A stretch of 64,000 nucleotides of DNA from Pseudomonas baetica (lineage in GTDB: Bacteria; Pseudomonadota; Gammaproteobacteria; Pseudomonadales; Pseudomonadaceae). Position 1 is the stretch's first letter, and every line of letters begins with the position of its first letter. The stretch lies in NCBI RefSeq assembly GCF_002813455.1, contig NZ_PHHE01000001.1:1426001-1490000 (forward strand), written 5' to 3'. Below are positions 1 through 64,000 of the stretch, piece after piece. A program made the position numbers and the translations under genes. A model generated the notes under the pieces. The model made no database searches. It was given only the letters and a program-made list of their open reading frames with translations, and was not told the DNA's origin.

Positions 1-1006
1 CCAGATCCCATTGCAGATCCTTGGCCACCGCCAGCGATTGCGCGGCGAAGGCTTCGTTGGCTTCGATCAGGTCAAGTTGACCAATGTCCCAGCCTGCCTT
101 GTCCAGGCAGCGGCGGGTGGCCGAGACCGGGCCGATACCCATGATCGCCGGGTCGACGCCGGCGTTGGCATACGCAGCGATTTTCGCCAGCACCGGCAGA
201 CCGAGCGCCTTGGCTTTCTCGGCGCTCATCAGAATGACCGCAGCGGCGCCGTCGTTCAGCGACGAGGCGTTACCGGCCGTGACGCTGCCGTCTTTCTTGA
301 ACGCCGGGCGCAGTTTCGCCAGGGATTCGGCGGTGGTGGCGCCACGCGGTTGTTCGTCGACCTGAAACGCAACCGGATCGCCCTTGCGCTGCGGAATCAG
401 GATCGGGGTGATTTCCTCAACGAAGCGACCGGCCTCAATGGCAGCGGCGGCTTTCTGCTGCGAGGCGGCAGCGAAGGCGTCCTGCTGCTCGCGGCTGATC
501 TCGTACTTGTCGACCAGGTTCTCGGCAGTGATGCCCATATGGTAATCGTTGAACGCATCCCACAGGCCATCGCTGATCATGGTGTCGACGATTTGCGCGT
601 GACCCATGCGCAGACCGGTGCGTGCGCCCGGCATCACGTAGTTGGACAGGCTCATGTTCTCCTGACCGCCAGCAATGATCACATCGGCATCGCCGCAACG
701 GATCGCTTGCGCGCCGAGGTGCAGGGCCTTGAGGCCCGAGCCGCAGACCTTGTTCAGGGTCATGGCCGGCACGGCGTGGGGCAGGCCGGCCTTGATCGCG
801 GCCTGACGCGCCGGGTTTTGGCCAGCGCCGGCAGTCAGCACCTGGCCCATGATCACTTCATCGACCTGGGCACCGTCCAGACCGGTCTGTTCGAGCAACT
901 GGCGGATCACCGCCGCGCCCAGATCGACTGCGGATACCGAGGCCAGGGAACCCTGGAAACTGCCGATCGCGGTACGCGTGGCGGCAACAATGACAACGTC
1001 TTGCAT
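1..1006 (-). CDS. atoB: Acetyl-CoA C-acetyltransferase (thiolase), 3' end cut by window
   Basis: Biosynthetic-type thiolase that splits acetoacetyl-CoA into two acetyl-CoA (or the reverse), acting in the cytoplasm. The protein starts [15 protein letters not shown] and 335 residues are visible out of the usual ~393. The acyl-accepting cysteine is at C88 in NKVCGSGLK, followed by GGQENMS. The C-terminal His and Cys active-site blocks lie outside the window. It is the third gene of a leftward operon after the two CoA-transferase subunits (11-nt gap), which fits ketone-body or short-chain acid catabolism: acetoacetate is activated by the transferase, then cleaved here. The frame is open to the window edge, so this is truncation by the window and not decay. 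Confidence 0.95.
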
Positions 1007-1017
1007 TTTCGACTTCC

Positions 1018-1683
1018 TCACTGGGCAGCGAACTGCATTTCCGGTACGTGATCCGGGACGATCAGTTTACCAGCGGTCTTGGCGACGATTTCCTCGACGC
1101 TGACGCCAGGTGCGCGTTCCTTGAGGACAAAAGCGCCATTTTCGATTTCCAGGTAGGCCAGGTCAGTCAGCACACGTTTAATGCACCCGGCGCCAGTCAG
1201 CGGCAGGCTGCACTTGGATAACAGTTTGGACTCACCGTCCTTGGACGCGTGGGTCATGATGACGATGATGTTGTCGGCGCCAGCCACCAGATCCATCGCG
1301 CCGCCCATGCCCTTGACCAGTTTGCCGGGGATCATCCACGAGGCGATGTTGCCTTCGACGTCGACTTCAAACGCGCCCAGCACGGTCAGGTCGACATGGC
1401 CGCCGCGGATCATCGCAAAGGATTCAGCGGAGGAGAAGATCGACGCGCCAATGCGCGCGGTCACGGTTTGTTTACCGGCGTTGATCATGTCGGCGTCGAT
1501 GGTTTCTTCAGTCGGAAAAGGGCCCATGCCGAGCAGGCCGTTTTCCGATTGCAGCATGACTTCCATGCCTTCGGGGATGTAGTTGGCGACCAGGGTCGGA
1601 ATGCCGATGCCGAGGTTCACGTAGTAGCCGTCCTGCATTTCGCGGGCGACGCGCTGAGCCATTTGTTCGCGGGAAAGTGCCAT
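1018..1683 (-). CDS. scoB: 3-oxoacid CoA-transferase subunit B
   Basis: Beta subunit of succinyl-CoA (or acetyl-CoA):acetoacetate CoA-transferase, which moves CoA onto acetoacetate. It has 221 residues, normal for the family. The catalytic glutamate is E47 in the SENG motif ([12 protein letters not shown]), and [15 protein letters not shown] is a family block. The start at 1683 is preceded by a GGAGAA ribosome site. It lies 24 nt downstream of subunit A and 11 nt upstream of the thiolase, so the three are almost certainly co-transcribed. Substrate (acetoacetate or another 3-oxoacid such as 3-oxoadipate) cannot be fixed from sequence alone; the thiolase partner favours acetoacetate (atoA/scoB). 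Confidence 0.93.
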
Positions 1684-1707
1684 GTTGTTATTCTCCGTCA
1701 GCCTGAA

Positions 1708-2406
1708 TTATTTGCGGATGGTGCGCTGTTCGATGCGTTTTTCGAACGTGCCGCAAATGACCCGATCGACGTAGATGCCCGGGGTGTGAATGTGTGCCGG
1801 GTCCAGTTCGCCGGGTTCGACGATTTCTTCGACTTCGACCACGGTGATCTTGCCGGCAGTGGCGGCCAGCGGGTTGAAGTTTTGCGCGGTGTGACGGTAG
1901 ATGACGTTGCCGAAATGGTCGGCTTTCCAGCCTTTGACGATGGCGAAGTCGCCGGTGATGGATTCTTCCATCAGGTATTTGCGACCGTTGAACTCGCGCA
2001 CTTCTTTGCCTTCGGCAACCGGGGTGCCGACGCCGGTGGCGGTGAAGAAGGCCGGGATGCCGGCGCCGCCCGCGCGCATTTTCTCGGCGAGGGTGCCTTG
2101 CGGGGTCAGGATGACTTCGATTTCGCCTTTGAGCAGTTGCTCTTCGAACAACTTGTTTTCGCCGACATAGGAGGCGACAACCTTGCTGATCTGGCGGTCG
2201 GTCAGCAGTACGCCAAGACCGAAACCGTCGACGCCGCAGTTGTTGGAAACCACGGTGAGGTCGCGGGTGCCTTTGCGCTTGATCTCGGCGATCAGGTTTT
2301 CCGGAATGCCGCACAGACCGAAGCCGCCGGCGATGACGGTCATGCCGTCTTCCAGCCCGGCGAGGGCTTCCTCGTAGGAACTCACGCGCTTGTCGAAACC
2401 TGCCAT
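1708..2406 (-). CDS. scoA: 3-oxoacid CoA-transferase subunit A
   Basis: Alpha subunit of the CoA-transferase, 232 residues. It starts [15 protein letters not shown] and shows the family glycine-rich block [15 protein letters not shown] and [11 protein letters not shown]. The reading frame stays open for a further ~220 codons upstream, but that part is low-complexity and antisense to the LysR gene; the start at 2406 matches the family and has an AGAGGTGC ribosome site. It is the first gene of the scoA-scoB-thiolase operon. The promoter must lie in the ~195 nt shared with the divergent LysR gene, which makes that LysR the likely regulator. Confidence 0.93.
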
Positions 2407-2544
2407 ATGCACCTCTTTTATTATTTGCGGGCGGCTGGCTAGCCGAATGACTGGAGTGTCGCACCGGTGGATATATTTGTTAAGTTGATTTTTAAGGTTG
2501 ATTGATAGATAAAACTCAATAGTCACGTTGTGGCGTGCTGCTTT

Positions 2545-2575
2545 GATCGTTCCAACGCTCCGCGTGGGAACGATC
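2545..2575. repeat. Short palindromic REP-like element
   Basis: A 31-nt near-perfect palindrome with GATCGTTCC and GGAACGATC arms around a CGCTCCGCG core. This sequence type is dispersed in pseudomonad genomes. Here it sits between the scoA and lysR starts, so it argues against the earlier in-frame ATG of lysR (2576), which overlaps its end. Confidence 0.7.
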
Positions 2576-2602
2576 ATGTACCGAGAGTCCCGAGGCTTCA
2601 AT

Positions 2603-3478
2603 ATGACCATCAAACAGATCCGCGCCTTTCTGGCGGTCGCCCAGAGCCTGAGTTTCGCCGTGGCCTGTGAGCGTTTGCACCTGTCGCAATCAGCCCTGAG
2701 CCTGACCATCAAGGCGCTGGAGGAGGGCCTGGGTGGCCGCCTGTTCAGTCGCAACACCCGCAACGTCGCGCTGACGGCGGAGGGTGAGTCGCTGCTGCCA
2801 CTGGCCAGGCGCCTGATCGCCGACTGGGACAACGCCGAAGACGAAATGCGCCAGCGCTTCAGCCTACAGCGTGGGCGGGTGACGCTGGCGGCGATGCCGT
2901 CGTTTGCCGGTAATTTGCTGCCGCCGATTCTCAAGACTTTTCGCGCGCGGTATCCAAACGTCAACGTGACGGTGAATGACGTGATCAACGAGCAAGTGCT
3001 GGAGATGGTTCGCGACCGACAAGTGGAGTTGGGTGTGGCGTTCGAACCGATGCAGAACACCTCGATGACGTTCACGCCGCTTTATATGGATCGTTTTGTC
3101 GCGGTGGTGCCGCAGGATTCGCCGCTGGCGGATCGTGCCGAAGTAGATTGGCAAACCTTGTTGCAGGAACCGTTCATCACCTTGCAGCGACCATCGACGG
3201 TGCGGGTGATGCTCGAAGAACACTTGCAGGCCCGAGGCATGAAGCTGCCGGTGGAGTTCGAGAGCCATCAGTTGGCGACGGTCGGGCGAATGGTCGCCAG
3301 TGGGTTGGGGGTGAGCGCGGTGCCAGCGCTGTGTGCCGAACAAATGCAGGAATTGGGGGCGCATTGCCTGACGCTCAATGACTCGGTGGAGCGGGCGATT
3401 GGCGTGCTGACCGAGCCGGGGAATGAGTTGTCGGCGGCGGCGCAGGCGTTGTTCGATATTCTTAAAACCGAACATTGA
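2603..3478 (+). CDS. LysR-family transcriptional regulator, divergent from scoAB
   Basis: DNA-binding regulator of 291 residues. The N-terminal winged helix-turn-helix ([19 protein letters not shown], then [17 protein letters not shown]) is followed by a type 2 periplasmic-binding-like effector domain from about residue 90. I chose the ATG at 2603 because LysR proteins begin just before the first helix and because the longer frame runs through a palindromic repeat. The gene is divergent from the CoA-transferase operon with ~196 nt between starts, the usual geometry for a LysR that controls its neighbour. The effector ligand is unknown; a CoA-transferase substrate such as acetoacetate is an inference. 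Confidence 0.9.
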
Positions 3479-3482
3479 ATAT

Positions 3483-4325
3483 TCAGGAGGTCAGGCGTTG
3501 TGTCAGCAGCGGCAGAAGCTGTTCGCACGCCCCTTCAATCTTCAAATCCAGCAAATCATCCGCCCGGGTCTTGCCCAGATTGATCGCGATCAACGGCTTG
3601 CCACGGTCGGCGATCACCCGGCACAGACGAAACGCCGAATACGCCATCAACGAAGAGCCTACCACCAGCATCCCCGCCGCATTCTGCGCCGCTGCCATGG
3701 CGCGGGCCGCCGTGGCCTGTGCGACGTTTTCGCCGAAAAACACCACGTCCGGCTTCATCCGTTCACCGGCGCAATGCGGGCAGTGCGGTACCTGAAACCG
3801 CGCCTCGAATGCCGGGTCGAGCAAGGTATCGCCATCCGGCGCCTGCACCGCATCGACGCCCGCCAGATACGGGTTGTGCAGTTCCATCAAGCGCTGAATC
3901 GCATCCCGTTCGCTGCGCTGGCCACAATCCAGGCACAGCACGCGATGCAAACTGCCATGCAATTCGATCACGTCATGACTGCCGGCTTGATCGTGCAGGG
4001 TGTCGACGTTTTGCGTGATCAACGCGCTGATCCGCCCATGACTCTGCAAACTGGCCAGCGCCTCGTGCGCCGCATTCGGCCGCGCCTGACGCACCCGCGG
4101 CCAGCCGAGCATCGCCCGTGCCCAGTAGCGACGGCGCGACTCGGGAGCTGCGAGGAATTCCTGATACATCATCGGCTGCCGGCCTCGGCGCACACCGTCG
4201 CTGTCGCGGTAATCGGGGATGCCCGACGGCGTGCTGATGCCGGCACCGGTCAGTACCAGAAAGTCGCCATCGGCCATCGCCTGTTGCAGCGTGTCGAGGT
4301 GTTCGCGGATCGGGCTGTCGAGCAT
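3483..4325 (-). CDS. Sirtuin NAD-dependent protein deacylase
   Basis: NAD-dependent protein deacetylase/deacylase, 280 residues. All sirtuin hallmarks are visible: GAGIS at 27-31, QNVDTLH at 105-111, catalytic H123 in ELHGS, and two zinc-binding Cys pairs (CLDC at 131-134 and CPHC further on). The spacing and the NVDTLHDQAGS block resemble the SIRT4-like class II group more than E. coli CobB, so it could remove lipoyl, biotinyl or other acyl groups and not only acetyl. It converges on the LysR gene with only 4 nt between stop codons. No obvious operon partner; the next upstream gene ends 54 nt away. Confidence 0.93.
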   Translation of the reverse strand: MLDSPIREHLDTLQQAMADGDFLVLTGAGISTPSGIPDYRDSDGVRRGRQPMMYQEFLAAPESRRRYWARAMLGWPRVRQARPNAAHEALASLQSHGRISALITQNVDTLHDQAGSHDVIELHGSLHRVLCLDCGQRSERDAIQRLMELHNPYLAGVDAVQAPDGDTLLDPAFEARFQVPHCPHCAGERMKPDVVFFGENVAQATAARAMAAAQNAAGMLVVGSSLMAYSAFRLCRVIADRGKPLIAINLGKTRADDLLDLKIEGACEQLLPLLTQRLTS

Positions 4326-4379
4326 GGTCAGCGCTCCGGGGAGGACGGTGCCAGCAGGTTAGCACGCGATCCGCGTGAC

Positions 4380-5429
4380 TTACTTGCGCGCCTCCAGAAT
4401 CAGGTTGAACGGTGTTTGCGTGGCGCGTCGGAAGTGTTTGAAACCCGCCTCGCTGAACACTTTGCGCAAACGCATTTCACCGGCCTGTGCGCCGAGGCCG
4501 AGGCCGACTTCCTGAGAGAGTGAGTTGGGTGTGCAAATGAACGTCGACGCCGCATAAAACAGGCGCCCGACCGGGTTGATGTTGTCATCCAGCGTATCGT
4601 TGGCGAATGGCTCGACCAGCAACACCGTGCCGTCGTCCTTTAGCGAGTTGTAGGCGTGGCGAGCCGCGCCGACCGGGTCACCCATGTCGTGCAGACAATC
4701 GAAATAACAGATCAGGTCGTAATCGTCGCCAGGGTAGTTTTTCGCCGAGCCCTGGAAGAATTTCGCCCGGCTGCTGACCCCGCCTTCCTCGGCGCGTTGG
4801 GTCGCAACGGTGATGGATGGCGCGTGGTAATCGAAACCGCTGAAGCGCGAATTGGGGAACGCCTGAGCCATGATCACCGTCGAGGCGCCGTGGCCGCAGC
4901 CGACGTCGGCGACGTTGGCGCCGCTCTCCAGTTTGGTCACCACGCCTTCCAGCGCCGGTAGCCATTCGGCGATCAGATGGCCTTTGTAGCCAGGGCGGAA
5001 GAACCGTTCGGTGCCGGTGAACATGCACGGATGATGATCGCCCCAGGGCAGGGCGCCATTGCCGCGCATGGCTTTGACCAGTTTGTCCTTGTCGTGGAAA
5101 AACGACGCCACCACGCCGAGACCGCCGGCGACGTACACCGGCGAGTCCTCAACCGCCAGCGCCAGCGCCTGTTCTTCTGGCAGGCGGAACTGGCCGTCGT
5201 GGTGCTCCATGTAGCCGGACGCCGCGTGGGCGCTGAGCCATTCGCGCACCAGACGCGGGTTGCAGGTGGTTTTCGCCGCGAGGGCTTCGGGGCTGATCGG
5301 TTGACTGTCGGCCATCGCCCGGTACAACCCGAGCTCTTCACCGACGATGACATTGGCCAGCATCGCCGCGCCGCCCATGTCGTTGACCAGTTTGCCCATG
5401 AATTCGTTGAGTCGGGCCTCGTCCATCAT
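4380..5429 (-). CDS. Class I SAM-dependent methyltransferase with N-terminal winged helix
   Basis: Predicted SAM-dependent methyltransferase, 349 residues. The first ~95 residues look like the winged-helix dimerisation domain found in O-methyltransferase-like proteins. SAM-binding motif I is VADVGCGHGAS (about residues 172-182), followed by FSGFDYHAPS (motif II) and DLICYFDCLHDMGDP (motif IV). The start at 5429 has a clear AGGAG five bases upstream; the longer open frame has no ribosome site. The family (related to Rv2258c-type proteins) has no assigned substrate in pseudomonads, so none is given here. It stands alone, with ~255 nt of non-coding sequence upstream. Confidence 0.88.
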   Translation of the reverse strand: MMDEARLNEFMGKLVNDMGGAAMLANVIVGEELGLYRAMADSQPISPEALAAKTTCNPRLVREWLSAHAASGYMEHHDGQFRLPEEQALALAVEDSPVYVAGGLGVVASFFHDKDKLVKAMRGNGALPWGDHHPCMFTGTERFFRPGYKGHLIAEWLPALEGVVTKLESGANVADVGCGHGASTVIMAQAFPNSRFSGFDYHAPSITVATQRAEEGGVSSRAKFFQGSAKNYPGDDYDLICYFDCLHDMGDPVGAARHAYNSLKDDGTVLLVEPFANDTLDDNINPVGRLFYAASTFICTPNSLSQEVGLGLGAQAGEMRLRKVFSEAGFKHFRRATQTPFNLILEARK

Positions 5430-5684
5430 GCGTGCTCCTGAAACAGGATCACAGTCCGGCGGCGTTGAGGGTCGAGGCATGCGCCACCGGGCGGTGGTCG
5501 GGGATACAGGCAGGGCGTTCGCTGCGCCCTGCGGCCCCCTCGACTGGGTAATAACAGAGTCTAGCGCGGTAACGGAGCCATGCTGCTTTTTAGGCGGGGT
5601 ATCAGGTCGATGAAGTCAACCTGCTGGCGAATGCTGGCTGCCAGCGGTTGTGCAGGGCTTTTGGAGGCGTTTCACTTGATGGGT

Positions 5685-6497
5685 TCAGGCGCAATAGTTG
5701 ATTTGCCCATCTTTCAGTCCCATTTTCATATGCTCTGCGTCGAGTACCAATGCGTCGAAGCACAGCTTAGCGACAATGAGATCCTTGGAAGGGTCTTTGA
5801 GAAGAACCAGCTCTCCCGTTTGGGACAGGTAGGCTGCAGAGCGCCAAATGTAAGCTGCGCGAACGTCTGTGTTTGTCTTGTCGAACGTGTGCGTGCCTGA
5901 TTTGAGCTTGTCGGAAATAAACAGGTTTACCTGGATTTGCTCAAATCCAGAGGGTGTTTCGACCGTTTGATAGGCGATCAACGAAATATATCCCTCTTGG
6001 GCGGAGTGGGTGACGTAAATTGTTTCAGCTTCAAAGGAACTGGTGATGCCCCCACTAAGTTCGGCGGTGAAAGTCTGAGCGCTGTTGATCAATTCCTCCT
6101 GTACGCCCTCCAGCGCAAGTTTTCCGTCGCTGACAATAAATTTTTCGTCGGCCTTGAACTGGAACTCACCGGTCACTTTCTGCTGCGCCCCGAAGTATCG
6201 CAGAGTCAAACTGCCCTCTTTGGCCGGGAGCATGAGGAAATGGTAGATAAGATTGGCGCTTGCCTCACTATTGCCGCTTCCCAACGCGAATGTGGCCGGT
6301 TCACCTGAAGTCGGAAGCTTGTCAAGAGCGACATTGAACAAGAAGCCTCGGGCATCTGTTCCGATCTTGTCAGTGGCGGATATATACAAATGCGTCGAGT
6401 TTATTTTGCAAGACAAATGATCGGCGGCTTCGAAGTCTTCCAGGTTGTAGAGTTTCGCCGTCACTTGCCCTTTAGTCGGTAGCGTGTTCGTACTCAT
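5685..6497 (-). CDS. Unrecognised protein with two similar beta-rich halves
   Basis: A 270-residue protein that I do not recognise. It has no signal peptide, no membrane segment and few cysteines, and it is rich in alternating polar/hydrophobic stretches typical of beta sandwiches. The two halves look like diverged copies of one ~95-residue domain: residues ~28-130 (LYISATDKIG, LDKLPTSGEPATF, GSLTLRYFG) line up with ~155-255 (IYVTHSAQEG, ISDKLKSGTHTF, GELVLLKDP). Codon use is visibly more AT-rich than its neighbours, which suggests acquisition. It is isolated: 142 nt separate it from the kinase gene's 3' end upstream and ~255 nt from the methyltransferase start downstream. No function is proposed. 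Confidence 0.75.
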   Translation of the reverse strand: MSTNTLPTKGQVTAKLYNLEDFEAADHLSCKINSTHLYISATDKIGTDARGFLFNVALDKLPTSGEPATFALGSGNSEASANLIYHFLMLPAKEGSLTLRYFGAQQKVTGEFQFKADEKFIVSDGKLALEGVQEELINSAQTFTAELSGGITSSFEAETIYVTHSAQEGYISLIAYQTVETPSGFEQIQVNLFISDKLKSGTHTFDKTNTDVRAAYIWRSAAYLSQTGELVLLKDPSKDLIVAKLCFDALVLDAEHMKMGLKDGQINYCA

Positions 6498-6639
6498 GAT
6501 CTGTATCCCGAAGGCTTATGGAAAATCCAGTCTATAGCTCACTGACGCGTCACGAACCTGTCAAAGTTGACAGGTATAAACACCGAGCTGGTTATTCCAA
6601 CGCTCCAGATACTTGCACTTAACGTAGCCTTCCACTGAC

Positions 6640-7947
6640 TCAAACCTGCCGCTCAAGCCGCAGTTGCGCACAAAGCCCGCCCCCCTCGCGATTGCTCAGG
6701 GTCAGTGAGCCACCCAGGGCTGCAGCCAGTTGCTGGGCGATGGCCAGCCCGAGGCCCGTGCCGCCGGTGTCGCGGTTGCGCGAGTTTTCCACGCGGTAGA
6801 ACGGTTGCATGACCTGCGCCAGTTCCTCTTCGGCGATCCCCGGGCCGCGATCGAGGATTTCTACCGACAGTCCGTTCGCCGCTGTCTCGACCCGCAGTTC
6901 GGCGGCACCGGCAAATTTCAGCGCGTTATCGGTGAGGTTCACCAGCACCCGGCGCAAGGCTTGCGGGCGGGTGTCGATCACCGCATGGCTTTTGCCGTGA
7001 AGCTGCACATCCTTGCCCATGTCCTGATAGTCGAACACCAGGCTGTCGAGGAACGAATCGAGATCGATGCGCCGACTTTCCTCGGTCGAGCCGTGGATGC
7101 TGCGAGCGTACGCCACGCCTTCACGCACCAGATGCTCGATCTCACCGAGGTCATTGCACAGTTTGTCTTTCTCGACCGAATCGTCCATGAACTCCGCACG
7201 CAATTTCATCCGGGTGATCGGCGTTTGCAGGTCATGGGAAATCGCCGCGAGCAGTTGCATGCGCTCCTTCAGATACGCGGCGATGCGCGCCTGCATCGCA
7301 TTGAAGGCGCGCGCCGCGTGAACCACTTCGGTCGGGCCGCGCTCGTCCAGATTGACCGGGTGGGCGTTGGGGTCGAGGCTTTCCACGGCGTTGGCGAGGC
7401 GGGCGAGGGGACGGAGGGCGATGCGCACGGCCAGCCAGGTGCAGGCGATCAGCAGCGCCAGTTGCCCGAGCAGCACCGCCGGCAGCCAGGGCGACAGCGG
7501 CGGCATGGCCGGACGCACATCGATGGTCAGCGGGCTGCCGTCGCGCAGGCGCAAATGCGCCTGAAAGTGCCGTTGCGGCCCGGGGATATCGGTGAAGGTC
7601 AGCGGGTATTCGTCGCCGATGGCCGCTGTGATCGAGGTGACGGCAACCGGCACATCAGCCGAGCCCAGCGCCGGCCCCGCCTGGCCCGCGCTCAACAAAT
7701 AGGTGTAATGCGCCCGGGTCAGCCGTTCGATCCAGGCGGGCCGTTCTGCGGCGGGCAAGCGGTCGAGAATGGCAATCGAGGTCGAGACGTCGGTTTCGAG
7801 GTTGTTGAGCATGGTGCTTTTGGCGCTTTGGTAGCGCTCGTAATACTGCGCACCGAATGACAGCGCCTGGGCGAGGATCAGCCCGATCAGGAAGATCAGC
7901 GACAACCGTGAGGCCAGCGTGCGCGGCCAGTGCAGGGTGCCGCTCAT
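6640..7947 (-). CDS. Two-component sensor histidine kinase
   Basis: Inner-membrane histidine kinase of 435 residues. Transmembrane segments are at about 14-34 and 155-177, enclosing a small periplasmic sensor of ~120 residues. A HAMP linker follows (to ~230), then the phospho-acceptor helix with H238 in ISHDLQTPITRMK, the N box (NLTDNALKFA), and the G1/G2 boxes (DRGPGIAE and GTGLGLAIAQQ). Its start overlaps the end of the response-regulator gene by 4 nt, so the pair is translationally coupled. The nearest plausible target is the divergent DUF2790-DipZ operon. The gene pair plus a DsbD/DipZ-type neighbour recalls the copper-responsive DsbRS arrangement of P. aeruginosa, but the signal here is not shown by sequence. 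Confidence 0.95.
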   Translation of the reverse strand: MSGTLHWPRTLASRLSLIFLIGLILAQALSFGAQYYERYQSAKSTMLNNLETDVSTSIAILDRLPAAERPAWIERLTRAHYTYLLSAGQAGPALGSADVPVAVTSITAAIGDEYPLTFTDIPGPQRHFQAHLRLRDGSPLTIDVRPAMPPLSPWLPAVLLGQLALLIACTWLAVRIALRPLARLANAVESLDPNAHPVNLDERGPTEVVHAARAFNAMQARIAAYLKERMQLLAAISHDLQTPITRMKLRAEFMDDSVEKDKLCNDLGEIEHLVREGVAYARSIHGSTEESRRIDLDSFLDSLVFDYQDMGKDVQLHGKSHAVIDTRPQALRRVLVNLTDNALKFAGAAELRVETAANGLSVEILDRGPGIAEEELAQVMQPFYRVENSRNRDTGGTGLGLAIAQQLAAALGGSLTLSNREGGGLCAQLRLERQV

Positions 7948-8684
7948 GCCGACGCCCCGAGGATCTCCACCGGCAACGAAAATACATAGCCTTCGCTACG
8001 CACGGTTTTGATACAGGCCGGCTCGCGTGCATCGTCGAGCAGACGCTGGCGCAGGCGGCTGACCAGCAAATCGATGGAGCGGTCGAACAGGTCAGCGTCG
8101 CGCCCTTGGGTCAGATTGAGCAGTTGATCGCGGCTGAGCACCCGCTGCGGGTGATCGAGGAATACGCGCAGCAAACGGTATTCGGCGCCACTGAGGGCGA
8201 CCATCGTGCCGTCCTTGTCCAGCAGATGACGCGCCGAGGTGTCCAGTTGCCAACGACCGAACGCCAGCAAGCGCCCGGCCTCGGTGACCACCAGATTCGG
8301 CGGCAGCATCCGTGTGCGTCGCAGCACGGCGTTGATCCGCGCCAGCAGCTCACGGGCGGCGAAGGGCTTGGTCAGGTAATCATCGGCGCCCATTTCCAGG
8401 CCAATGATGCGATCGGTTTCATCGTTGCGCGCGGTCAGCATCAGCACCGGCGTGGCTTTGTGTTTGCCCACGCGCAACTCGCGGCATAACTGCAGCCCAT
8501 CGTCGCCCGGCATCATGATGTCGAGCACGATCAGGTCAACGGTGTTGGTGTCGAGGAAGCTGCGCATTTGCCGGCCATCGGCGACCACGGTGGTGCGCAG
8601 GCCGTTTTTCTTCAGGTAATTGCCGACCAGTTCGCGGATCTCGCGGTCGTCGTCGACGATGAGAATGTGATCGACATGCTCCAT
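7944..8684 (-). CDS. OmpR-family response regulator
   Basis: DNA-binding response regulator of 246 residues. The receiver domain carries the acidic pocket D11-D13, phospho-acceptor D55 in LIVLDIMMPGDDG, and the conserved KPF lysine in YLTKPFAARE. The C-terminal winged-helix domain (about 140-240) ends with RQRLLDDAREPACIKTVRSEGYVF, typical of the OmpR/PhoB class. It precedes the histidine kinase gene in a two-gene leftward operon (4-nt overlap). Its upstream region of ~305 nt carries direct repeats with a 10-bp phase, the arrangement OmpR-type dimers bind, so autoregulation and control of the divergent operon are likely. Confidence 0.95.
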   Translation of the reverse strand: MEHVDHILIVDDDREIRELVGNYLKKNGLRTTVVADGRQMRSFLDTNTVDLIVLDIMMPGDDGLQLCRELRVGKHKATPVLMLTARNDETDRIIGLEMGADDYLTKPFAARELLARINAVLRRTRMLPPNLVVTEAGRLLAFGRWQLDTSARHLLDKDGTMVALSGAEYRLLRVFLDHPQRVLSRDQLLNLTQGRDADLFDRSIDLLVSRLRQRLLDDAREPACIKTVRSEGYVFSLPVEILGASA

Positions 8685-8754
8685 GGGGGCAAACCTCTAT
8701 CAAGGGGGATGGGTTGCAGTCTATCGAGCCTGTGCCGGCTCGCCTGCCTGGCTT

Positions 8755-8898
8755 TGTATTGCAGTGTATCCGGCACCACGTGCGATACACGGCGAAGCAA
8801 AAAGGCGAAATTTCCAGGGTTCTGTATCGCTGTGTATCTGCGCCCGGCACAGATACACAGCGATCGATAGCGGCCATTTCCTGACACATGGGCGATAC
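8755..8898. promoter_or_regulatory. Phased TGTATC/GATACA repeats between the two-component system and DUF2790 operon
   Basis: The 305 nt between the divergent starts (8685-8989) hold no gene but a dense set of hexamers. TGTATT at 8755 and TGTATC at 8765 are exactly 10 nt apart. TGTATC at 8823 and 8833 are again 10 nt apart. GATACA at 8784 and 8852 and GATACC at 8894 are in the opposite direction, with GATCGA 10 nt after the 8852 site. The pair around 8824-8862 forms a long near-palindrome. Ten-bp-phased direct repeats are what OmpR-family regulators bind, so this is a predicted operator for the adjacent response regulator (inference). Confidence 0.6.
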
Positions 8899-8989
8899 CT
8901 CGCAAGCCTCAAATAGGCCCCATCGAGGCCTACCCACACCGCCTCGGCTCAACCAACGATTGACTCATTGAAGCCTTGAGGAATATGCC

Positions 8990-9256
8990 ATGAATACTAA
9001 ATCCGTGATCGCCGCCTGCCTGTTCGCCGCCGTGAACATCTGCACCCTGTCGGCCCGCGCCGAAGCGGCCAATGTCACCCCGCAAACCTACACCTACGGT
9101 ACGCACCTGGACATCCAGAAAGTCCTCTCGATGAAAGAGGACACCTCGGTGAACTGCGGCATTGTCGAGGCACGCATGACCTACCTGGATTCGGCGGGCA
9201 AAACCCAAGCGCTGGATTACCAAAAGTTTGCGGATAACTGCCTCGGCGAAAACTGA
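8990..9256 (+). CDS. DUF2790 periplasmic protein
   Basis: Small exported protein of 88 residues. An N-terminal signal peptide (MNTKSVIAACLFAAVNIC..LSARAEA) precedes a mature part of ~62 residues matching the pseudomonad DUF2790 family (YTYGTHLDIQKVLS, C..VEARMTYLDSAGK, DYQKFADNC). Two conserved cysteines remain in the mature part and could form a disulfide. The ribosome site is GAGGAAT. It is the first gene of a rightward operon with a second secreted small protein (27-nt gap) and a DipZ-like thiol reductant protein, so a periplasmic thiol or metal-stress role is plausible, but the family has no established function that I can name. Confidence 0.85.
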   Translation: MNTKSVIAACLFAAVNICTLSARAEAANVTPQTYTYGTHLDIQKVLSMKEDTSVNCGIVEARMTYLDSAGKTQALDYQKFADNCLGEN

Positions 9257-9283
9257 GTCATCAACCCTTTCAGGAGCCTCACC

Positions 9284-9538
9284 ATGAACAACGTATCGCG
9301 CTTTTTGACTGTTGTTGCTTTCGCTTTCGCAAGTGCAGCCGCCCATGCCAATGCTGCGGTTGAACAGCATAGCTGCCCCGGGGGCACTTGCTTGCAACTG
9401 ACGCCGCTGACCAAACAGGGCGCCGATGCCTTGATCGCGGCCGACGGTTCCAGCCGCACGCGACAAGGACAAATGGTTGCCGAAAACGGCGCCAGTCGCA
9501 CACCGCAGGGGCAGTGGCTGCAAAGCCAGAGCGCTTGA
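9284..9538 (+). CDS. Small secreted protein with internal SRTxQGQ repeat
   Basis: An 84-residue exported protein of unknown function. The signal peptide (about residues 1-24, ending in AHANA) is followed by a CPGGTC motif and then two copies of a short repeat, SSRTRQGQMVAENGA and SRTPQGQWLQSQ. The CPGGTC pair could be a redox or metal site. A CAGGAG ribosome site lies 8 nt before the ATG. It sits between the DUF2790 gene and the DipZ-like gene, in the same direction with short gaps, so the three are probably one operon under the divergent two-component system. No family name is recognised. Confidence 0.75.
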   Translation: MNNVSRFLTVVAFAFASAAAHANAAVEQHSCPGGTCLQLTPLTKQGADALIAADGSSRTRQGQMVAENGASRTPQGQWLQSQSA

Positions 9539-9587
9539 GTCCATCGCCACAAAGGTTCTGGGTTCACATTCGTAAAGGGTGATCTTC

Positions 9588-10799
9588 ATGTATCTCATCG
9601 CTTTCCTCGGTGGTCTCTTGACCCTCCTCAGCCCCTGCATCCTGCCGGTGGTGCCGTTTCTGTTTGCCGGGGCGAATCGCAGCCGTGCCTCGATCCTGCT
9701 GACCCTCGGCGGCATGGCCCTGACCTTTGCCTTGGTTGCCAGCCTGGCCGTGGTGAGCAGCGAATGGGTGATTCAAGCCAGTAACAGCGGCCGCCACATC
9801 GCGCTGATCGTGATGGTGTTGTTCGCCCTGTCGCTGATTTCTGCGCGCGTTGGAGATTGGCTGACGCGGCCGTTTGTCATGCTCGGCAACCGTCTCGACC
9901 CAGGGACGCGCAAGAAGGCCGGCCCGACGGGGTCGATCATGCTGGGTGTCGCCACCGGTCTGTTGTGGGCTCCGTGCGCCGGGCCGATCCTTGGCGTGAT
10001 CCTCACCGGTGCGATGCTGCAGGGCGCCAATGCACAGACCAGCCTGTTATTGCTGGCGTACGGCGCGGGCAGTGCCTTGTCGCTGGGGACGCTGATTTTC
10101 GCCGGTCGTGGGCTGGTCAACCGCTTGAAACCATCGATCCCGTTCACCGGTTGGTTGCGCCGGGGTGCCGGTGTTGCGGTGCTCGCTACGGCGGCGGTGA
10201 TTTCTACCGGTGCCGATAAAACGCTACTGGCCGGCACTTCCTCCGAAGGCGTCGCCAGCCTCGAAAAAAGCGTGCTGGAAAGCGTGCCGAAAGTGGTCGA
10301 CTACGTTGTCAGCAAGGTTCGTGCGGAGTCGATGATGGATAACAGCAAAGGCGCGATGCCGTCTCTGGCGGGTGCGGTGCAATGGCTGAATTCATCGGAA
10401 CTGAGCGCCGAGTCGCTGCGCGGCAAAGTGGTGCTGGTGGATTTCTGGACCTACGACTGCATCAACTGCCAGCACACCCTGCCGTATGTCAAAGACTGGG
10501 CGAAGAAGTACGAAAAGGATGGTCTGGTGGTGATCGGCGTACACACCCCGGAATACGGCTACGAGCGGATCATCGACAACGTCAAGGATCAGGTGAAGAA
10601 ACTCGGCATCACCTACCCGGTGGCCATCGACAACGACTATGCGATCTGGCGCAATTTCGATAATCAGTACTGGCCGGCGCATTACCTCATCGACGCCAAA
10701 GGCCAGCTGCGTTACAGCCACTTCGGCGAAGGCAGTTACGCGGCGCAGGAGCAAATGATTCAACAACTGCTGCAAGAGGCCAAAGTGCCTGCAGCCTGA
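9588..10799 (+). CDS. dipZ: DipZ/DsbD-like membrane protein fused to a thioredoxin domain
   Basis: Inner-membrane protein that would carry electrons from cytoplasmic thiols to the periplasm. Residues 1-~215 are the multi-helix CcdA/DsbD-like part, with the two electron-relay cysteines at C17 (LLSPCILPVVP) and C130 (LLWAPCAGP). Residues ~255-403 are a TlpA-like thioredoxin domain with a CINC active site at 291-294 (DFWTYDCINCQHTLPY), a variant seen in DipZ proteins. I chose the ATG at 9588 over the GTG at 9579 because AAGGG lies 6 nt before it. It is shorter than mycobacterial DipZ because the C-terminal carbohydrate-binding-like domain is absent. It is the last gene of the DUF2790 operon. Confidence 0.88.
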   Translation: MYLIAFLGGLLTLLSPCILPVVPFLFAGANRSRASILLTLGGMALTFALVASLAVVSSEWVIQASNSGRHIALIVMVLFALSLISARVGDWLTRPFVMLGNRLDPGTRKKAGPTGSIMLGVATGLLWAPCAGPILGVILTGAMLQGANAQTSLLLLAYGAGSALSLGTLIFAGRGLVNRLKPSIPFTGWLRRGAGVAVLATAAVISTGADKTLLAGTSSEGVASLEKSVLESVPKVVDYVVSKVRAESMMDNSKGAMPSLAGAVQWLNSSELSAESLRGKVVLVDFWTYDCINCQHTLPYVKDWAKKYEKDGLVVIGVHTPEYGYERIIDNVKDQVKKLGITYPVAIDNDYAIWRNFDNQYWPAHYLIDAKGQLRYSHFGEGSYAAQEQMIQQLLQEAKVPAA

Positions 10800-10816
10800 T
10801 CGTTGAATTCAATGGC

Positions 10817-11278
10817 TCAGAGGTCACGCACCATGAGCCATTGGTCGTTGTCCCAGGCGCGAAAACGCTCCATGACTTGCCAGCCGCGCTTGGCGTAGTA
10901 CGCCTGTTTGGTCTGCGTATGCAGATAAAGACGTGGCAGACCGCGTTGTGTTGCCTCCCGACAAATCCCTTCGATCAACTGCTCCGCCAGACCTTGCCCG
11001 CGAGCGGCGGGATCGACGAATACACAGGCCAGCCAAGGGCCAAGATCGGGGCGCTGAGCAAGATCGTCGCGGGCCAGCGCCGCGCCGCCCACCAGCCGTT
11101 CACCGTCCAGCGCAACCAGACAAGACCAGTCGCCATTGCTTTGGCCCTCGGCAAATTCCCGCTGCCACTCGCTCAAGGGCTGATGGGCATATTCGTAATC
11201 AAATTGCTGATGGATCCAGGCGGCATAGGTGTCGCTGTGCTGCATGCACTGACTCAGCCATTCGAGGCGGATAGACAT
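10817..11278 (-). CDS. GNAT-family N-acetyltransferase
   Basis: Predicted acetyl-CoA-dependent N-acetyltransferase, 153 residues from the MSIRLEW start. The GNAT fold is recognisable by the acetyl-CoA binding block LACVFVDPAARGQGLAEQL (motif A, R/Q-x-x-G-x-G/A form) and the C-terminal LYLHTQTKQAYYAKRGW block (motif B). The frame is open for 20 codons further upstream, but a GGAAT ribosome site favours 11278. It converges on the DipZ gene (17-nt gap). Substrate unknown; this class includes antibiotic, amine and protein acetylases. Confidence 0.88.
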   Translation of the reverse strand: MSIRLEWLSQCMQHSDTYAAWIHQQFDYEYAHQPLSEWQREFAEGQSNGDWSCLVALDGERLVGGAALARDDLAQRPDLGPWLACVFVDPAARGQGLAEQLIEGICREATQRGLPRLYLHTQTKQAYYAKRGWQVMERFRAWDNDQWLMVRDL

Positions 11279-11496
11279 TGGCGGATTCCATTCGTGAAGT
11301 TCGCCCGCATAGAAGCTGATCAGCACAGGGGTTGGCAACTTCTCAGTGTTTCGCGCGCTTTACAAAACCCTTCCACTCATCGGCCAGATCACTGTTTTGC
11401 GGGCCTGGCAGACGACCGGCAAGGACGTCGGGCAGCCTCGGCGCGATAGTGAGCGAACAGGGTTATTGTCGGCCACCGGTTGCGGAGCACCCATCG

Positions 11497-12309
11497 ATGA
11501 GTCCCCCAATTGATCTGAGCGCTTTGAAAGAACGCCAGAAAGTCGCCTGGGCCAGTGGCGACTATGCCTTGATCGGCACGACGCTGCAGATTGTCGGCGA
11601 GAACCTCGCCGAAGCCTGCGACCTGCGCTGTGATGAGCAAGTGCTGGACGTTGCGGCCGGCAACGGTAACGCGACGCTGGCGGCGGCACGGCGCGGTTGT
11701 CTGGTCACTTCCACCGATTACGTTGCGGCGCTGCTTGAACGTGGCCAGGACCGCGCGCGGGCCGAGCATCTGGACGTGACTTTTCAGGTCGCCGACGCCG
11801 AAGCGTTGCCGTTTGCCGACGGCAGTTTTGCTGCGGTGTTGTCGACGTTCGGGGTGATGTTCGCCCCGGATCAAGCCACCGCTGCCGCCGAACTGGGGCG
11901 GGTTTGCCGACGCGGGGGGCGGATCGGTCTGGCCAACTGGACGCCGGAAGGCTTCGTCGGCCAGATGTTCAAGACCCTTGGCCGGCATCTGCCGCCGCCA
12001 GCCATTGCGCAACCGCCCTCAAACTGGGGCACGGAAGTGTGGTTGCATGAGCACTTCAAGGATAAGGATTTTGTCGTGCAGGTGACTCGCCGCAGCTTCA
12101 ACTTCCGCTACCGCTCGGCGGCGCATTTCATTGATATCTTCCGCCATTGGTACGGGCCGGTGCACAAGGCCTTCGCAGCGCTGCCGCCGGAAAGCGGTCA
12201 GGCGCTGGAAAGTGATCTGGCGGACTTGCTGAACCGGTCGAACCGGGCGGGGCAGGACTCGCTGGTGGTGCCCAGTGAGTATCTGGAGGTGGTGATTACC
12301 AAGCGCTAG
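11497..12309 (+). CDS. Class I SAM-dependent methyltransferase (UbiE/Methyltransf_11 type)
   Basis: Predicted methyltransferase of 270 residues. SAM-binding motif I is VLDVAAGNGNATLAAAR, followed by STDYVAALLERG (motif II), ADAEALPFADGSFAAVLSTF (motif post-I/II) and ELGRVCRRGGRIGLANW (motif III). The ATG at 11497 is used because residues before it are non-conserved and GGAG lies upstream. The gene is monocistronic and is followed by a REP pair. The substrate is not identified; small-molecule or lipid substrates are typical. Confidence 0.88.
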   Translation: MSPPIDLSALKERQKVAWASGDYALIGTTLQIVGENLAEACDLRCDEQVLDVAAGNGNATLAAARRGCLVTSTDYVAALLERGQDRARAEHLDVTFQVADAEALPFADGSFAAVLSTFGVMFAPDQATAAAELGRVCRRGGRIGLANWTPEGFVGQMFKTLGRHLPPPAIAQPPSNWGTEVWLHEHFKDKDFVVQVTRRSFNFRYRSAAHFIDIFRHWYGPVHKAFAALPPESGQALESDLADLLNRSNRAGQDSLVVPSEYLEVVITKR

Positions 12310-12328
12310 TCCAGATTAACAACATCTC

Positions 12329-12422
12329 CCTGTGGGAGCGGGCTTGCTCGCGAATACGGACTGCCAGTCACTGAATAAGTCGACTGAACCTGCGCATTCG
12401 CGAGCAAGCCCGCTCCCACAGG
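12329..12422. repeat. REP inverted pair
   Basis: Two head-to-head copies of the dispersed pseudomonad REP (CTGTGGGAGCGGGCTTGCTC and its complement ending CCCGCTCCCACAGG) separated by ~42 nt. It lies between the 3' ends of two converging genes. Confidence 0.9.
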
Positions 12423-12444
12423 GGGAATGTGTTGTATCTGGGGA

Positions 12445-13167
12445 CTACTTCACCTGCGAGCGATCAAACCACTCCAGCGCCGTACGCCAGATGCAGATCC
12501 CCAGGAAGTACGCCGACATCAGCAACCACAAACCCATCACCATCGGGTTGATCACCGGGTGATTGAGCACCAGCGACAGGCTGCACAGCAACCAGATCGC
12601 CGTCACGGCAATATTGATCGGCATGAACCGGCGCACGCGGAAAGGGTGCAGGAACTTCATCCGCGTCACCGTCAGCAGCGCCAGCCCGATCACGGTCAGG
12701 AAGGTAATCCACGGCCCAGGCCCGATAATGTAAAGACACAACGCAACCACGTTCCACGCGGCCGGGAAACCGACAAAGTAGTTGTCCTTGCTCTTCATGT
12801 TGACGTTGCAGAAGCAGAACAGCGATGACACCAGAATCAGCGATACCGTCAGCAACAGCGTGTAGTCGGGTAGCGGAATGTAGCGATAGATGAACAGTGC
12901 CGGAATGAACACGTAGGTCAGGTAATCGATCACCAGATCGAGGATCGAACCGTCGAAACTCGGTAGCACCGATTGCACATTGACCTTGCGCGCGAGTGCG
13001 CCGTCGAGGCCATCGACGATCAGCGCCACACCCAGCCACATCAGGCAATGGACGGGCTGGTTTTCCAGCAGGGCGAGGGTGGCCAGAAACGCCGTGACCA
13101 CGCCGGTCGCGGTAAAACCATGGGCGCCCCAGGCCTTGAGCCTGGCAATGTGGACGGTTGATATCAC
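12445..13167 (-). CDS. pcs: Phosphatidylcholine synthase
   Basis: Integral membrane CDP-alcohol phosphotransferase that joins choline with CDP-diacylglycerol to make phosphatidylcholine in one step. It has 240 residues, the usual length for bacterial Pcs. The catalytic CDP-alcohol motif is in DGLDGALARKVNVQSVLP followed by FDGSILDLVIDYLTYV, the Pcs-specific form, with about eight hydrophobic segments. Several pseudomonads use this pathway with host- or plant-derived choline. It stands alone between a REP pair (its 3' side) and a 259-nt intergenic region. Confidence 0.93.
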   Translation of the reverse strand: MISTVHIARLKAWGAHGFTATGVVTAFLATLALLENQPVHCLMWLGVALIVDGLDGALARKVNVQSVLPSFDGSILDLVIDYLTYVFIPALFIYRYIPLPDYTLLLTVSLILVSSLFCFCNVNMKSKDNYFVGFPAAWNVVALCLYIIGPGPWITFLTVIGLALLTVTRMKFLHPFRVRRFMPINIAVTAIWLLCSLSLVLNHPVINPMVMGLWLLMSAYFLGICIWRTALEWFDRSQVK

Positions 13168-13426
13168 GGGGGCGTTCTCCAGAAAGTGAAGCTAGCCGGT
13201 TATCACCCTTGAGTTGCAAGGATGCCGGCAAACCGGGTCGGGTTGCAGCTATCGACCGGTTTGGCCGGGATAAGGTTCACCCTCCTTGAATCTTAGCTGG
13301 CCTCGGAAAAAATACGCAGGCGAAATCGGCAGGCTTTATCGGCCTCAGCCAAACGGTGTTGGCGCAATGGCCGCAGGGGTCTATCGTTGCCAGACGCAGT
13401 CAATGCCAATGCCTGAGGATGACGTC

Positions 13427-14182
13427 ATGAACACCAGCGATTTGCTTGAACAACTGCTGCGGGGCCAGGCCTCGGCAGGACAACAAAGTGGCGCCTCGGC
13501 CGGTGGTGGGCTGGGTGGTCTCGGTGGATTGCTGGGCGGTTTGCTCGGTGGTGCCGATTCCACTGGCACTCGCGGTGGCTCTCCTGCGGGTGGGCTTGGC
13601 GGACTGGGCGGTCTGCTCGGTGGGCTGCTCGGCGGCGGTGCTGGCGGCTTGGGTGGCGCACTTGGCGGTGGTGGCACGCAAAGTCGTTCTGGCGGGACCA
13701 ATTATGCGGCGCTGGCGTCGCTGGGCATGATGGCGTACCAGGCGTATCAGGCCTGGCAGCGCAGCCAGGCCAGTGCGGCACCGCAACAGACGCCGCAAAC
13801 GGCCAATCTGCTCGCCGGCCCGGAAATCGAAGAACACAGCCACGCCGTGCTGCGCGCATTGATCGCGGCCGCCAAGGCAGATGGCCGCATTGACGAGACA
13901 GAAAAGCACCTGATCAGCAGCGAAATCGGCAAACACACCGATGATCCGCAATTGCAGCAGTGGCTGGACGCCGAAGTCGCCAAACCCCTCGACCCCAATG
14001 AGGTCGCACAATCCGCCAACAACGACCCGGCAGTGGCCGCCGAAATGTACCTGGCCAGCGTGATGCTGGTGGACGACCAACAAGACGCCGAACGCAATTA
14101 TCTGGATGAACTGGCGGCGGCGTTGCAGATTGATCCTGAGTTACAGGTGCATCTGGAGCAGCAGGCCAAAGGCACGGCTTAA
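13427..14182 (+). CDS. TerB-like protein (DUF533/YebE family) with Gly-rich N-terminus
   Basis: A 251-residue protein. The start at 13427 has GAGGA 8 nt upstream; the longer frame upstream is not conserved-looking. Residues ~20-85 are almost entirely Gly/Leu in near-repeats of GLGGLGGLLGGLLGG, which could insert in or lie along a membrane. The C-terminal ~130 residues are the helical TerB-like DUF533 domain (HAVLRALIAAAKADGRIDETE, VMLVDDQQDAERNYLDELAAAL), whose acidic residues resemble metal-binding TerB sites. The role is unknown; similarity to tellurite-resistance TerB does not show tellurite function. It is followed ~160 nt later by the diiron-protein gene. Confidence 0.85.
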   Translation: MNTSDLLEQLLRGQASAGQQSGASAGGGLGGLGGLLGGLLGGADSTGTRGGSPAGGLGGLGGLLGGLLGGGAGGLGGALGGGGTQSRSGGTNYAALASLGMMAYQAYQAWQRSQASAAPQQTPQTANLLAGPEIEEHSHAVLRALIAAAKADGRIDETEKHLISSEIGKHTDDPQLQQWLDAEVAKPLDPNEVAQSANNDPAVAAEMYLASVMLVDDQQDAERNYLDELAAALQIDPELQVHLEQQAKGTA

Positions 14183-14345
14183 CCCGGTACCGATGATCTC
14201 AGCCTTCGTCCGTAACTCCAGGGGCGGAGGCTCGCCGTCCGTCCGGGCAATTTTCACGTCGATTGAATTTTTGGCACGCAGCGCCTCTCTGCTTCTGTAG
14301 AGACGTACGAAACAGCGTCCTGCCAAACCGACCGAGAACATTGCC

Positions 14346-15722
14346 ATGACTGTCCTGACACGCCTGCAAGCTGCGCCTGCCCAACCACAAGCGATAGATC
14401 CCGCCGGAAATATTCGTGGCATTTATCAAGCGCTGCTGCGCGAAGACAACCCACACGCCCTCGCGCGCGCATTCCTGACTGAACAGCTGAAATGTGCTGC
14501 AGAGTTGCCCGAGGAGCTGCCAGAAGATCCATCCACCTGGTACGCCTGGGTCGCTGCGCATTGTGCCGATGTTGCCCGGCAATACGCCGATTACCTGCAA
14601 CAACGCAAGGCCGGCGGGCCACGGCAATTCTTCAGCAGCAAGGCGCATGCGCTGTACTTCTTGCAAGCGGTGGCGCCGACCAAGCGGGTTGACGGCGCCT
14701 GGTTATATGGCTTGTTGCAGCATTGGCGCGACCCGCGTTTCAGCGGCTTGCTCTGCACCTATCTGGAAGAACTCGGCGAGGGCAATCCGGCGCAAAACCA
14801 TGTGGTGATCTACCGCAAACTGCTCGCTGAACACGATCTGGAAAACGCCAGCCCCCTCGACGATGAACGTTACCTGCAAGGGGCTTTGCAATTGGCGCTT
14901 GGTGTCTGCGGCGATGAGTTTTTGCCGGAGGTGATTGGCTACAACCTCGGCTATGAGCAATTGCCTTTGCACTTGCTGATCAGCAGTTACGAACTCAGTG
15001 AGCTGGGCATCGATCCTTACTATTTCACCCTGCATGTGACCATCGACAACGCCAGCACCGGCCATGCGCAAAAAGCCGTGCAAGCGGTGCTGGATCTGTT
15101 GCCGCTTGAGGCTGATCGCGCCGATTTTCTGCGCAGGGTATCGCTGGGTTATCGACTCAATGATCTGGGGCTGGGCAGCCGCGCGATCATCGAAGGGTTC
15201 GATCTGCACAGCGAATTGCTCGCGATGCTCGAACGCAAGTGCCCGTTCGCCCAGCACATGCACTCGGACTATTGCCGCTTTGAAGGCAAAACCGTCAACC
15301 AGTGGCTGGCCGAGCCGCAGCATCTGCCCGGTTTCCTGCAAGCACTGCAGGATAAAGGCTGGATCAAGCGCCACGAAGACCCCCAGAACAGCCGTTTCTG
15401 GCAGTTGATCGATGGCGACGGCGCGGCGATGTTCGGCGTGTTCAGTGCCTACGAAAAACAATTGGTGCACGACTGGATTGCCGGTGACTGGAAACCCGCG
15501 AAAAAAGCCGCGGCGTTGCGTCGACACGCGCCGGTCAATGCGCCCATCGAGGTGCCCGAACAGGATCCCGATGTACAGCAGCTCAACGAGGCGCTGCATG
15601 GGCAGGACGGCCACGCACAAATGGCGATCCTGATCCCTTGGCTTGCGCCGGCACGGCACGCGCATCCTGCCGGACTGCTCGCCACCCGCCGGTTCATCGA
15701 ACTGAAATCTCGTTTGCCATAA
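14346..15722 (+). CDS. Iron-containing redox enzyme family protein (heme-oxygenase-like diiron fold)
   Basis: A 458-residue helical protein that fits the iron-containing redox enzyme group with the heme-oxygenase-like diiron oxidase (HDO) fold. Candidate metal ligands are the Glu/His pattern in YLEELGEGNPAQNHVVIYRKL and the later HVTIDNASTGHAQKAV (H-x3-D-x5-H), in the place where HDO enzymes carry their third-helix ligands. The C-terminal ~160 residues form an extra domain. The gene is followed 11 nt later by a HemK-like methyltransferase with its own AAGGA site, so the two are likely an operon. Members of this fold oxidise fatty acids, amino acids or indoles; the substrate here is unknown. 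Confidence 0.75.
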   Translation: MTVLTRLQAAPAQPQAIDPAGNIRGIYQALLREDNPHALARAFLTEQLKCAAELPEELPEDPSTWYAWVAAHCADVARQYADYLQQRKAGGPRQFFSSKAHALYFLQAVAPTKRVDGAWLYGLLQHWRDPRFSGLLCTYLEELGEGNPAQNHVVIYRKLLAEHDLENASPLDDERYLQGALQLALGVCGDEFLPEVIGYNLGYEQLPLHLLISSYELSELGIDPYYFTLHVTIDNASTGHAQKAVQAVLDLLPLEADRADFLRRVSLGYRLNDLGLGSRAIIEGFDLHSELLAMLERKCPFAQHMHSDYCRFEGKTVNQWLAEPQHLPGFLQALQDKGWIKRHEDPQNSRFWQLIDGDGAAMFGVFSAYEKQLVHDWIAGDWKPAKKAAALRRHAPVNAPIEVPEQDPDVQQLNEALHGQDGHAQMAILIPWLAPARHAHPAGLLATRRFIELKSRLP

Positions 15723-15733
15723 GGACATCCTCA

Positions 15734-16687
15734 ATGAATCAGGAAGAACAACTGTCCACCCACGATCTCGCCCTGCTGCATTTGGGGCGGCGTTTGCAGG
15801 CTGATGGTTACCGTTTCATCACGCCGACACCGCTGACCCATCAGCGTGTCAACCAGCGCGACGAGGGCCAGTTTGCTGACTCCCTGCGCGATGTCTTTGG
15901 TTGGTCGCGCCCCTTCGAACCGGGACTGTTGTCTGCTGACGAGCAACGGCAGTTACAGGAAGCTCAAGTCATCGATACCTACGAAGGCCATCTGAAAAGT
16001 CGTGTGCGCTGGTCGAGCCTGGATGATCTGCTGTTTGTCCATTCGGCGTTTCCCACCGACGCGGCCGACTCGGTGTTTTTCGGCCCGGATACCTATCGAT
16101 TCGCGCAAGTGATTCACGCTCACTTGCAACAGAATTTCGCGCCGATCCACCGCGCCGTGGACATCGGCTGCGGTGCGGGTGTCGGCGCGATTCTGATCGG
16201 TCGCGCCCGCCGCGAAGCGCAAGTGCTGGCGCTGGATATCAACCCCGCCGCGCTGCGCCTGACCAAAATCAACGCGGCACTGGCAGACGTTGCCAGCGTC
16301 GAGGCGCACGCCAGTGACCTGCTGCAAGGGGTCGACGGCGAATTCGATCTGATTGTCGCCAATCCACCGTACATGGCCGACCCGGCGGAGCGTGCTTACC
16401 GCCATGGCGGCGGCACGCTGGGCGCAGGCCTGTCGCTGCGCATCGTCGAGCAGGCACTCAACCGGCTGACCCCCGGCGGCTCGTTGCTGCTCTACACCGG
16501 GGTGGCGATGGTCGATGGCCGCGATCCGTTTCTCGACACGGTGCTGCCGCGGCTGGATCAAGCGCGGTTCGGCTGGACGTACCGGGAAATCGATCCTGAT
16601 GTGTTCGGTGAAGAGCTGCTCAATCCCGGTTATCAACGGGTCGACCGAATCGCTGCGGTGGTATTGACCGTGACTCGGACAGGCTGA
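15734..16687 (+). CDS. HemK/PrmC-like class I methyltransferase
   Basis: Methyltransferase of 317 residues. SAM motif I is AVDIGCGAGVGAILIGRA; the catalytic NPPYMADPAE matches the N6-adenine / N5-glutamine NPPY signature. The ATG at 15734 is preceded by AAGGA 8 nt upstream. The ~100-residue N-terminal part before a substrate-recognition-like region is unlike standard PrmC, and the real PrmC is normally next to prfA, so this is a paralogue with a different target (small molecule, protein Gln or nucleic acid). It directly follows the diiron-protein gene (11 nt) and precedes ligD (17 nt), so all three may be co-transcribed. Confidence 0.85.
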   Translation: MNQEEQLSTHDLALLHLGRRLQADGYRFITPTPLTHQRVNQRDEGQFADSLRDVFGWSRPFEPGLLSADEQRQLQEAQVIDTYEGHLKSRVRWSSLDDLLFVHSAFPTDAADSVFFGPDTYRFAQVIHAHLQQNFAPIHRAVDIGCGAGVGAILIGRARREAQVLALDINPAALRLTKINAALADVASVEAHASDLLQGVDGEFDLIVANPPYMADPAERAYRHGGGTLGAGLSLRIVEQALNRLTPGGSLLLYTGVAMVDGRDPFLDTVLPRLDQARFGWTYREIDPDVFGEELLNPGYQRVDRIAAVVLTVTRTG

Positions 16688-16704
16688 AACCAGGCAGGTG
16701 CGCC

Positions 16705-19293
16705 ATGAGCAGAAACCTCGACGACTACAACCGCATGCGCGATTTCTCGGCGACGTCGGAGCCGGCCGCCGTCAAGCGTTCGGGCAAGAAGACTGCTGCG
16801 GAACACGCTCTGCAGTTCTGCATCCAGAAACATGACGCCTCGCACCTGCATTACGACTTTCGCCTGGAACTCGATGGGGCGCTGAAAAGCTGGGCGGTGC
16901 CGAAGGGGCCGTCGCTCGACCCCAAGGTCAAGCGTCTGGCGGTGCATGTCGAAGACCATCCGCTGGACTACGCGACGTTCGAAGGCAGTATTCCCGAGGG
17001 GCATTACGGCGCCGGTGATGTGATCGTGTGGGATCGCGGCGTGTGGATTCCGCTGGAGGATCCGCAGCAGGCGTACGCTAAGGGCAAGCTCAAATTCGAG
17101 CTTCAGGGCGAAAAACTCGCCGGGGTCTGGAATCTGGTGCGCACGCACATGCCGGGCAAGAAGGAAAACTGGTTTCTGATCAAGCATCAAGACAATGCCG
17201 CCCGCCCGCAGGATGATTACGACGTGTTGGTCGCCGAGCCGGACAGCGTGCTGAGCGAACGCACTCTGGTCGATAAACCCAAGCTGGTGGCCAGGCAGGA
17301 GAAGACGCGGCCCAAGTCTCGCAAGGCGGCGTCGGGCAAGCTTGCGGGCGCACACAAGGCGAAAATCCCGGCGCAGCTCAAGCCGCAACTGGCGACGCTG
17401 GTGGACAGTGCGCCGCAAGGGGAGTGGAGCTACGAGATCAAGTTCGACGGCTACCGGATCATGGCGCGGATCGATCATGGTCAGGTGCAACTGTTCACCC
17501 GCAATGGTCACGACTGGACGCACAAGTTACCGAAACAGGCCCAAGCGCTTGTCGCACTGGGCCTGGAATCGGCCTGGCTCGACGGTGAAATGGTGGTCGC
17601 CAATGAACACGGCGTGCCGGACTTTCAGGCCCTGCAAAACGCCTTCGATTCCGGTAAAGGCACTGACATCCTCTACTACCTGTTCGACTTGCCGTACCTC
17701 AACGGTGTCGATCTGCGCGAAGTGCCGGTGGAGGAGCGCCGCGCGGCACTGGCCACGGTGCTCGGCGCGCATGAGCAACCGTTGTTGCGCTTCTCCGAAG
17801 CCTTCGATGAAACCCCGGAGGCGTTGCTCAACAGTGCCTGCCAGATGCAGATGGAGGGCCTGATCGGCAAGCGTCTAGGCTCGGCTTATGTATCGCGGCG
17901 CAGCGGCGACTGGATCAAGCTCAAGTGCAAACACCGTCAGGAATTCGTGATCGTCGGCTATACCGATCCCAAAGGCTCGCGCAGCGCCTTCGGTGCATTG
18001 CTGCTGGGCCTGCATGATCGCGACAGTGGCGAATTGCGCTACGCCGGCAAGGTCGGCACCGGGTTCAATGAAACCACGCTGAAAAGCATCCTCGCCCGGC
18101 TCAAACCGTTGCAGGCGAAGCAGGCCGCGATGGTCAATCCGCCAAGCGGCTTTGAAGCCAAAGGCGTGCATTGGCTCAAACCGAAGTTGCTGGCAGAGGT
18201 GGCGTTCGCTGAAATGACCAAGGACGGTTCGGTGCGCCACGCCGTGTTCCATGGTTTGCGCGATGACAAACCGGCCAAGGACATCAGCGAGGAGCGAGCG
18301 AAGCCCGTGAAGACTCCCCAAAAGAAGAGCGCCGCAAAGAAACCGGCGAAAAAAGCCGCCGCCAGCAAGCCGCCGACAGCCGAAACCGCGCCATCGCAAC
18401 TCGGCCTGGCCAACGGCAAAGTGCGCATCACCCACCCGGACCGGGTGATCGACGCCGTCAGCGGTACCACCAAAATGCAACTGGCCGAGTATTACGCCAG
18501 CGTTGCCGAATGGATCCTGCCGCAACTCAAGGATCGCCCGGTGGCGCTGGTGCGGGCGCCGGATGGCATCGCTGGCGAATTGTTCTTCCAGAAGAATGCC
18601 GAGCGCCTGGCGATCCCCGGCATTACCACGCTGGACAAAGATGTTACCGGCCAACCGGTGATGCTGATCAACAACGCCGAAGCGCTGATCGGCGCGGTGC
18701 AGATGAGCACCGTCGAACTGCACACCTGGAATGCCACCACGGTTGATCTGGAGAAGCCCGATCGCTTCGTCCTCGATCTCGATCCGGACCCGGCGCTGCC
18801 ATGGAAAAGTATGGTCGAAGCTACCGCGCTGACGCTAACGGTGCTGGATGAACTGGGGCTCAAAGCCTTTCTCAAGACCAGTGGCGGCAAGGGTATTCAC
18901 TTGGTGGTGCCGCTGACCCGCAAACTCGGTTGGGACGAGGTTAAAGACTTCAGTCACGCCATTGTCAGTCACATGGCCAAACTGCTGCCGGATCGATTTT
19001 CGGCGGTGTCCGGGCCAAAAAATCGTGTGGGGCGAATCTTCATCGATTACCTGCGCAATGGCTTGGGCGCCACCACCATTTGTGCTTATGCCGCGCGTAC
19101 TCGCGAAGGCCTGCCGGTGTCCGTGCCGCTGTTTCGCGAAGAGGTGGCCGAGATCAAGGGCGGCAATCAGTGGAACGTGCACAACGTCCATGAGCGGCTG
19201 GCGGAGGTCGGTGATGAGCCGTGGGCGGACATGAAGAAAACCCGTCAGAGCATCACCGCGGAGATGCGCAAACGGGTCGGCATGAAAAAGTGA
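16705..19293 (+). CDS. ligD: DNA ligase D (end-joining polymerase-ligase-phosphoesterase)
   Basis: Multidomain ATP-dependent ligase of bacterial non-homologous end joining, 862 residues. The order is the pseudomonad one: 3'-phosphoesterase (about 30-190, with FCIQKHDASHLHYDFRLE and SIPEGHYGAGDV), ATP ligase (about 215-530, nucleotidyl-acceptor Lys ~246 in YEIKFDGYRI, then a basic linker PKKSAAKKPAKKAAASK), and the LigD-type primase-polymerase (about 565-862, with DLDPDP metal ligands and KTSGGKGIHLVVP). Its partner Ku is not in this window. It starts 17 nt after the methyltransferase, and its stop codon abuts that of the next, opposite gene without any gap. Confidence 0.97.
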   Translation: MSRNLDDYNRMRDFSATSEPAAVKRSGKKTAAEHALQFCIQKHDASHLHYDFRLELDGALKSWAVPKGPSLDPKVKRLAVHVEDHPLDYATFEGSIPEGHYGAGDVIVWDRGVWIPLEDPQQAYAKGKLKFELQGEKLAGVWNLVRTHMPGKKENWFLIKHQDNAARPQDDYDVLVAEPDSVLSERTLVDKPKLVARQEKTRPKSRKAASGKLAGAHKAKIPAQLKPQLATLVDSAPQGEWSYEIKFDGYRIMARIDHGQVQLFTRNGHDWTHKLPKQAQALVALGLESAWLDGEMVVANEHGVPDFQALQNAFDSGKGTDILYYLFDLPYLNGVDLREVPVEERRAALATVLGAHEQPLLRFSEAFDETPEALLNSACQMQMEGLIGKRLGSAYVSRRSGDWIKLKCKHRQEFVIVGYTDPKGSRSAFGALLLGLHDRDSGELRYAGKVGTGFNETTLKSILARLKPLQAKQAAMVNPPSGFEAKGVHWLKPKLLAEVAFAEMTKDGSVRHAVFHGLRDDKPAKDISEERAKPVKTPQKKSAAKKPAKKAAASKPPTAETAPSQLGLANGKVRITHPDRVIDAVSGTTKMQLAEYYASVAEWILPQLKDRPVALVRAPDGIAGELFFQKNAERLAIPGITTLDKDVTGQPVMLINNAEALIGAVQMSTVELHTWNATTVDLEKPDRFVLDLDPDPALPWKSMVEATALTLTVLDELGLKAFLKTSGGKGIHLVVPLTRKLGWDEVKDFSHAIVSHMAKLLPDRFSAVSGPKNRVGRIFIDYLRNGLGATTICAYAARTREGLPVSVPLFREEVAEIKGGNQWNVHNVHERLAEVGDEPWADMKKTRQSITAEMRKRVGMKK

Positions 19294-19707
19294 TCAGGTG
19301 TCGCGCAGCAAGTCGTGCGCGTTGAGCAATTCGAAGGCGATTTGCGGGTGATTTTCCAGACCTCGGCGAATCGCCGCCGGAATGGCCTGGCGTGTCTTGC
19401 GGCACAGGCCGGGCAACTCATCGATCTGTATGGCAATGCCGCGCATCGTGCGCACTTCATTGAAACCGGGTGCGACATCAACGCGAATGCCCAGTTGCTC
19501 ATACATGCGCTGTTGCAGATGCCTGAGGTCAGCCAGGTCCTTGAGCGTTTCCAGGCGCGCGAGCAAGCGTTTCTCTTCCTCGCGGGTCAGGCGCAGGATG
19601 CGCAAATCCGCGCCGGGCATCTCCAGCAACGGGTCGCGCCCGCAAATGCAGGCGCCGGGCGGGCAGGGTGAGCGCAGGGGCGCGGAAGTCGTCATGGCCT
19701 CCATCAT
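19294..19707 (-). CDS. Hypothetical protein with N-terminal CPPGACICGRD motif
   Basis: A protein of 133-137 residues that I cannot name. The N-terminus has a compact Cys cluster (CPPGACICGRDPLL), which could hold a metal ion. The rest is helical (LTREEEKRLLARLETLKDLADLRHLQQRMYEQLG) and includes CRKTRQAIPAAIRRGLENHPQI. Two starts are possible: 19707 (MMEAMTT) and 19695 (MTT); the only GGAGG lies 2 nt before the second, too close to be ideal, so the start is not settled. Its stop codon touches the ligD stop codon in the opposite direction, so the two transcripts must share or overlap terminator sequence. Confidence 0.7.
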   Translation of the reverse strand: MMEAMTTSAPLRSPCPPGACICGRDPLLEMPGADLRILRLTREEEKRLLARLETLKDLADLRHLQQRMYEQLGIRVDVAPGFNEVRTMRGIAIQIDELPGLCRKTRQAIPAAIRRGLENHPQIAFELLNAHDLLRDT

Positions 19708-19776
19708 AGAGGCCGTCGGACAGTTTTGCCTATCAGCCTTGAGCTGCCATCCATCGGCGGCCGCGTTCCTCTCGGC

Positions 19777-20091
19777 TTACTGATTCAGCCCCTCGTAATG
19801 CACCAGAATCGCATTGGCCAGGTCTTCATCGCTGGCATTGATGCCGGGATTGTCCTGACGAACCTGTTGCAGCACCGACTCAAGATAAACCCCACGAATG
19901 GCCCCGCCACTGGCGACAAATGCAGACAGGTCGTCACGGGCCGGAATCACCATTTTGTGATCCTTGAAGGTCGAGTACAGCGACGCGGAGACACCCGCCG
20001 AAGTCGCGACATCGCCCGCATCGACACGGGCCAGTGCGGAACCGACCGGCAGGCATAAGAGTAAAGAAGAAACGAGCACTAACTTGCGCAT
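19777..20091 (-). CDS. DUF2388 secreted protein
   Basis: A 104-residue exported protein of the pseudomonad DUF2388 family. The signal peptide (MRKLVLVSSLLLCLPVGSALA) is followed by the family blocks VATSAGVSASLYSTF, KMVIPARDDLSAFVASGGAIRG and ASDEDLANAILVHYE. The start at 20091 is chosen because TGGAGGAA lies just upstream. The family has several paralogues per pseudomonad genome and no known function; it is often found alone, as here. Confidence 0.88.
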   Translation of the reverse strand: MRKLVLVSSLLLCLPVGSALARVDAGDVATSAGVSASLYSTFKDHKMVIPARDDLSAFVASGGAIRGVYLESVLQQVRQDNPGINASDEDLANAILVHYEGLNQ

Positions 20092-20226
20092 GACGGTATT
20101 CCTCCACAAGCGCGAAGCAAAAGGGAAGTACTACATAATGTGAGAGGGGCTCGGAGGGTGGTAGTTCCGTGTCGATGATCGGATGGCGTCGGGCAACGCC
20201 ATTGCGGGTTGCCCGATTTGTTGCGC

Positions 20227-20748
20227 TCAGATCACGCCACAGGCCATGCGGTCGCCGCCGCCACCCAGCGGTTTGGGCATGTCGGCATGGTTATCACCGC
20301 CGGCATGGATCATCAGCGCGTGGCCTTTGATCTCGGCAATTTTCTTCAGGCGCGGCGCCAGCACCGGATAACTGGCGACGCCGTCAGCCGTCACGTAGAC
20401 CGCCGGCAGGTCGCCCAGATGCCCGTCAGCGTAAGGGCCCAGATGCTTGCCGGTTTTCTGCGGGTCGAAATGGCCACCGGCCGCGAGTGCGGCGCCTTTG
20501 ACGCCATCTTTCATGCCCGCCTCGCAGCTGCCGTTTTCATGGACATGAAAACCATGCACACCGGCCGGCAGGGATTTCAGGTCAGGCGTGAACAGCAAGC
20601 CATACGGTGTCTCACTGATGGTGACAGCCCCGATTGCCTGCGGCGCACCCTCGGCGCTGACCAGATTGATGGCGACTTTTTCGCTTGCCGCTTGCGCGGT
20701 GCCGATCGCCAGAGTGCTGACTAGACCCAACCATAGTGCGCGTTTCAT
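20227..20748 (-). CDS. sodC: Periplasmic Cu/Zn superoxide dismutase
   Basis: Copper/zinc superoxide dismutase that turns superoxide into peroxide and oxygen in the periplasm; 173 residues including a ~21-residue signal peptide. The copper ligands are in [14 protein letters not shown], the zinc-loop ligands follow ([22 protein letters not shown]), and the last copper His and active-site Arg lie in [13 protein letters not shown] and [12 protein letters not shown]. The two cysteines for the structural disulfide are present. An AAGGAACG ribosome site fixes the start at 20748. Monocistronic. Confidence 0.96.
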
Positions 20749-20991
20749 AAGCGTTCCTTTTTGCTGCACGAGTGTTCAGAAGGCCGACTTAATAGCCTGT
20801 ACGCATTAACGGGCGATGAAGGCTGCCGACGGCATTGCAATGTGAGACTCGGTGCACAATCCGAAAGTTTTGCCGGTGTTGCCTGCCAGCCCGGACATTC
20901 GCTGACACGTTGCGTCGCGGCAGATTGGCGCAAATAGGCTTAACTCAAGGTCTGACAAGCGCTTTGCAGCGTGCCCAGGGAGAATTTCACG

Positions 20992-22605
20992 GTGTCGATC
21001 AAACTGCGTTTAGTGTTGCTGATTGTTACCAGTCTGCTGACAGCCTTGATAGTGAGTCTGGTCAGCTACGTGGGTAATCTGCGGATGGCGTCGGCGGTCA
21101 GCGACAACGCAGTGAGCATGAGCGCGCTGCGCAATCACATGGAAGCCGACATGATGCACGACGCCCTGCGCGCCGATGTCTATTCGGCGCTACTGGTGGG
21201 GTTGGGCAAAAGCACCAGTTCGGCGACCGAGGTGCGTGATTCGATCAATGAACACGCGGGACACTTTCGCGAAGTGCTCGATGACAATCTCAAATTGCCG
21301 GTCAACCCGACGTTGCGCTCGGCGCTGGAACAGATCAAACCGAGCCTCGACACTTACATCGACACGGGCGAGCGGATTGTCGGACTGGCGCTGGACAGCC
21401 CGGAAACGGCGCAGCAACAACTGGGCACCTTCAACACAGCGTTCAGCCAGCTCGAAGAACAGATGGCGGCGTTAAGCGAATTGATTGAAACCAATACGCG
21501 GCAGACCAGCCAGGGCACGGAAACGGCGATCCGCAATGCCAACATCGCCCTTGGCGCAGTGCTGATCGTCAGTCTGCTGTTATTGCTGGCACAAGGGCGC
21601 TGGGTGATGTCGAGCATCCTCGGGCCGCTCAGATCCGCCAGTCGTATTGCCGAGAGCATCGCCCACGGCAACCTCAGCGAACCGATTGCCGAGCCCTCCG
21701 GCAAGGACGAAGCCAGCGTATTGATTCGCACACTGGCGACCATGCAGCGCGATCTGCGCGACATGATTGATGTGGTGCGGCGCAACGCCCACGGCGTCAG
21801 CGGCATGAGCGAACAACTGAGCCACGGCTGCCACCAGGTCGCCGACAGCAGCCAGCAGCAAAGCGTCGCGGCCGGCACCATGGCCGCTGCCGCGAGCGAG
21901 ATGACCGCGAGCATCGAGGAAATCACCCGGCATGCCGAACGTGCACTGGGCATGGCCAATCAGGCCGAATCATTGGCCAAAAATGGTGGGCAGGTGATCC
22001 ATCAAGTGGTCAGCGACATGGACGATATCGCCCGTTCGGCGCAACAGTCGGCGCAGGTGATCCGCACGCTGGATCAGGAATCAGAAGCCATTTTCAACAT
22101 CATCCAGGTGATCAAGAGCATCGCCGACCAGACCAACCTGCTGGCACTCAACGCCGCCATCGAGGCTGCCCGGGCGGGCGAGCAGGGCAGGGGGTTTGCG
22201 GTGGTGGCGGATGAAGTGCGCAGTCTTGCCGCCCGTACCAGCGCTTCAACCCAGGAAATCGCCGCGATGGTTGCGCGCATTCAGCACAGCACGCGCGAGG
22301 CGGTCAGCAGCATGGAGGCCGGGGTTGCGCAGGTCGACAAGGGCATGGCGGTGACAGCTGATGTTGAACGGGCGATTCGCGAGATCCTTGAGGCCACATT
22401 GAGCACCACGCAACTGGTCAACGACATCACCCGCACCATTGGCGAACAGAGTCAGGCCAGTAACGAGATTGCCCATCAGGTGGAGATGATTGCGGGGATG
22501 TCCGAAGGCAATAGCCGGGTGATCGGGCAGACGGCGAATACCACGGATGAGCTGTCGAGCCTGGCGGGGCAGTTGGCGCAGTCGGTGGATCGGTTTCGGT
22601 TGTGA
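20992..22605 (+). CDS. Methyl-accepting chemotaxis protein
   Basis: Transmembrane chemoreceptor of 537 residues. TM1 is at about 5-27, a four-helix-bundle-like periplasmic sensor runs to ~180, TM2 is ~186-207, then a HAMP domain and a long cytoplasmic signalling hairpin with the invariant tip [20 protein letters not shown] followed by [16 protein letters not shown]. The start is a GTG at 20992 because AGGGAG lies 10 nt before it; the in-frame GTG at 20971 has no ribosome site. The sensor ligand is unknown. No C-terminal CheR-tether pentapeptide is seen (the protein ends SVDRFRL). Confidence 0.95.
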
Positions 22606-22658
22606 ATATTATTCGTAAGCAAACTAGCTGATTTTTTCACCGCCGCCACTTTATCGAT

Positions 22659-23156
22659 TTAATCGATTTGGACCGTTGTCTGTATGTCCAGGCGGAAGTT
22701 GTAGTGCCTGGAAAAACGCCTTTTCAGCACATTATTAATTTCTACGAAGGGCGCTTTTTTTCTGTTACATACATAAGCTTTTTTGGGGCTGTGGTTGATC
22801 AGAAACTCTTCACCGTGCGTAGCAAGCAAAAACTCGATAGTCGACTCTAGTTGATCGAGTGCGTGGCTTTGCCAATTACTTCGCCCCCAATCCTTTAGCT
22901 CTATGAGGTACATCGCAGCATCGGTGGTGAGCATGCAGTCGCAGCGTCCTCGACCAGCCTCCTCGTGGTCTTTGATGACGCACTTGTCGATTGCTGTAAA
23001 AGTGACACGCTTTCGACTCGGGTTTTTTACAGTGGCGATCCACTGTTCTCGATGATTGAGAGCAACGTAAGCGACTTCTGAGGGTTGATCGTCGCAAAGG
23101 CCAAACTCTAGATCGTCGAAGGGGCCTGTCTGGCACTCGCTATCGAGAAAATTCAC
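22659..23156 (-). CDS. PD-(D/E)XK-like protein coupled to an AAA/ABC-type ATPase
   Basis: A 165-residue protein with a likely restriction-endonuclease-type core: D73 in GRCDCML, a beta strand, then E86-x-K88 in YLIELKDW, and a helix with Q102 (ALDQLESTIEF), the order of PD-(D/E)XK motifs II, III and IV. Upstream acidic residues E65/E66 could complete motif I. It is the second gene of a two-gene unit: its ATG overlaps the ATPase stop by 4 nt, implying translational coupling and a complex. It is AT-richer than its surroundings. Nuclease activity is inferred from motifs only; a DNA- or RNA-binding non-cleaving role is possible. I do not recognise a named system with this pair. Confidence 0.75.
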   Translation of the reverse strand: MNFLDSECQTGPFDDLEFGLCDDQPSEVAYVALNHREQWIATVKNPSRKRVTFTAIDKCVIKDHEEAGRGRCDCMLTTDAAMYLIELKDWGRSNWQSHALDQLESTIEFLLATHGEEFLINHSPKKAYVCNRKKAPFVEINNVLKRRFSRHYNFRLDIQTTVQID

Positions 23157-24400
23157 GCCTCCAGTTCCTCCTCGATATCCAGGAGACGATCAAACATGTC
23201 ATTGCCTTCGCGAAGCGACTCGTTGAGATAATTGCTATCAGAAGGAATACCTTCAGCCATTGGCAGCTTTGCAATGCTTCCTGTCTTTTCATCGGCTTGG
23301 TAGATAGCCAGATCATCTGCATCAAGCAAGACTTGCAGGGGAATTACATTGGCAAGCTTGGCGATCAGGCTACCATCACGAGTTTTTTTCAGAATATTGT
23401 CGTAGAGCTGTTTGCCTTGCACTGCAATGGTCAGGTAATTCACTACATAAGGGCTGTGGGTCGTCAGTACTAACTGGTTGTTAGCGCCTTGATTGCTAAT
23501 CTCAAGAAGGCTTTGCAGAACGCTCCATTGTGAGGTTGGGTAGAGATTCTGCTCAGGCTCTTCGACAATGTTGATGAAAGCCGTCTTGTTGAATTGCTTG
23601 GAAAGCGTAGATATCAACGCACGCTGCTGTTCGATGGTCAGATTCTCGGTGAGAAGCTTTGAGGTCTCTTTGCGGAACCGCTCCAACTCTTTGGAACTCA
23701 TCGTGTCCGGTCGGTGAGCTATGGGCTCAAACACGCGTTTGGCCAGGTACTGACTCACCAAGTGAAGGGGGACGGCAGATTGGAAGCCGCTGGAGGCGTC
23801 AGCCAACTCCAGCGTGTAGGCGGACTCACTGATGCTCAAAGTGTTTTTGAGCAGATCGTATTTGAGATCAGCATTGTTAATCGGGAGAGAAAGGGAGCCT
23901 TTTATGTTTTCCTTTGCGTAGTTAAATTCTGCTAGGAACTCTGTAAGTGATGGGGAGTAGAGCCGTAGCTCCTCAGGATTCTTCAGATAGGAAATGAAGT
24001 TTCGCTCGGCAGGCACATACATGATCTGAGGCAGGTGATATTCCTTTGCCTTGGACTTGGTGATGTGCATTTGGCCTCGAGCGTACTTGATCGTGAAAGC
24101 ATCACCTTCGTAATCGATTTCTGTTTTGTTTCTCTGATCGGCTGAAACGTAGTTTTCTAGCCGGTGGTAGCTCAGAAATGTTTTTGTGAGTCGATCATTT
24201 TCCTCGAACCAGCTTTTATCGTAATCACCGCGTTCCAGGGCTTTTTCGATCCATGAAAAGGTCGAGTAAAGCTTGGCTAACGTGCTTTTTCCTGAGCCCT
24301 GATTACCCACGAACACGGTCACGCGCTTGAGCTCTATCCAGCCATTGTTTTTCACACCATCACGGATAGGGCCAAAGTGCTTGACGCGTAGGCGAGGCAT
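23153..24400 (-). CDS. AAA15/RecF-like ATPase, first gene of a putative defence pair
   Basis: A 415-residue ATPase of the AAA_15/AAA_21 (OLD/RecF/PtuA-like) group. Walker A is VGNQGSGKST (31-40); the ABC-type signature is ASSGFQS (202-208); Walker B is AFINIVEEPEQNLYP with E280-E281; the H-loop is LVLTTHSPYVV with H315. There is no C-terminal TOPRIM domain, unlike OLD nucleases. The short tail after ~350 (VLLDADDLAIYQADEKTG) is typical of ATPases that work with a separate effector. It is transcribed leftward with the PD-(D/E)XK-like gene (4-nt overlap). Low GC and lack of chromosomal partners suggest horizontal transfer; the architecture resembles ATPase-plus-nuclease anti-phage systems (Septu-, PARIS-like), without matching one I can name. 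Confidence 0.88.
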   Translation of the reverse strand: MPRLRVKHFGPIRDGVKNNGWIELKRVTVFVGNQGSGKSTLAKLYSTFSWIEKALERGDYDKSWFEENDRLTKTFLSYHRLENYVSADQRNKTEIDYEGDAFTIKYARGQMHITKSKAKEYHLPQIMYVPAERNFISYLKNPEELRLYSPSLTEFLAEFNYAKENIKGSLSLPINNADLKYDLLKNTLSISESAYTLELADASSGFQSAVPLHLVSQYLAKRVFEPIAHRPDTMSSKELERFRKETSKLLTENLTIEQQRALISTLSKQFNKTAFINIVEEPEQNLYPTSQWSVLQSLLEISNQGANNQLVLTTHSPYVVNYLTIAVQGKQLYDNILKKTRDGSLIAKLANVIPLQVLLDADDLAIYQADEKTGSIAKLPMAEGIPSDSNYLNESLREGNDMFDRLLDIEEELEA

Positions 24401-24522
24401 TGATTACTCCAAAAGGTTGAGCACATACGGTAATGCTGTGAAGCATATCAGGGAGAGGGGTAAAGGGGAGGCGCAAATGAAACCGGATGTGGAACGAGTG
24501 AAGCCTGATGTCATGGCCAGTG

Positions 24523-24556
24523 AAAAGCTCTGCCCGCTTCCATTGGCAGAGCTTTT
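24523..24556. terminator. Bidirectional rho-independent terminator
   Basis: A perfect 12-bp stem (AAAAGCTCTGCC / GGCAGAGCTTTT) with a 10-nt loop; A-tract on one side and T-tract on the other. It ends the leftward DUF4440-like gene and shields the ATPase operon that starts ~120 nt further left. Confidence 0.85.
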
Positions 24557-24564
24557 CGTATCAA

Positions 24565-24996
24565 TCAGAATTTGAACGCCTGCCGCCCCACCAACAACCA
24601 CTTGCCATTCTGCTTCTGCCAGATCTGGAAGTTCTCGATCTCGGTCGGCACCACTTCAGTGCCCTTCAGCGCCTGCGCGGAAAAGTGGTGACGCACCAGC
24701 GCGGTGTCGCCGGACAGGGTGATGGTCTGTTTTTGCATCTCCAGGGTCTTGAACGCGCTTTTGCCGGTTTCGATGTCGGCGATGAATGCTTGTTTGTCCT
24801 GAATTTTGCCGCTGGAGTGGCCGTAGGTGAGGTTTTCGGCCGTCAGCGCATTCAATTCGGTGATGTCTTTGTGCAGCATCGCCTGGGTCAGATGATCGAC
24901 CGCTTGGGCAACCTGCTTTTCCGCCGGGGCAGGGGCGGCCATCGCGTAACCGCTGAAGGCGCAGAGAAAGCCGATCAGGAGTCGGGTCTTGGTCAT
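24565..24996 (-). CDS. Secreted NTF2/SnoaL-like protein (DUF4440 type)
   Basis: A 143-residue protein with a signal peptide (MTKTRLLIGFLCAFSGYAMA) and an NTF2-like fold of the DUF4440 type (VDHLTQAMLHKDITELNALT, ENLTYGHSSGKIQDKQAF, NFQIWQKQNGKWLLVGRQAFKF). The start at 24996 follows AAGGAAAT. Such proteins bind or turn over small hydrophobic molecules, but no substrate is known. It is monocistronic, ending 9 nt before a strong terminator. A 10-bp inverted repeat lies 28-73 nt upstream of its start. Confidence 0.85.
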   Translation of the reverse strand: MTKTRLLIGFLCAFSGYAMAAPAPAEKQVAQAVDHLTQAMLHKDITELNALTAENLTYGHSSGKIQDKQAFIADIETGKSAFKTLEMQKQTITLSGDTALVRHHFSAQALKGTEVVPTEIENFQIWQKQNGKWLLVGRQAFKF

Positions 24997-25023
24997 GGGT
25001 ATTTCCTTGTTGTTATGGGGGTT

Positions 25024-25069
25024 GATGACTGATCGATTCAAAGTCTTAAGTCATCAGTCATCAGTCATC
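25024..25069. promoter_or_regulatory. GATGACTGAT inverted repeat upstream of the DUF4440 gene
   Basis: GATGACTGAT at 25024-25033 is matched by two overlapping copies of its complement, ATCAGTCATC, at 25053-25062 and 25060-25069. The site is a few tens of bases upstream of the leftward start at 24996, a position suited to an operator. The binding protein is unknown. Confidence 0.45.
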
Positions 25070-25534
25070 GTACAACGTAGCAGGTTACTCATTAAGTACA
25101 CAACGCCGGTAATTCGTCCGGTTGAGGAAGGGGTAAAAGCGAGAGATGATCGGCAAGGACGTGTGTCGGGGTCATGTTCGGCACTTGGCAGCCGATAAGT
25201 ACCGCAGCGGAAAAAGACTCTCAGGTCGGGAACAGACGCGCGGGTTTGCCCTGACGTGATATTCTTCGCGCCAACTTGGTTTGACCTTATTCAGTTTGCT
25301 TGCCTAACGGGCGGGCTGACGGAATCCCTGTCGCTCAAGTAGCTGAGCCAATAATGATAAGAAGTCAGTTCAGAAGGGACATTAACTGAGGTCGATGCAA
25401 CATGTCGGCCTTGTGTGCCCACCCGTCAATATTGAAGTGTGAAGGACCTGCGACCCTAGCCTGAGTGTCGCAAGAAGAGGGCCTCACACGTACAACAGCG
25501 GCGGGCGGAAGGCGTTTTATCATAGGTGCAACAG
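25070..25534. promoter_or_regulatory. Long upstream region of mqo with a 53-nt hairpin
   Basis: About 465 nt without a gene. From 25437 to 25489 the transcript toward mqo could fold into a hairpin: GTGTG at 25437 pairs with CACAC at 25485, and inside TGCGAC (25449) pairs with GTCGCA (25467). It lies 45 nt before the mqo start, so it would be in the mRNA leader if transcription starts upstream. No certain -35/-10 elements were seen. The rest shows no feature I can support. Confidence 0.4.
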
Positions 25535-27181
25535 ATGTTTAAAAAAGTGAACACAGCCTTGCTAGGGCTGGCTTTGTCGATGGGGCTGACCTCCGTTCAT
25601 GCGGCAGAGGCCAAGAAAGTCGACGTACTGCTGATCGGCGGCGGCATCATGAGCACCACCCTGGGTGTGTGGATCAATGAGCTGGAGCCAAGCTGGTCGA
25701 TGGAAATGGTCGAGCGCCTCGACGGCGTCGCCCTGGAAAGCTCCAACGGCTGGAACAACGCCGGTACCGGTCACTCGGCTCTGGCTGAGCTGAACTACAC
25801 CCCGGAAGACGACAAAGGCAACGTCACGATCCCGAAAGCCGTCGAGATCAACGAAGCGTTCCAGGTTTCCCGTCAGTTCTGGGCCTGGCAAGTACAGCAA
25901 GGCGTTCTGAAAAACCCTCGCTCGTTCATCAACACCACTCCGCACATGAGCTTTGTGTGGGGCGATGACAACATCAAGTTCCTGAAAAAGCGCTACGAAG
26001 CCCTGCAAGCGAGCCCACTGTTCGCCGGCATGCAGTACTCCGAAGACCCGGCTGTGATCAAGAAGTGGGTCCCGCTGATGATGGAAGGGCGTGACCCGAA
26101 CCAGAAAATCGCGGCCACCTGGAGCCCGCTGGGTACCGACATGAACTTCGGCGAAATCACCCGCCAGTTCGCCGGTTACCTGCAGACCAAGCCTAATTTC
26201 GACTTGAAACTGTCCAGCGAAGTACAGGACATCACCAAGAACGAAGACGGCACCTGGCGCGTCAGTTACAAAAACCTGAAAGACGGCACCAAAACCGAAA
26301 CCGACGCCAAGTTCGTGTTCATCGGCGCGGGCGGCGGTGCACTGCACCTGCTGCAGAAGTCGGGCATTCCTGAAGCCAAGGAATACGCTGGCTTCCCGGT
26401 AGGCGGCTCGTTCCTGGTGACCGAGAACCCGACCATTGCCGAGCAACACCTGGCCAAGGCCTACGGCAAAGCTTCGGTGGGCGCACCGCCGATGTCGGTT
26501 CCGCACCTGGACACCCGTGTTCTGGACGGCAAGCGCGTCATCCTGTTTGGCCCATTCGCGACCTTCAGCACCAAGTTCCTCAAAGAAGGCTCGTACCTGG
26601 ACCTGCTGACCAGCACCACCACCCACAACATCTGGCCGATGACCAAGGTCGGCATCAAGGAATACCCGCTGGTCGAGTACCTTGCCGGTCAACTGATGCT
26701 GTCGGATGAAGACCGTCTGAACGCGCTGAAGGAATACTTCCCGAACGCCAAAGCCGAAGACTGGCGCCTGTGGCAAGCCGGCCAACGCGTGCAAATCATC
26801 AAGCGTGATGAAGCCGCTGGTGGCGTGCTGAAACTGGGCACCGAAATCGTCGCTGCACAAGACGGTTCCATCGCCGGCCTGCTGGGCGCCTCGCCGGGCG
26901 CGTCGACCGCTGCACCGATCATGCTGAGCGTGCTGCAGAAAGTCTTCAAAGACAAAGTCGCGACCCCAGAATGGCAAGCCAAGCTGCACCAGATCGTTCC
27001 AAGCTACGGCACCCAGCTGAACAGCGATCCAGCCAAAGTGGCTGCAGAGTGGGCTTACACCGCTAAAATCCTCGAACTGCCGACGCCTCCAGTGATCGGT
27101 CAGGCTGCTGCTCCGGCTGCACCTGCAGCTGAAAAAGCTGAAGCACCGAAGGAAAATGCTGCACGTGATATGGCGCTGTAA
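25535..27181 (+). CDS. mqo: Malate:quinone oxidoreductase with N-terminal signal-like sequence
   Basis: FAD enzyme of the TCA cycle that oxidises malate to oxaloacetate and passes electrons to quinone; 548 residues from the ATG at 25535. The FAD-binding Rossmann motif is [15 protein letters not shown], followed by [20 protein letters not shown], hallmarks of Mqo. The first ~24 residues ([15 protein letters not shown], ending SVHAA) look like a Sec signal peptide, unlike E. coli Mqo, which is a cytoplasmic peripheral membrane protein. The C-terminus carries an Ala/Pro/Glu-rich tail ending NAARDMAL. An in-frame GTG three codons earlier is possible; the ribosome site (ATAGGTG) is weak. The gene ends in a strong terminator and is monocistronic. 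Confidence 0.95.
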
Positions 27182-27200
27182 CCAGACGCCTGACACACAA

Positions 27201-27236
27201 AGCCCACTGAACCGGCGACGGTCAGTGGGCTTTTTT
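27201..27236 (+). terminator. Rho-independent terminator after mqo
   Basis: A 10-bp stem (AGCCCACTGA / TCAGTGGGCT) with an 11-nt loop, followed by TTTTTT. It lies 20 nt after the mqo stop codon. Confidence 0.92.
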
Positions 27237-27264
27237 GTGGCGCAAGTTCTGAACGCTGAACCAC

Positions 27265-27349
27265 GTAGGTGTTGCCGTAGGCTGCGATCTTTTGATCTTG
27301 TTTTTTAAAGGGTCAAGATCAAAAGATCGCAGCCTGCGGCAGCTCCTAC
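27265..27349. repeat. GATC-hairpin repeat, copy 1
   Basis: An 85-nt inverted repeat bounded by GTAGG and CCTAC, with long arms containing GCTGCGATCTTTTGATCTT and its complement. Three further copies are at 34491, 45223 and 60679. A dispersed pseudomonad element; it lies between converging genes here. Confidence 0.85.
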
Positions 27350-27366
27350 ATGAGATTGTGCCGAGA

Positions 27367-27795
27367 TCAGGCTTTGGTGGCAGCCAGATACTTTCCAAGC
27401 CGCCGCCCCATCTCTTCCCCCAACGCCTGCAACCCGCTCAACGGCCGCACCATCACTTCAAACTCGACAATCTTCCCGTGCTCATCAAAGCGAATCATGT
27501 CGATGCCTTTCAACTCCTTGGCGCCCACCTTGGCACTGAACTCCAGCACCACATTCAAGCCATCCGCCGTCACCAGTTCGCGGTGGTACTCAAAGTCTTC
27601 GAACACCTCGAAAACGGTGTTGAGGATCATCGTCACCACCTGTGCGCCGGGGTAGGGTGTGTGGGCCATTGGCGAACGGAATACGGCGTTTGGATCAAGC
27701 AGGTCGGGCAGGGCGCGCAAGTTGCCGGTGCGGATCATCTCGTGCCAGCGCTTGAGGGATTCGGCGGCGTTGGCCTGTAGATTCAGTTCGGGCAT
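27367..27795 (-). CDS. NTF2/SnoaL-like protein
   Basis: A 142-residue cytoplasmic protein with the NTF2-like fold (ESLKRWHEMIRTGNLRALPD, LDPNAVFRSPMAHTPYPG, KGIDMIRFDEHGKIVEFEVM). The start at 27795 has CCAGGAG eight bases upstream; the longer frame does not. Such proteins include ketosteroid isomerase-like enzymes and binding proteins; the Asp and His positions do not let me choose one. Monocistronic, with a terminator-like hairpin at 27910 upstream ending the previous leftward transcript. Confidence 0.85.
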   Translation of the reverse strand: MPELNLQANAAESLKRWHEMIRTGNLRALPDLLDPNAVFRSPMAHTPYPGAQVVTMILNTVFEVFEDFEYHRELVTADGLNVVLEFSAKVGAKELKGIDMIRFDEHGKIVEFEVMVRPLSGLQALGEEMGRRLGKYLAATKA

Positions 27796-27909
27796 GGTCC
27801 ACTCCTGGATTTTTTGTTGTTCTTCACGGGTCGGCAATGACTGTAGATCAATGCTGCAAATTTGGAACCTTGCTGTAGCGATCTGAATATCGGCACATGC
27901 GCGAAAAAA

Positions 27910-27930
27910 GGATCAGATTTCATCTGATCC
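27910..27930 (-). terminator. Leftward rho-independent terminator
   Basis: GGATCAGAT and ATCTGATCC form a 9-bp stem with a 3-nt loop; read leftward it is followed by TTTTTT. It would end the transcript of the vgrG-DUF4123 operon coming from the right (or of any small leftward gene in 27931-28357). Confidence 0.75.
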
Positions 27931-28065
27931 GTATTTTTCAGTTCTATCTGCGTCTGTTACCCGCTCAGTCACAAGCCCAAAATACCCCGGCAGTTCGGTC
28001 ATTCGCGACAGCTCTTCATCCCGAAGCGCGCGGTGCACCGCAAGTTCAGCATTAAGGAGAGCTAC

Positions 28066-28149
28066 ATGAGAAAGATGGGGTTTTTTCTGGGTGGGTTTCT
28101 GGCGCTGACCATTCTGATTGGTGTGCTCGCGACCATTTCTCCTGTTTGA
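28066..28149 (+). CDS. Putative 27-residue single-pass membrane protein
   Basis: A very short frame with an excellent ribosome site (TTAAGGAG, 6 nt before the ATG). The peptide has a basic N-terminus (MRKMG) then one continuous hydrophobic stretch (FFLGGFLALTILIGVLATIS) and stops. This is the shape of small regulatory or toxic membrane peptides. It is antisense to the region downstream of the T6SS pair; a 91-codon leftward frame (27913-28188) overlaps it, so only one is likely real. No homologue can be named. Confidence 0.45.
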   Translation: MRKMGFFLGGFLALTILIGVLATISPV

Positions 28150-28357
28150 TGTGCAGGTGCGATTGGCGGCGTCTTGAACGGTTGCCAAGCCTATGCAGGT
28201 GCCGTGCGCGAATCATGATCTAATGCCGCGCCCTGCACCTGCAATCGGTATTGGTATTGATACCAAAGGGTTTGCACGAGTTGCTCAGGCGTGCAGGCGT
28301 TTTCGATTGAACGCTAAATTCGGCAGCGGATGACCTGGAGTGTTCTTCAACGGCGTT

Positions 28358-28936
28358 CTAGCCGAGTGCCTCTCCTGAAGGCCAGCCACTCACCCGCGCA
28401 TTCGATCCACCCGCCGGATCCGCCGGATACACAATCAACGAGTGGCCATTACCGGCCTCGGCGATGAGCTTGCTGGCCGGGCCGAAGATCGCGGCGCGTT
28501 CCTGCGGTGTGCAGGTGGGCAGGTAGACGCGCAGCACTCTGGGATCGTAGAAACGAAACACCAGAAGGTTGCCATCGGCATCGGTGACGCGCAGCAGGGT
28601 GCGGAAGTGGCCGCGCAAGTCGTCCAGCGCCACCTGCGCAGGAGCCATCACGAAACAGCCCCAGCTCTGCCCCCAGCTGTCCTCCAATATCTCCCAGGTG
28701 TAGGCCTGCTGCGGATCGAGATGCAGCAGATAGGGCGCCGCTGCAGACAGGCTTGGCGCGAGTTCGCCCGCATACAGGCAGGCGAACTCAGCCTGGCTAT
28801 TGCGCACCAGCGATTCGATGCGTGGATCGCGAGCGCCGTCGAGCAAGGCGTAGACCTTCGGGGCGTCCGGGCGCGAACCCTGGGGCCAGAATTCGGCGCT
28901 GAACCATTCACGAAGGCTGGGGCGGAACTGGGTCAT
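28358..28936 (-). CDS. DUF4123 protein, T6SS effector adaptor
   Basis: Adaptor of the DUF4123 (Tap/TEC) family, which loads a specific toxin onto VgrG of the type VI secretion system; 192 residues. The family blocks YALLDGARDPRIESLVRN, PYLLHLDPQQAYTWEILE, WGCFVMAPAQVALDDLRGHF and FRFYDPRVLRVYLPTC are visible. The start overlaps the vgrG stop codon by 4 nt. DUF4123 genes are normally followed directly by the effector gene, but here ~420 nt without a recognisable effector gene lie between the stop and the leftward terminator at 27910. Confidence 0.9.
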   Translation of the reverse strand: MTQFRPSLREWFSAEFWPQGSRPDAPKVYALLDGARDPRIESLVRNSQAEFACLYAGELAPSLSAAAPYLLHLDPQQAYTWEILEDSWGQSWGCFVMAPAQVALDDLRGHFRTLLRVTDADGNLLVFRFYDPRVLRVYLPTCTPQERAAIFGPASKLIAEAGNGHSLIVYPADPAGGSNARVSGWPSGEALG

Positions 28937-31062
28937 TTGTTGCAGATCTCGCAGAACGGCACGCCGGTTTTAGCGGCTGTTACCAAGGTTTGCGCTTGCA
29001 GGTCCTGCTGAAGAAGTCGGGTCTCGGCAACCCTTGGCGCAGCAGCCTGCGAGGCCTTGGCCGTGACCGTTGCCAAGGGCGCGGGCGTGTTGAGCGGTGC
29101 GCTGGCGAGTTTCTTTCCGGCAACATCGGCATCGGCGGGCGTCAACGCTATCGGCAGTTTGATCGCGATCCCGGTTCCCACCCCCGGCGCACCCCCGGTA
29201 TTGATCTTCACTTCCGCCCCGCTGATGGTCACACCGCCAGCATCAACCTTCACAAAACTCCCACCAGCCTTGGCGGTCAGCTCCATGCCGCCCTCAACCA
29301 CAACCTTGTCGCCCGCGTGGTAATGAATCTCCGTCCCGGCCTCGACAAACTGCGCCGTGCCCACTTTCACATGCTGGGTCACACCGACTGTCAGGTGATC
29401 ATCCGCGCGCATCTCACTGATACGATCCAGATGCGTAATCCGGTGCTCTTCCACCTTGAACTCGCTCAGGGTGTTGGCTTCAACCGTGTCATGCCGCTCA
29501 TTGCCGACCCGAATCTTTTGGTCGTGCTCGATGTTTTCGTCCCAATCGCGCTGGGCGTGGATGTAGATCTGTTCCACACCCTTTTTGTCTTCGATGCGGA
29601 ATTCGTTGTAGCCCTTGCCGCCCGGTGAGCTGAGGGTTTTGAAGGTGCTGCGGGTCTTGTTGGCCGGCAGGTCGTAGGGGACGACGTTTTCCTTGTGGTA
29701 CAGGCAGCCGGTGACGAGTGGCTGGTCGGGGTCGCCTTCGAGGAAGGTGACGAGGACTTCCATGCCGATGCGCGGGATGGCGATGCCGCCGTAGGCGGCG
29801 CCGGCCCAGCCGCTGGCGACGCGCATCCAGCAGGTGGTTTTGTCGTCGCCCTGGCCGTCGCGGTCCCAGTGGAACTGGACCTTGATGCGGCCGTATTGGT
29901 CGCAGTGGATTTCTTCGCCTTTCGGGCCGGTGACGATGGCGGTCTGGCTGCCGAGGACTTTCGGTTTCGGGTGTTCGAGGGCAGGGCGGTAGTGCGCGTC
30001 CCACGGGGTGGCGAGGAAGCTGTTGCGGTAGCCCTGGTGGAAGTCGCTTTTGTTGTCGGTGACGTCGCTGGTGACGTTTTCGCCGAGCACTTGCGGCTGT
30101 TTGCCTTCGTGGAAGACTTCCAGCAGCAGCCACATATCGTTCCACTCGGCGCGCGGGTGTTCGGCGAGGGTCAGGAAGTGGCCGCTGGTGAGGGTCGGCT
30201 CGTCACCTTTGCCTTCGGCGAGTTTGTAGTCGCTGCGATGGCGTTCCAGCGCGCGGGTGGTGAGGAACTTGCCGCGCTCGCGTGTGGTGAAGCGGCCGGG
30301 GTAGTCGTAATCCTCAAGGTCCGGGGCGAACTCGGATTTGACCGCGCCTTCGGGCAGGATCTTCGGTTTTTCGAAGTCGTAGTCGCGGCGGCTGACGCGG
30401 GTGGTGCGGGTTTCCAGGCGCAGGTTGAAACGCTTGATCACCGGTTTGTCGGCGCTCATGCCGGAGTCTTGCTGGTAGCTCACGGCCTTGAGTTTGCGGA
30501 ACACCGTTTGGTCGTCGCCGAACACCAGTTTGTGGCCGCTGCTGCTGTGCTGGAAGTGGAAGTGAATGCCTTCCTCTTCGCACAAACGCTGGATGAAATG
30601 CAGGTCGGATTCGTCGTACTGCACGCAGTAGTCGCGCTCCGGGTATTCGGCGCTGAGCTGGAAGCTGTAGGCGTCGGCAAGGATGCCGCGATCTTCCAGC
30701 ACCCGGGCGATGATCTTCGGCACCGTGAGCTGCTGGAAGATCTGCTGGTCGTGGTTGTGCCGCAGGTACGCCAGTTGCGGCACCAGGCTGATGCTGTAGC
30801 GGGTCAGGGTCTTGCCGGAGTCACCTTGCTCGATGCGATAGACCAGGCCATGAATCTTGCCTTCGCCGGTGGCGCCGAAGGTCAGCACGCCGGGCTTGTG
30901 CAGCAGCTCTTCGAGTTTCAGGTCGGGACGGGCGCTGACCAGTTCTATCTCGAACCGGAAAGGCTGGTTGAGTGCCTCGCGACCTTCAAAGCTCAACACT
31001 TGCAGGTCGGTGGACGCTGATTCGAGCGCGAAGCTGATGTGGGTAGCGTTTGCATCCAGCAT
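28933..31062 (-). CDS. vgrG: VgrG spike protein of a type VI secretion system
   Basis: Trimeric spike that tips the T6SS tube and carries effectors out of the cell; 709 residues. It shows the gp27-like part (LSFEGREALNQPFRFEIEL, CVQYDESDLHFIQRLCEEEG), the OB-fold hub (GEEIHCDQYGRIKVQFHWDR, WMRVASGWAGAAYGG, GMEVLVTFLEGDPDQPLVTG) and a repetitive gp5-like needle (HYHAGDKVVVEGGMELTAKA). A ~90-residue tail beyond the needle is Ala/Pro-rich and ends in FCEICNK; it is too short to be a toxin domain but may dock the adaptor. The start at 31062 follows GGAAGGAG. It is an orphan vgrG: no core T6SS genes are in the window. Confidence 0.95.
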   Translation of the reverse strand: MLDANATHISFALESASTDLQVLSFEGREALNQPFRFEIELVSARPDLKLEELLHKPGVLTFGATGEGKIHGLVYRIEQGDSGKTLTRYSISLVPQLAYLRHNHDQQIFQQLTVPKIIARVLEDRGILADAYSFQLSAEYPERDYCVQYDESDLHFIQRLCEEEGIHFHFQHSSSGHKLVFGDDQTVFRKLKAVSYQQDSGMSADKPVIKRFNLRLETRTTRVSRRDYDFEKPKILPEGAVKSEFAPDLEDYDYPGRFTTRERGKFLTTRALERHRSDYKLAEGKGDEPTLTSGHFLTLAEHPRAEWNDMWLLLEVFHEGKQPQVLGENVTSDVTDNKSDFHQGYRNSFLATPWDAHYRPALEHPKPKVLGSQTAIVTGPKGEEIHCDQYGRIKVQFHWDRDGQGDDKTTCWMRVASGWAGAAYGGIAIPRIGMEVLVTFLEGDPDQPLVTGCLYHKENVVPYDLPANKTRSTFKTLSSPGGKGYNEFRIEDKKGVEQIYIHAQRDWDENIEHDQKIRVGNERHDTVEANTLSEFKVEEHRITHLDRISEMRADDHLTVGVTQHVKVGTAQFVEAGTEIHYHAGDKVVVEGGMELTAKAGGSFVKVDAGGVTISGAEVKINTGGAPGVGTGIAIKLPIALTPADADVAGKKLASAPLNTPAPLATVTAKASQAAAPRVAETRLLQQDLQAQTLVTAAKTGVPFCEICNK

Positions 31063-31176
31063 TGCCTGACTCCTTCCGTGGAAAGCTTTGCGGATGGTGC
31101 AGGAATACCAAAGTGCTATCAAGGAGTTTTAAACGAGGTTAAACGCCAACATTAAACTCGAATTGCCGTGCAACGC

Positions 31177-31950
31177 TCATTGCCGGTTCAACGCATCCCC
31201 CATCCATTGCAGGTACTGCGCTCGCTCGGAAATCGAGTTATGCGCCGAATCGGGTACCACCCTGAGGGTGGCCACGCCTTTGGGGAAATTCTCCAACAAG
31301 CGTTGGGTGCTTTGCCGAGGGATCACCTCGTCTTCACTCGCCGCCAGCAATAACGTCGGCACGCGGATATGCGCTGCATACTGGCCTGATTCAAAGCGAT
31401 CCTTGAGCAACCATTTCACCGGTACCCACGGATACTGTCGGGCAGCGATTTCTTCGAGGCTGTTATACGGCGTCACCAGAATCAGTTGTTGCACCGGGCG
31501 CTGGCTGGCCAGACGTATGGCGACGCCCGAGCCGAGGCTGCGCCCGATCAGCGCAATCTGCGGATGACTGGCATACACCTGATCAAACAGCGCCAACGCA
31601 TCTTCGGCAATGGTTTCTTCGGACGGTGACCCACCGCTGCCACCGAAACCGCGGTAATTCATCAGGTACACCGCGTAATCGGCAAACGCCTCGGCAAACT
31701 CCGGCAAATTGCGCGACACGTCTTCGGCATTGCCACCAAAGTAGATCAGCGCCCGTGGTCCGGCATGCTCGCGGGTAGTCACCCAGACATCCGCATCCGG
31801 CATCGCCAGTTTCAACCGCGCATCGGCCGATTCAACGGTTCCGGGCTGCGGGAAATAGATCAGTGAACGCTGGAAAACGAACAGCGCCGCGCACAGCAGC
31901 AGATACGCGGCGACGAGCCATGCGACGAGTGACATCAGGATTCGGGACAT
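31177..31950 (-). CDS. Membrane-anchored alpha/beta hydrolase
   Basis: A 257-residue serine hydrolase anchored by one N-terminal membrane helix (SLVAWLVAAYLLLCAALFVF). The fold is evident from YLMNYRGFGGSGG (oxyanion region), the nucleophile elbow GRSLGSG, the acid ASEDEVIPRQ and the His in DSAHNSIS. It belongs to the BEM46/YfhR-like group, whose members are poorly defined. The start at 31950 is chosen because the upstream extension is antisense-like. It is divergent from the aldo/keto reductase gene. Confidence 0.88.
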   Translation of the reverse strand: MSRILMSLVAWLVAAYLLLCAALFVFQRSLIYFPQPGTVESADARLKLAMPDADVWVTTREHAGPRALIYFGGNAEDVSRNLPEFAEAFADYAVYLMNYRGFGGSGGSPSEETIAEDALALFDQVYASHPQIALIGRSLGSGVAIRLASQRPVQQLILVTPYNSLEEIAARQYPWVPVKWLLKDRFESGQYAAHIRVPTLLLAASEDEVIPRQSTQRLLENFPKGVATLRVVPDSAHNSISERAQYLQWMGDALNRQ

Positions 31951-32062
31951 TCGGCTACTTTTAACGGGGTGTGCGGGTTCGTTGTCGCAGTGTAGTCCAG
32001 CGGTTGCACCGGACAGCATACGCACACAACGTGCAACAGATCCACGCAGCAGGGGAACCAGC

Positions 32063-33007
32063 ATGAGCCACACTGAGGGTTACTCCCGTCGCCGACTGCT
32101 CACGCTGGCCGCCGGGGTGTCGGCGGTCTTCACCTTTGAACGGGCGCTGGCCACTGCCACATCGTCCGCCGCGCCCGGAGGCCAAACCATGCAGACCCGT
32201 GCCATCCCATCAAGCTCCGAGCCACTGCCCATGGTGGGCCTGGGCACCTATCGCGGTTTTGATGTTGCACCGGGCGATCCGGCTTACAAGCAACTGCCGG
32301 CGGTGCTCGACGAACTGTTCGCCAAGGGTGGCACCGTGGTCGACAGCTCGCCCATGTATGGTCGCGCCGAAGAGACCACGGGTGAACTGCTGTCGATCCA
32401 CGAGCCACGCTCGCCGGCCTTTCTGGCCACCAAGGTGTGGACGCGGGGCCGCAAGGAGGGCATTGCGCAGATGGAGCAGTCATTCAGCCTGCTGCGCACT
32501 GAGCGCATCGACCTGATGCAGATCCACAATCTGCTCGACTGGCAAACCCACCTGCCGACCCTGCGCGAATGGAAGGCCCAGGGGCGCATTCGCTACATCG
32601 GCATCACGCATTACACTCCCTCAGCCTATGACGAAGTTGAAGCGGTGCTGAAGGCCGAACAGCTGGATTTCCTGCAGATCAATTACGCGCTCGACGACCG
32701 TGGCGTGGAAAAACGCATCCTGCCGCTGTGCCGTGAGCGCGGTGTGGCAGTGATCTGCAACCGGCCGTTCGGCGGCGGAGGTTTGCTCGCCCGGCTCAAG
32801 GGTAAACCGCTGCCAGCGTGGGTCTCGGACGTGCAGGTCAACAGCTGGCCGCAACTGGCACTGAAGTTTCTGCTGGCGCATCCGGCGGTGACGTGCGTGA
32901 TTCCCGGCACCGGCAATCCGCGTTACATGGCTGATAACGTCAAGGCCGGGCTCGGGCCGATGCTCACCGACGCGCAGCGTCATCAGTTGATTGCGTTGCT
33001 CGGCTAG
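32063..33007 (+). CDS. Tat-exported aldo/keto reductase
   Basis: NADPH-type aldo/keto reductase of 314 residues with an N-terminal twin-arginine signal (YSRRRLLTLAAGVSAVFTF). The AKR barrel shows VGLGTYRGFD, DSSPMYGRAEE (catalytic Asp-Tyr), ATKVWTRGR, HNLLDW and VICNRPFGGGGLL, with the C-terminal ITHYTP strand. An exported AKR is unusual because NADPH is cytoplasmic, so it may bind another cofactor or act while folded before export. The start at 32063 follows AGGGGAAC. It converges on a LysR gene (6-nt gap), which may regulate it together with the cupin and PaoABC genes. Confidence 0.88.
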   Translation: MSHTEGYSRRRLLTLAAGVSAVFTFERALATATSSAAPGGQTMQTRAIPSSSEPLPMVGLGTYRGFDVAPGDPAYKQLPAVLDELFAKGGTVVDSSPMYGRAEETTGELLSIHEPRSPAFLATKVWTRGRKEGIAQMEQSFSLLRTERIDLMQIHNLLDWQTHLPTLREWKAQGRIRYIGITHYTPSAYDEVEAVLKAEQLDFLQINYALDDRGVEKRILPLCRERGVAVICNRPFGGGGLLARLKGKPLPAWVSDVQVNSWPQLALKFLLAHPAVTCVIPGTGNPRYMADNVKAGLGPMLTDAQRHQLIALLG

Positions 33008-33013
33008 GTCGAG

Positions 33014-33907
33014 TCAAACGCGATAGCGCAACGCTTCCAGCAACAACGCGAATGCCGGCGCCGCCTGGCGTCGGCTCGGGTAGTACAGGTGATACCCGGC
33101 AAACGTCGGGCACCAGTCCTCCAGCACCTGCACCAGACTGCCATCCGCCAGATGTGGCGCGACGAGGTTTTCCGGGATATAGCTCAGGCCGAAACCGTCC
33201 AGTGCCGCATCGAGCAGTGGGTAGACACCATTCAAAGTGATCTGGCCCGACACCCGCACCTTGAGGCTCTCGCCATCCTTTTCGAATTCCCAGGTATACA
33301 GCCCGCCATTGGTGGGCAGGCGCAGATTGTTGCAGGCGTGGTCGGTCAGGTCGCGGGGCGTTTGCGGGGCGGGGCGCCTGGCGAAGTAGGCGGGAGAACC
33401 GATCACCGCCATGCGCATGTCCGGGCCAATGCGCGTAGCGATCATGCCCTGGGCGACGTCCTCGCCCAGACGTACACCGGCATCGAAGCCTTGTCCGGCG
33501 ATGTCGACGAAGCCATAATCACAACACACCTCGACGGCGATGTCCGGGTACTTGGGCAGAAATTCCTTGAGCACCGGGCGCAGCAGCCAGTCCAGTGAAT
33601 GGTCGGTGGCACTGATACGAATTCTGCCCGCCGGGGTTTCGCGCAGGTTGCTCAGGGCGGCAAGTTCCAGTTCGATCTCTTCGAAGCGCGGGCCGATGGT
33701 CTGCAGCAGGTGTTCACCGGCCTCGGTAGGGGAAACGCTGCGGGTGGTGCGAGTCAGCAGACGCAGGCCCAGGCGTGCTTCAAGGGCGCGGATGGTATGG
33801 CTTAACGCTGATTGCGAGACGCCGAGTCGGGCGGCGGCTTTGGTGAAACTGCGCTCGCGCGCCACGGCGAGGAAGGCGAGCAGGTCACTGGCGTTTTCCC
33901 GAAGCAT
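33014..33907 (-). CDS. LysR-family transcriptional regulator
   Basis: LysR regulator of 297 residues. The helix-turn-helix is at the N-terminus (FLAVARERSFTKAAARLGVS, SALSHTIRALEARLGLRLL), the effector domain follows from ~88 (AGRIRISATDHSLDWLLRPV). It is of the CrgA/AphB-like subgroup. It is divergent from a secreted cupin gene (95 nt apart) and convergent with the aldo/keto reductase. Regulation of the cupin gene is the natural inference. Confidence 0.92.
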   Translation of the reverse strand: MLRENASDLLAFLAVARERSFTKAAARLGVSQSALSHTIRALEARLGLRLLTRTTRSVSPTEAGEHLLQTIGPRFEEIELELAALSNLRETPAGRIRISATDHSLDWLLRPVLKEFLPKYPDIAVEVCCDYGFVDIAGQGFDAGVRLGEDVAQGMIATRIGPDMRMAVIGSPAYFARRPAPQTPRDLTDHACNNLRLPTNGGLYTWEFEKDGESLKVRVSGQITLNGVYPLLDAALDGFGLSYIPENLVAPHLADGSLVQVLEDWCPTFAGYHLYYPSRRQAAPAFALLLEALRYRV

Positions 33908-34002
33908 TGATGAATTACCTGCATAAGTTTTTTCGAATTCTAGTTGATTATCTGAAGAGTCATCGTCGGTAAAGTTCAGGCATCACTTTTGGAGAGACCG
34001 CC

Positions 34003-34479
34003 ATGAACCCGATTGCAGCTTCTGCTTTGACCCTTTCCTTGCTCGCCGCCGACGCTCAGGCCAATGAAGCGCCACGGGTGACCGTCACGCCCAATGGATC
34101 CCAACCTTCGGCCCGTGGCCCGGCGGATTGGTTCACTGGAATTGTGCGGGTCGATGCGCCGTTCAAAGGCTCGGATGAGGCACGGGTCAGCGGCGCCACG
34201 GTGACGTTCGAACCGGGGGCGCGCACGGCTTGGCACACCCACCCGCTGGGGCAGACGTTGATTGTGACGGCGGGGGCGGGTTTGGTGCAGGAGTGGGGGC
34301 AGCCGGTGCGTGAAATTCGTCCGGGGGATACGGTGTGGATCGCGCCCGGCGCTAAGCATTGGCATGGCGCGACGCCGACTACGGCGATGACGCATATCGC
34401 CATTGCTGAAGTGCTGGATGGCAAAGTGGTGGAGTGGATGGAGCAGGTGAGCGAGGCGCAGTATCCGCACACTGACTAA
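34003..34479 (+). CDS. Secreted cupin-domain protein
   Basis: A 158-residue single-domain cupin with a predicted signal peptide ([20 protein letters not shown]). The metal-binding cupin motifs are [17 protein letters not shown] (motif 1, two His) and [10 protein letters not shown] (motif 2). Proteins of this type have been called (R)-mandelonitrile lyase-like or carboxymuconolactone decarboxylase-linked, but the reaction here is unknown. GGAG lies 7 nt before the ATG. The gene is divergent from a LysR regulator and followed by a GATC-hairpin repeat. Confidence 0.88.
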
Positions 34480-34490
34480 ATCCGACCCGT

Positions 34491-34575
34491 GTAGGAGCTG
34501 CCGCAGGCTGCGATCTTTTGATCTTGTTTTTTAAAAGACCAACATCAAAAGATCGCAGCCTGCGGCACCTCCTAC
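34491..34575. repeat. GATC-hairpin repeat, copy 2
   Basis: An 85-nt inverted repeat, the same element as at 27265, bounded by GTAGGAGCTG and its near-complement. It lies between converging cupin and paoC genes. Confidence 0.88.
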
Positions 34576-34588
34576 AGTGGCGGTGGGG

Positions 34589-36787
34589 TCAGATCATTTC
34601 GGGTAGTGACGAGAGAATCTTGTCCAGCGTAATCGGATACTCCCGCACCCGTGCCCCGGTGGCGTTGTAGATCGCATTGGCCACCGCCGCACTCACCCCG
34701 CAAATCCCCAACTCACCTACACCCTTGGCCTTCATTGGCGAAGAAATCGGATCCGTCTCATCAAGGAAAATCACCTCCTGATGCGGGATGTCGGCATGCA
34801 CCGGCACCTCATAACCGGCCAGATCATGGTTAACGAAGAATCCAAGCTGCTTGTCCACCGCCAGTTCTTCCATCAAGGCCGCGCCCACGCCCATGGTCAT
34901 CGCACCGATCACCTGGCTGCGCGCCGCCTTCGGATTGAGAATCCGCCCGGCGGCGCACACCGCCAGCATGCGCCGCACGCGCACTTCTCCGGTCGCAGCG
35001 TCCACTGCGACTTCAACGAAATGCGCGCCAAACGTCGACTGCTGATATTGCTCGGCAAGGTCGGCAAATTCGATGCTGTCCTCAGCCTGCACCACGCCAT
35101 TTTCCGCCGCATGACGCAACGGCACACTTTTGCCGCCGGCCCGTACCTGACCGTCGACAAACTCGGCCTCAGCGGCCGCCATACCCAATTTGCCGGCCAC
35201 CGTTTCGCGCAGTTTCACACACGCGGCATACACCCCGGCGGTGGAGCAGTTGGCGCCGAATTGCCCGCCGGAGCCGGACGACACCGGGAAATTCGAATCG
35301 CCCAGACGCACCACGACATCCTCCAATGGCACGCCCATCATCTCGGCCGCCGTTTGCGCGATGATCGTGTAGCTGCCGGTGCCGATGTCGGTCATGTCGG
35401 TTTCTACGGTGATCTTGCCGTCACGCTCCAGCCGCACCCGCGCGCCGGATTTCAACAGCAGGTTGTTGCGGATCGCCGCGCCGACGCCCATGCCGATCAG
35501 CCAGCGGCCCTCGCGACGTGAACCGGGTTGCGGGTTGCGCTTGTCCCAGCCGAATTTCTCGGCGCCGGTTTGCAGGCATTCGATCAGTTGTCGCTGGGAG
35601 AACGGCCGCTCGGTTTTCACCGGGTCGACCTGGGTGTCATTGAGGATGCGGAACTGCACCGGATCGAGGTTGAGCTGTTCGGCCATTTCGTCCATGGCGA
35701 TTTCCAGCGCCATCAGCCCCGGGGTTTCGCCCGGTGCGCGCATGGAGTTGCCTTCGGGCAGATCCAGCGGCGCCACGCGCATGGTCACCAGGCGGTTTGC
35801 GCCGGCGTAGAGCAACTGGCTCGGTTGTGCCGCGACTTCGACCTTGCCGTCTTCCAGATTGCCCGACCAGCCTTCGTGGGCGATGGCCGTGAGTTTGCCG
35901 TCCGCCGTGGCGCCCATACGGATGCGCTGGATAGTGGCGGGGCGGTGTGTGGTGTTGTTGGCCATCTGTGGCCGGGCGAGCGCGACTTTCACCGGTCGAT
36001 TGGCCATGCGCGCACCGAGGGCCGCGAGGATCGCGTCGGCGCGGATGAACAGTTTGCCGCCGAAACCGCCACCAATGTATGGCGAGATCAAGCGGACTTT
36101 TTCCTTGGGCAGGCCGAGGGTTTCGGCGATGTCGCTGACGCTCCAGGCGATCATCTGGTTGGACGTCCACAGGGTCAGTTGATCGCCTTGCCAAGCGGCC
36201 AATGTCGCGTGCGGCTCCATCATCGCGTGGGACTGATCGGGCGTGGTGTAAGTCTGGTCGAATTGCACCGGGGCAGCCGCGAACGCCGTGGCGAAATCGC
36301 CGTGTTTGACGTCCGGCAGCTCTTCTTTCTGTTCGACACCCTGATCGCGCACGCTGGCCAGATCGAACTCGCCCTTGGCCGTGACGTAATCGACTTTGAT
36401 CAGTTGCGCTGCGGCGCGGGCCTGTTCAAAGGTTTCCGCCACCACCAATGCAACGGCCTGGTGATAGTGCTGAATGTCCGGCCCGGCCAGCAGATGCGCC
36501 GAGTTGTATTTGCCCTTGCCGAGCTTGCCGGCGTTGGCTGCGGTGACGATGGCCAGAACCCCGGGCGCGGCTTTGGCTTGTGCCAGATCGATGTTGGCAA
36601 TGCGGCCCTTGGCGATGGCCGAGCCGACCATGAAACCGTAAGCCTGATTGGCCACCACATCATGCTGCTCGTAAGCGTAAGGCGCCTGGCCGCAGGTTTT
36701 CAGTTTGCCTTCGATGCGGTCGGTGGGCTTGCCGATGACCTTCAATTGGTCGATCGGGTTGGTGGTGGCGGGCGTGTCGAATTTCAT
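34589..36787 (-). CDS. paoC: Aldehyde oxidoreductase molybdenum-binding subunit (PaoC-like)
   Basis: Large molybdopterin-cytosine-dinucleotide subunit of a periplasmic xanthine dehydrogenase-family aldehyde oxidoreductase; 732 residues. Family blocks visible are [49 protein letters not shown] and the C-terminal [21 protein letters not shown], where the Glu of KGVGELG is the catalytic base. The start at 36787 overlaps the FAD-subunit stop by 4 nt ([10 protein letters not shown] is the family N-terminus). Encoded last in a leftward paoABC operon. PaoABC oxidises aromatic and other aldehydes; no PaoD-type maturation gene is in the window. Confidence 0.93.
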
Positions 36788-37740
36788 GCGTCTTCCCTCG
36801 CTTGCGCCAACACCGAGCCAAGCGTGCGCTCGACCAGGGTCAGTTTGAATTGGTTGTCGTGGGTCGGCGTGGCGCCGTCGAGCAGGCGCTCGCTGACGGC
36901 TTTCGCGCCTTTGGCCAGCAACGCATCGGCGGCTTCCACCCGCCACGGTTTCGGCGCGATACCGCCGACGGCGACGCGGCCGCTGCCGTCCTTTTGCAGG
37001 ATCAGGCCGACGGAGACCAGGGCAAACGCGTAAGACGAACGATCACGCACCTTGTGATAAACGTGGGTGCCGCCGACCGGTGCCGGCAGGGTCACGGCGG
37101 TAATCAGTTCGCCGGCGGTCAGGCTGGTTTCGATATTCGGCGTGTTACCGGGCAACTGATGGAAATCGACCATGGCGATGCTGCGGGTGCTGCCGTCCGG
37201 TTTGACCGTTTCAATCTGCGCATCGAGGGCGCGCATGGCGATGGCCATGTCGCTGGGGTGGGTGGCGATGCAGGCGTCGCTGACGCCGATGATCCCCAGT
37301 TGCCGACTGACCCCGCCAATCGCCGCGCAGCCACTGCCGGGCTTGCGTTTGTTGCAGGCTTGATTCGTGTCGTAGAAGTACGGGCAGCGGGTGCGTTGCA
37401 GCAGGTTGCCGGCGGTGGTCGCCATGTTGCGCAACTGCCCGGAGGCGCCTGCGAGCAAGGCGCGGGAGAGCAAGGCGTAGTCTTTGCGCACGCGGGTATC
37501 GGCGGCCAGATCGGTGTTGCGCACCAGCGCGCCAATGCGCAAGCCGCCCTCGGGCGTCGCTTCGATCTGATCCAGTCCAAGGTGGTTGACGTCGATCAGG
37601 TGCAGCGGAGTTTCGATGTCGAGTTTCATCAAGTCCAGCAGGTTGGTGCCGCCCGCGATGAACTTCGCGCCTTCGACTTGCGCGGCTTGCACAGCGGCTG
37701 CGGCAGGGGAGTTGGCGCGGCTGTAATTGAACGCTCTCAT
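36784..37740 (-). CDS. paoB: Aldehyde oxidoreductase FAD-binding subunit (PaoB-like)
   Basis: FAD subunit of the same enzyme, 318 residues. FAD-binding blocks are [15 protein letters not shown] and [21 protein letters not shown]. As in PaoB, an extra four-cysteine [4Fe-4S] segment is present ([20 protein letters not shown] then C), which xanthine dehydrogenases lack. It overlaps both neighbours by 4 nt (paoA stop and paoC start), so the three subunits are translationally coupled. Confidence 0.93.
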
Positions 37741-38360
37741 GCCGGCACCTCCGCGACTTCAGTGATGGCTTCGATGATGTTCGAGTAGGCGCCGCAGCGG
37801 CAGATATTGCCGCTCATGCGTTCCTGGAATTCAGCGGCGATCAGTTGTGGCGACTCGGTCAGGCTAGGGCTGACATGGCTGGGAATGCCATCGCGGATTT
37901 CCTGGATGACCGCCACCGCCGAACAGATCTGCCCCGGCGTGCAATAACCGCACTGATAGCCATCGTGTTTGATGAACGCCGCTTGCATCGGATGCAGGTT
38001 GTCCGGCATGCCGAGGCCTTCGATGGTGGTGATCTCGGCTCCCTCGTGCATCACCGCCAGGGTCAGGCAGGCATTGATCCGCCGGCCATCGGCGATCACC
38101 GTGCAGGCGCCGCACTGGCCGTGGTCGCAGCCTTTTTTGCTGCCGGTCAGGTGCAGGTGTTCGCGCAGGGCGTCGAGCAGGGTCGTGCGGTTGTCGACTT
38201 CAAGGGCCTGGGGCTTGCCATTGACTTGAATGGTTACTTTGCTCATGGCCGATTGCTCCAGATTGGCCGCGTAGGCCTTGAGGCTGATGAAGGGGGGCAT
38301 TGCGAACGCCGTCGCGGTCACGGCGCCGAGGATCAGAAATCTACGTCTGGAAATCGGCAT
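37737..38360 (-). CDS. paoA: Aldehyde oxidoreductase 2Fe-2S subunit with Tat signal (PaoA-like)
   Basis: Iron-sulfur subunit of 207 residues that carries the whole complex out by the Tat pathway: [20 protein letters not shown] is a twin-arginine signal. The first [2Fe-2S] site is [12 protein letters not shown] plus C..LAV; the second is [12 protein letters not shown] with [16 protein letters not shown] lies 8 nt before the ATG at 38360. First gene of the paoA-paoB-paoC operon. Confidence 0.94.
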
Positions 38361-38540
38361 GGTTCGATTCCTTTTTCTCTCAATCAGGCGGCAGGGTTGC
38401 GAATGGCCCATAGGGGCGCGCCGGCATGCTTGCCAGTCTCGTTCTAGGAGTGACCGCTGAAGGGAGGAAAAGGTTTTTGCGGATTTGCGCTATAGAGTTA
38501 TGCGCATGGCTCATGAATCTGGCTGGCCACACAAAACCAA

Positions 38541-38632
38541 TGTGGGAGCGGGCTTGCTCGCGAAGAGGCCGGCAGATCCAACATTTTCGTTGGCAGAGCA
38601 AATGCCTTCGCGAGCAAGCCCGCTCCCACAGG
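38541..38632. repeat. REP inverted pair
   Basis: TGTGGGAGCGGGCTTGCTCG and its complement, head to head with a ~40-nt spacer, between paoA and the permease gene. Confidence 0.9.
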
Positions 38633-38640
38633 GATTGTGT

Positions 38641-40395
38641 TTAATGCCCGCCGACGACCATGTGGGTAAATGGCGCGACATAAGCCTGCAACGTCACCAA
38701 CCCACCTACCAGGATCGCCAGCACAATCGAGTGGAAGAACACATAGCGCAGAATCTCGCCCTCATGCCCGTACCATCGGGTGGCGGTGGAGGCGACCACA
38801 ATCGACTGCGCATCGACCATTTTGCCCATCACCCCACCGGAGCTATTGGCGGCGGCCATCAATACCGGACTGATCCCGAGCTGTTCCGCCGTCACCCGTT
38901 GCAAGCCGCCAAACAGCACGTTCGAGGCGGTATCCGAGCCCGTCAACGCCACCCCCAGCCAACCGAGTAACGTGCCGAACATCGGATAGAAAACCCCTGT
39001 CGCCGCGAACGCCAGGCCCATGGTCGCATCCAGCCCCGAGTAACGCGTGAGAAACCCCAGCGCCAGCATCGCCGCAATGGTGATCAACGAAAACCGCACC
39101 ACCCATAGCGTGCGCAGGTACTGCTTGATCAGTTGCGGAATCGAGTACCCCATCAGCAGGCCGCCGACAATCGCCGCCAGCAGGATGCCGCTGCCGGTGG
39201 AGGTGAGCCAGGTGAACTTGTAGACCGCTTCTTCAGCCTTCGGCGCGGCCACCACCGGCGGGACTTTTTCGATTTGCAGATGCAGATTGGTGAAGGTGAT
39301 GGCCGGGGCGAAAATCGGGTTGGCCTCGCGCAACGGTTTGCCTTGCGGATCGAGCTTGGCCGATTGCGTGACCGGGTCGATGGCGGGGCGGGTGTCGAAC
39401 ATGTTCTTGAAACCTTGGGTGCCCCAGGCAAACACGAACACGGTGAGGATGATCCACGGCATCCACGCGCGCATCACTGCCGGGCGCGCCTGATCGCTGA
39501 ATGCGGCGCTGGCGGTGACTTGCTCTTCGTCGACTTTGGAGTTGTCGACCCGCCCAGACAGCGCTGCCGAGGTATGGATGGTCGCGGGTTTCCAGACCTT
39601 CAAGAACAGCGTCAGACAGGCCATGGAAATCAGCGCGGCGATCACATCCACCAGCATCGGCCCGTGGTAGTTCGACACCAGAAACTGCGGCACCGCGAAA
39701 CTGACGCCAGCCACCAGAATCGCCGGCCAGATCTCCAGCATCTTGCGCCATCCGGCAAAGGCCCAGATCAGCCAGAACGGCACCAGCACCGAGAAGAACG
39801 GCAACTGCCGACCAACCATCATCGACAGCTCCATCTCATCCAGCCCGGTGACTTTGGCCAGGGTGATGATCGGCGTGCCGAGTGCGCCGAAAGCCACTGG
39901 CGCGGTATTGGCGATCAGTGCCAGACCGGACGCAGCGAGTGGCGAGAAACCCAGACCAATCAGAATCGCTCCGGTCACCGCCACCGGTGTGCCGAACCCG
40001 GCCGCTCCTTCAAAAAACGCGCCGAAGCAGAAGGCGATCAGCAGCAACTGCAAGCGACGGTCATCGGTGATCCGCGCCAGTGAATCCTGCAGCACTTTGA
40101 ACGAGCCGTTCTCGGTGGTCAGGCGGTGCAGAAAGATGATGTTGAGGACGATCCAGCCGATCGGCAGCAAGCCATTGGCCGCACCAAACAACGCAGCGGA
40201 ACCGGCCATGCTCGCCGGCATGCCGAAGGCGAAGATCGAGATGAGCAAGGCTGACGCCAGCGCCAACAGTGCGGCCAGATGCGCCTTGACGTGGAAGAAC
40301 GCCAGCGCGGCGAGCATCACCACCACCGGCACCGCGGCCATGAGTGTGGAGATCAGCGGATTGCCGAACGGATCGTAGATTTGCTGCCAGACCAT
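38641..40395 (-). CDS. lldP: L-lactate permease
   Basis: Inner-membrane lactate/proton symporter of the LctP family, 584 residues with ~13-14 membrane helices. Family blocks: WQQIYDPFGNPLISTLMAA at the N-terminus, FGAFFEGAAGFGTPVAVTGA, GALGTPIITLA, GLDATMGLAFAATG, ALTGSDTASNVLFGGLQ and AAANSSGGVMGKMVDAQSI. The start at 40395 is preceded by AGAGGTGG. It is ~30 residues longer than E. coli LldP, with the extra in the central loop. It is monocistronic here: no lactate dehydrogenase or LldR is adjacent, so its physiological substrate could be lactate or glycolate. Confidence 0.92.
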   Translation of the reverse strand: MVWQQIYDPFGNPLISTLMAAVPVVVMLAALAFFHVKAHLAALLALASALLISIFAFGMPASMAGSAALFGAANGLLPIGWIVLNIIFLHRLTTENGSFKVLQDSLARITDDRRLQLLLIAFCFGAFFEGAAGFGTPVAVTGAILIGLGFSPLAASGLALIANTAPVAFGALGTPIITLAKVTGLDEMELSMMVGRQLPFFSVLVPFWLIWAFAGWRKMLEIWPAILVAGVSFAVPQFLVSNYHGPMLVDVIAALISMACLTLFLKVWKPATIHTSAALSGRVDNSKVDEEQVTASAAFSDQARPAVMRAWMPWIILTVFVFAWGTQGFKNMFDTRPAIDPVTQSAKLDPQGKPLREANPIFAPAITFTNLHLQIEKVPPVVAAPKAEEAVYKFTWLTSTGSGILLAAIVGGLLMGYSIPQLIKQYLRTLWVVRFSLITIAAMLALGFLTRYSGLDATMGLAFAATGVFYPMFGTLLGWLGVALTGSDTASNVLFGGLQRVTAEQLGISPVLMAAANSSGGVMGKMVDAQSIVVASTATRWYGHEGEILRYVFFHSIVLAILVGGLVTLQAYVAPFTHMVVGGH

Positions 40396-40638
40396 GGTCC
40401 ACCTCTGCTTTTTATTCTTGAGGGCGCAGGTCCGTTGCGTAGGTGTCGTCGAGAAGCAGTATAGGTGGCATTTCACCGCTGTTCGGCCAGGTCGGGCGAG
40501 GCGATAAACGGTCATTGATGGCCACTGAATCAAAGTCTTTTTTTCGAGTCGTATCTGCGGCTGCGCGCACTGAGCCCCGGAGGCAAAGGCAGCGCTGGCC
40601 GATTCCGTCGTCAAGACCTTGGTTTAGGGAAGTATTGA

Positions 40639-40848
40639 ATGAAGCGCGCAACAACGATGCTGTTGACCGTAACCGCCGCCGTATTGCTCGGCGGCTGTGT
40701 GGCGGATTTTGATGATGACCACCGCCATGGCGGCCGGCATTACGACCGCGATCATGGGCGTAATCATGATCATGACCGACGTTGGGATGACCGCGATGAC
40801 GACCGCCGCGATGGCCGTCGCTATCACCGCGACCGCGATGATGACTGA
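40639..40848 (+). CDS. Small Asp/Arg/His-rich lipoprotein
   Basis: A 69-residue predicted lipoprotein. The signal sequence ends in the lipobox LLGGC (Cys at about residue 20). The mature part is almost only D, R, H, with some G and Y (DDDHRHGGRHYDRDHGRNHD, then DHDRRWDDRDDDRRDGRR), a disordered mixed-charge segment. The His/Asp density suggests metal binding, but this is inference. Followed by a strong terminator. Start by ATG at 40639; the ribosome site is GGGAAG. Confidence 0.72.
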   Translation: MKRATTMLLTVTAAVLLGGCVADFDDDHRHGGRHYDRDHGRNHDHDRRWDDRDDDRRDGRRYHRDRDDD

Positions 40849-40858
40849 TTGAACAAGA

Positions 40859-40891
40859 GAGGGCGTTCGCGCAAAGGAACGCCCTCGATTT
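40859..40891 (+). terminator. Rho-independent terminator after the lipoprotein gene
   Basis: Stem GAGGGCGTTC / GAACGCCCTC (10 bp) with an 8-nt loop, then GATTTT. It may also serve the leftward gene that ends at 40892. Confidence 0.85.
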
Positions 40892-41167
40892 TCAAGAAAA
40901 ACGAGCGCTCGTCTGGACGCGGGATCGCGCAGGCACGGAGGCCTCGATGTCCAGCAAATGGGTGGCGAGAATGTCGCTCAGAAAACGGAACTGGTCGTTG
41001 AGGCCGACCACTTCATTGCTGAAATGATTGGTGGCGGCGGGCATCAGCAGGGCTTCGAAATCTTTGTTGAACACCAGCGTCTGCGCCTTGCGGTTGACGA
41101 CGTGTTGCTCGTAGTAGTTGCTGCCGAACACCGGGAAACTCACGGAGAGTGCGATGGTGTGAATCAT
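40892..41167 (-). CDS. Hypothetical 91-residue protein
   Basis: A short unrecognised protein. It begins MIHTIALSVSFPVFGSNYYE and has no signal peptide or membrane helix. LVFNKDFEALLMPAATNHF and LNDQFRFLSDILATHLLDIE suggest a compact alpha/beta fold. The frame continues upstream to 41380 but that part overlaps a REP pair, so the ATG at 41167 with GAGGCG upstream is preferred. Its stop codon lies right after a hairpin terminator. Confidence 0.65.
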   Translation of the reverse strand: MIHTIALSVSFPVFGSNYYEQHVVNRKAQTLVFNKDFEALLMPAATNHFSNEVVGLNDQFRFLSDILATHLLDIEASVPARSRVQTSARFS

Positions 41168-41298
41168 GATGTGAACGCCTCGTTGTGGTTCGGATGGGGT
41201 AATCGTGCCTTCGCCGGCCTGCGGGCGGAAGGCAATCGTCGCGATGGTGAATATCGACGGTATTGATGGTCGGGATTTTTGGTGGTTTTGCTGGCCCC

Positions 41299-41364
41299 AT
41301 CGCGAGCAGGCTCGCTCCCACATTTGAAATGCGTTCCCCTGTGGGAGCGAGCCTGCTCGCGAAG
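41299..41364. repeat. REP inverted pair, short spacer, opposite order
   Basis: TCGCGAGCAGGCTCGCTCCC then GTGGGAGCGAGCCTGCTCGC with only ~20 nt between: the two REPs are tail-to-tail, opposite in order to the other pairs in the window. Confidence 0.85.
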
Positions 41365-41451
41365 GGGCCCGCCCAGCCACAACCAGACAAACGGCCCACC
41401 ACCGGCACCTATACTCAAATCTGTCTCTCCTGTTTCAAGGACACCCCCACC

Positions 41452-42531
41452 GTGAACCTGCGCGCGCTGGTCGTCGCCGCACTGTTTCTGCTGGCCGGCT
41501 GCGCCACCTCGGCGCGGGCCCCGGTGACAGCGCCAGCGGTGGTGGTTTCACCCGCGACCTGGCAGCAGATCGACCGCGAGATCGTCAGCGCCTCGCAACA
41601 ATCCACCGAGCAGGTCAAGCTGTTCGCCCGTGGCTCGATGGAACATTGGCGCACTCGCGTCTATCAGCAAACTGAAGAAAATTTCATCCCGTGGTTCAGC
41701 AGCTACTGGACCCAGGAATGGCTGTCGATGAAAGTCAGTTGGTACACGATCAGTGCCGGCGGCGAGCAGGACGCATCGGCCAAGCGGCTGGCTGCGTATC
41801 TGCTTGATCAATATCAGGAAAAAGTGCTGGCGCCGGTGGCGGTGGAGATCGATCCGGATGCCATTCTCGGCCAGGCCACGGCGTTCTATGCGCAGTTGAT
41901 GGCGCAGCAGATGCCGCTCATCGCCCAGCGTCACGGCGTGCCGGTTGCCCAGCTCAACGGACGTTTGCAGAAGATCCCGGCCATCGCCCTCGGCCCACCG
42001 CCGGCGCGGGATGCCTCGTTGTACAAGGTCATCAGCACCGAGCCGTTGAACACGCTGCCGGCCTACGCCGCATTGATCGACAAGATCCACACCGATGGCG
42101 GCGCCAAAGGCATCGCCTCGACCGACGCCGGCATGGCTCCGGTGGCCAAACGCGCCAGCCAACGGATGGAAGCGGAAATGGCCCCGCGCGGTGCCGCCAG
42201 TGCGGTGGCGGCAGCGGCGGGCAAACTGGCCGGGGCGATGATTTCCGTGGGAGTAATGGGCATCCGCGCCATCCTCCAGGCCAACGACCGCCCCGACAGC
42301 GAGGCGCTGATCCGCAGCAGCCTGGGCAACACCTTCGACAAGGCCTGGCTGAAACTGGTGCAGAACCCGACGACGGGAGTGATGGCCGGCACGCTGCATA
42401 TCGCCGGGCAGGTCGAGCGCAATCTGGGTGGGGGTGAAGAACCGTCGGTCGGGCTGGGCGTGAATCGTGTCGAATGGCAACCGCCGCAATCGACTACCCA
42501 GCAGATAGAACCCACCGTACAAGGAGAATAA
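41452..42531 (+). CDS. Predicted lipoprotein of unknown function
   Basis: A 359-residue lipoprotein: VNLRALVVAALFLLAGCATS has a lipobox LLAGC. The start is a GTG at 41452 with AAGGA ~10 nt before it; an ATG far upstream (41263) lies inside a REP and is unlikely. The mature part is helical (QQIDREIVSASQQSTEQVKL, ILGQATAFYAQLMAQQ, AAGKLAGAMISVGVMGIRAI) with one possible membrane-active glycine/alanine stretch. No family name can be given. The DUF1428 gene follows 2 nt after the stop, so they are co-transcribed. Confidence 0.8.
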   Translation: MNLRALVVAALFLLAGCATSARAPVTAPAVVVSPATWQQIDREIVSASQQSTEQVKLFARGSMEHWRTRVYQQTEENFIPWFSSYWTQEWLSMKVSWYTISAGGEQDASAKRLAAYLLDQYQEKVLAPVAVEIDPDAILGQATAFYAQLMAQQMPLIAQRHGVPVAQLNGRLQKIPAIALGPPPARDASLYKVISTEPLNTLPAYAALIDKIHTDGGAKGIASTDAGMAPVAKRASQRMEAEMAPRGAASAVAAAAGKLAGAMISVGVMGIRAILQANDRPDSEALIRSSLGNTFDKAWLKLVQNPTTGVMAGTLHIAGQVERNLGGGEEPSVGLGVNRVEWQPPQSTTQQIEPTVQGE

Positions 42532-42533
42532 TC

Positions 42534-42887
42534 ATGGCTTACATCGATATTTTTGTAGCGCCCGTGCCGACTGCCAATCGTGAACCGTACAAAAAACATG
42601 CTGAGATTGCTGCGGTACTCTTCAAGGAATACGGCGCCCTGAGCGTGGTTGAATGCTGGGGTGATGATGTGCCGGACGGCAAGCTCACCTCGTTTCCGAT
42701 GGCGGTAAAACTCAAGGAAGGCGAAACCGTAGCCTCCGGCTGGCTGATCTGGCCAGACAAAGCCACGCGCGATGCCGGCATGGCGAAAATGATGGACGAC
42801 CCGCGCATGCAACCGGACGTCAACCCGATGCCGTTTGATGGGCAGCGGATGATCTACGGCGGCTTCCAATACCTCATCGAACCGTAA
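42534..42887 (+). CDS. DUF1428 protein
   Basis: A 117-residue protein of the DUF1428 family (dimeric ferredoxin-like alpha/beta barrel). It begins MAYIDIFVAPVPTANREPYKK and contains VVECWGDDVPDGKLTSFP, WLIWPDKATRDAGMAKMM, and MPFDGQRMIYGGF, all family blocks. The ribosome site AAGGAG overlaps the end of the upstream lipoprotein gene. Function not known; similar folds bind small molecules or act as monooxygenases. Confidence 0.9.
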   Translation: MAYIDIFVAPVPTANREPYKKHAEIAAVLFKEYGALSVVECWGDDVPDGKLTSFPMAVKLKEGETVASGWLIWPDKATRDAGMAKMMDDPRMQPDVNPMPFDGQRMIYGGFQYLIEP

Positions 42888-42903
42888 ACCGAACAAAAAT
42901 CCT

Positions 42904-42995
42904 CTGTGGGAGCAGGCTTGCTCGCGAAAGCGATCTGTCAGAAAAAATGACTTTGGATGACACACCGCCTTCGCGAGCAAGCCCGCTCCCACAGG
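42904..42995. repeat. REP inverted pair
   Basis: CTGTGGGAGCAGGCTTGCTC and its complement, head to head, ~40-nt spacer, between the converging DUF1428 and 64-residue genes. Confidence 0.9.
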
Positions 42996-43003
42996 TTTTG
43001 TGT

Positions 43004-43198
43004 TCACTCGGCTGAGGGTGTGATTCGGCAGCTTTTGCGTTGACGAATTTCTTCGTCGCTTGGTCGTTCACGGACGAATTCGAAACGCGGTTCACCTTCG
43101 CTGTAATGCACCAGCCAGCCCCATTCCAGCTCCTGTTCATCCTGCCCGGGATGCGGTGGTCGGGCCCACCACGGTTCTTTGCTGAGGATCTCGCGCAT
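43004..43198 (-). CDS. Small hypothetical protein, 64 residues
   Basis: An acidic 64-residue protein starting MREILSKEPWWARPPHPG, rich in Trp and Glu (ELEWGWLVHYSEGEPRFEF). GGAGG lies 6 nt before the ATG, which supports translation. No domain recognised. Confidence 0.7.
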   Translation of the reverse strand: MREILSKEPWWARPPHPGQDEQELEWGWLVHYSEGEPRFEFVRERPSDEEIRQRKSCRITPSAE

Positions 43199-43303
43199 GG
43201 CGGCCTCCGTTTGATGGCAATCCTTGAACTATAGACTTGTGTGGCGAGTCGTCAGAAAGAGACGGGTAGAATCGGCGATCACGAACCTTAAAGGAGCCAG
43301 GCC

Positions 43304-43822
43304 ATGATGGATGAAAAGCGGCTGTTCTTTGCCCTCGACTGCCCACCGGCACAGCGCAAGGCGATTGCTCAGTGGCGTAGCGAGTTGGGTTTGCGAACCG
43401 GCAAACCAGTGCCAGCGGATAACTTCCATCTGACGCTGCTGTTCCTCGGCGCAGTGCCGTTGGCGCAGATCGGCGAAGTCTGCGAAGCCGCCGGTAAAGT
43501 GCGCACGCCGGGTGAGCCTTTGCGGATTTCACTGGATCGTTTGCAGGTCTGGCATCGCGCCGGGGTGTTGTCGTTGGCGCCGGAGCAGGCACCGCAGGCG
43601 CTGCTGCGCCTGGTTTATGCACTGGAGCAGGCCATGTTGCCGTTCGGTTTTGAAGAGCCATCGCACGAGTTTCGCCCGCATCTGACCCTGGCGCGGGACT
43701 ATCGCGCGCCGGAACCGGAGTCCGCCACGCCGGCGGAATTCTTCCTGCGCGCCGAACGTTTTGCCCTGTTCGAATCGCACAAGGGCCGCTACCGGATTGT
43801 GCAGGACTGGCCGCTGGCCTGA
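43304..43822 (+). CDS. thpR: RNA 2',3'-cyclic phosphodiesterase
   Basis: 2H-phosphoesterase of the ThpR/LigT family, 172 residues. The two HxT motifs are H42-L-T (DNFHLTLLFLG) and H126-L-T (FRPHLTLAR). These enzymes open 2',3'-cyclic phosphates on RNA ends. AAAGGAG is 7 nt before the ATG; a second ATG follows immediately. A terminator-like hairpin lies just downstream. Confidence 0.93.
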   Translation: MMDEKRLFFALDCPPAQRKAIAQWRSELGLRTGKPVPADNFHLTLLFLGAVPLAQIGEVCEAAGKVRTPGEPLRISLDRLQVWHRAGVLSLAPEQAPQALLRLVYALEQAMLPFGFEEPSHEFRPHLTLARDYRAPEPESATPAEFFLRAERFALFESHKGRYRIVQDWPLA

Positions 43823-43827
43823 GGTAC

Positions 43828-43850
43828 AAAAAAAGGCGCCCGAGGGCGCC
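43828..43850 (-). terminator. Hairpin terminator between thpR and the pot genes
   Basis: GGCGCC arms around CCGAGG, with an AAAAAAA run on the left side, so the U-tract is on leftward transcripts. It would stop read-through from potF; for rightward thpR transcripts it has only a weak U-tract. Confidence 0.7.
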
Positions 43851-43951
43851 TGAAATTCACCTGAGCCGAGGGAGCCAGGTGAGGCCGTTCATCTGCAGGG
43901 TGCAGCGGTGGTAAGGCGCTGCGTGAACGGAAAAGCACTGCACAAAACCAG

Positions 43952-44042
43952 TGTGGGAGCGAGCCTGCTCGCGAAAGCTGTGGATCAGGCAATGAATGGG
44001 TTAAGTGTGCCGACGCCTTCGCGAGCAGGCTCGCTCCCACAG
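43952..44042. repeat. REP inverted pair
   Basis: TGTGGGAGCGAGCCTGCTCG and its complement, head to head, 3' of potF. Confidence 0.9.
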
Positions 44043-44058
44043 TTGATTTGCGCTTGAA

Positions 44059-45156
44059 TCACTTGCCGAGTTTCACCCGGGTCCAGCCGCGGGTCATGAT
44101 CCGCTGGGTCGCAATCGGCTGATCCGGCACCGCATACAACGTCGCCATCACCGCTTGCGATGGATACGAGCCCGGGTCGTTGCGGATCGCTTCGTCCACC
44201 AGCGGTGTGGCGGCCGAGTTGGCATTGCTGTAGCCGTTGCTGTTGGTGATCTCGGCGATGATGTCCGGACGCATCAGGAAGTCCATGAACAGGTACGCGT
44301 TGTCGACGTTCGCCGCATCGCGCGGGATGGCGACCATGTCGTAGAAACTGCCGGCGCCTTCCTTGGGAATGCTGTAGTCGATCTTCACCTTGTTGCCCGA
44401 TTCTACGGCGCGGGCCTTGGCCTGCAGCACGTCACCGGAATAACCGACGGCCACGCAGATGTTGCCGTTGGCCAGATCCGAGATGTACTTCGAAGAATGG
44501 AAGTACGCCACATACGGGCGGATTTTCATGAACAGCGCTTCGGCTTCGAGGATGTGCGCCTTGTCCTTGTCGTTCACCGGATAGCCCAGGTAGTGCAGGG
44601 CGGCCGGAAGCATTTCGGTCGGCGAGTCGAGGAAACTGATGCCGCACGCCTTGAGCTTCTCGGCGTTCTCCGGCTTGAACAGCAAGTCCCAGGAGTTGGT
44701 CGGGGCGTTGGCGCCGAGCACTTCCTTGACCTTGTCCGGGTTGAAACCGATGCCGATCGAGCCCCACATGTACGGGAACGCGTGAGCGTTGTCCGGGTCA
44801 CTGGCGGCGGCATTTTTCAGCAGCACCGGGTTGAGATTTTTCCAGTTCGGCAGCTTCGATTTGTCCAGCGGCTGATAGACGCCGGCCTTGATCTGCTTGG
44901 CCAGGAAACTGTTGGACGGCACGACGAGGTCGTAGCCGGATTTGCCCGCCAGCAAACGCGCCTCAAGGGTTTCGTTGCTGTCGAACACGTCGTAGGTCAC
45001 GCGGATGCCGGTCTCGTCTTCGAACTTCTTGACGGTGTCCGGCGCGATGTAATCGGACCAGTTGTAAACACGCAGCACCTTGTCGTTGGCCTGGGCGCCC
45101 ATGACCATTGCGCCCATTAAGGACAGTGTCAGCAGAGTCCTGCCAAACATTTTCAT
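44059..45156 (-). CDS. potF: Putrescine ABC transporter substrate-binding protein
   Basis: Periplasmic polyamine-binding protein, 365 residues with a signal peptide ([23 protein letters not shown]). PotF/SpuD features are [64 protein letters not shown] and the C-terminal [14 protein letters not shown]. Aromatic and acidic residues in the WSDY and YMWGS blocks are known to line the putrescine site. The ATG at 45156 has GGAG 8 nt upstream. It is the last gene of the leftward potG-potH-potI-potF set, separated from potI by 155 nt with a GATC-hairpin repeat, the opposite of the E. coli order where potF comes first. Confidence 0.94.
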
Positions 45157-45222
45157 CGGTACAACTCCATTCTTTTTATTCAAAAAACACAAAGCCAAAA
45201 CCTGGTCGACTGCCCCGTTTAT

Positions 45223-45307
45223 GTAGGAGCTGTCGAGTGAAACGAGGCTGCGATCTTTTGATCTTTCACATCAAGATCAAAAGATCGCAGCGTGCCGCAG
45301 CGCCTAC
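45223..45307. repeat. GATC-hairpin repeat, copy 3
   Basis: An 85-nt inverted repeat like those at 27265 and 34491, in the gap between potI and potF. A stable hairpin here could adjust the level of potF mRNA relative to the upstream genes. Confidence 0.85.
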
Positions 45308-45311
45308 ACAG

Positions 45312-46187
45312 TCAGGCGGTGGCGGCGCGTTGCGGTTGCTGCCACGACTCGTTCGCTGTCTGATCCATCGCTTCCTGAATCGCACGTTTGCGGTTGGCCT
45401 CGGCCTTGCGACCGAAGTACCACACGAGGAAGGTCACCAGCGACACCGCCAGCAGAATCAGACTCGCCACGGCGTTGATCTCAGGCTTCACGCCCAGACG
45501 TACCGCCGAGAACACTTCCATCGGCAACGTCGTCGAGCCTGGGCCGGAGACGAAGCTGGCCAACACCAGGTCATCCAGCGACAAGGCGAACGACATCATC
45601 CCGCCCGCCGCCAGCGATGGGGCGATCATCGGAATGGTGATCAGGAAAAACACCTTGAACGGTTTCGCTCCCAGATCCATCGCCGCTTCTTCAATCGACA
45701 GGTCCAGTTCACGCAGGCGGGCGGAGACTACCACCGCCACATAGGCTGCACAAAACGTGGTGTGGGCGATCCAGATGGTGACGATGCCACGCTCCTGCGG
45801 CCAGCCGATCAACTGCGCCATCGCCACGAACAGCAGCAACAGCGACAGACCGGTAATCACCTCAGGCATCACCAGCGGCGCGGTGACCAGACCACCAAAC
45901 AGCGTGCGGCCCTTGAAGCGGGTGACGCGCGTCAGCACGAAGGCGGCGAGGGTGCCCAACGCCACTGCGGCAACCGCGGTGTAGCAGGCGATTTCCAGCG
46001 AGCGCAGCACCGAACCCATCAGTTGCGTGTTGTCGAGCAGGCCGACGTACCACTTCACCGACCAGCCGCCCCACACCGTCACCAGTTTCGAGGCGTTGAA
46101 CGAGTAGATCACCAGAATCAGCATCGGCAGATAGATAAACATCAAGCCGAAGATCAGCATGAACTTGGAAAAACCGAAGCGTTTCAT
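45312..46187 (-). CDS. potI: Putrescine ABC transporter permease PotI
   Basis: Inner-membrane permease of 291 residues with six predicted helices. The EAA loop is EAAMDLGAKPFKVFFLITIP (ABC permease coupling motif). It pairs with PotH in the importer. It overlaps potH by 4 nt. The C-terminal tail (RKAEANRKRAIQEAMDQTA) is cytoplasmic and basic. Confidence 0.94.
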   Translation of the reverse strand: MKRFGFSKFMLIFGLMFIYLPMLILVIYSFNASKLVTVWGGWSVKWYVGLLDNTQLMGSVLRSLEIACYTAVAAVALGTLAAFVLTRVTRFKGRTLFGGLVTAPLVMPEVITGLSLLLLFVAMAQLIGWPQERGIVTIWIAHTTFCAAYVAVVVSARLRELDLSIEEAAMDLGAKPFKVFFLITIPMIAPSLAAGGMMSFALSLDDLVLASFVSGPGSTTLPMEVFSAVRLGVKPEINAVASLILLAVSLVTFLVWYFGRKAEANRKRAIQEAMDQTANESWQQPQRAATA

Positions 46188-47098
46188 CCCCGTGCCTCCA
46201 TCTCTTTGGCCTGGCTGCGGTTGAACAGCAGAATCGGCACAATCAGGATCAACAGCATCACCACCGCCAGGGCAGATGCCATCGGCCAGTCGCGGTTATT
46301 GAAGAACTCTTGCCACAGCACGCGGCCGATCATCAGCGTCTCCGGGCCACCCAGCAGTTCCGGAATCACGAACTCACCGACCACCGGAATGAACACCAGC
46401 ATGCAGCCTGCAATAATGCCGTTCTTGGCCAGCGGCACGGTGATTTTCCAGAAGTTGTTGAAGTTGCTCGAACCCAGGTCCGACGCGGCTTCCAGCAAGC
46501 TGCCATCGTGCTTCACAAGGTTGGCGTACAGCGGCAACACCATGAACGGCAGATAGGCATAAACCACGCCGATATACACGGCTGTGTTGGTGTTGAGGAT
46601 CTCGATCGGGTGATCGGTGAGCCCCGTCCACATCAGAAACCCGTTGAGCAAACCGTTGTTGCTGAGGATGCCCATCCACGCATACACGCGGATCAGGATC
46701 GCGGTCCAGGTCGGCATCATGATCAACAGCAGCAGGACGTTTTGCGTTTCCTTGCCGGTTTTGGTGATTGCGTAGGCCATCGGAAAACCGATCACCAGAC
46801 ACATCAGCGTGCTCAGTGCGGCGACCTTCAACGAACCGAGGTAGGCCGACAGATACAGCTCGTCTTCGCCGAGCATGCTGTAGTTACCGATGTTCAGCAG
46901 CAGCTGGAATTTCTGTTCGGCGTAGGTGTAGATCTCCGAGTAGGGCGGGATTGACAGTGCGGCTTCCGAGAAGCTGATCTTCATCACCAGAAAGAACGGC
47001 AGCATGAAGAACAGGAACAGCCAGATGAACGGAATGCCGATCACCAGTTTGCGTCCGCTGGGCACCAGGCGCAGGAATTGCTGATTGAAGGTTCTCAT
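46184..47098 (-). CDS. potH: Putrescine ABC transporter permease PotH
   Basis: Inner-membrane permease of 304 residues. N-terminus MRTFNQQFLRLVPSGRKLV, then six helices; the EAA-type loop is LEAASDLGSSNFNNFWKITV. ORF extends upstream, but the ATG at 47098 is right at the overlap with the potG stop (4 nt), so translation is coupled. Partner of PotI in the channel. Confidence 0.94.
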   Translation of the reverse strand: MRTFNQQFLRLVPSGRKLVIGIPFIWLFLFFMLPFFLVMKISFSEAALSIPPYSEIYTYAEQKFQLLLNIGNYSMLGEDELYLSAYLGSLKVAALSTLMCLVIGFPMAYAITKTGKETQNVLLLLIMMPTWTAILIRVYAWMGILSNNGLLNGFLMWTGLTDHPIEILNTNTAVYIGVVYAYLPFMVLPLYANLVKHDGSLLEAASDLGSSNFNNFWKITVPLAKNGIIAGCMLVFIPVVGEFVIPELLGGPETLMIGRVLWQEFFNNRDWPMASALAVVMLLILIVPILLFNRSQAKEMEARG

Positions 47099-48237
47099 GA
47101 GCGCAGTACCACGCCGCTGTCGTCTTCCCACCAGACGTAGACCTTGTCGTCCCAGGTTGGCCGCGCGCCACGGCGTTCGGCGTTGGCCATGAACGACTGG
47201 ACGATTTTGCCGCCGGGCAATTCGACGTAGAACACCGAGTGGCCGCCGAGGTAGGCGATGTCATGCACCTTGCCTTCGGACCAGTTGTAGCGGAACTCCG
47301 GTTGGGTGGTGCTGACGAGCATTTTTTCCGGGCGGATCGCGTAGGTGATCGACTTGTCCTGCACCGAGGTGCTGACGCCGTGGCCAACGTAGATCTTCTG
47401 CTGCAAATCCGGGCTGTGGATGATGGCGTGGCCCTCAAGGTCTTCCACCACAGTGCCGTCGAAGGCGTTCACGTTGCCGATGAACTCGCAGACCATGCGG
47501 CTGACCGGTGCTTCGTAAATATCGACCGGGCTGCCGATCTGGGCGATCCAGCCCAGGTGCATGATCGCGATGCGCTCGGCCATGGTCATGGCTTCTTCCT
47601 GGTCGTGGGTCACCATCACGCAGGTCACGCCGACGCGCTCGATGATTTCCACCAGCTCAAGCTGCATTTGCGAGCGCAGCTTTTTATCCAGCGCACCCAT
47701 CGGCTCATCGAGCAGCAACAGCTTTGGACGCTTGGCCAGCGAGCGGGCGAGGGCGACGCGCTGGCGCTGACCACCGGACAACTGATGCGGTTTGCGTTTG
47801 GCGTATTGGGTCATGTGCACCAGACGCAGCATCTCTTCCACACGGGCGTCGATTTCGCTGGCCGGCAAACGGTCCTGCTTGAGGCCAAAGGCGATGTTCT
47901 GCGCGACGGTCATGTGTGGGAACAGCGCGTAGGACTGGAACATCATGTTGATCGGCCGCTCGTAGGGCGGCATGTCGGTGATGTCCACGCCGTCGAGCAG
48001 AATCCGCCCTTCAGTCGGGCGCTCGAAACCGGCCAGCATGCGCAACAGAGTCGATTTGCCCGAACCGGAGCCGCCGAGCAGGGCGAAGATTTCGCCCTGA
48101 TGGATCTCCAGGGACACATCGTCCACTGCCACGGTTTCGTCGAACTTCTTGGTCACGCGATCGACTTTCACCAGAACCTTTTTCGGTTGCTGATGACCTT
48201 CAAGAGCCTTCCTGTAAGTGCTGGAGGCGTTTGCCAT
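47095..48237 (-). CDS. potG: Putrescine ABC transporter ATPase PotG
   Basis: ATP-binding subunit, 380 residues. Walker A is LLGGSGSGKSTLLRM, signature is HQLSGGQRQRVALARSLA, Walker B is LLLLDEPMGALD, H-loop is VTHDQEEAMTMAER; a C-terminal TOBE-type domain follows from ~290. It is the first gene of the leftward transporter operon, so the promoter lies in the 375 nt before 48612, which also contains a REP pair. Confidence 0.95.
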   Translation of the reverse strand: MANASSTYRKALEGHQQPKKVLVKVDRVTKKFDETVAVDDVSLEIHQGEIFALLGGSGSGKSTLLRMLAGFERPTEGRILLDGVDITDMPPYERPINMMFQSYALFPHMTVAQNIAFGLKQDRLPASEIDARVEEMLRLVHMTQYAKRKPHQLSGGQRQRVALARSLAKRPKLLLLDEPMGALDKKLRSQMQLELVEIIERVGVTCVMVTHDQEEAMTMAERIAIMHLGWIAQIGSPVDIYEAPVSRMVCEFIGNVNAFDGTVVEDLEGHAIIHSPDLQQKIYVGHGVSTSVQDKSITYAIRPEKMLVSTTQPEFRYNWSEGKVHDIAYLGGHSVFYVELPGGKIVQSFMANAERRGARPTWDDKVYVWWEDDSGVVLRS

Positions 48238-48612
48238 GTGAAACTCCCAACAGGTTTCAGTCGCCAGGCCAATGTGGCCTGGCTTAAAAGTGGATTGCAG
48301 AGCGGTTCGGGATGTCTGTCAGCTATGGCGCAGAACCTGTGGGAGCGAGCCTGCTCGCGAAGACGGCGTGTCAGTCGACATCATTGTTTGCTGATACACC
48401 GCTTTCGCGAGCAGGCTCGCTCCCACAGGAGAAATGCGTTTACCTGACTGGCATTACCCGCACCGATCCGGCTTGTTCGGCGCCGCCGTCCTGGCTGCCT
48501 GGGTCGTACTTGTTGTTATTACGATGTGTTGTTTTCACGGATGACGGATGCGCAAACGCACAGCCGCCGACCCCGTGGGGGCAGTAAACAGTTTTAAAAA
48601 TCCTGGGTTGTG
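48238..48612. other. Intergenic region between potG and puuD
   Basis: 375 nt without a gene. It contains one REP pair (48337-48429) and the probable promoter of the pot operon near 48250-48330 (not resolved). Between 48440 and 48612 there is no feature I can support. Confidence 0.5.
48337..48429. repeat. REP inverted pair
   Basis: CTGTGGGAGCGAGCCTGCTC and its complement, head to head, ~40-nt spacer, between potG start and puuD stop. Confidence 0.9.
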
Positions 48613-49374
48613 TCAGCGCTTGCTGCGTTGCGCCGCCCGTTGCCGGCAAGCCTGGCCGAATGCCTGGAAAATCTTCAGGTAGTTCGGGTTGTCCAGCACC
48701 TGCCATTCCGGGTGCCATTGCACGCCGAGGGCAAAGGTCGGGCTGTGCTCCACCGAGATCGCCTCGATCAGGCCATCCGGCGCTACCGCTTCGGCGCGCA
48801 GGCCGGGCGCGAGGCGGTCGATGCCCTGACTGTGAATCGAGTTGACCTGGAACTCGCCCGGCAACGCCAGCGCCTCGAACACGCCACCACCAAGCACGCT
48901 GACCGCATGGGCTGGTGCGTATTGCACGGCCACGTCCGGGCTGTCGGCTTCGCGGTGATCGAGCATGCCCGGCAGCTCATGCACCTTCTGATGCAGGCTG
49001 CCGCCGAAGGCCACGTTCATTTCCTGGAAGCCACGGCAAATGCCCAGCACCGGAACGCCCGCGGCAATGGCTGCACGCAATAAAGGAAGGGTGGTGGCAT
49101 CCCGCGCCGGATCGTGATCCGTGCCGGGGGCGCTGGCCGGGCCTTGATAGTGGAAAGGTTCCACATTCGAGGGCGAGCCGGTCAGCAGCAGACCGTCGAG
49201 TTGACCGAGCAGGTCTTCGATTTCAGTCAGGTTGCCAAGGGAAGGAATGACCACCGGCAACCCTTCAGCGCCAACGCTGACAGCACGTACGTACTTGTCG
49301 CCGCTGATGTGATAGGGGTGCAGGCCAATCTGTTTGACGCACGCAGTAACGCCGATCAATGGCTTGAATGCCAT
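48613..49374 (-). CDS. puuD: Gamma-glutamyl-GABA hydrolase
   Basis: Class I glutamine-amidotransferase-like hydrolase of 253 residues that frees GABA from gamma-glutamyl-GABA, the last step of the glutamylated putrescine route. Nucleophile C113 is in VLGICRGFQEMNVAFGGSLH; the His-Glu pair is in GVQWHPEWQ. It matches PuuD (SpuA in P. aeruginosa). It is divergent from the glutamine-synthetase-like gene, sharing a 282-nt regulatory region. Confidence 0.93.
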   Translation of the reverse strand: MAFKPLIGVTACVKQIGLHPYHISGDKYVRAVSVGAEGLPVVIPSLGNLTEIEDLLGQLDGLLLTGSPSNVEPFHYQGPASAPGTDHDPARDATTLPLLRAAIAAGVPVLGICRGFQEMNVAFGGSLHQKVHELPGMLDHREADSPDVAVQYAPAHAVSVLGGGVFEALALPGEFQVNSIHSQGIDRLAPGLRAEAVAPDGLIEAISVEHSPTFALGVQWHPEWQVLDNPNYLKIFQAFGQACRQRAAQRSKR

Positions 49375-49656
49375 TTTTATTCACCTCGAAGTTTGACACT
49401 TGAACGAGCTTTTCCGGAGCTTAGCCTCGTTGATTTTAATTAACAACTGCCATGTAAAAAATTCTAAACGCCGTTCATCAAATCGTTACGGTTTCCGGGC
49501 GTCTGGCGCCTGTGGTGGCACGAGAGTGTTAAAAAAGGCCCTAAAAATAAAGGCTGAGCGGCCAGCTGTTCGCTATTGACTTCACTTTGCCGTTCGGGTT
49601 GACTGGCTCGGCGAAACAGCAGTGAACATAATAATTAACAGCTAAATAGGTGCATC
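49375..49656. promoter_or_regulatory. Divergent promoter region of puuD and puuA with TAATTAACA sites
   Basis: Between the two starts, TTTTAATTAACAAC near 49434 and ATAATTAACAGC near 49630 are similar sites, one close to each gene. The first is part of an inverted repeat GTTG...TAATTAACAAC (about 49429-49447). A PuuR-like regulator is encoded 5 kb downstream, so these are candidate operators (inference). The rest of the region is AT-rich, as expected for promoters. Confidence 0.45.
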
Positions 49657-51033
49657 ATGTCGGTCCCTCTGCGTACCGTTCAACTCAACGAAGCAAACGC
49701 ATTCCTTAAGAAATATCCTGAGGTTTTGTACGTCGACCTTCTGATTGCGGATATGAACGGTGTGGTGCGCGGCAAGCGCATCGAACGCACCAGTCTTCAT
49801 AAGGTTTACGAGAAAGGCATCAACCTGCCGGCCTCGCTCTTCGCCCTCGACATCAATGGCTCCACGGTGGAAAGCACCGGCCTGGGCCTGGACATCGGCG
49901 ACTCTGACCGCATCTGCTACCCGATCCCCGGCACCCTGAGCATCGAGCCGTGGCAGAAGCGCCCAACCGCACAATTGCTGATGACCATGCATGAGCTCGA
50001 GGGCCAGCCGTTCTTCGCCGACCCGCGTGAAGTGCTGGCCAACGTCGTGCGCAAGTTCGATGACATGGGCCTGACCATCTGCGCCGCGTTCGAACTCGAG
50101 TTCTACCTGATCGACCAGGACAACGTGAACGGCCGTCCGCAGTCGCCGCGTTCACCGGTGTCCGGCAAGCGTCCGGTGTCGACTCAGGTCTACCTGATCG
50201 ACGACCTCGACGAATACGTCGACTGCCTGCAAGACATCCTCGAAGGCGCGAAAGAGCAGGGCATCCCGGCTGACGCCATCGTCAAGGAAAGCGCCCCGGC
50301 GCAGTTCGAAGTCAACCTGCATCACGTCTCCGATCCGATCAAGGCATGCGACTACGCGGTCCTGCTCAAGCGTCTGGTGAAGAACATCGCCTACGACCAC
50401 GAGATGGACACCACCTTCATGGCCAAGCCGTATCCGGGCCAGGCGGGCAACGGTCTGCACGTACACATTTCGATCCTGGACAAAGAAGGCAACAACATCT
50501 TCGCCAGCGAGGATCCCGAGCAGAACGCCGCGCTGCGACACGCGATCGGCGGTGTGCTGGAGACCCTGCCTGCGCAAATGGCGTTCCTCTGTCCGAACGT
50601 CAACTCGTACCGCCGCTTCGGCGCACAGTTCTACGTGCCGAACTCGCCGAGCTGGGGCATCGACAACCGCACCGTTGCGGTACGAGTGCCGACCGGTTCC
50701 GCCGACGCCGTGCGTATCGAGCATCGAGTCGCCGGTGCCGACGCCAACCCGTACCTGCTGATGGCCTCGGTGCTGGCCGGTATTCACCACGGCCTGACCA
50801 ACCAGATCGAACCGGGCGCCCCGGTGGAAGGCAACAGCTACGAGCAGAACGAACAGAGCCTGCCGAACAACCTGCGCGACGCCCTGCGCGAGCTGGACGA
50901 CAGCGAAGTCATGGCCCGCTACATCGACCCGCTGTACATCGACGTGTTTGTCGCGTGCAAGGAAAGCGAGCTGGCCGAGTTCGAAAACTCGATCTCTGAC
51001 CTTGAGTACAACTGGTATCTGCATACGGTGTGA
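49657..51033 (+). CDS. puuA: Gamma-glutamylputrescine synthetase (glutamine synthetase family)
   Basis: ATP-dependent ligase of 458 residues that joins glutamate to putrescine, the first step of the glutamylated putrescine pathway. Glutamine-synthetase family blocks: DLLIADMNGVVRGKRIER, AAFELEFYLID, the KPYPGQAGNGLHVHISILD substrate block and RRFGAQFYVPNSPSWGIDNR with YVP-type ATP contacts. The adenylylation Tyr region of GlnA is absent, as in PuuA/SpuB. Upstream AGGTGC weakly fits a ribosome site. It is divergent from puuD; puuC follows after a REP pair. Confidence 0.93.
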   Translation: MSVPLRTVQLNEANAFLKKYPEVLYVDLLIADMNGVVRGKRIERTSLHKVYEKGINLPASLFALDINGSTVESTGLGLDIGDSDRICYPIPGTLSIEPWQKRPTAQLLMTMHELEGQPFFADPREVLANVVRKFDDMGLTICAAFELEFYLIDQDNVNGRPQSPRSPVSGKRPVSTQVYLIDDLDEYVDCLQDILEGAKEQGIPADAIVKESAPAQFEVNLHHVSDPIKACDYAVLLKRLVKNIAYDHEMDTTFMAKPYPGQAGNGLHVHISILDKEGNNIFASEDPEQNAALRHAIGGVLETLPAQMAFLCPNVNSYRRFGAQFYVPNSPSWGIDNRTVAVRVPTGSADAVRIEHRVAGADANPYLLMASVLAGIHHGLTNQIEPGAPVEGNSYEQNEQSLPNNLRDALRELDDSEVMARYIDPLYIDVFVACKESELAEFENSISDLEYNWYLHTV

Positions 51034-51057
51034 TTTGCAGAACCAACACCGACCCAA

Positions 51058-51147
51058 TGTGGGAGCGGGCTTGCTCGCGAATGCGGTGTGTCATTCAAAG
51101 CAATGTTGCCTGACACGATGCTTTCGCGAGCAAGCCCGCTCCCACAG
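51058..51147. repeat. REP inverted pair
   Basis: TGTGGGAGCGGGCTTGCTCG and its complement, head to head, in the gap between puuA and puuC. Confidence 0.9.
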
Positions 51148-51224
51148 GGGTTCGGTTACCAAATTTTGATGAGTGGGCGATCGTCCACCGTCACCCCAAT
51201 TTCCCCCCTTGTCGAGCCACAACA

Positions 51225-52715
51225 ATGACTACAACCCGCAACGACTGGGAACAGCGCTTCCAGTCCCTGACCCTCGAATCCCGCGCCTTCATCAACGGCG
51301 AATACCGCCCGGCGATCAGCGGCGACACCTTCGAATGCCTGAGCCCCGTCGACGGCCGTTTCCTCGCCTCCGTGGCCAGCACCGACGAAGCCGACGCCAA
51401 CCTCGCCGTGGAAGTCGCGCGCCAGTCTTTCGAATCCGGCGTGTGGGCGAAAAAAGCCCCGGCCGAGCGCAAGCGCATCCTGATCCGTTTCGCCGATCTG
51501 ATCCTGCAACACCAGGAAGAACTGGCGCTGCTGGAAACCCTCGACATGGGCAAACCGATCAGCGACTCCATGAGCATCGACATCCCGGCGACCGCCAACG
51601 CGATCCGCTGGAGCGCCGAAGCCATCGACAAGATCTACGACGAAGTCGCCGCGACCCCGCACGACCAACTCGGTCTGATCACTCGCGAGCCGTCCGGTGT
51701 GGTCGCCGCGATCGTGCCGTGGAACTTCCCGCTGATCATGGCCAGCTGGAAATTCGCCCCCGCGCTGGCCGCTGGTAACTCGTTCATCCTCAAGCCTTCG
51801 GAAAAGTCGCCGCTGACCGCCATCCGCATCGCGCAGTTGGCGTTGGATGCCGGCATTCCAAAAGGCGTGTTCAACGTCCTGCCAGGCTTCGGCCACACCG
51901 TCGGCAAGGCGCTGGCGTTGCACATGGACGTCGACGTGTTGGCCTTCACCGGCTCCACGGCGATTGCCAAACAACTGATGATTTATGCCGGGCAAAGCAA
52001 CATGAAACGCGTCTGGCTCGAAGCGGGCGGCAAGAGCCCCAACGTGGTGTTCGCCGACGCACCGGACTTGCGCGCGGCAGCACAAGCGGCGGCCGGCGCC
52101 ATCGCCTTCAACCAAGGCGAAGTCTGCACTGCCGGTTCGCGCCTGCTGGTCGAGCGTTCGATCCGCGAGCAATTCATTCCGCTGCTGGTGGAAGCATTGC
52201 AAGCGTGGAAACCGGGGCACGCCCTCGACCCGGCAACCACCGTCGGCGCCGTGGTCGATCAGCGTCAACTCGACAACGTGCTGCGCTACATCAGCATCGG
52301 CCGCGAGCAGGGCGCCGAGCTGATCGCTGGCGGCCAGCGCACTCTCGAAGAAACCGGTGGCCTCTACGTGCAACCGGCGATCTTCGATGGCGTGACCAAC
52401 GCCATGACCATCGCCCAGGAAGAAATCTTCGGCCCGGTGCTGTCGCTGATCACCTTCGACACCGCTGAAGAAGCGCTGCAGATCGCCAACGACAGCATCT
52501 TCGGCCTCGCCGCCGGCGTCTGGACCAGCAACCTGAGCAAGGCGCACACCTTCGCCCGCGGTTTGCGCGCCGGCAGCGTGTGGGTCAACCAATACGACGG
52601 CGGCGACATGACCGCGCCGTTCGGTGGTTTCAAACAGTCGGGCAACGGTCGCGACAAATCGCTGCACGCGTTCGACAAGTACACCGAACTGAAAGCGACC
52701 TGGATCAAGCTCTGA
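51225..52715 (+). CDS. puuC: Gamma-glutamyl-gamma-aminobutyraldehyde dehydrogenase
   Basis: NAD(P)-dependent aldehyde dehydrogenase of 496 residues. The catalytic glutamate is E266 (VWLEAGGKSPN) and the nucleophile C301 (FNQGEVCTAGSRL); the cofactor-binding IVPWNFPL and FTGSTAIAK blocks are clear. Homologues: PuuC, KauB. It would oxidise gamma-glutamyl-gamma-aminobutyraldehyde to the acid; pseudomonad KauB enzymes also accept other omega-amino aldehydes. It is 52 nt upstream of puuB, probably co-transcribed. Confidence 0.93.
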   Translation: MTTTRNDWEQRFQSLTLESRAFINGEYRPAISGDTFECLSPVDGRFLASVASTDEADANLAVEVARQSFESGVWAKKAPAERKRILIRFADLILQHQEELALLETLDMGKPISDSMSIDIPATANAIRWSAEAIDKIYDEVAATPHDQLGLITREPSGVVAAIVPWNFPLIMASWKFAPALAAGNSFILKPSEKSPLTAIRIAQLALDAGIPKGVFNVLPGFGHTVGKALALHMDVDVLAFTGSTAIAKQLMIYAGQSNMKRVWLEAGGKSPNVVFADAPDLRAAAQAAAGAIAFNQGEVCTAGSRLLVERSIREQFIPLLVEALQAWKPGHALDPATTVGAVVDQRQLDNVLRYISIGREQGAELIAGGQRTLEETGGLYVQPAIFDGVTNAMTIAQEEIFGPVLSLITFDTAEEALQIANDSIFGLAAGVWTSNLSKAHTFARGLRAGSVWVNQYDGGDMTAPFGGFKQSGNGRDKSLHAFDKYTELKATWIKL

Positions 52716-52767
52716 TTTTTCTAAAGCGGTGGTCGCCTTCAATGGGCGACCCTCGGAGAACAATAAT

Positions 52768-54051
52768 ATGAAACAGCAACACGTAAACAGCTACTACGCC
52801 GCCACCCGCAACGAAGTCATCGACTTCCCGATTCTGGAAGAAGCGGTGGACTGCGATGTCTGCATCATCGGCGCCGGCTACACCGGCCTGTCCTCGGCAC
52901 TGTTCCTGACTGAAGCCGGCTACAAAGTGACGGTGCTGGAAGCGGCGAAAGTCGGCTACGGCGCCAGCGGCCGCAACGGCGGTCAACTGGTCAACTCCTA
53001 CAGCCGCGACGTCGACGTGATCGAAGAGCGCTACGGCGACAAGACCGCCGAAATCCTCGGTAGCATGATCTTCGAAGGCGCCGACATCATTCGTTCGCGC
53101 ATCAAGGACTACGACATCAAATGCGACTACCGCCCGGGCGGCATCTTCGCAGCGATGAACAAGAAACAACTGAATGGCCTGGCCGAGCAGAAGAAAAACT
53201 GGGAACGCTACGGCAATCGCAATCTGAAGATGCTCGACGCTGCGGACATTCGCAGGGAAGTCGGCTCCGACGCCTACGTCGGCGGCCTGCTCGACTTGCA
53301 GGGCGGCCATGTTCACCCGCTGAACCTGGCCCTCGGTGAAGCCGCCGCGATCACGCGTCTGGGCGGGAAGATCTACGAGCAATCCGCTGCCGTGGAAATC
53401 ACCTACGGCGAGCCGAATGTCATCCGCACCGCCAAAGGCCTGGTACGCGCCAAGTACCTGCTGATCGCCGGCAACGCTTATCTGCCGCAAGGCCTCGACA
53501 ACCGCGTGACCGCGAAAAGCATGCCGTGCGGCTCGCAAATCGTCGTCACCGAACCGTTGACCGAAAAGCAGGCACGCAGCCTGATCACCAACAACTACTG
53601 CGTCGAAGACTGCAACTACTTGCTGGATTACTACCGCCTCACCGCCGACAACCGTCTGCTCTACGGCGGCGGCGTGGTCTACGGCGCGCGTGAACCGGAC
53701 GACATCGAACAACTGATCCGCCCGAAGATCCTCAAGACCTTCCCACAGCTCAAGGACGTGAAAATCGACTACCGCTGGACCGGCAACTTCCTGCTGACCA
53801 TGTCACGCATGCCGCAATTCGGCCGCATCGAGAAAAACGCCTACTACATGCAAGGCTACAGCGGCCACGGCGTCACTTGCTCACACCTGGCCGGCAAACT
53901 GATCTCGGAAATGATCCGCGGCGACGCCGAACGCTTCGATGCGTTCGCCTCGCTGCCGCACATGCCAATGCTCGGCGGCCGCACCTTCTCCGCACCGCTG
54001 ACAGCCCTCGGCGCCGTCTACTACTCGCTACGCGACCGCTTCGGCCTCTAA
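52768..54051 (+). CDS. puuB: Gamma-glutamylputrescine oxidase (FAD)
   Basis: DAO-family flavoprotein of 427 residues that oxidises gamma-glutamylputrescine to the aldehyde, giving ammonia and peroxide. The FAD motif is VCIIGAGYTGLSSALFLTE, followed by ASGRNGGQLVNSYSRDVD. The C-terminal block YMQGYSGHGVTCSHLAGKL is also typical. The ATG at 52768 (MKQQHVNSYYAATRN) is used because CGGAGAAC precedes it. Follows puuC by 52 nt. Confidence 0.92.
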   Translation: MKQQHVNSYYAATRNEVIDFPILEEAVDCDVCIIGAGYTGLSSALFLTEAGYKVTVLEAAKVGYGASGRNGGQLVNSYSRDVDVIEERYGDKTAEILGSMIFEGADIIRSRIKDYDIKCDYRPGGIFAAMNKKQLNGLAEQKKNWERYGNRNLKMLDAADIRREVGSDAYVGGLLDLQGGHVHPLNLALGEAAAITRLGGKIYEQSAAVEITYGEPNVIRTAKGLVRAKYLLIAGNAYLPQGLDNRVTAKSMPCGSQIVVTEPLTEKQARSLITNNYCVEDCNYLLDYYRLTADNRLLYGGGVVYGAREPDDIEQLIRPKILKTFPQLKDVKIDYRWTGNFLLTMSRMPQFGRIEKNAYYMQGYSGHGVTCSHLAGKLISEMIRGDAERFDAFASLPHMPMLGGRTFSAPLTALGAVYYSLRDRFGL

Positions 54052-54115
54052 GTTACCTCCCCGGCGGCGGCCCCAAGACCCCGCCGGTTTTTACCTGATA
54101 CACCAAAACTCTAAT

Positions 54116-54711
54116 TGTGGGAGCTGGCTTGCCAGCGATGACGGCCTGACAACCTCCACAAAGCCAACTGACACAAAAGAGATCCAACTGTGGGAGCGAG
54201 CCTGCCAGCGAAGAGGCCAGCCCAGCCACCATCCCTCCCACAGAAACACCACAAACCCTGTGGGATTCTGGCTTGCCAGCGATGACGGCCTGACAACCCC
54301 CACAAAGCCAACTGACACAAAAGAGATCCAACTGTGGGAGCGAGCCTGCCAGCGATGAGGCCAGCCCAGCCAACATCCCTCCCACAGAAACACCACAAAC
54401 CCTGTGGGAGTCTGGCTTGCCAGCGATGACGGCCTGACAACCTCCACAAAGCCAACTGACACAAAAGAGATCCAACTGTGGGAGCGGGCCTGCCAGCGAA
54501 GAGGCCAGCCCAGCCACCATCCCTCCCACAGAAACACCACAAACCCTGTGGGAGTCTGGCTTGCCAGCGATGACGGCCTGACAACCTCCACAAAGCCAAC
54601 TGACACAAAAGAGATCCAACTGTGGGAGCGAGCCTGCTCGCGAAGAGGCCATATCAGCCAACATCCATGTCGCCTGACACACCGCTTTCGCGAGCAAGCC
54701 CGCTCCCACAG
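54116..54711. repeat. 144-bp tandem array of decayed REP pairs (~4 units)
   Basis: The marker GATGACGGCCTGACAAC occurs at 54137, 54281, 54425 and 54569, exactly 144 nt apart. Each unit holds two REP-like arms (TGTGGGAGCGAGCCTGCCAG and CTCCCACAGAAAC) in which the normal GCTCGCGAA core has become GCCAGCGA. The last unit ends in an intact REP pair (54621-54711). Units differ by a few substitutions and one single-base indel in the first. Because 144 is divisible by three and the unit has few stop codons on the minus strand, long overlapping minus-strand frames arise; these are judged not to be genes. The rest of 54052-54900 is the puuR promoter region. Confidence 0.9.
54621..54711. repeat. Intact REP inverted pair at the end of the array
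   Basis: TGTGGGAGCGAGCCTGCTCG and its complement, head to head with a ~40-nt spacer. It shows the ancestral form from which the 144-bp units have diverged. Confidence 0.88.
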
Positions 54712-54900
54712 TCACTGTATTACCAAGGCAAGAAAGACTTTTCCCCCACCACCCATCGAACCTGCTGAGCAACACCAGCAAACGTGATTTAATAGCCGCC
54801 TTTCACGGTTCCGGGACACGGGAGCAACGTGATCCGCGCCCCGGCGCGTCACCCGCCACCCACCCCCATCACCCTTAAGTACTCTTCACATAAGGCAGTC

Positions 54901-55449
54901 ATGGATACGGGTTCTCGACTCAAACTAGTACGCGAAAGCTACAAACTCTCCCAGCGCGAGCTGGCCCGGCGTAGCGGCGTGACCAATGCCACCATCTCCC
55001 TGATCGAACAGAATCGCGTCAGCCCCTCCGTCAGCTCCCTGAAAAAGCTGCTCGAAGGCATCCCGATGTCCCTGGCCGACTTCTTCACCTTCGACCAACC
55101 GCCGCGCGAACACCAATATGTCTTCCGCGCCAATGAACAACCCGACCTCGGCCGCCACGGCCTGCGCCTGCTGCTGATCGGCGCCTCCGTGCCGAGCCGC
55201 CAGATGCGCTTGCTGCGCGAGCAATACGCACCGGGCGCGAGCTCCGGGGAAGAGCCGATTGTGCATGCGGAAGGTGAGGAGTGTGGGCTGGTGACGCGGG
55301 GGACGGTTGAGTTGACCGTGGATGGCTCGGTGAGTGTTTTGAATGCCGGGGATGGGTATTACTTTCCGACGACGTTGCCGCATAAGTTCCGGAATATTGG
55401 GGCGGATGAGGCTGAGATTATTAGTGCGAATACGCCGGCGAATTTTTAG
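54901..55449 (+). CDS. puuR: PuuR-type XRE/cupin transcriptional regulator
   Basis: Regulator of 182 residues. An XRE helix-turn-helix (about 5-60: LKLVRESYKLSQRELARRSG, ATISLIEQNRVSPSVSSL) is joined to a C-terminal cupin domain (about 110-180) with GDGYYFPTTLPHKFRN. PuuR in E. coli represses the putrescine genes and is relieved by putrescine. The ATG at 54901 is used because it fits the family start MDTGSRLK. It lies downstream of puuB on the same strand, separated by the repeat array, so it has its own promoter. Confidence 0.9.
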   Translation: MDTGSRLKLVRESYKLSQRELARRSGVTNATISLIEQNRVSPSVSSLKKLLEGIPMSLADFFTFDQPPREHQYVFRANEQPDLGRHGLRLLLIGASVPSRQMRLLREQYAPGASSGEEPIVHAEGEECGLVTRGTVELTVDGSVSVLNAGDGYYFPTTLPHKFRNIGADEAEIISANTPANF

Positions 55450-55480
55450 TTTTGTATTGCTACTTCTTAGTCAATATTAT

Positions 55481-55549
55481 TGGCATCTGATTTGACTAAT
55501 TAGATGCCAGGTTTATTTTGCTAAGTAAACATGGCATCTTTCTTTTTTC
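55481..55549 (+). terminator. Three-arm hairpin region after puuR (terminator)
   Basis: TGGCATCT at 55481, AGATGCCA at 55502 and TGGCATCT at 55532. The middle arm can pair with either the first or the third, giving mutually exclusive stems; the second stem is extended by GTTTA/TAAAC and is followed by TTTCTTTTTTC. It looks like a terminator with an alternative fold. It lies between the converging puuR and fic genes. Confidence 0.65.
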
Positions 55550-55557
55550 TATTGTGC

Positions 55558-56151
55558 TTATATAGGCTCTAAGATATCCATGAAGATTTCTTTTAGTGCT
55601 TTGTGGTCGGTGGTGTAGGCGCTTATGTTAGCTGATATCCACTGGTCACTGTCTTCTTGCCAGCGAATCGAGTACTTTGCATCTTGCGCAATATACTCAA
55701 ACAGAATTCTCTGTGTTCGGCCGTTGCCTTCACGAAATGGGTGAATGATATTCAGCTCGCCATAATGGTAGGCAAGGCGATCAGCAGTATCTTCCAAGCT
55801 CCAGAATTTTTCCTTATTCTGAAAGTCGAGATTTATAGCTTGAAAAATTTTCAGCGCTTCGGCTTCGATGCGCTCTGGAGCACAAAATCGGGTGGTTCCT
55901 TTCCATATGCCAACTAGACGGAGCTCTCCAGCCCATTGATAGAGGGACGAAAAAAGGGTTTTGTGGATATATTTCATCGTGGCAAGGCTGTAGGGGCTTT
56001 TTTGCTCGCTTATCAAAGCGATATTGAGCTTGGTGGCTTCGCGCTCAGCAACCTCCAGTTCGTTAATGTCGGTGATGTCTTTAATGTTTTTGAGGCAGTC
56101 GGTACCTTTTATGAGATAGGGGTCGCTTTCAGAGATTTGATATCTGTCCAT
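55558..56151 (-). CDS. Fic-domain AMPylating toxin
   Basis: Fic protein of 197 residues. The active site is HPFREGNGRTQR (residues 137-148), the full HPFx(D/E)GNGRxxR motif with catalytic H137, and YSLATMKYIHKTLFSSLYQW upstream forms the flap region. Such short Fic proteins (FicT, VbhT type) transfer AMP to DNA gyrase/topoisomerase IV and stop growth. No internal inhibitory motif is seen at either end, so it depends on a separate antitoxin, encoded by the gene that ends 2 nt upstream. Clearly AT-richer than the core genes, so probably acquired. Confidence 0.9.
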   Translation of the reverse strand: MDRYQISESDPYLIKGTDCLKNIKDITDINELEVAEREATKLNIALISEQKSPYSLATMKYIHKTLFSSLYQWAGELRLVGIWKGTTRFCAPERIEAEALKIFQAINLDFQNKEKFWSLEDTADRLAYHYGELNIIHPFREGNGRTQRILFEYIAQDAKYSIRWQEDSDQWISANISAYTTDHKALKEIFMDILEPI

Positions 56152-56153
56152 AG

Positions 56154-56645
56154 TTAATTGTTCTCCAGAATAATACCTTCCAGCTTGGAGCTGGCTATAA
56201 AATTTCGCACCTTGTTTTTCTCAAAAATCGACTGGGCGCTGAGTTCGTCTGGAGACGAAAAAAGCCGCAGCATATCCAGTAGCATCTTCGTAACGGTGGA
56301 TTTCTTTTTTCGGTTTGTAGGTCGGCCAATCTCTTTTGCGATGAGTTCTTGAAAGGTATAGACGTCAACGCTGCTACCTTTCCAGGTATCATTTTCAATG
56401 TACGTGTTTATGTCTGCTGGATGTCGTCGCGTCCATGCGGTCACTGATTTGATTAATCTCTGCGCTTCCCTATGGGTCTGGCACTGAAAGTTAGCGCCGA
56501 ATGTAGATTTCAGTAATTTATTGATTTGCGCAATGCTTATTGATTCCAAGCGAGGGTAGTCACTAGAGAGAAGTATTTCCTTGATTTCATCAGATTGTGA
56601 ATTCACGATATTTTTTGGCCTGGTCACGTTCGCATTCAGATTCAA
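56154..56645 (-). CDS. Fic antitoxin with C-terminal SxxxEG motif and long N-terminal domain
   Basis: A 163-residue protein upstream of, and 2 nt from, the Fic toxin gene. Its last residues FIASSKLEGIILENN contain S152-x3-E156-G157, the (S/T)xxxE(G/N) inhibitory-helix motif by which class I Fic antitoxins block ATP binding. Known antitoxins of this class are only ~60-70 residues, so the preceding ~135 residues (ISIAQINKLLKSTFG, THREAQRLIKSVTAWTRRHP, TFQELIAKEIGRPTNRKKK) form an extra domain of unknown function, perhaps for DNA binding and autoregulation. Antitoxin-first order is normal for autoregulated systems. Confidence 0.8.
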   Translation of the reverse strand: MNLNANVTRPKNIVNSQSDEIKEILLSSDYPRLESISIAQINKLLKSTFGANFQCQTHREAQRLIKSVTAWTRRHPADINTYIENDTWKGSSVDVYTFQELIAKEIGRPTNRKKKSTVTKMLLDMLRLFSSPDELSAQSIFEKNKVRNFIASSKLEGIILENN

Positions 56646-56910
56646 GAATAGCTCATCATTTCCTGTTCCTTGCTTTGTGCGCTAATTAGCAAGAAAAAGT
56701 AAGATTCTGAGTCGCAATACAGGTAGTTATTCACGCGCTCCCTCCATTGTCCATGATCATGAGTAATGCCGAACCTATCAAATCATCAGTGCAATTTCCA
56801 TCTCTTGCTCGAGTCAGGCTGACAGCCTGACGAGCCAAGAGGAGGTCACGTTAAATCGGTAGCATTGGTTCCGCAAAAATACGGCTTTCAAGCTCTGGAA
56901 TGTTGAAAGG

Positions 56911-57198
56911 CTAAATGGGGGTATCAAACCCCCGCTGCTCTATTACCCGAAATACATCACTGACATCCTGCACCATGATCCTGGCGATGTTGGTCACGGT
57001 GTTGATGTCGTGTTCGGCGTAATCGGGGAGGCTGGTGCAGGCGATGAGGTCGAGGTATTTGAGTACGGCGTTTAGGCGTTCGGCCAGGCAGGCATGGAGT
57101 TCACGCAGTGGGGAGTCGGCGTCGATCAGGAGGACGGGGTGGTCGGTGGCTGGGTGAGACATGTGGGCGTAGTGGTGGAGAGGTTTTTTGATCGTCAT
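56911..57198 (-). CDS. DUF6124 (formerly DUF3077) protein
   Basis: A 95-residue protein of the pseudomonad DUF6124 family (DADSPLRELHACLAERLNAV, YLDLIACTSLPDYAEHDINT, RIMVQDVSDVFRVIEQRG). It is all-helical by appearance, without signal or membrane segments. The start is taken as MTIKKPLHH at 57198, though no good Shine-Dalgarno sequence is seen, which fits control by the structured leader just upstream. The family occurs in several copies per pseudomonad genome; its function is not known. Confidence 0.8.
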   Translation of the reverse strand: MTIKKPLHHYAHMSHPATDHPVLLIDADSPLRELHACLAERLNAVLKYLDLIACTSLPDYAEHDINTVTNIARIMVQDVSDVFRVIEQRGFDTPI

Positions 57199-57210
57199 TA
57201 GGAATGGTCT

Positions 57211-57331
57211 CTCAATAAAAAATGAGCCACCGTTCTGCTGCGAAACATAATGGGTGGCGGCTGTGAGCAGGTTCGCAGACCGAGGAGAAACCAGACTCGG
57301 CAGACTCGAAAGTCTCCCGCACACAACCGCC
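57211..57331 (-). promoter_or_regulatory. Structured mRNA leader of the DUF6124 gene
   Basis: Read leftward, the leader can form a 10-bp closing stem (GGCGGTTGTG at 57331-57322 with CACAGCCGCC at 57265-57256, one G-U), enclosing a hairpin AGACTTTCGAGTCT with a stable TTCG loop (57315-57302) and a second hairpin CCGAG/CTCGG (57300-57280). An alternative stem GCCACC (57258-57253) / GGTGGC (57231-57226) overlaps the closing stem, so the two folds exclude each other. CTCA/TGAG closes a small hairpin (57226-57211) just before the start codon. It resembles a regulated leader; no ligand is known. Confidence 0.55.
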
Positions 57332-57492
57332 ATAAAACGTAATGCTGGCGAATTTTGCCAGAATTGTCGTTAGACGGTGTTATCCAATTTCTCCTTTGGG
57401 CTGCGAAACCCATCGCCAACTGCGGTCAGCGACAGCCCCACTCTAGGCAGCAATTCCTGCCGCCACAACCGACCTGTAGGACGCAAACCCGA

Positions 57493-57630
57493 CCCTGTGG
57501 CGAGGGGATTTATCCCTGATCGGCGACGCAGTCGTCGTAATCCGTGGCCTGCGGCGTGTCTGGAGAAATGAGCTCGCCGGTTTGGGGCCGCTTCGCAACC
57601 CATCGGGGATGAATCCCCTCACCACAGGGG
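57493..57630. repeat. Second type of inverted repeat (CCTGTGGCGAGGGG)
   Basis: CCTGTGGCGAGGGGATTTAT at 57493 faces GATGAATCCCCTCACCACAG ending at about 57630, a different REP family from the TGTGGGAGCG type. A partial third arm (GGGAGCAAGCGCCCTCGCCA) lies near 57722. The whole 57340-57762 stretch is repeat debris without a supported gene. Confidence 0.75.
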
Positions 57631-57834
57631 GTGTTTTCCTACGCGTTTTTCAGACTTCAAATTCGGTCGAATCTCAAATCATGGCTTTGCATGTTGATAC
57701 AGGGCTGCTTCGCAGGCCAGCGGGAGCAAGCGCCCTCGCCACAATGAATGTGTTGATGCACGAAAAAGGGACACCCAGCGGTGTAATGCTGATCAGTTAA
57801 GCCCTTTTGCTTGACCTTTGGCCGCAAGAAATCA

Positions 57835-57868
57835 AAATCCGATGCCTGAATAGGCATCGGATTTTTTT
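57835..57868 (+). terminator. Hairpin with U-tract directly before the transposase start
   Basis: AAATCCGATGCC / GGCATCGGATTT stem with a 7-nt loop, followed by TTTTTT; the transposase ATG starts at 57869, directly after the run. It is a classic terminator shape. In IS elements this blocks read-through from outside promoters and can hide the start codon of long transcripts. Confidence 0.75.
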
Positions 57869-59200
57869 ATGCGTCTGGCTCGGGCACTGGAACTCACCCA
57901 CAACTTCGTCTCGACTCCCAACTCCCTCGAAGGGTTGGACTCGTTGCTTGATCCATCTCTGGTCGAACAGGCATTGGAGCAGGCCGGTGTAGCCACTTTG
58001 CGCAGGCGACGCTTACCTTTGGAAATGATGCTTTGGTGCGTCATCTCCATGGCGTTTTTTCGACGCATGTCGGCGTGGGATGTGGTCAGTCGCATGAACA
58101 TCATGCTGCCTGGGCAACGTCCGCTGGTCGCGCCCAGCGCCGTAGTCCAAGCCCGTCAGCGGCTGGGCAGCGAGGCCGTACGACAAGTCTTCGATCTGAC
58201 TCAGAAAAGCTGGCATGAAGCGGCCAGTCATCCGACCTGGGCCGGGTTGCGCTTGCTGGGTGTCGACGGCGTCGTCTGGCGTACGCCCGATACACCGGAA
58301 AACCGTGCGCGTTACGACTCCGCCAGCAACCAGCATGGCGATACTGGTTTTCCTCAGGTGCGCATGGTTTGCCAAATGGAATTGACCAGTCACTTACTGA
58401 TTGGCAGCGCGTTTGACGGCTATCGCAGCAACGAGATGAAACTGGCGGAGCAACTGATCGAAACCACCCCCGATCACTCGCTGACGCTGTTCGATCGCGG
58501 CTTTTATTCCTTGGGGTTGCTGCATCAATGGCAGCAAGCAGGCATCGAGCGACATTGGTTGATGCCGCTGAAAAAAGGCTCGCAGTACGAAGTGCTTCAG
58601 CGTTTGGGGCGCCACGATGCTGTGGTCTCGTTGAGTACTTCGCCGCAGGCCCGCAAGCAATGGCCTGGATTGCCGGAGCGCCTGACTGCGCGGCTTCTGA
58701 GCAAAACCGTCAAGGGCAAGGTTTGTCAGATACTGACGTCGATGGCCGACTCATTACGCTTCCCGTCCGACGAAATCGTCGATCTCTACAGCCAGCGATG
58801 GGAGATCGAGTTAGGGTTTAGAGAAATGAAGCAGACCCTGCTGAACAGCAGCTATACGCTGCGCAGCAAGACGCCCGAAATGATTGAGCAGGAACTGTGG
58901 GGCGTGTTGTTGGGCTACAACCTGTTGCGTTATCAGATGGTGGAGATGAGCCGCCATTGTCCAGGCATCCATCCATGCGAACTGAGCTTCACCGCGTGCA
59001 CTTGGGCGATCTTGGGGTTTATCAACGGCGTTTCTGCGGATCGTTCGGGGAACATCCCCAAATATCTCGCAGAGTTGCATGCCTCAGCCCCGCATTATGT
59101 CCTGCCACATCGACGCGAGGAGCGCATTTATCCTCGGGCAATCAGGCTCAAATCGCCGAAGTATCCGATCAAAAACAAAAATGCCAGTCAGCTTAACTGA
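57869..59200 (+). CDS. IS4-family transposase
   Basis: DDE transposase of 443 residues, apparently intact. The DDE residues fit [13 protein letters not shown] (first D), [14 protein letters not shown] (second D) and the YREK-type block [19 protein letters not shown] (E), as in IS4. An N-terminal ~100-residue domain precedes it ([20 protein letters not shown]). The start at 57869 has no ribosome site because a hairpin and U-tract occupy the place, so translation may be deliberately weak. The right end has another strong hairpin (59181-59207) just before and over the stop. Confidence 0.93.
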
Positions 59201-59248
59201 CTGGCATTACACCCAGCGGTGTCCCTTTTTATGTGCGCTAAACATCCG

Positions 59249-59680
59249 TTACTTCGCCTTCCAATGCCCACCGCCACTTTCACAATCAATCTTCGCCTGC
59301 CCCAGATTCTCCGCGCCGTAGTAATACGTGGTCACCTGCGCGCCCTCCGGAATATTCAACGCTTTGGCGTTTTTGTCCTTGCTGGTGGAGTGCGGGTTGG
59401 CGAGGGATTCCTGGGTGAGGGTGGCAATACAAGTGGCCTTGTAGTGGTCATCGCACTGCTGGACCTTTTTCTTGACGGCGTTGACCATGTCTTTGCTTTC
59501 GTTGCTGCACGACCAGTCGATGGCATTGACGGGCATACCTTCGTATTCGTAGCAGCTATGGCCGGATACGGTAGGCACGGAGGCGCTGGAGGAGCGGGTT
59601 TCGACGTCGCAGCCTTCGGCCATGACGCAGGTGGGGATGACGCAGAACGTGGCGAGCAGAAGCAGGAATCGAATGTTCAT
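59249..59680 (-). CDS. Secreted Cys-rich protein of unknown function
   Basis: A 143-residue exported protein. The signal peptide (MNIRFLLLLATFCVIPTCVMA) is followed by a mature part with six cysteines (EGCDVE, SCYEYEG, WSCSNES, QCDDHYKATCIA, KIDCESGG), probably three disulfides. Tail GGGHWKAK is basic. The start at 59680 is supported by GAGGAAAG. The 3' end lies 18 nt from the IS end. No family recognised. Confidence 0.75.
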   Translation of the reverse strand: MNIRFLLLLATFCVIPTCVMAEGCDVETRSSSASVPTVSGHSCYEYEGMPVNAIDWSCSNESKDMVNAVKKKVQQCDDHYKATCIATLTQESLANPHSTSKDKNAKALNIPEGAQVTTYYYGAENLGQAKIDCESGGGHWKAK

Positions 59681-59843
59681 CGGGCTTTCCTCTTCAAGGG
59701 CGCCGGTTCTGATCAATGTTTGGGCGCTTAAGGTTTCGAGATAGCGCAGAGGAGGAGGTTCCATCAGGTTTTTGATTTGCGCTGGTCGCGTAGACTGAGA
59801 AACAATCGGACACATCTAGCGCCCAAGGATTGGAATATTGCCC

Positions 59844-60224
59844 ATGATTGAAATTGGCAGCCGCAACAACGCTCCTACGCCGCAGCACTCCACCCACGAC
59901 GTCTACATTTTCAACATCGACCTGTCCCGAGCGGCCACGCCTTTCTGCTTCGAACAGTCGACGGCCGGAGGGCATGGTGGGCAGGGCGGTGCGCGCTGGT
60001 TGGCGCTGGATGAGCTGGACGCCTGGCCCGGTGAGTGGCGTGAGCATTTGAAGAAGGCTGATTGTGCCTGGGTCGCTGAGTTGATCGATGCGCATCCGGG
60101 GGCGGATCAGGCGACGTTGGTCGGCATGATTCTCAAGCAACACGCCGAGCCGGTCGGTCGGTTGAAAGCGATTGGCGGCTGGCTTAAACGCAACATCCAT
60201 GTCGGCGGCCGGTACGGCGTTTAA
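59844..60224 (+). CDS. Hypothetical protein, coupled to an HD hydrolase gene
   Basis: A 126-residue protein starting MIEIGSRNNAPTP. It has VYIFNIDLSRAATPFCFEQS, a Gly-rich GGHGGQGGARWLALDELDAW segment, and a helical C-terminus. ARWLALDEL resembles the C-terminal part of Nudix hydrolases, but no Nudix box is present, so it may be a decayed or unrelated fold. The ribosome site is weak. The HD-domain gene begins 16 nt downstream, so the two are co-transcribed. Confidence 0.62.
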   Translation: MIEIGSRNNAPTPQHSTHDVYIFNIDLSRAATPFCFEQSTAGGHGGQGGARWLALDELDAWPGEWREHLKKADCAWVAELIDAHPGADQATLVGMILKQHAEPVGRLKAIGGWLKRNIHVGGRYGV

Positions 60225-60239
60225 TCCGAGGAGATTTCC

Positions 60240-60662
60240 ATGACTCAAACACTCGAACGCGCCATTGCCATCGCCGCCACCGCGCACGCGGGGCAGGTGG
60301 ACAAGGGCGGGGCGCCGTACATTTTGCATCCGCTGAAGGTGATGCTGCGCATGACCTCGCTGGAGGAGCGCATCGTCGCGGTGCTGCACGATGTGGTCGA
60401 GGATTGCGCTATCAGCCTGGATGACCTGCGCAAGGAAGGCTTCAGCGAAGAGGTGCTGACGGCCATTGCGTCGGTGACCAAAGTGCCGGGCGAGTCCTAT
60501 GAGGAATTCGTCGAGCGTGCGGCGCAGAACCCGATTGGCCGGGTGGTGAAACTGGCGGATCTGGAAGAGAACAGTGACCTGTCACGGATCGCCTCGCCAA
60601 GTTGGGAGGATCTGGAGCGGATTGAGAAGTATCGGCGCGCGATTGGACGGTTGCGCTCATAA
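60240..60662 (+). CDS. HD-domain hydrolase, small alarmone hydrolase type
   Basis: A 140-residue stand-alone HD protein related to the hydrolase half of SpoT/MESH1. Metal-binding residues: His in AATAHAGQVDKGGAPYILHP, HD in VAVLHDVVEDC, and Asp in VVKLADLEENSDL. It lacks the synthetase domain. Such proteins hydrolyse (p)ppGpp or related alarmones; several serve as antitoxins. Strong ribosome site (GAGGAG, 7 nt before ATG). Confidence 0.85.
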   Translation: MTQTLERAIAIAATAHAGQVDKGGAPYILHPLKVMLRMTSLEERIVAVLHDVVEDCAISLDDLRKEGFSEEVLTAIASVTKVPGESYEEFVERAAQNPIGRVVKLADLEENSDLSRIASPSWEDLERIEKYRRAIGRLRS

Positions 60663-60678
60663 AAATGGACACGCCCCT

Positions 60679-60773
60679 GTAGGAGCTGCCGAAGGCTCGG
60701 GCCGCGATCGGACGATCTTTTGATCTTGATCTTCAAAAAAGATCAAAAGATCGCAGCCTGCGGCAGCTCCTAC
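60679..60773. repeat. GATC-hairpin repeat, copy 4 (longer)
   Basis: Same element as at 27265, 34491 and 45223 but ~95 nt, with ~10 extra bases in the left arm (GAAGGCTCGGGCCGCGATCG). Lies between the HD gene and the AbrB-family gene. Confidence 0.85.
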
Positions 60774-60816
60774 ACGGTATGTGTGTCGGATCAGTTGAAT
60801 AGCCAGGAAGGCGAAT

Positions 60817-61833
60817 ATGAAATCGATTCTGTGTCTGTTGATTGCCGCCGGTTTCGGTGCGGTGTTGGAATCTCTTGGCGTACCGCATGGCTTGCTGTTG
60901 GGTTCGATCCTTGTCACGGCACTGGTCGTGACCAAGTCAGGTTTCGCACCGGCAACGCCTTATGGCTTGGGCTACATCCAGGTCACCCTGGGCATCGCCA
61001 CCGGGCTGATGTTCGAGGCGTGGGACAGTGCGACGGCGTCGACGATGTTGCCGAGCCTTGGTGTGTTGCTGCTGTGTCTGACGGTGCAGATTGCCCTGGC
61101 CGGTTGGTGGCTGACGCGTGGGGCAGGGTGGAATCGAACTGATGCACTGTTGGCGGTGTATCCGGGGGCACTGGCGGCGGTGTTTGATTTGCTCGAGTCG
61201 GAGAAGGCGTCGAGCAAAGTCATCATCGTGCACCTGATGCGATTACTGCTGATTACCGTGCTGGTGAGCTTTTTGATTCCGGGGCAGGTGTCGGTGGCTG
61301 CTGTTGATAGCGATCCGTTGACCACCGGCATGGCGTTGACGGTTTTCTCGGTGATCGGCTTGAGCGTCGTGCTCGGTCGATTGCTGCTGGTGATCGGCGT
61401 GCCGGCGCCCTTCATGCTCACGGCGATCATCATCACCGCAGTCTTTGTAAAAGCAGGCTGGTTGCACGGTTTTCACATGCCCGACTGGAGCTTGAATCTG
61501 GCGGCGCTGATTCTCGGCGTGCGCATCGGCTCGCGGTTCCAGGGTTTGGGCGTCAGGGAATTGGGCCTGCATGGCCGCACGGCACTGGTCTCGGTCGGGC
61601 TGATGATTGTGGTGGCGGCGGTGTTTGCAGAGGTAGCGGCGCGGTGGTTGGGCAGCGATCCGTTGTCGCTATGGCTGGCGTACATGCCGGGGGCGATCGA
61701 GACGATTGCGATTGTCGCGTTTGCCGGCGGGCTGAATGTGGTGTTTATCCTCACTCACCACTTGGCGCGGATGGTGCTGCTGCATTTTGCGCCGGCGTTG
61801 TTGGTGCAGGTGCGGCGGGTGCGGGAGGGCTAG
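60817..61833 (+). CDS. AbrB-family integral membrane protein
   Basis: A 338-residue polytopic membrane protein of the AbrB (ammonia monooxygenase-related, COG3180) family, with two homologous halves of ~5 helices. Repeated family blocks: SLGVPHGLLLGSIL and IGVPAPFMLTAIII; AVYPGALAAVFDLL and AYMPGAIETIAIV. The name comes from old misannotations; regulator or ammonia roles are not shown. Possible transporter. AAGGCG precedes the ATG. Confidence 0.9.
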   Translation: MKSILCLLIAAGFGAVLESLGVPHGLLLGSILVTALVVTKSGFAPATPYGLGYIQVTLGIATGLMFEAWDSATASTMLPSLGVLLLCLTVQIALAGWWLTRGAGWNRTDALLAVYPGALAAVFDLLESEKASSKVIIVHLMRLLLITVLVSFLIPGQVSVAAVDSDPLTTGMALTVFSVIGLSVVLGRLLLVIGVPAPFMLTAIIITAVFVKAGWLHGFHMPDWSLNLAALILGVRIGSRFQGLGVRELGLHGRTALVSVGLMIVVAAVFAEVAARWLGSDPLSLWLAYMPGAIETIAIVAFAGGLNVVFILTHHLARMVLLHFAPALLVQVRRVREG

Positions 61834-61920
61834 GGTGAGGGGCTCTTGACCCTGCGTCTTGAACTAGACTTCCTGACTACCCCGCACCACCGCCAACCCC
61901 AGGCCCCGCCGGAGGCAATC

Positions 61921-62367
61921 ATGAATCGTCTAACGTCCATCGCGCTGATGACCGCTGCCCTCTACGCCACTCAGGCCAGCGCCGAATCCGTCGTCCCGCT
62001 TAAAGGCCAGACCTCGCAACAAACCCAGATCGACATCAACGACTGCCACTCCATCGCTTCGACTTCAACGACTTCAACGCCCCAAGCGGGTGGTCGTCTG
62101 AAGGGGGCCGCTGTCGGTGCCGCCGCCGGAGCAGCAGGTTCTGAAGTCCGCGGCCGTCAACACGACGAGGTTTATGACCGCGTCGACGATGATCGCAAAC
62201 AGGATTACCGACAGAACCGTGCCCAGCAAACCGCCGCAGCCGGCGCGGTAGTCGGTGGGTCTCGACAGCGGCAAGAGCGTCGCGCGCAGAACAAGACCAA
62301 CGCAGCGGCGAGCTCCAGTGCCTACACCGGGTGTCTGCAAGGGCGCGGCTATCAGGTCACGCCTTGA
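61921..62367 (+). CDS. Glycine-zipper secreted protein
   Basis: A 148-residue exported protein. Signal peptide MNRLTSIALMTAALYATQASA; the mature part has a glycine-zipper segment (GAAVGAAAGAAGSEVRG, later AGAVVGGSRQRQ) of the YMGG type and a basic/polar Gln-Arg-rich stretch. Two cysteines (NDCHS, TGCLQ) flank it, typical of the family. The start at 61921 has CGGAGG upstream. Its 3' end overlaps the opposite DUF2955 gene by 16 nt. Confidence 0.82.
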   Translation: MNRLTSIALMTAALYATQASAESVVPLKGQTSQQTQIDINDCHSIASTSTTSTPQAGGRLKGAAVGAAAGAAGSEVRGRQHDEVYDRVDDDRKQDYRQNRAQQTAAAGAVVGGSRQRQERRAQNKTNAAASSSAYTGCLQGRGYQVTP

Positions 62368-63377
62368 CGCTGGGGTTTGTGCGCTTCGAGCAGGTGCATC
62401 ATCAGCGCGCTGTAAAGCGTCACCAGAATGAACAGGCCCATGCGCACGGCGAAGGCTGTGTAGACGTCTTTGCCGGCGGCACTGTCCTGTACTGATTGGC
62501 CGAGCAGGATGATCATCGTCACCAGGGTGTTGAGCCAGAAGCCCGGACTGAACCGCGTCGGACTAAGGCGATAGAGTTTGCGTGCCAGCCACAGCCCGAA
62601 CAGCAGCATCCACAAAAAGAACATCCACAGGTGCACGAACAGGCTCAAGCCACACCAGAGCAGCACTGCCAACACACCGGCGAGCAGGGTGGAGCCAAGC
62701 AATTCACGGCCGGCGTGATGGGTCTGGGTGGTGGAGCTTTGTTGGCCGAGGCTGACGGCTTTGAGGATGATCGGCATGTAACTGGCCGGGTCGCTCAGGG
62801 CCAGCAGAAACGTCGGCAGCACGATCAGCGTGGCGCGCAGGGCTACGCGCGGGACTTCGTCGGCAGGCATGGCCGGTGGCTTGGGCGGGACGGGGCTATC
62901 AGGCCGCTCAGGAAACAGCGCGTGGCTGACACCGACCACCGCCACCGCCAGTAACAGGCCTTTGACGAGGGCGCCGATGACCGCCACTGCCAGATCGAAT
63001 TCGGCAAACCCGGCGGCGGAGATCATGGTCATGCCGATCACCAGAAACATCACGATCAGCGCGTTGCCACCGCGCAAGCCAAAGCGAAACACCAGAAACA
63101 AACCGAGGCCGATCAACAGCACGCCGCTCACCGGGTAATAACGCAGCAGCGGCACCAGCAGCAGGCCGATGCTCGTCGTCAGCGCCGCGACCAACGCCAG
63201 CACCAACGCGCCTTTCAACGGCAATGGCCGCGGCAGACTGGCCAGCAGCAACACCGCCAGCACTGGCGAGATAAACGCCAGCGGCAACGCCAGCGCATAA
63301 CTGGCGGCGGTGCACAGCGCGGTGCCGAACGCCAGGCGCAAGGCCCGCTGCGCCGGGACGCTGCGTTCAGTAGGCAT
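62352..63377 (-). CDS. DUF2955 membrane protein (FUSC-like efflux component)
   Basis: Inner-membrane protein of 341 residues with two sets of ~5 helices, matching the DUF2955/FUSC-type family found with HlyD-type adaptors (as AaeB with AaeA). Blocks: RLAFGTALCTAASYALALP, GGNALIVMFLVIGMTMIS, PASYMPIILKAVSLGQQSST. It overlaps the end of the HlyD-like gene by 11 nt. Probable aromatic acid or xenobiotic efflux. Confidence 0.88.
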   Translation of the reverse strand: MPTERSVPAQRALRLAFGTALCTAASYALALPLAFISPVLAVLLLASLPRPLPLKGALVLALVAALTTSIGLLLVPLLRYYPVSGVLLIGLGLFLVFRFGLRGGNALIVMFLVIGMTMISAAGFAEFDLAVAVIGALVKGLLLAVAVVGVSHALFPERPDSPVPPKPPAMPADEVPRVALRATLIVLPTFLLALSDPASYMPIILKAVSLGQQSSTTQTHHAGRELLGSTLLAGVLAVLLWCGLSLFVHLWMFFLWMLLFGLWLARKLYRLSPTRFSPGFWLNTLVTMIILLGQSVQDSAAGKDVYTAFAVRMGLFILVTLYSALMMHLLEAHKPQRQGVT

Positions 63378-64000
63378 ACGACAGCCAGCTCATCAGGCCG
63401 AAAAACAAACGCCCCAACGGATTGAGCGGATTGCCCTCGGTAGGAAAGGCCATGACTTCAGCCTGGCCGCCGGCACGAATCGCGCGGCTGTCGACGAGGC
63501 GTTTCTTTGCCTCTTCCGTGAACTCGATGATCACCGGAAAACGCTGCGCCGGACGCAACCAGTCACGGCTGTTCTGAATGCTCGGCAGGGTGCCCGGCGC
63601 CGGGGTCTGGCCGACGCTGACACCATAGCCGACGCTGCGCACCCGGCCGTCGAGGACTTCGCCGGGCAGCGCATCCAGAACGATCGAAACCGGCGTTCCG
63701 GGCTGCACGCGGCCGAGGTTGTTCTCGGTGAGGTCGGCGCTGATCCACACGTCATGAATCGCGATCAAGGTCATCAGCGGGCTACCGGCGGCGGTGAACT
63801 GGCCGACGTCGGTGCGCAGATCAGTGATCAACCCGGCCGAACGGGCGCCGATGCGGGTGTTGGCCAAGTCCAGTTCAGCTTTGGCCAGTGCCGAGGCAGC
63901 GCTGCGCAACTGGGCGTTGGTGTCGGTGTTGCCGCCTTCCTGCTCTTGTGCGCGCTGTACTTCGGCGCGGGCAGCGGCGACTTGGGCGACCGCTTGTTCG
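63367..64000 (-). CDS. HlyD-family membrane fusion protein, N-terminus outside window
   Basis: C-terminal part of a periplasmic adaptor (EmrA/AaeA type). 211 codons are visible, from the coiled-coil hairpin (VAAARAEVQRAQEQ, SAASALAKAELDLANT) through the lipoyl-type half motif (RIGARSAGLITDLRTDVGQF) and the beta-barrel (VWISADLTENNLGRVQPGTP) to the tail GLMSWLSYAY. The N-terminal anchor lies to the right of the window. It is upstream of and overlaps the DUF2955 gene, the normal order for an efflux pair. Partial only because of the window edge. Confidence 0.9.
   Translation of the reverse strand, partial: EQAVAQVAAARAEVQRAQEQEGGNTDTNAQLRSAASALAKAELDLANTRIGARSAGLITDLRTDVGQFTAAGSPLMTLIAIHDVWISADLTENNLGRVQPGTPVSIVLDALPGEVLDGRVRSVGYGVSVGQTPAPGTLPSIQNSRDWLRPAQRFPVIIEFTEEAKKRLVDSRAIRAGGQAEVMAFPTEGNPLNPLGRLFFGLMSWLSYAY

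Follow-up and report, generated by a model that had tools for sequence, protein, structure and literature searches.

The tested system closest to the locus described here is WonAB of Vibrio cholerae, in which an ABC ATPase acts with a PD-(D/E)XK nuclease and which was validated in 2025; the two are likened by description, not by sequence. As far as the excerpted text of that study goes, defence depends on residues of both the ATPase and the nuclease; the outcome is abortive infection with arrested translation and intact genomic DNA, and toxicity of the nuclease requires the ATPase to be present and active; WonA K34, E300 and H333 are needed for defence, and PD-T4-4 is named as a similar operon (PMC12137116). 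In the parts of other reports that bear on this locus, one Septu system cleaves tRNA-Tyr (PMC13096335), prrC lies within a type I restriction-modification (RM) locus and detects inhibition of RM (PMC12707154), and the DefensePredictor work validated 13 PD-(D/E)XK systems under names of its own (PMC13092281).

Here we describe a gene pair, A and B, in a 64,000-nucleotide stretch of Pseudomonas baetica DNA (the window). We consider it reasonably likely that the pair, PDC-M29, forms a compact two-gene anti-phage operon, probably of the abortive-infection type, in which an ATPase sensor would license a bound nuclease to cut nucleic acid. A sequence-only reading of the window had proposed a two-gene module of an ATPase and a PD-(D/E)XK-like protein with a defence-type profile, and the pairing, the model of B, the PDDEXK_9 matches and the embedding in RM operons all support it.

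The gene pair and its catalogue entry

Both genes lie on the minus strand. PDC-M29A (23153..24400) encodes a 415-amino acid ABC/OLD-type ATPase, and PDC-M29B (22659..23156) a 165-amino acid PD-(D/E)XK-like nuclease whose GTG start sits inside the overlap with the stop codon of A (4 nt, GTGA, 23153-23156). The two reading frames, overlap included, are those that the sequence-only reading had described, and its remark that the pair is AT-rich was borne out: the GC content is 48.2% for A and 48.4% for B versus 59.5% for the window, and third-position GC is 57% and 54%, respectively, versus 76-78% in three neighbouring genes. The genome that contains the window is 6.9 Mb in size, and the nearest relatives of A and B are from Pseudomonas. 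Selection on both genes is purifying, with low dN/dS in the comparisons that were not saturated (0.09-0.13 for A in three of eight, 0.05-0.12 for B in two of eight). Chemotaxis, NTF2-like and LigD genes flank the window copy, and these neighbours do not include a known defence system.

Judged by profile comparison, the pair is the candidate system PDC-M29 of PADLOC-DB 2.0.0, matched at full length by both proteins. A scored 585.4 bits against PDC-M29A (E = 1.8e-176, residues 1-412 of 415) and B 198.8 bits against PDC-M29B (E = 1.5e-59, residues 1-164 of 165). For both proteins these scores are far above those of any other family; the second-best PADLOC family for A is AriA, at 59 bits. The profile search against PADLOC that had been proposed as a check thus returned a named entry for both genes, and the earlier view of the pair as an undescribed system has to be given up, though the entry is only a candidate.

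Embedding is the route by which such candidates were found and is not required for a profile match. The screen itself was guilt-by-embedding work, and the underlying study is a preprint cited as 10.1101/2024.01.29.577857. PDCs are putative defence candidates, most of them without experiments according to the excerpted description (PMC12988326), and two other PDCs that were assayed in their native host gave no defence in the excerpted account (PMC12409345), so the label alone proves nothing. The term 'PDC-M29' did not occur in the full text of 5.39 million open PubMed Central papers, a corpus that excludes preprints, subscription papers and supplements. New here are the pairing in 53 of 53 loci and the near-invariant active sites in 50 pairs.

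Conserved residues and folds of the two proteins

In A we located the Walker A motif at G32-T40 (with K38), the signature at S204-G205, a Glu pair at E280-E281, H315, and a conserved C-terminal stretch at about residues 358-407. The motifs named in the sequence-only reading (Walker A GNQGSGKST, signature ASSGFQS, EE and H-loop) are therefore present, and only the Walker A lysine needs renumbering, from K39 to K38. Residues K38, S204, G205, E280, E281, H315, N393 and D404 are kept in all 50 complete pairs and T40 in 47 of them. Pfam shows no TOPRIM family on the 415 residues of A, which agrees with the earlier description and is unlike Gabija/OLD. The fold of A is nearest to that of Septu and retron PtuA, with the top PtuA matches above those to Rad50/SMC proteins and other PtuA matches tied with them. 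At the sequence level, the PADLOC PtuA profile gave a partial match (E 1e-10), the NCBIfam PtuA model, whose cut-off is 500 bits, scored 35, and the PD-T4-4_A profile of PADLOC matched the Walker B/H-loop part (E 4.7e-7).

The fold bears on a reading in which A would recognise or load onto phage DNA and B would cut it, in the manner of McrBC or Mre11-Rad50 and at no cost to the host. The rank of the best PtuA matches above Rad50/SMC speaks against such direct restriction, though the tied matches soften the argument; a sequence comparison with McrC was negative, and WonAB leaves genomic DNA intact in the excerpted report (PMC12137116). We regard direct restriction of phage DNA as possible but unlikely.

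For B, indexing confirmed the positions of D73, E86, K88 and Q102. In an alignment of the window's B with 34 of the 120 homologues listed, these four residues occupy columns that are invariant across all 35 sequences, so the motif is not a product of chance. Among the 50 complete pairs, D73 is kept in 49 and is a Glu in the remaining one (L050), and E86, K88, Q102, R71, C72 and N131 are kept in all. An AF2 model of B was obtained with a pLDDT of 94 and a pTM of 0.91. In this model D73 lies ahead of strand 74-77, E86 and K88 are on strand 82-88, and Q102 is in helix 95-120; the D...(D/E)xK active site is present and sits at strands 74-77 and 82-88. Structural matches to the model were weak (best Z 5.8), and the top neighbours are proteins that we take to be PD-(D/E)XK-fold nucleases. 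The Pfam family PDDEXK_9 was matched by 17 of the 35 B members at E<=0.01, and the window's B scored 19.6 bits, below the curated cut-off of 25.5. We consider B to be a predicted nuclease that is PD-(D/E)XK-like in layout, an assignment made by motif and layout more than by fold score. The earlier assignment of B to this fold is favoured by a confident model, the motif, the layout and the nuclease-fold neighbours, the last with weak Z scores. Searches of B with Pfam, PADLOC and NCBIfam gave no HNH family and those with Pfam and PADLOC no TOPRIM/DUF4435 family, and the PD-T4-4_B profile was not among its three PADLOC matches.

Pairing and distribution

Loci of B were collected by scanning genome contigs, with each species represented by one genome, for a pair of motifs conserved in B. 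The scan found 53 loci, which by their record titles belong to Pseudomonadota, Bacteroidota, Chlorobiota, Spirochaetota and Desulfobacterota, and A was directly upstream on the same strand in every one of them; co-occurrence of the two genes, a check proposed with the sequence-only reading, was therefore seen at all B loci. At L011 and L030 the contig ends within A, and 50 complete pairs were used for the residue counts. An internal stop was present in A at L046 and in B at L048, and at L032 a stop occurs one codon short of the end of the aligned A stretch. With the first aligned codon taken as the start of B, the spacing in the 50 complete pairs was -4 nt in 17, +2 nt in 21, and between -1 and +24 nt in the other 12; it fell between -4 and +5 nt in 49 and was +24 nt in one. 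Between the distance matrix of A and that of B the correlation is r=0.52, the maximum over 1000 permutations being 0.29.

The reverse test, from A to B, is small because only 6 of the 398 sampled Pseudomonas genomes carry A (E<=1e-60); a strong B adjoins A in the same six. In a class-wide sample A was detected in 1 of 369 genomes (E<=1e-40), namely the genome of the window itself. The pair is rare in plasmid and phage records. A seventh Pseudomonas genome, without A at E<=1e-60, contains a weak B-like profile match (L066, G101:C2:115000-126000, E 2.8e-9). Searching that stretch with A and B by tblastn gave no match, and the B-like sequence could be a remotely related protein that has a different partner.

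Overlapping genes, a small nuclease and a near-constant spacing would also suit a toxin-antitoxin pair in which A merely sequesters the toxin B and does not sense phage. A mere sequestering antitoxin would have no need of K38, E280, E281 and H315, all kept in 50 of 50 pairs, and the excerpted WonAB study describes a nuclease that is toxic only with an active ATPase (PMC12137116). We judge the toxin-antitoxin explanation to be improbable.

The Pseudomonas insertion site

Nine of the ten Pseudomonas copies with fetched surroundings (the window copy, L002-L007, L064 and L065) are found between the same methyl-accepting chemotaxis and NTF2-like genes, and the tenth, L013, is placed elsewhere. In the window the segment that is missing in relatives runs from 22606 to 24564 (1959 bp), between the chemotaxis stop at 22605 and the NTF2-like stop at 24565, and no repeats mark its ends. 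A survey for empty sites found the NTF2-like gene in 67 of 149 sampled genomes, from which the best 30 of the places were fetched. Occupancy was patchy: the pair was present in 3 of these 30 loci, the window's own included, and the flanking genes adjoined at a distance of 40-184 bp, with the pair absent, in 12. One more locus held 856 bp of other sequence, and 14 were arranged otherwise or not judgeable.

Upstream of A, a leader of about 50 bp (24401..24453, minus strand) is conserved, with many invariant columns in an alignment of nine Pseudomonas copies. It comprises a ribosome binding site and a possible promoter or operator with the motif CCCTGATATGCT...GC...ACCG. A scan for the sigma-70 consensus gave no minus-strand site in the leader, and two sites in the region compared to 2.0 expected. 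Between the operon and the NTF2-like gene there is a perfect 13-bp hairpin (inverted repeat I1, 24522..24557), possibly the terminator of the NTF2-like gene; a terminator scan did not include it among its calls.

Identities between copies at the same site differ for the two genes. Relative to L002, the window's B is 97% and its A 83% identical; relative to L005 and L006, A is 84% and 82% identical, respectively, and B only 59%. These differences are most simply read as the result of recombination that has given nuclease alleles new ATPase partners, with unequal rates as the alternative.

A fixed chromosomal site for nine of ten Pseudomonas copies, together with the scarcity of the pair in plasmid and phage records, could be taken to indicate a housekeeping or DNA-repair pair with no link to phage. 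We find this very improbable for genes that are AT-rich, with A present in only 6 of 398 Pseudomonas genomes, and that recur in distant phyla and within RM operons at some loci.

Elsewhere in the window, an AT-rich island at 55-57 kb (44-50% GC) holds a gene for a Fic-domain-like protein (55558-56645, minus strand; motif HPFREGNGR, by eye), which is preceded on the same strand by a 163-amino acid gene; the two look like a Fic-type toxin-antitoxin pair. A 443-amino acid IS4-type transposase-like protein (57869-59200, plus strand, by eye) adjoins this island, and open reading frames of repeated peptide units on both strands at about 54050-54790 (by eye) suggest an array of REP-like repeats. A VgrG-like type VI secretion spike gene (28933-31122, minus strand, by eye) is followed by a 192-amino acid gene.

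Embedding in type I restriction-modification operons

In raw numbers, an hsdR-like gene directly follows B on the same strand within 300 bp at 13 of the 53 loci. Ten of these 13 also have hsdS upstream, and six have hsdM as well. At two more loci only hsdM or hsdS is within range, giving 15 of 53 with a type I RM gene; none was detected in the fetched stretch of the other 38. The RM search used seeds from these loci themselves in a single round, which divergent genes may escape; the seeds were checked with Pfam and PADLOC. Neighbouring genes were also scanned at loci L008-L054, using 82 open reading frames on the strand of the pair (of 83 such among 122 listed). The commonest PADLOC families were those of the type I specificity subunit, with up to 8 members, and of restriction subunits, with up to 6; Pfam gave 11 matches each for the helicase domains SWI2/SNF2 and ResIII and 8 for Methylase_S. 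HsdR neighbours of both the EcoEI type and the HSDR_N type occur, which suggests more than one embedding event. This embedding elsewhere points to defence. The neighbourhood survey that had been proposed for the pair thus placed it in RM operons at some loci, the 13 with hsdR, and the window copy has no such neighbour. At one locus, from Zoogloea (L008:4395-13052), the order is hsdM-hsdS-GmrSD_N protein-A-B-hsdR, so that a single type I RM operon contains both PDC-M29 and a GmrSD-type restriction gene.

One special case of the abortive-infection reading is that the pair monitors a type I restriction enzyme, in the manner of PrrC, and is triggered only once a phage inhibitor has put that enzyme out of action. 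The 13 loci with hsdR after B, the upstream hsdS in 10 of these and the type I RM genes in 15 of 53 favour this form, and so does the place of prrC in a type I RM locus, where it detects inhibition of RM according to the excerpted text (PMC12707154). Solitary Pseudomonas copies would have to guard an RM system in trans or be re-tuned. Also in favour, a genome-wide search matched HSDR_N elsewhere in four of the six Pseudomonas carriers; EcoEI_R_C was matched in two, and the two carriers with neither count against the guarding role. The window's own genome has no EcoEI_R_C match and only a modest HSDR_N match (36 bits against a cut-off of 25.1, in an open frame of 373 amino acids). In addition, no type I RM gene was detected in the stretches fetched for 38 of 53 loci, and embedding can also arise when RM operons acquire and shed cargo genes. 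On balance we think it rather unlikely that the pair guards restriction in this way.

The boldest version of the guarding idea, which we offer as doubtful, is that PDC-M29 is a two-protein restriction guardian that has entered the interval from hsdS to hsdR repeatedly, in phyla far apart, and that a block of type I restriction sets it off, with tRNA or another RNA as its probable substrate; a quite different enzyme would then play a PrrC-like role, with Pseudomonas nuclease alleles swapped independently of the ATPase. Were the guarding reading to hold, it would mean that unrelated nucleases had been taken up by restriction systems in different phyla to serve one and the same back-up function. 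What makes PDC-M29 worth an experiment is its RM embedding together with the apparent allele exchange.

Proposed mechanism

By analogy with WonAB and with the Septu that cleaves tRNA-Tyr, we consider the most likely explanation to be abortive infection by a nuclease that its ATPase licenses and that acts more probably on RNA than on DNA. A would dimerise through its nucleotide sites and serve as both sensor and licence-holder. It would bind B, probably via its conserved C-terminal stretch, and keep B idle until an infection cue shifts the ATP state of A, upon which the A-B complex would cut nucleic acid. The target would most likely be RNA, for example a tRNA with a consequent halt in translation, and less likely DNA. 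Copies flanked by hsdS and hsdR may take interference with the surrounding RM system as their cue; the window copy, with no RM neighbour, would have to respond to another cue or guard in trans. A bare catalogue entry thereby becomes a testable system, with a pair that is constant in the loci surveyed, clear catalytic residues, a phenotype predicted from WonAB and a trigger predicted from the RM context.

Comparison with known systems

PDC-M29 differs from three described systems in its parts. In Septu and retron PtuAB the partner is an HNH protein, whereas that of PDC-M29 is PD-(D/E)XK-like; B has no HNH family and the NCBIfam PtuA score of A is 35 bits of 500. In PARIS (AriAB), AriB is a TOPRIM/DUF4435 nuclease, a family that B lacks, and in Gabija/OLD a TOPRIM domain is fused to the ATPase, for which Pfam shows no family on A. 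PD-T4-4 resembles PDC-M29 in that its PD-T4-4_A profile matches A, but B has no PD-T4-4_B match. PrrC is a single polypeptide with a HEPN-type RNase. Like PDC-M29 at some of its loci, it brings an ATPase and a nuclease into hsd operons, but PDC-M29 does so with two genes and a PD-(D/E)XK-like nuclease.

WonAB and the 'OLD-ABC ATPase + novel REase' operons share with PDC-M29 the order of an ABC/OLD-type ATPase gene followed by that of a small PD-(D/E)XK nuclease. The sequence-only reading had held that the partner matches none of those of Septu, PARIS and Gabija; it does differ from them, but WonAB, as excerpted, is a precedent for this type of partner (PMC12137116). We equate WonA K34, E300 and H333 with K38, E281 and H315 of PDC-M29A, an equation under which the spacing from Lys to Glu is 266 residues in WonA and 243 in PDC-M29A; the nuclease lysine is K71 in WonB and K88 in PDC-M29B. 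WonAB primer patterns had no match in viral contigs. PDC-M29 is a real, well-conserved and probably defensive module, already catalogued and of the same kind as systems that have recently been validated.
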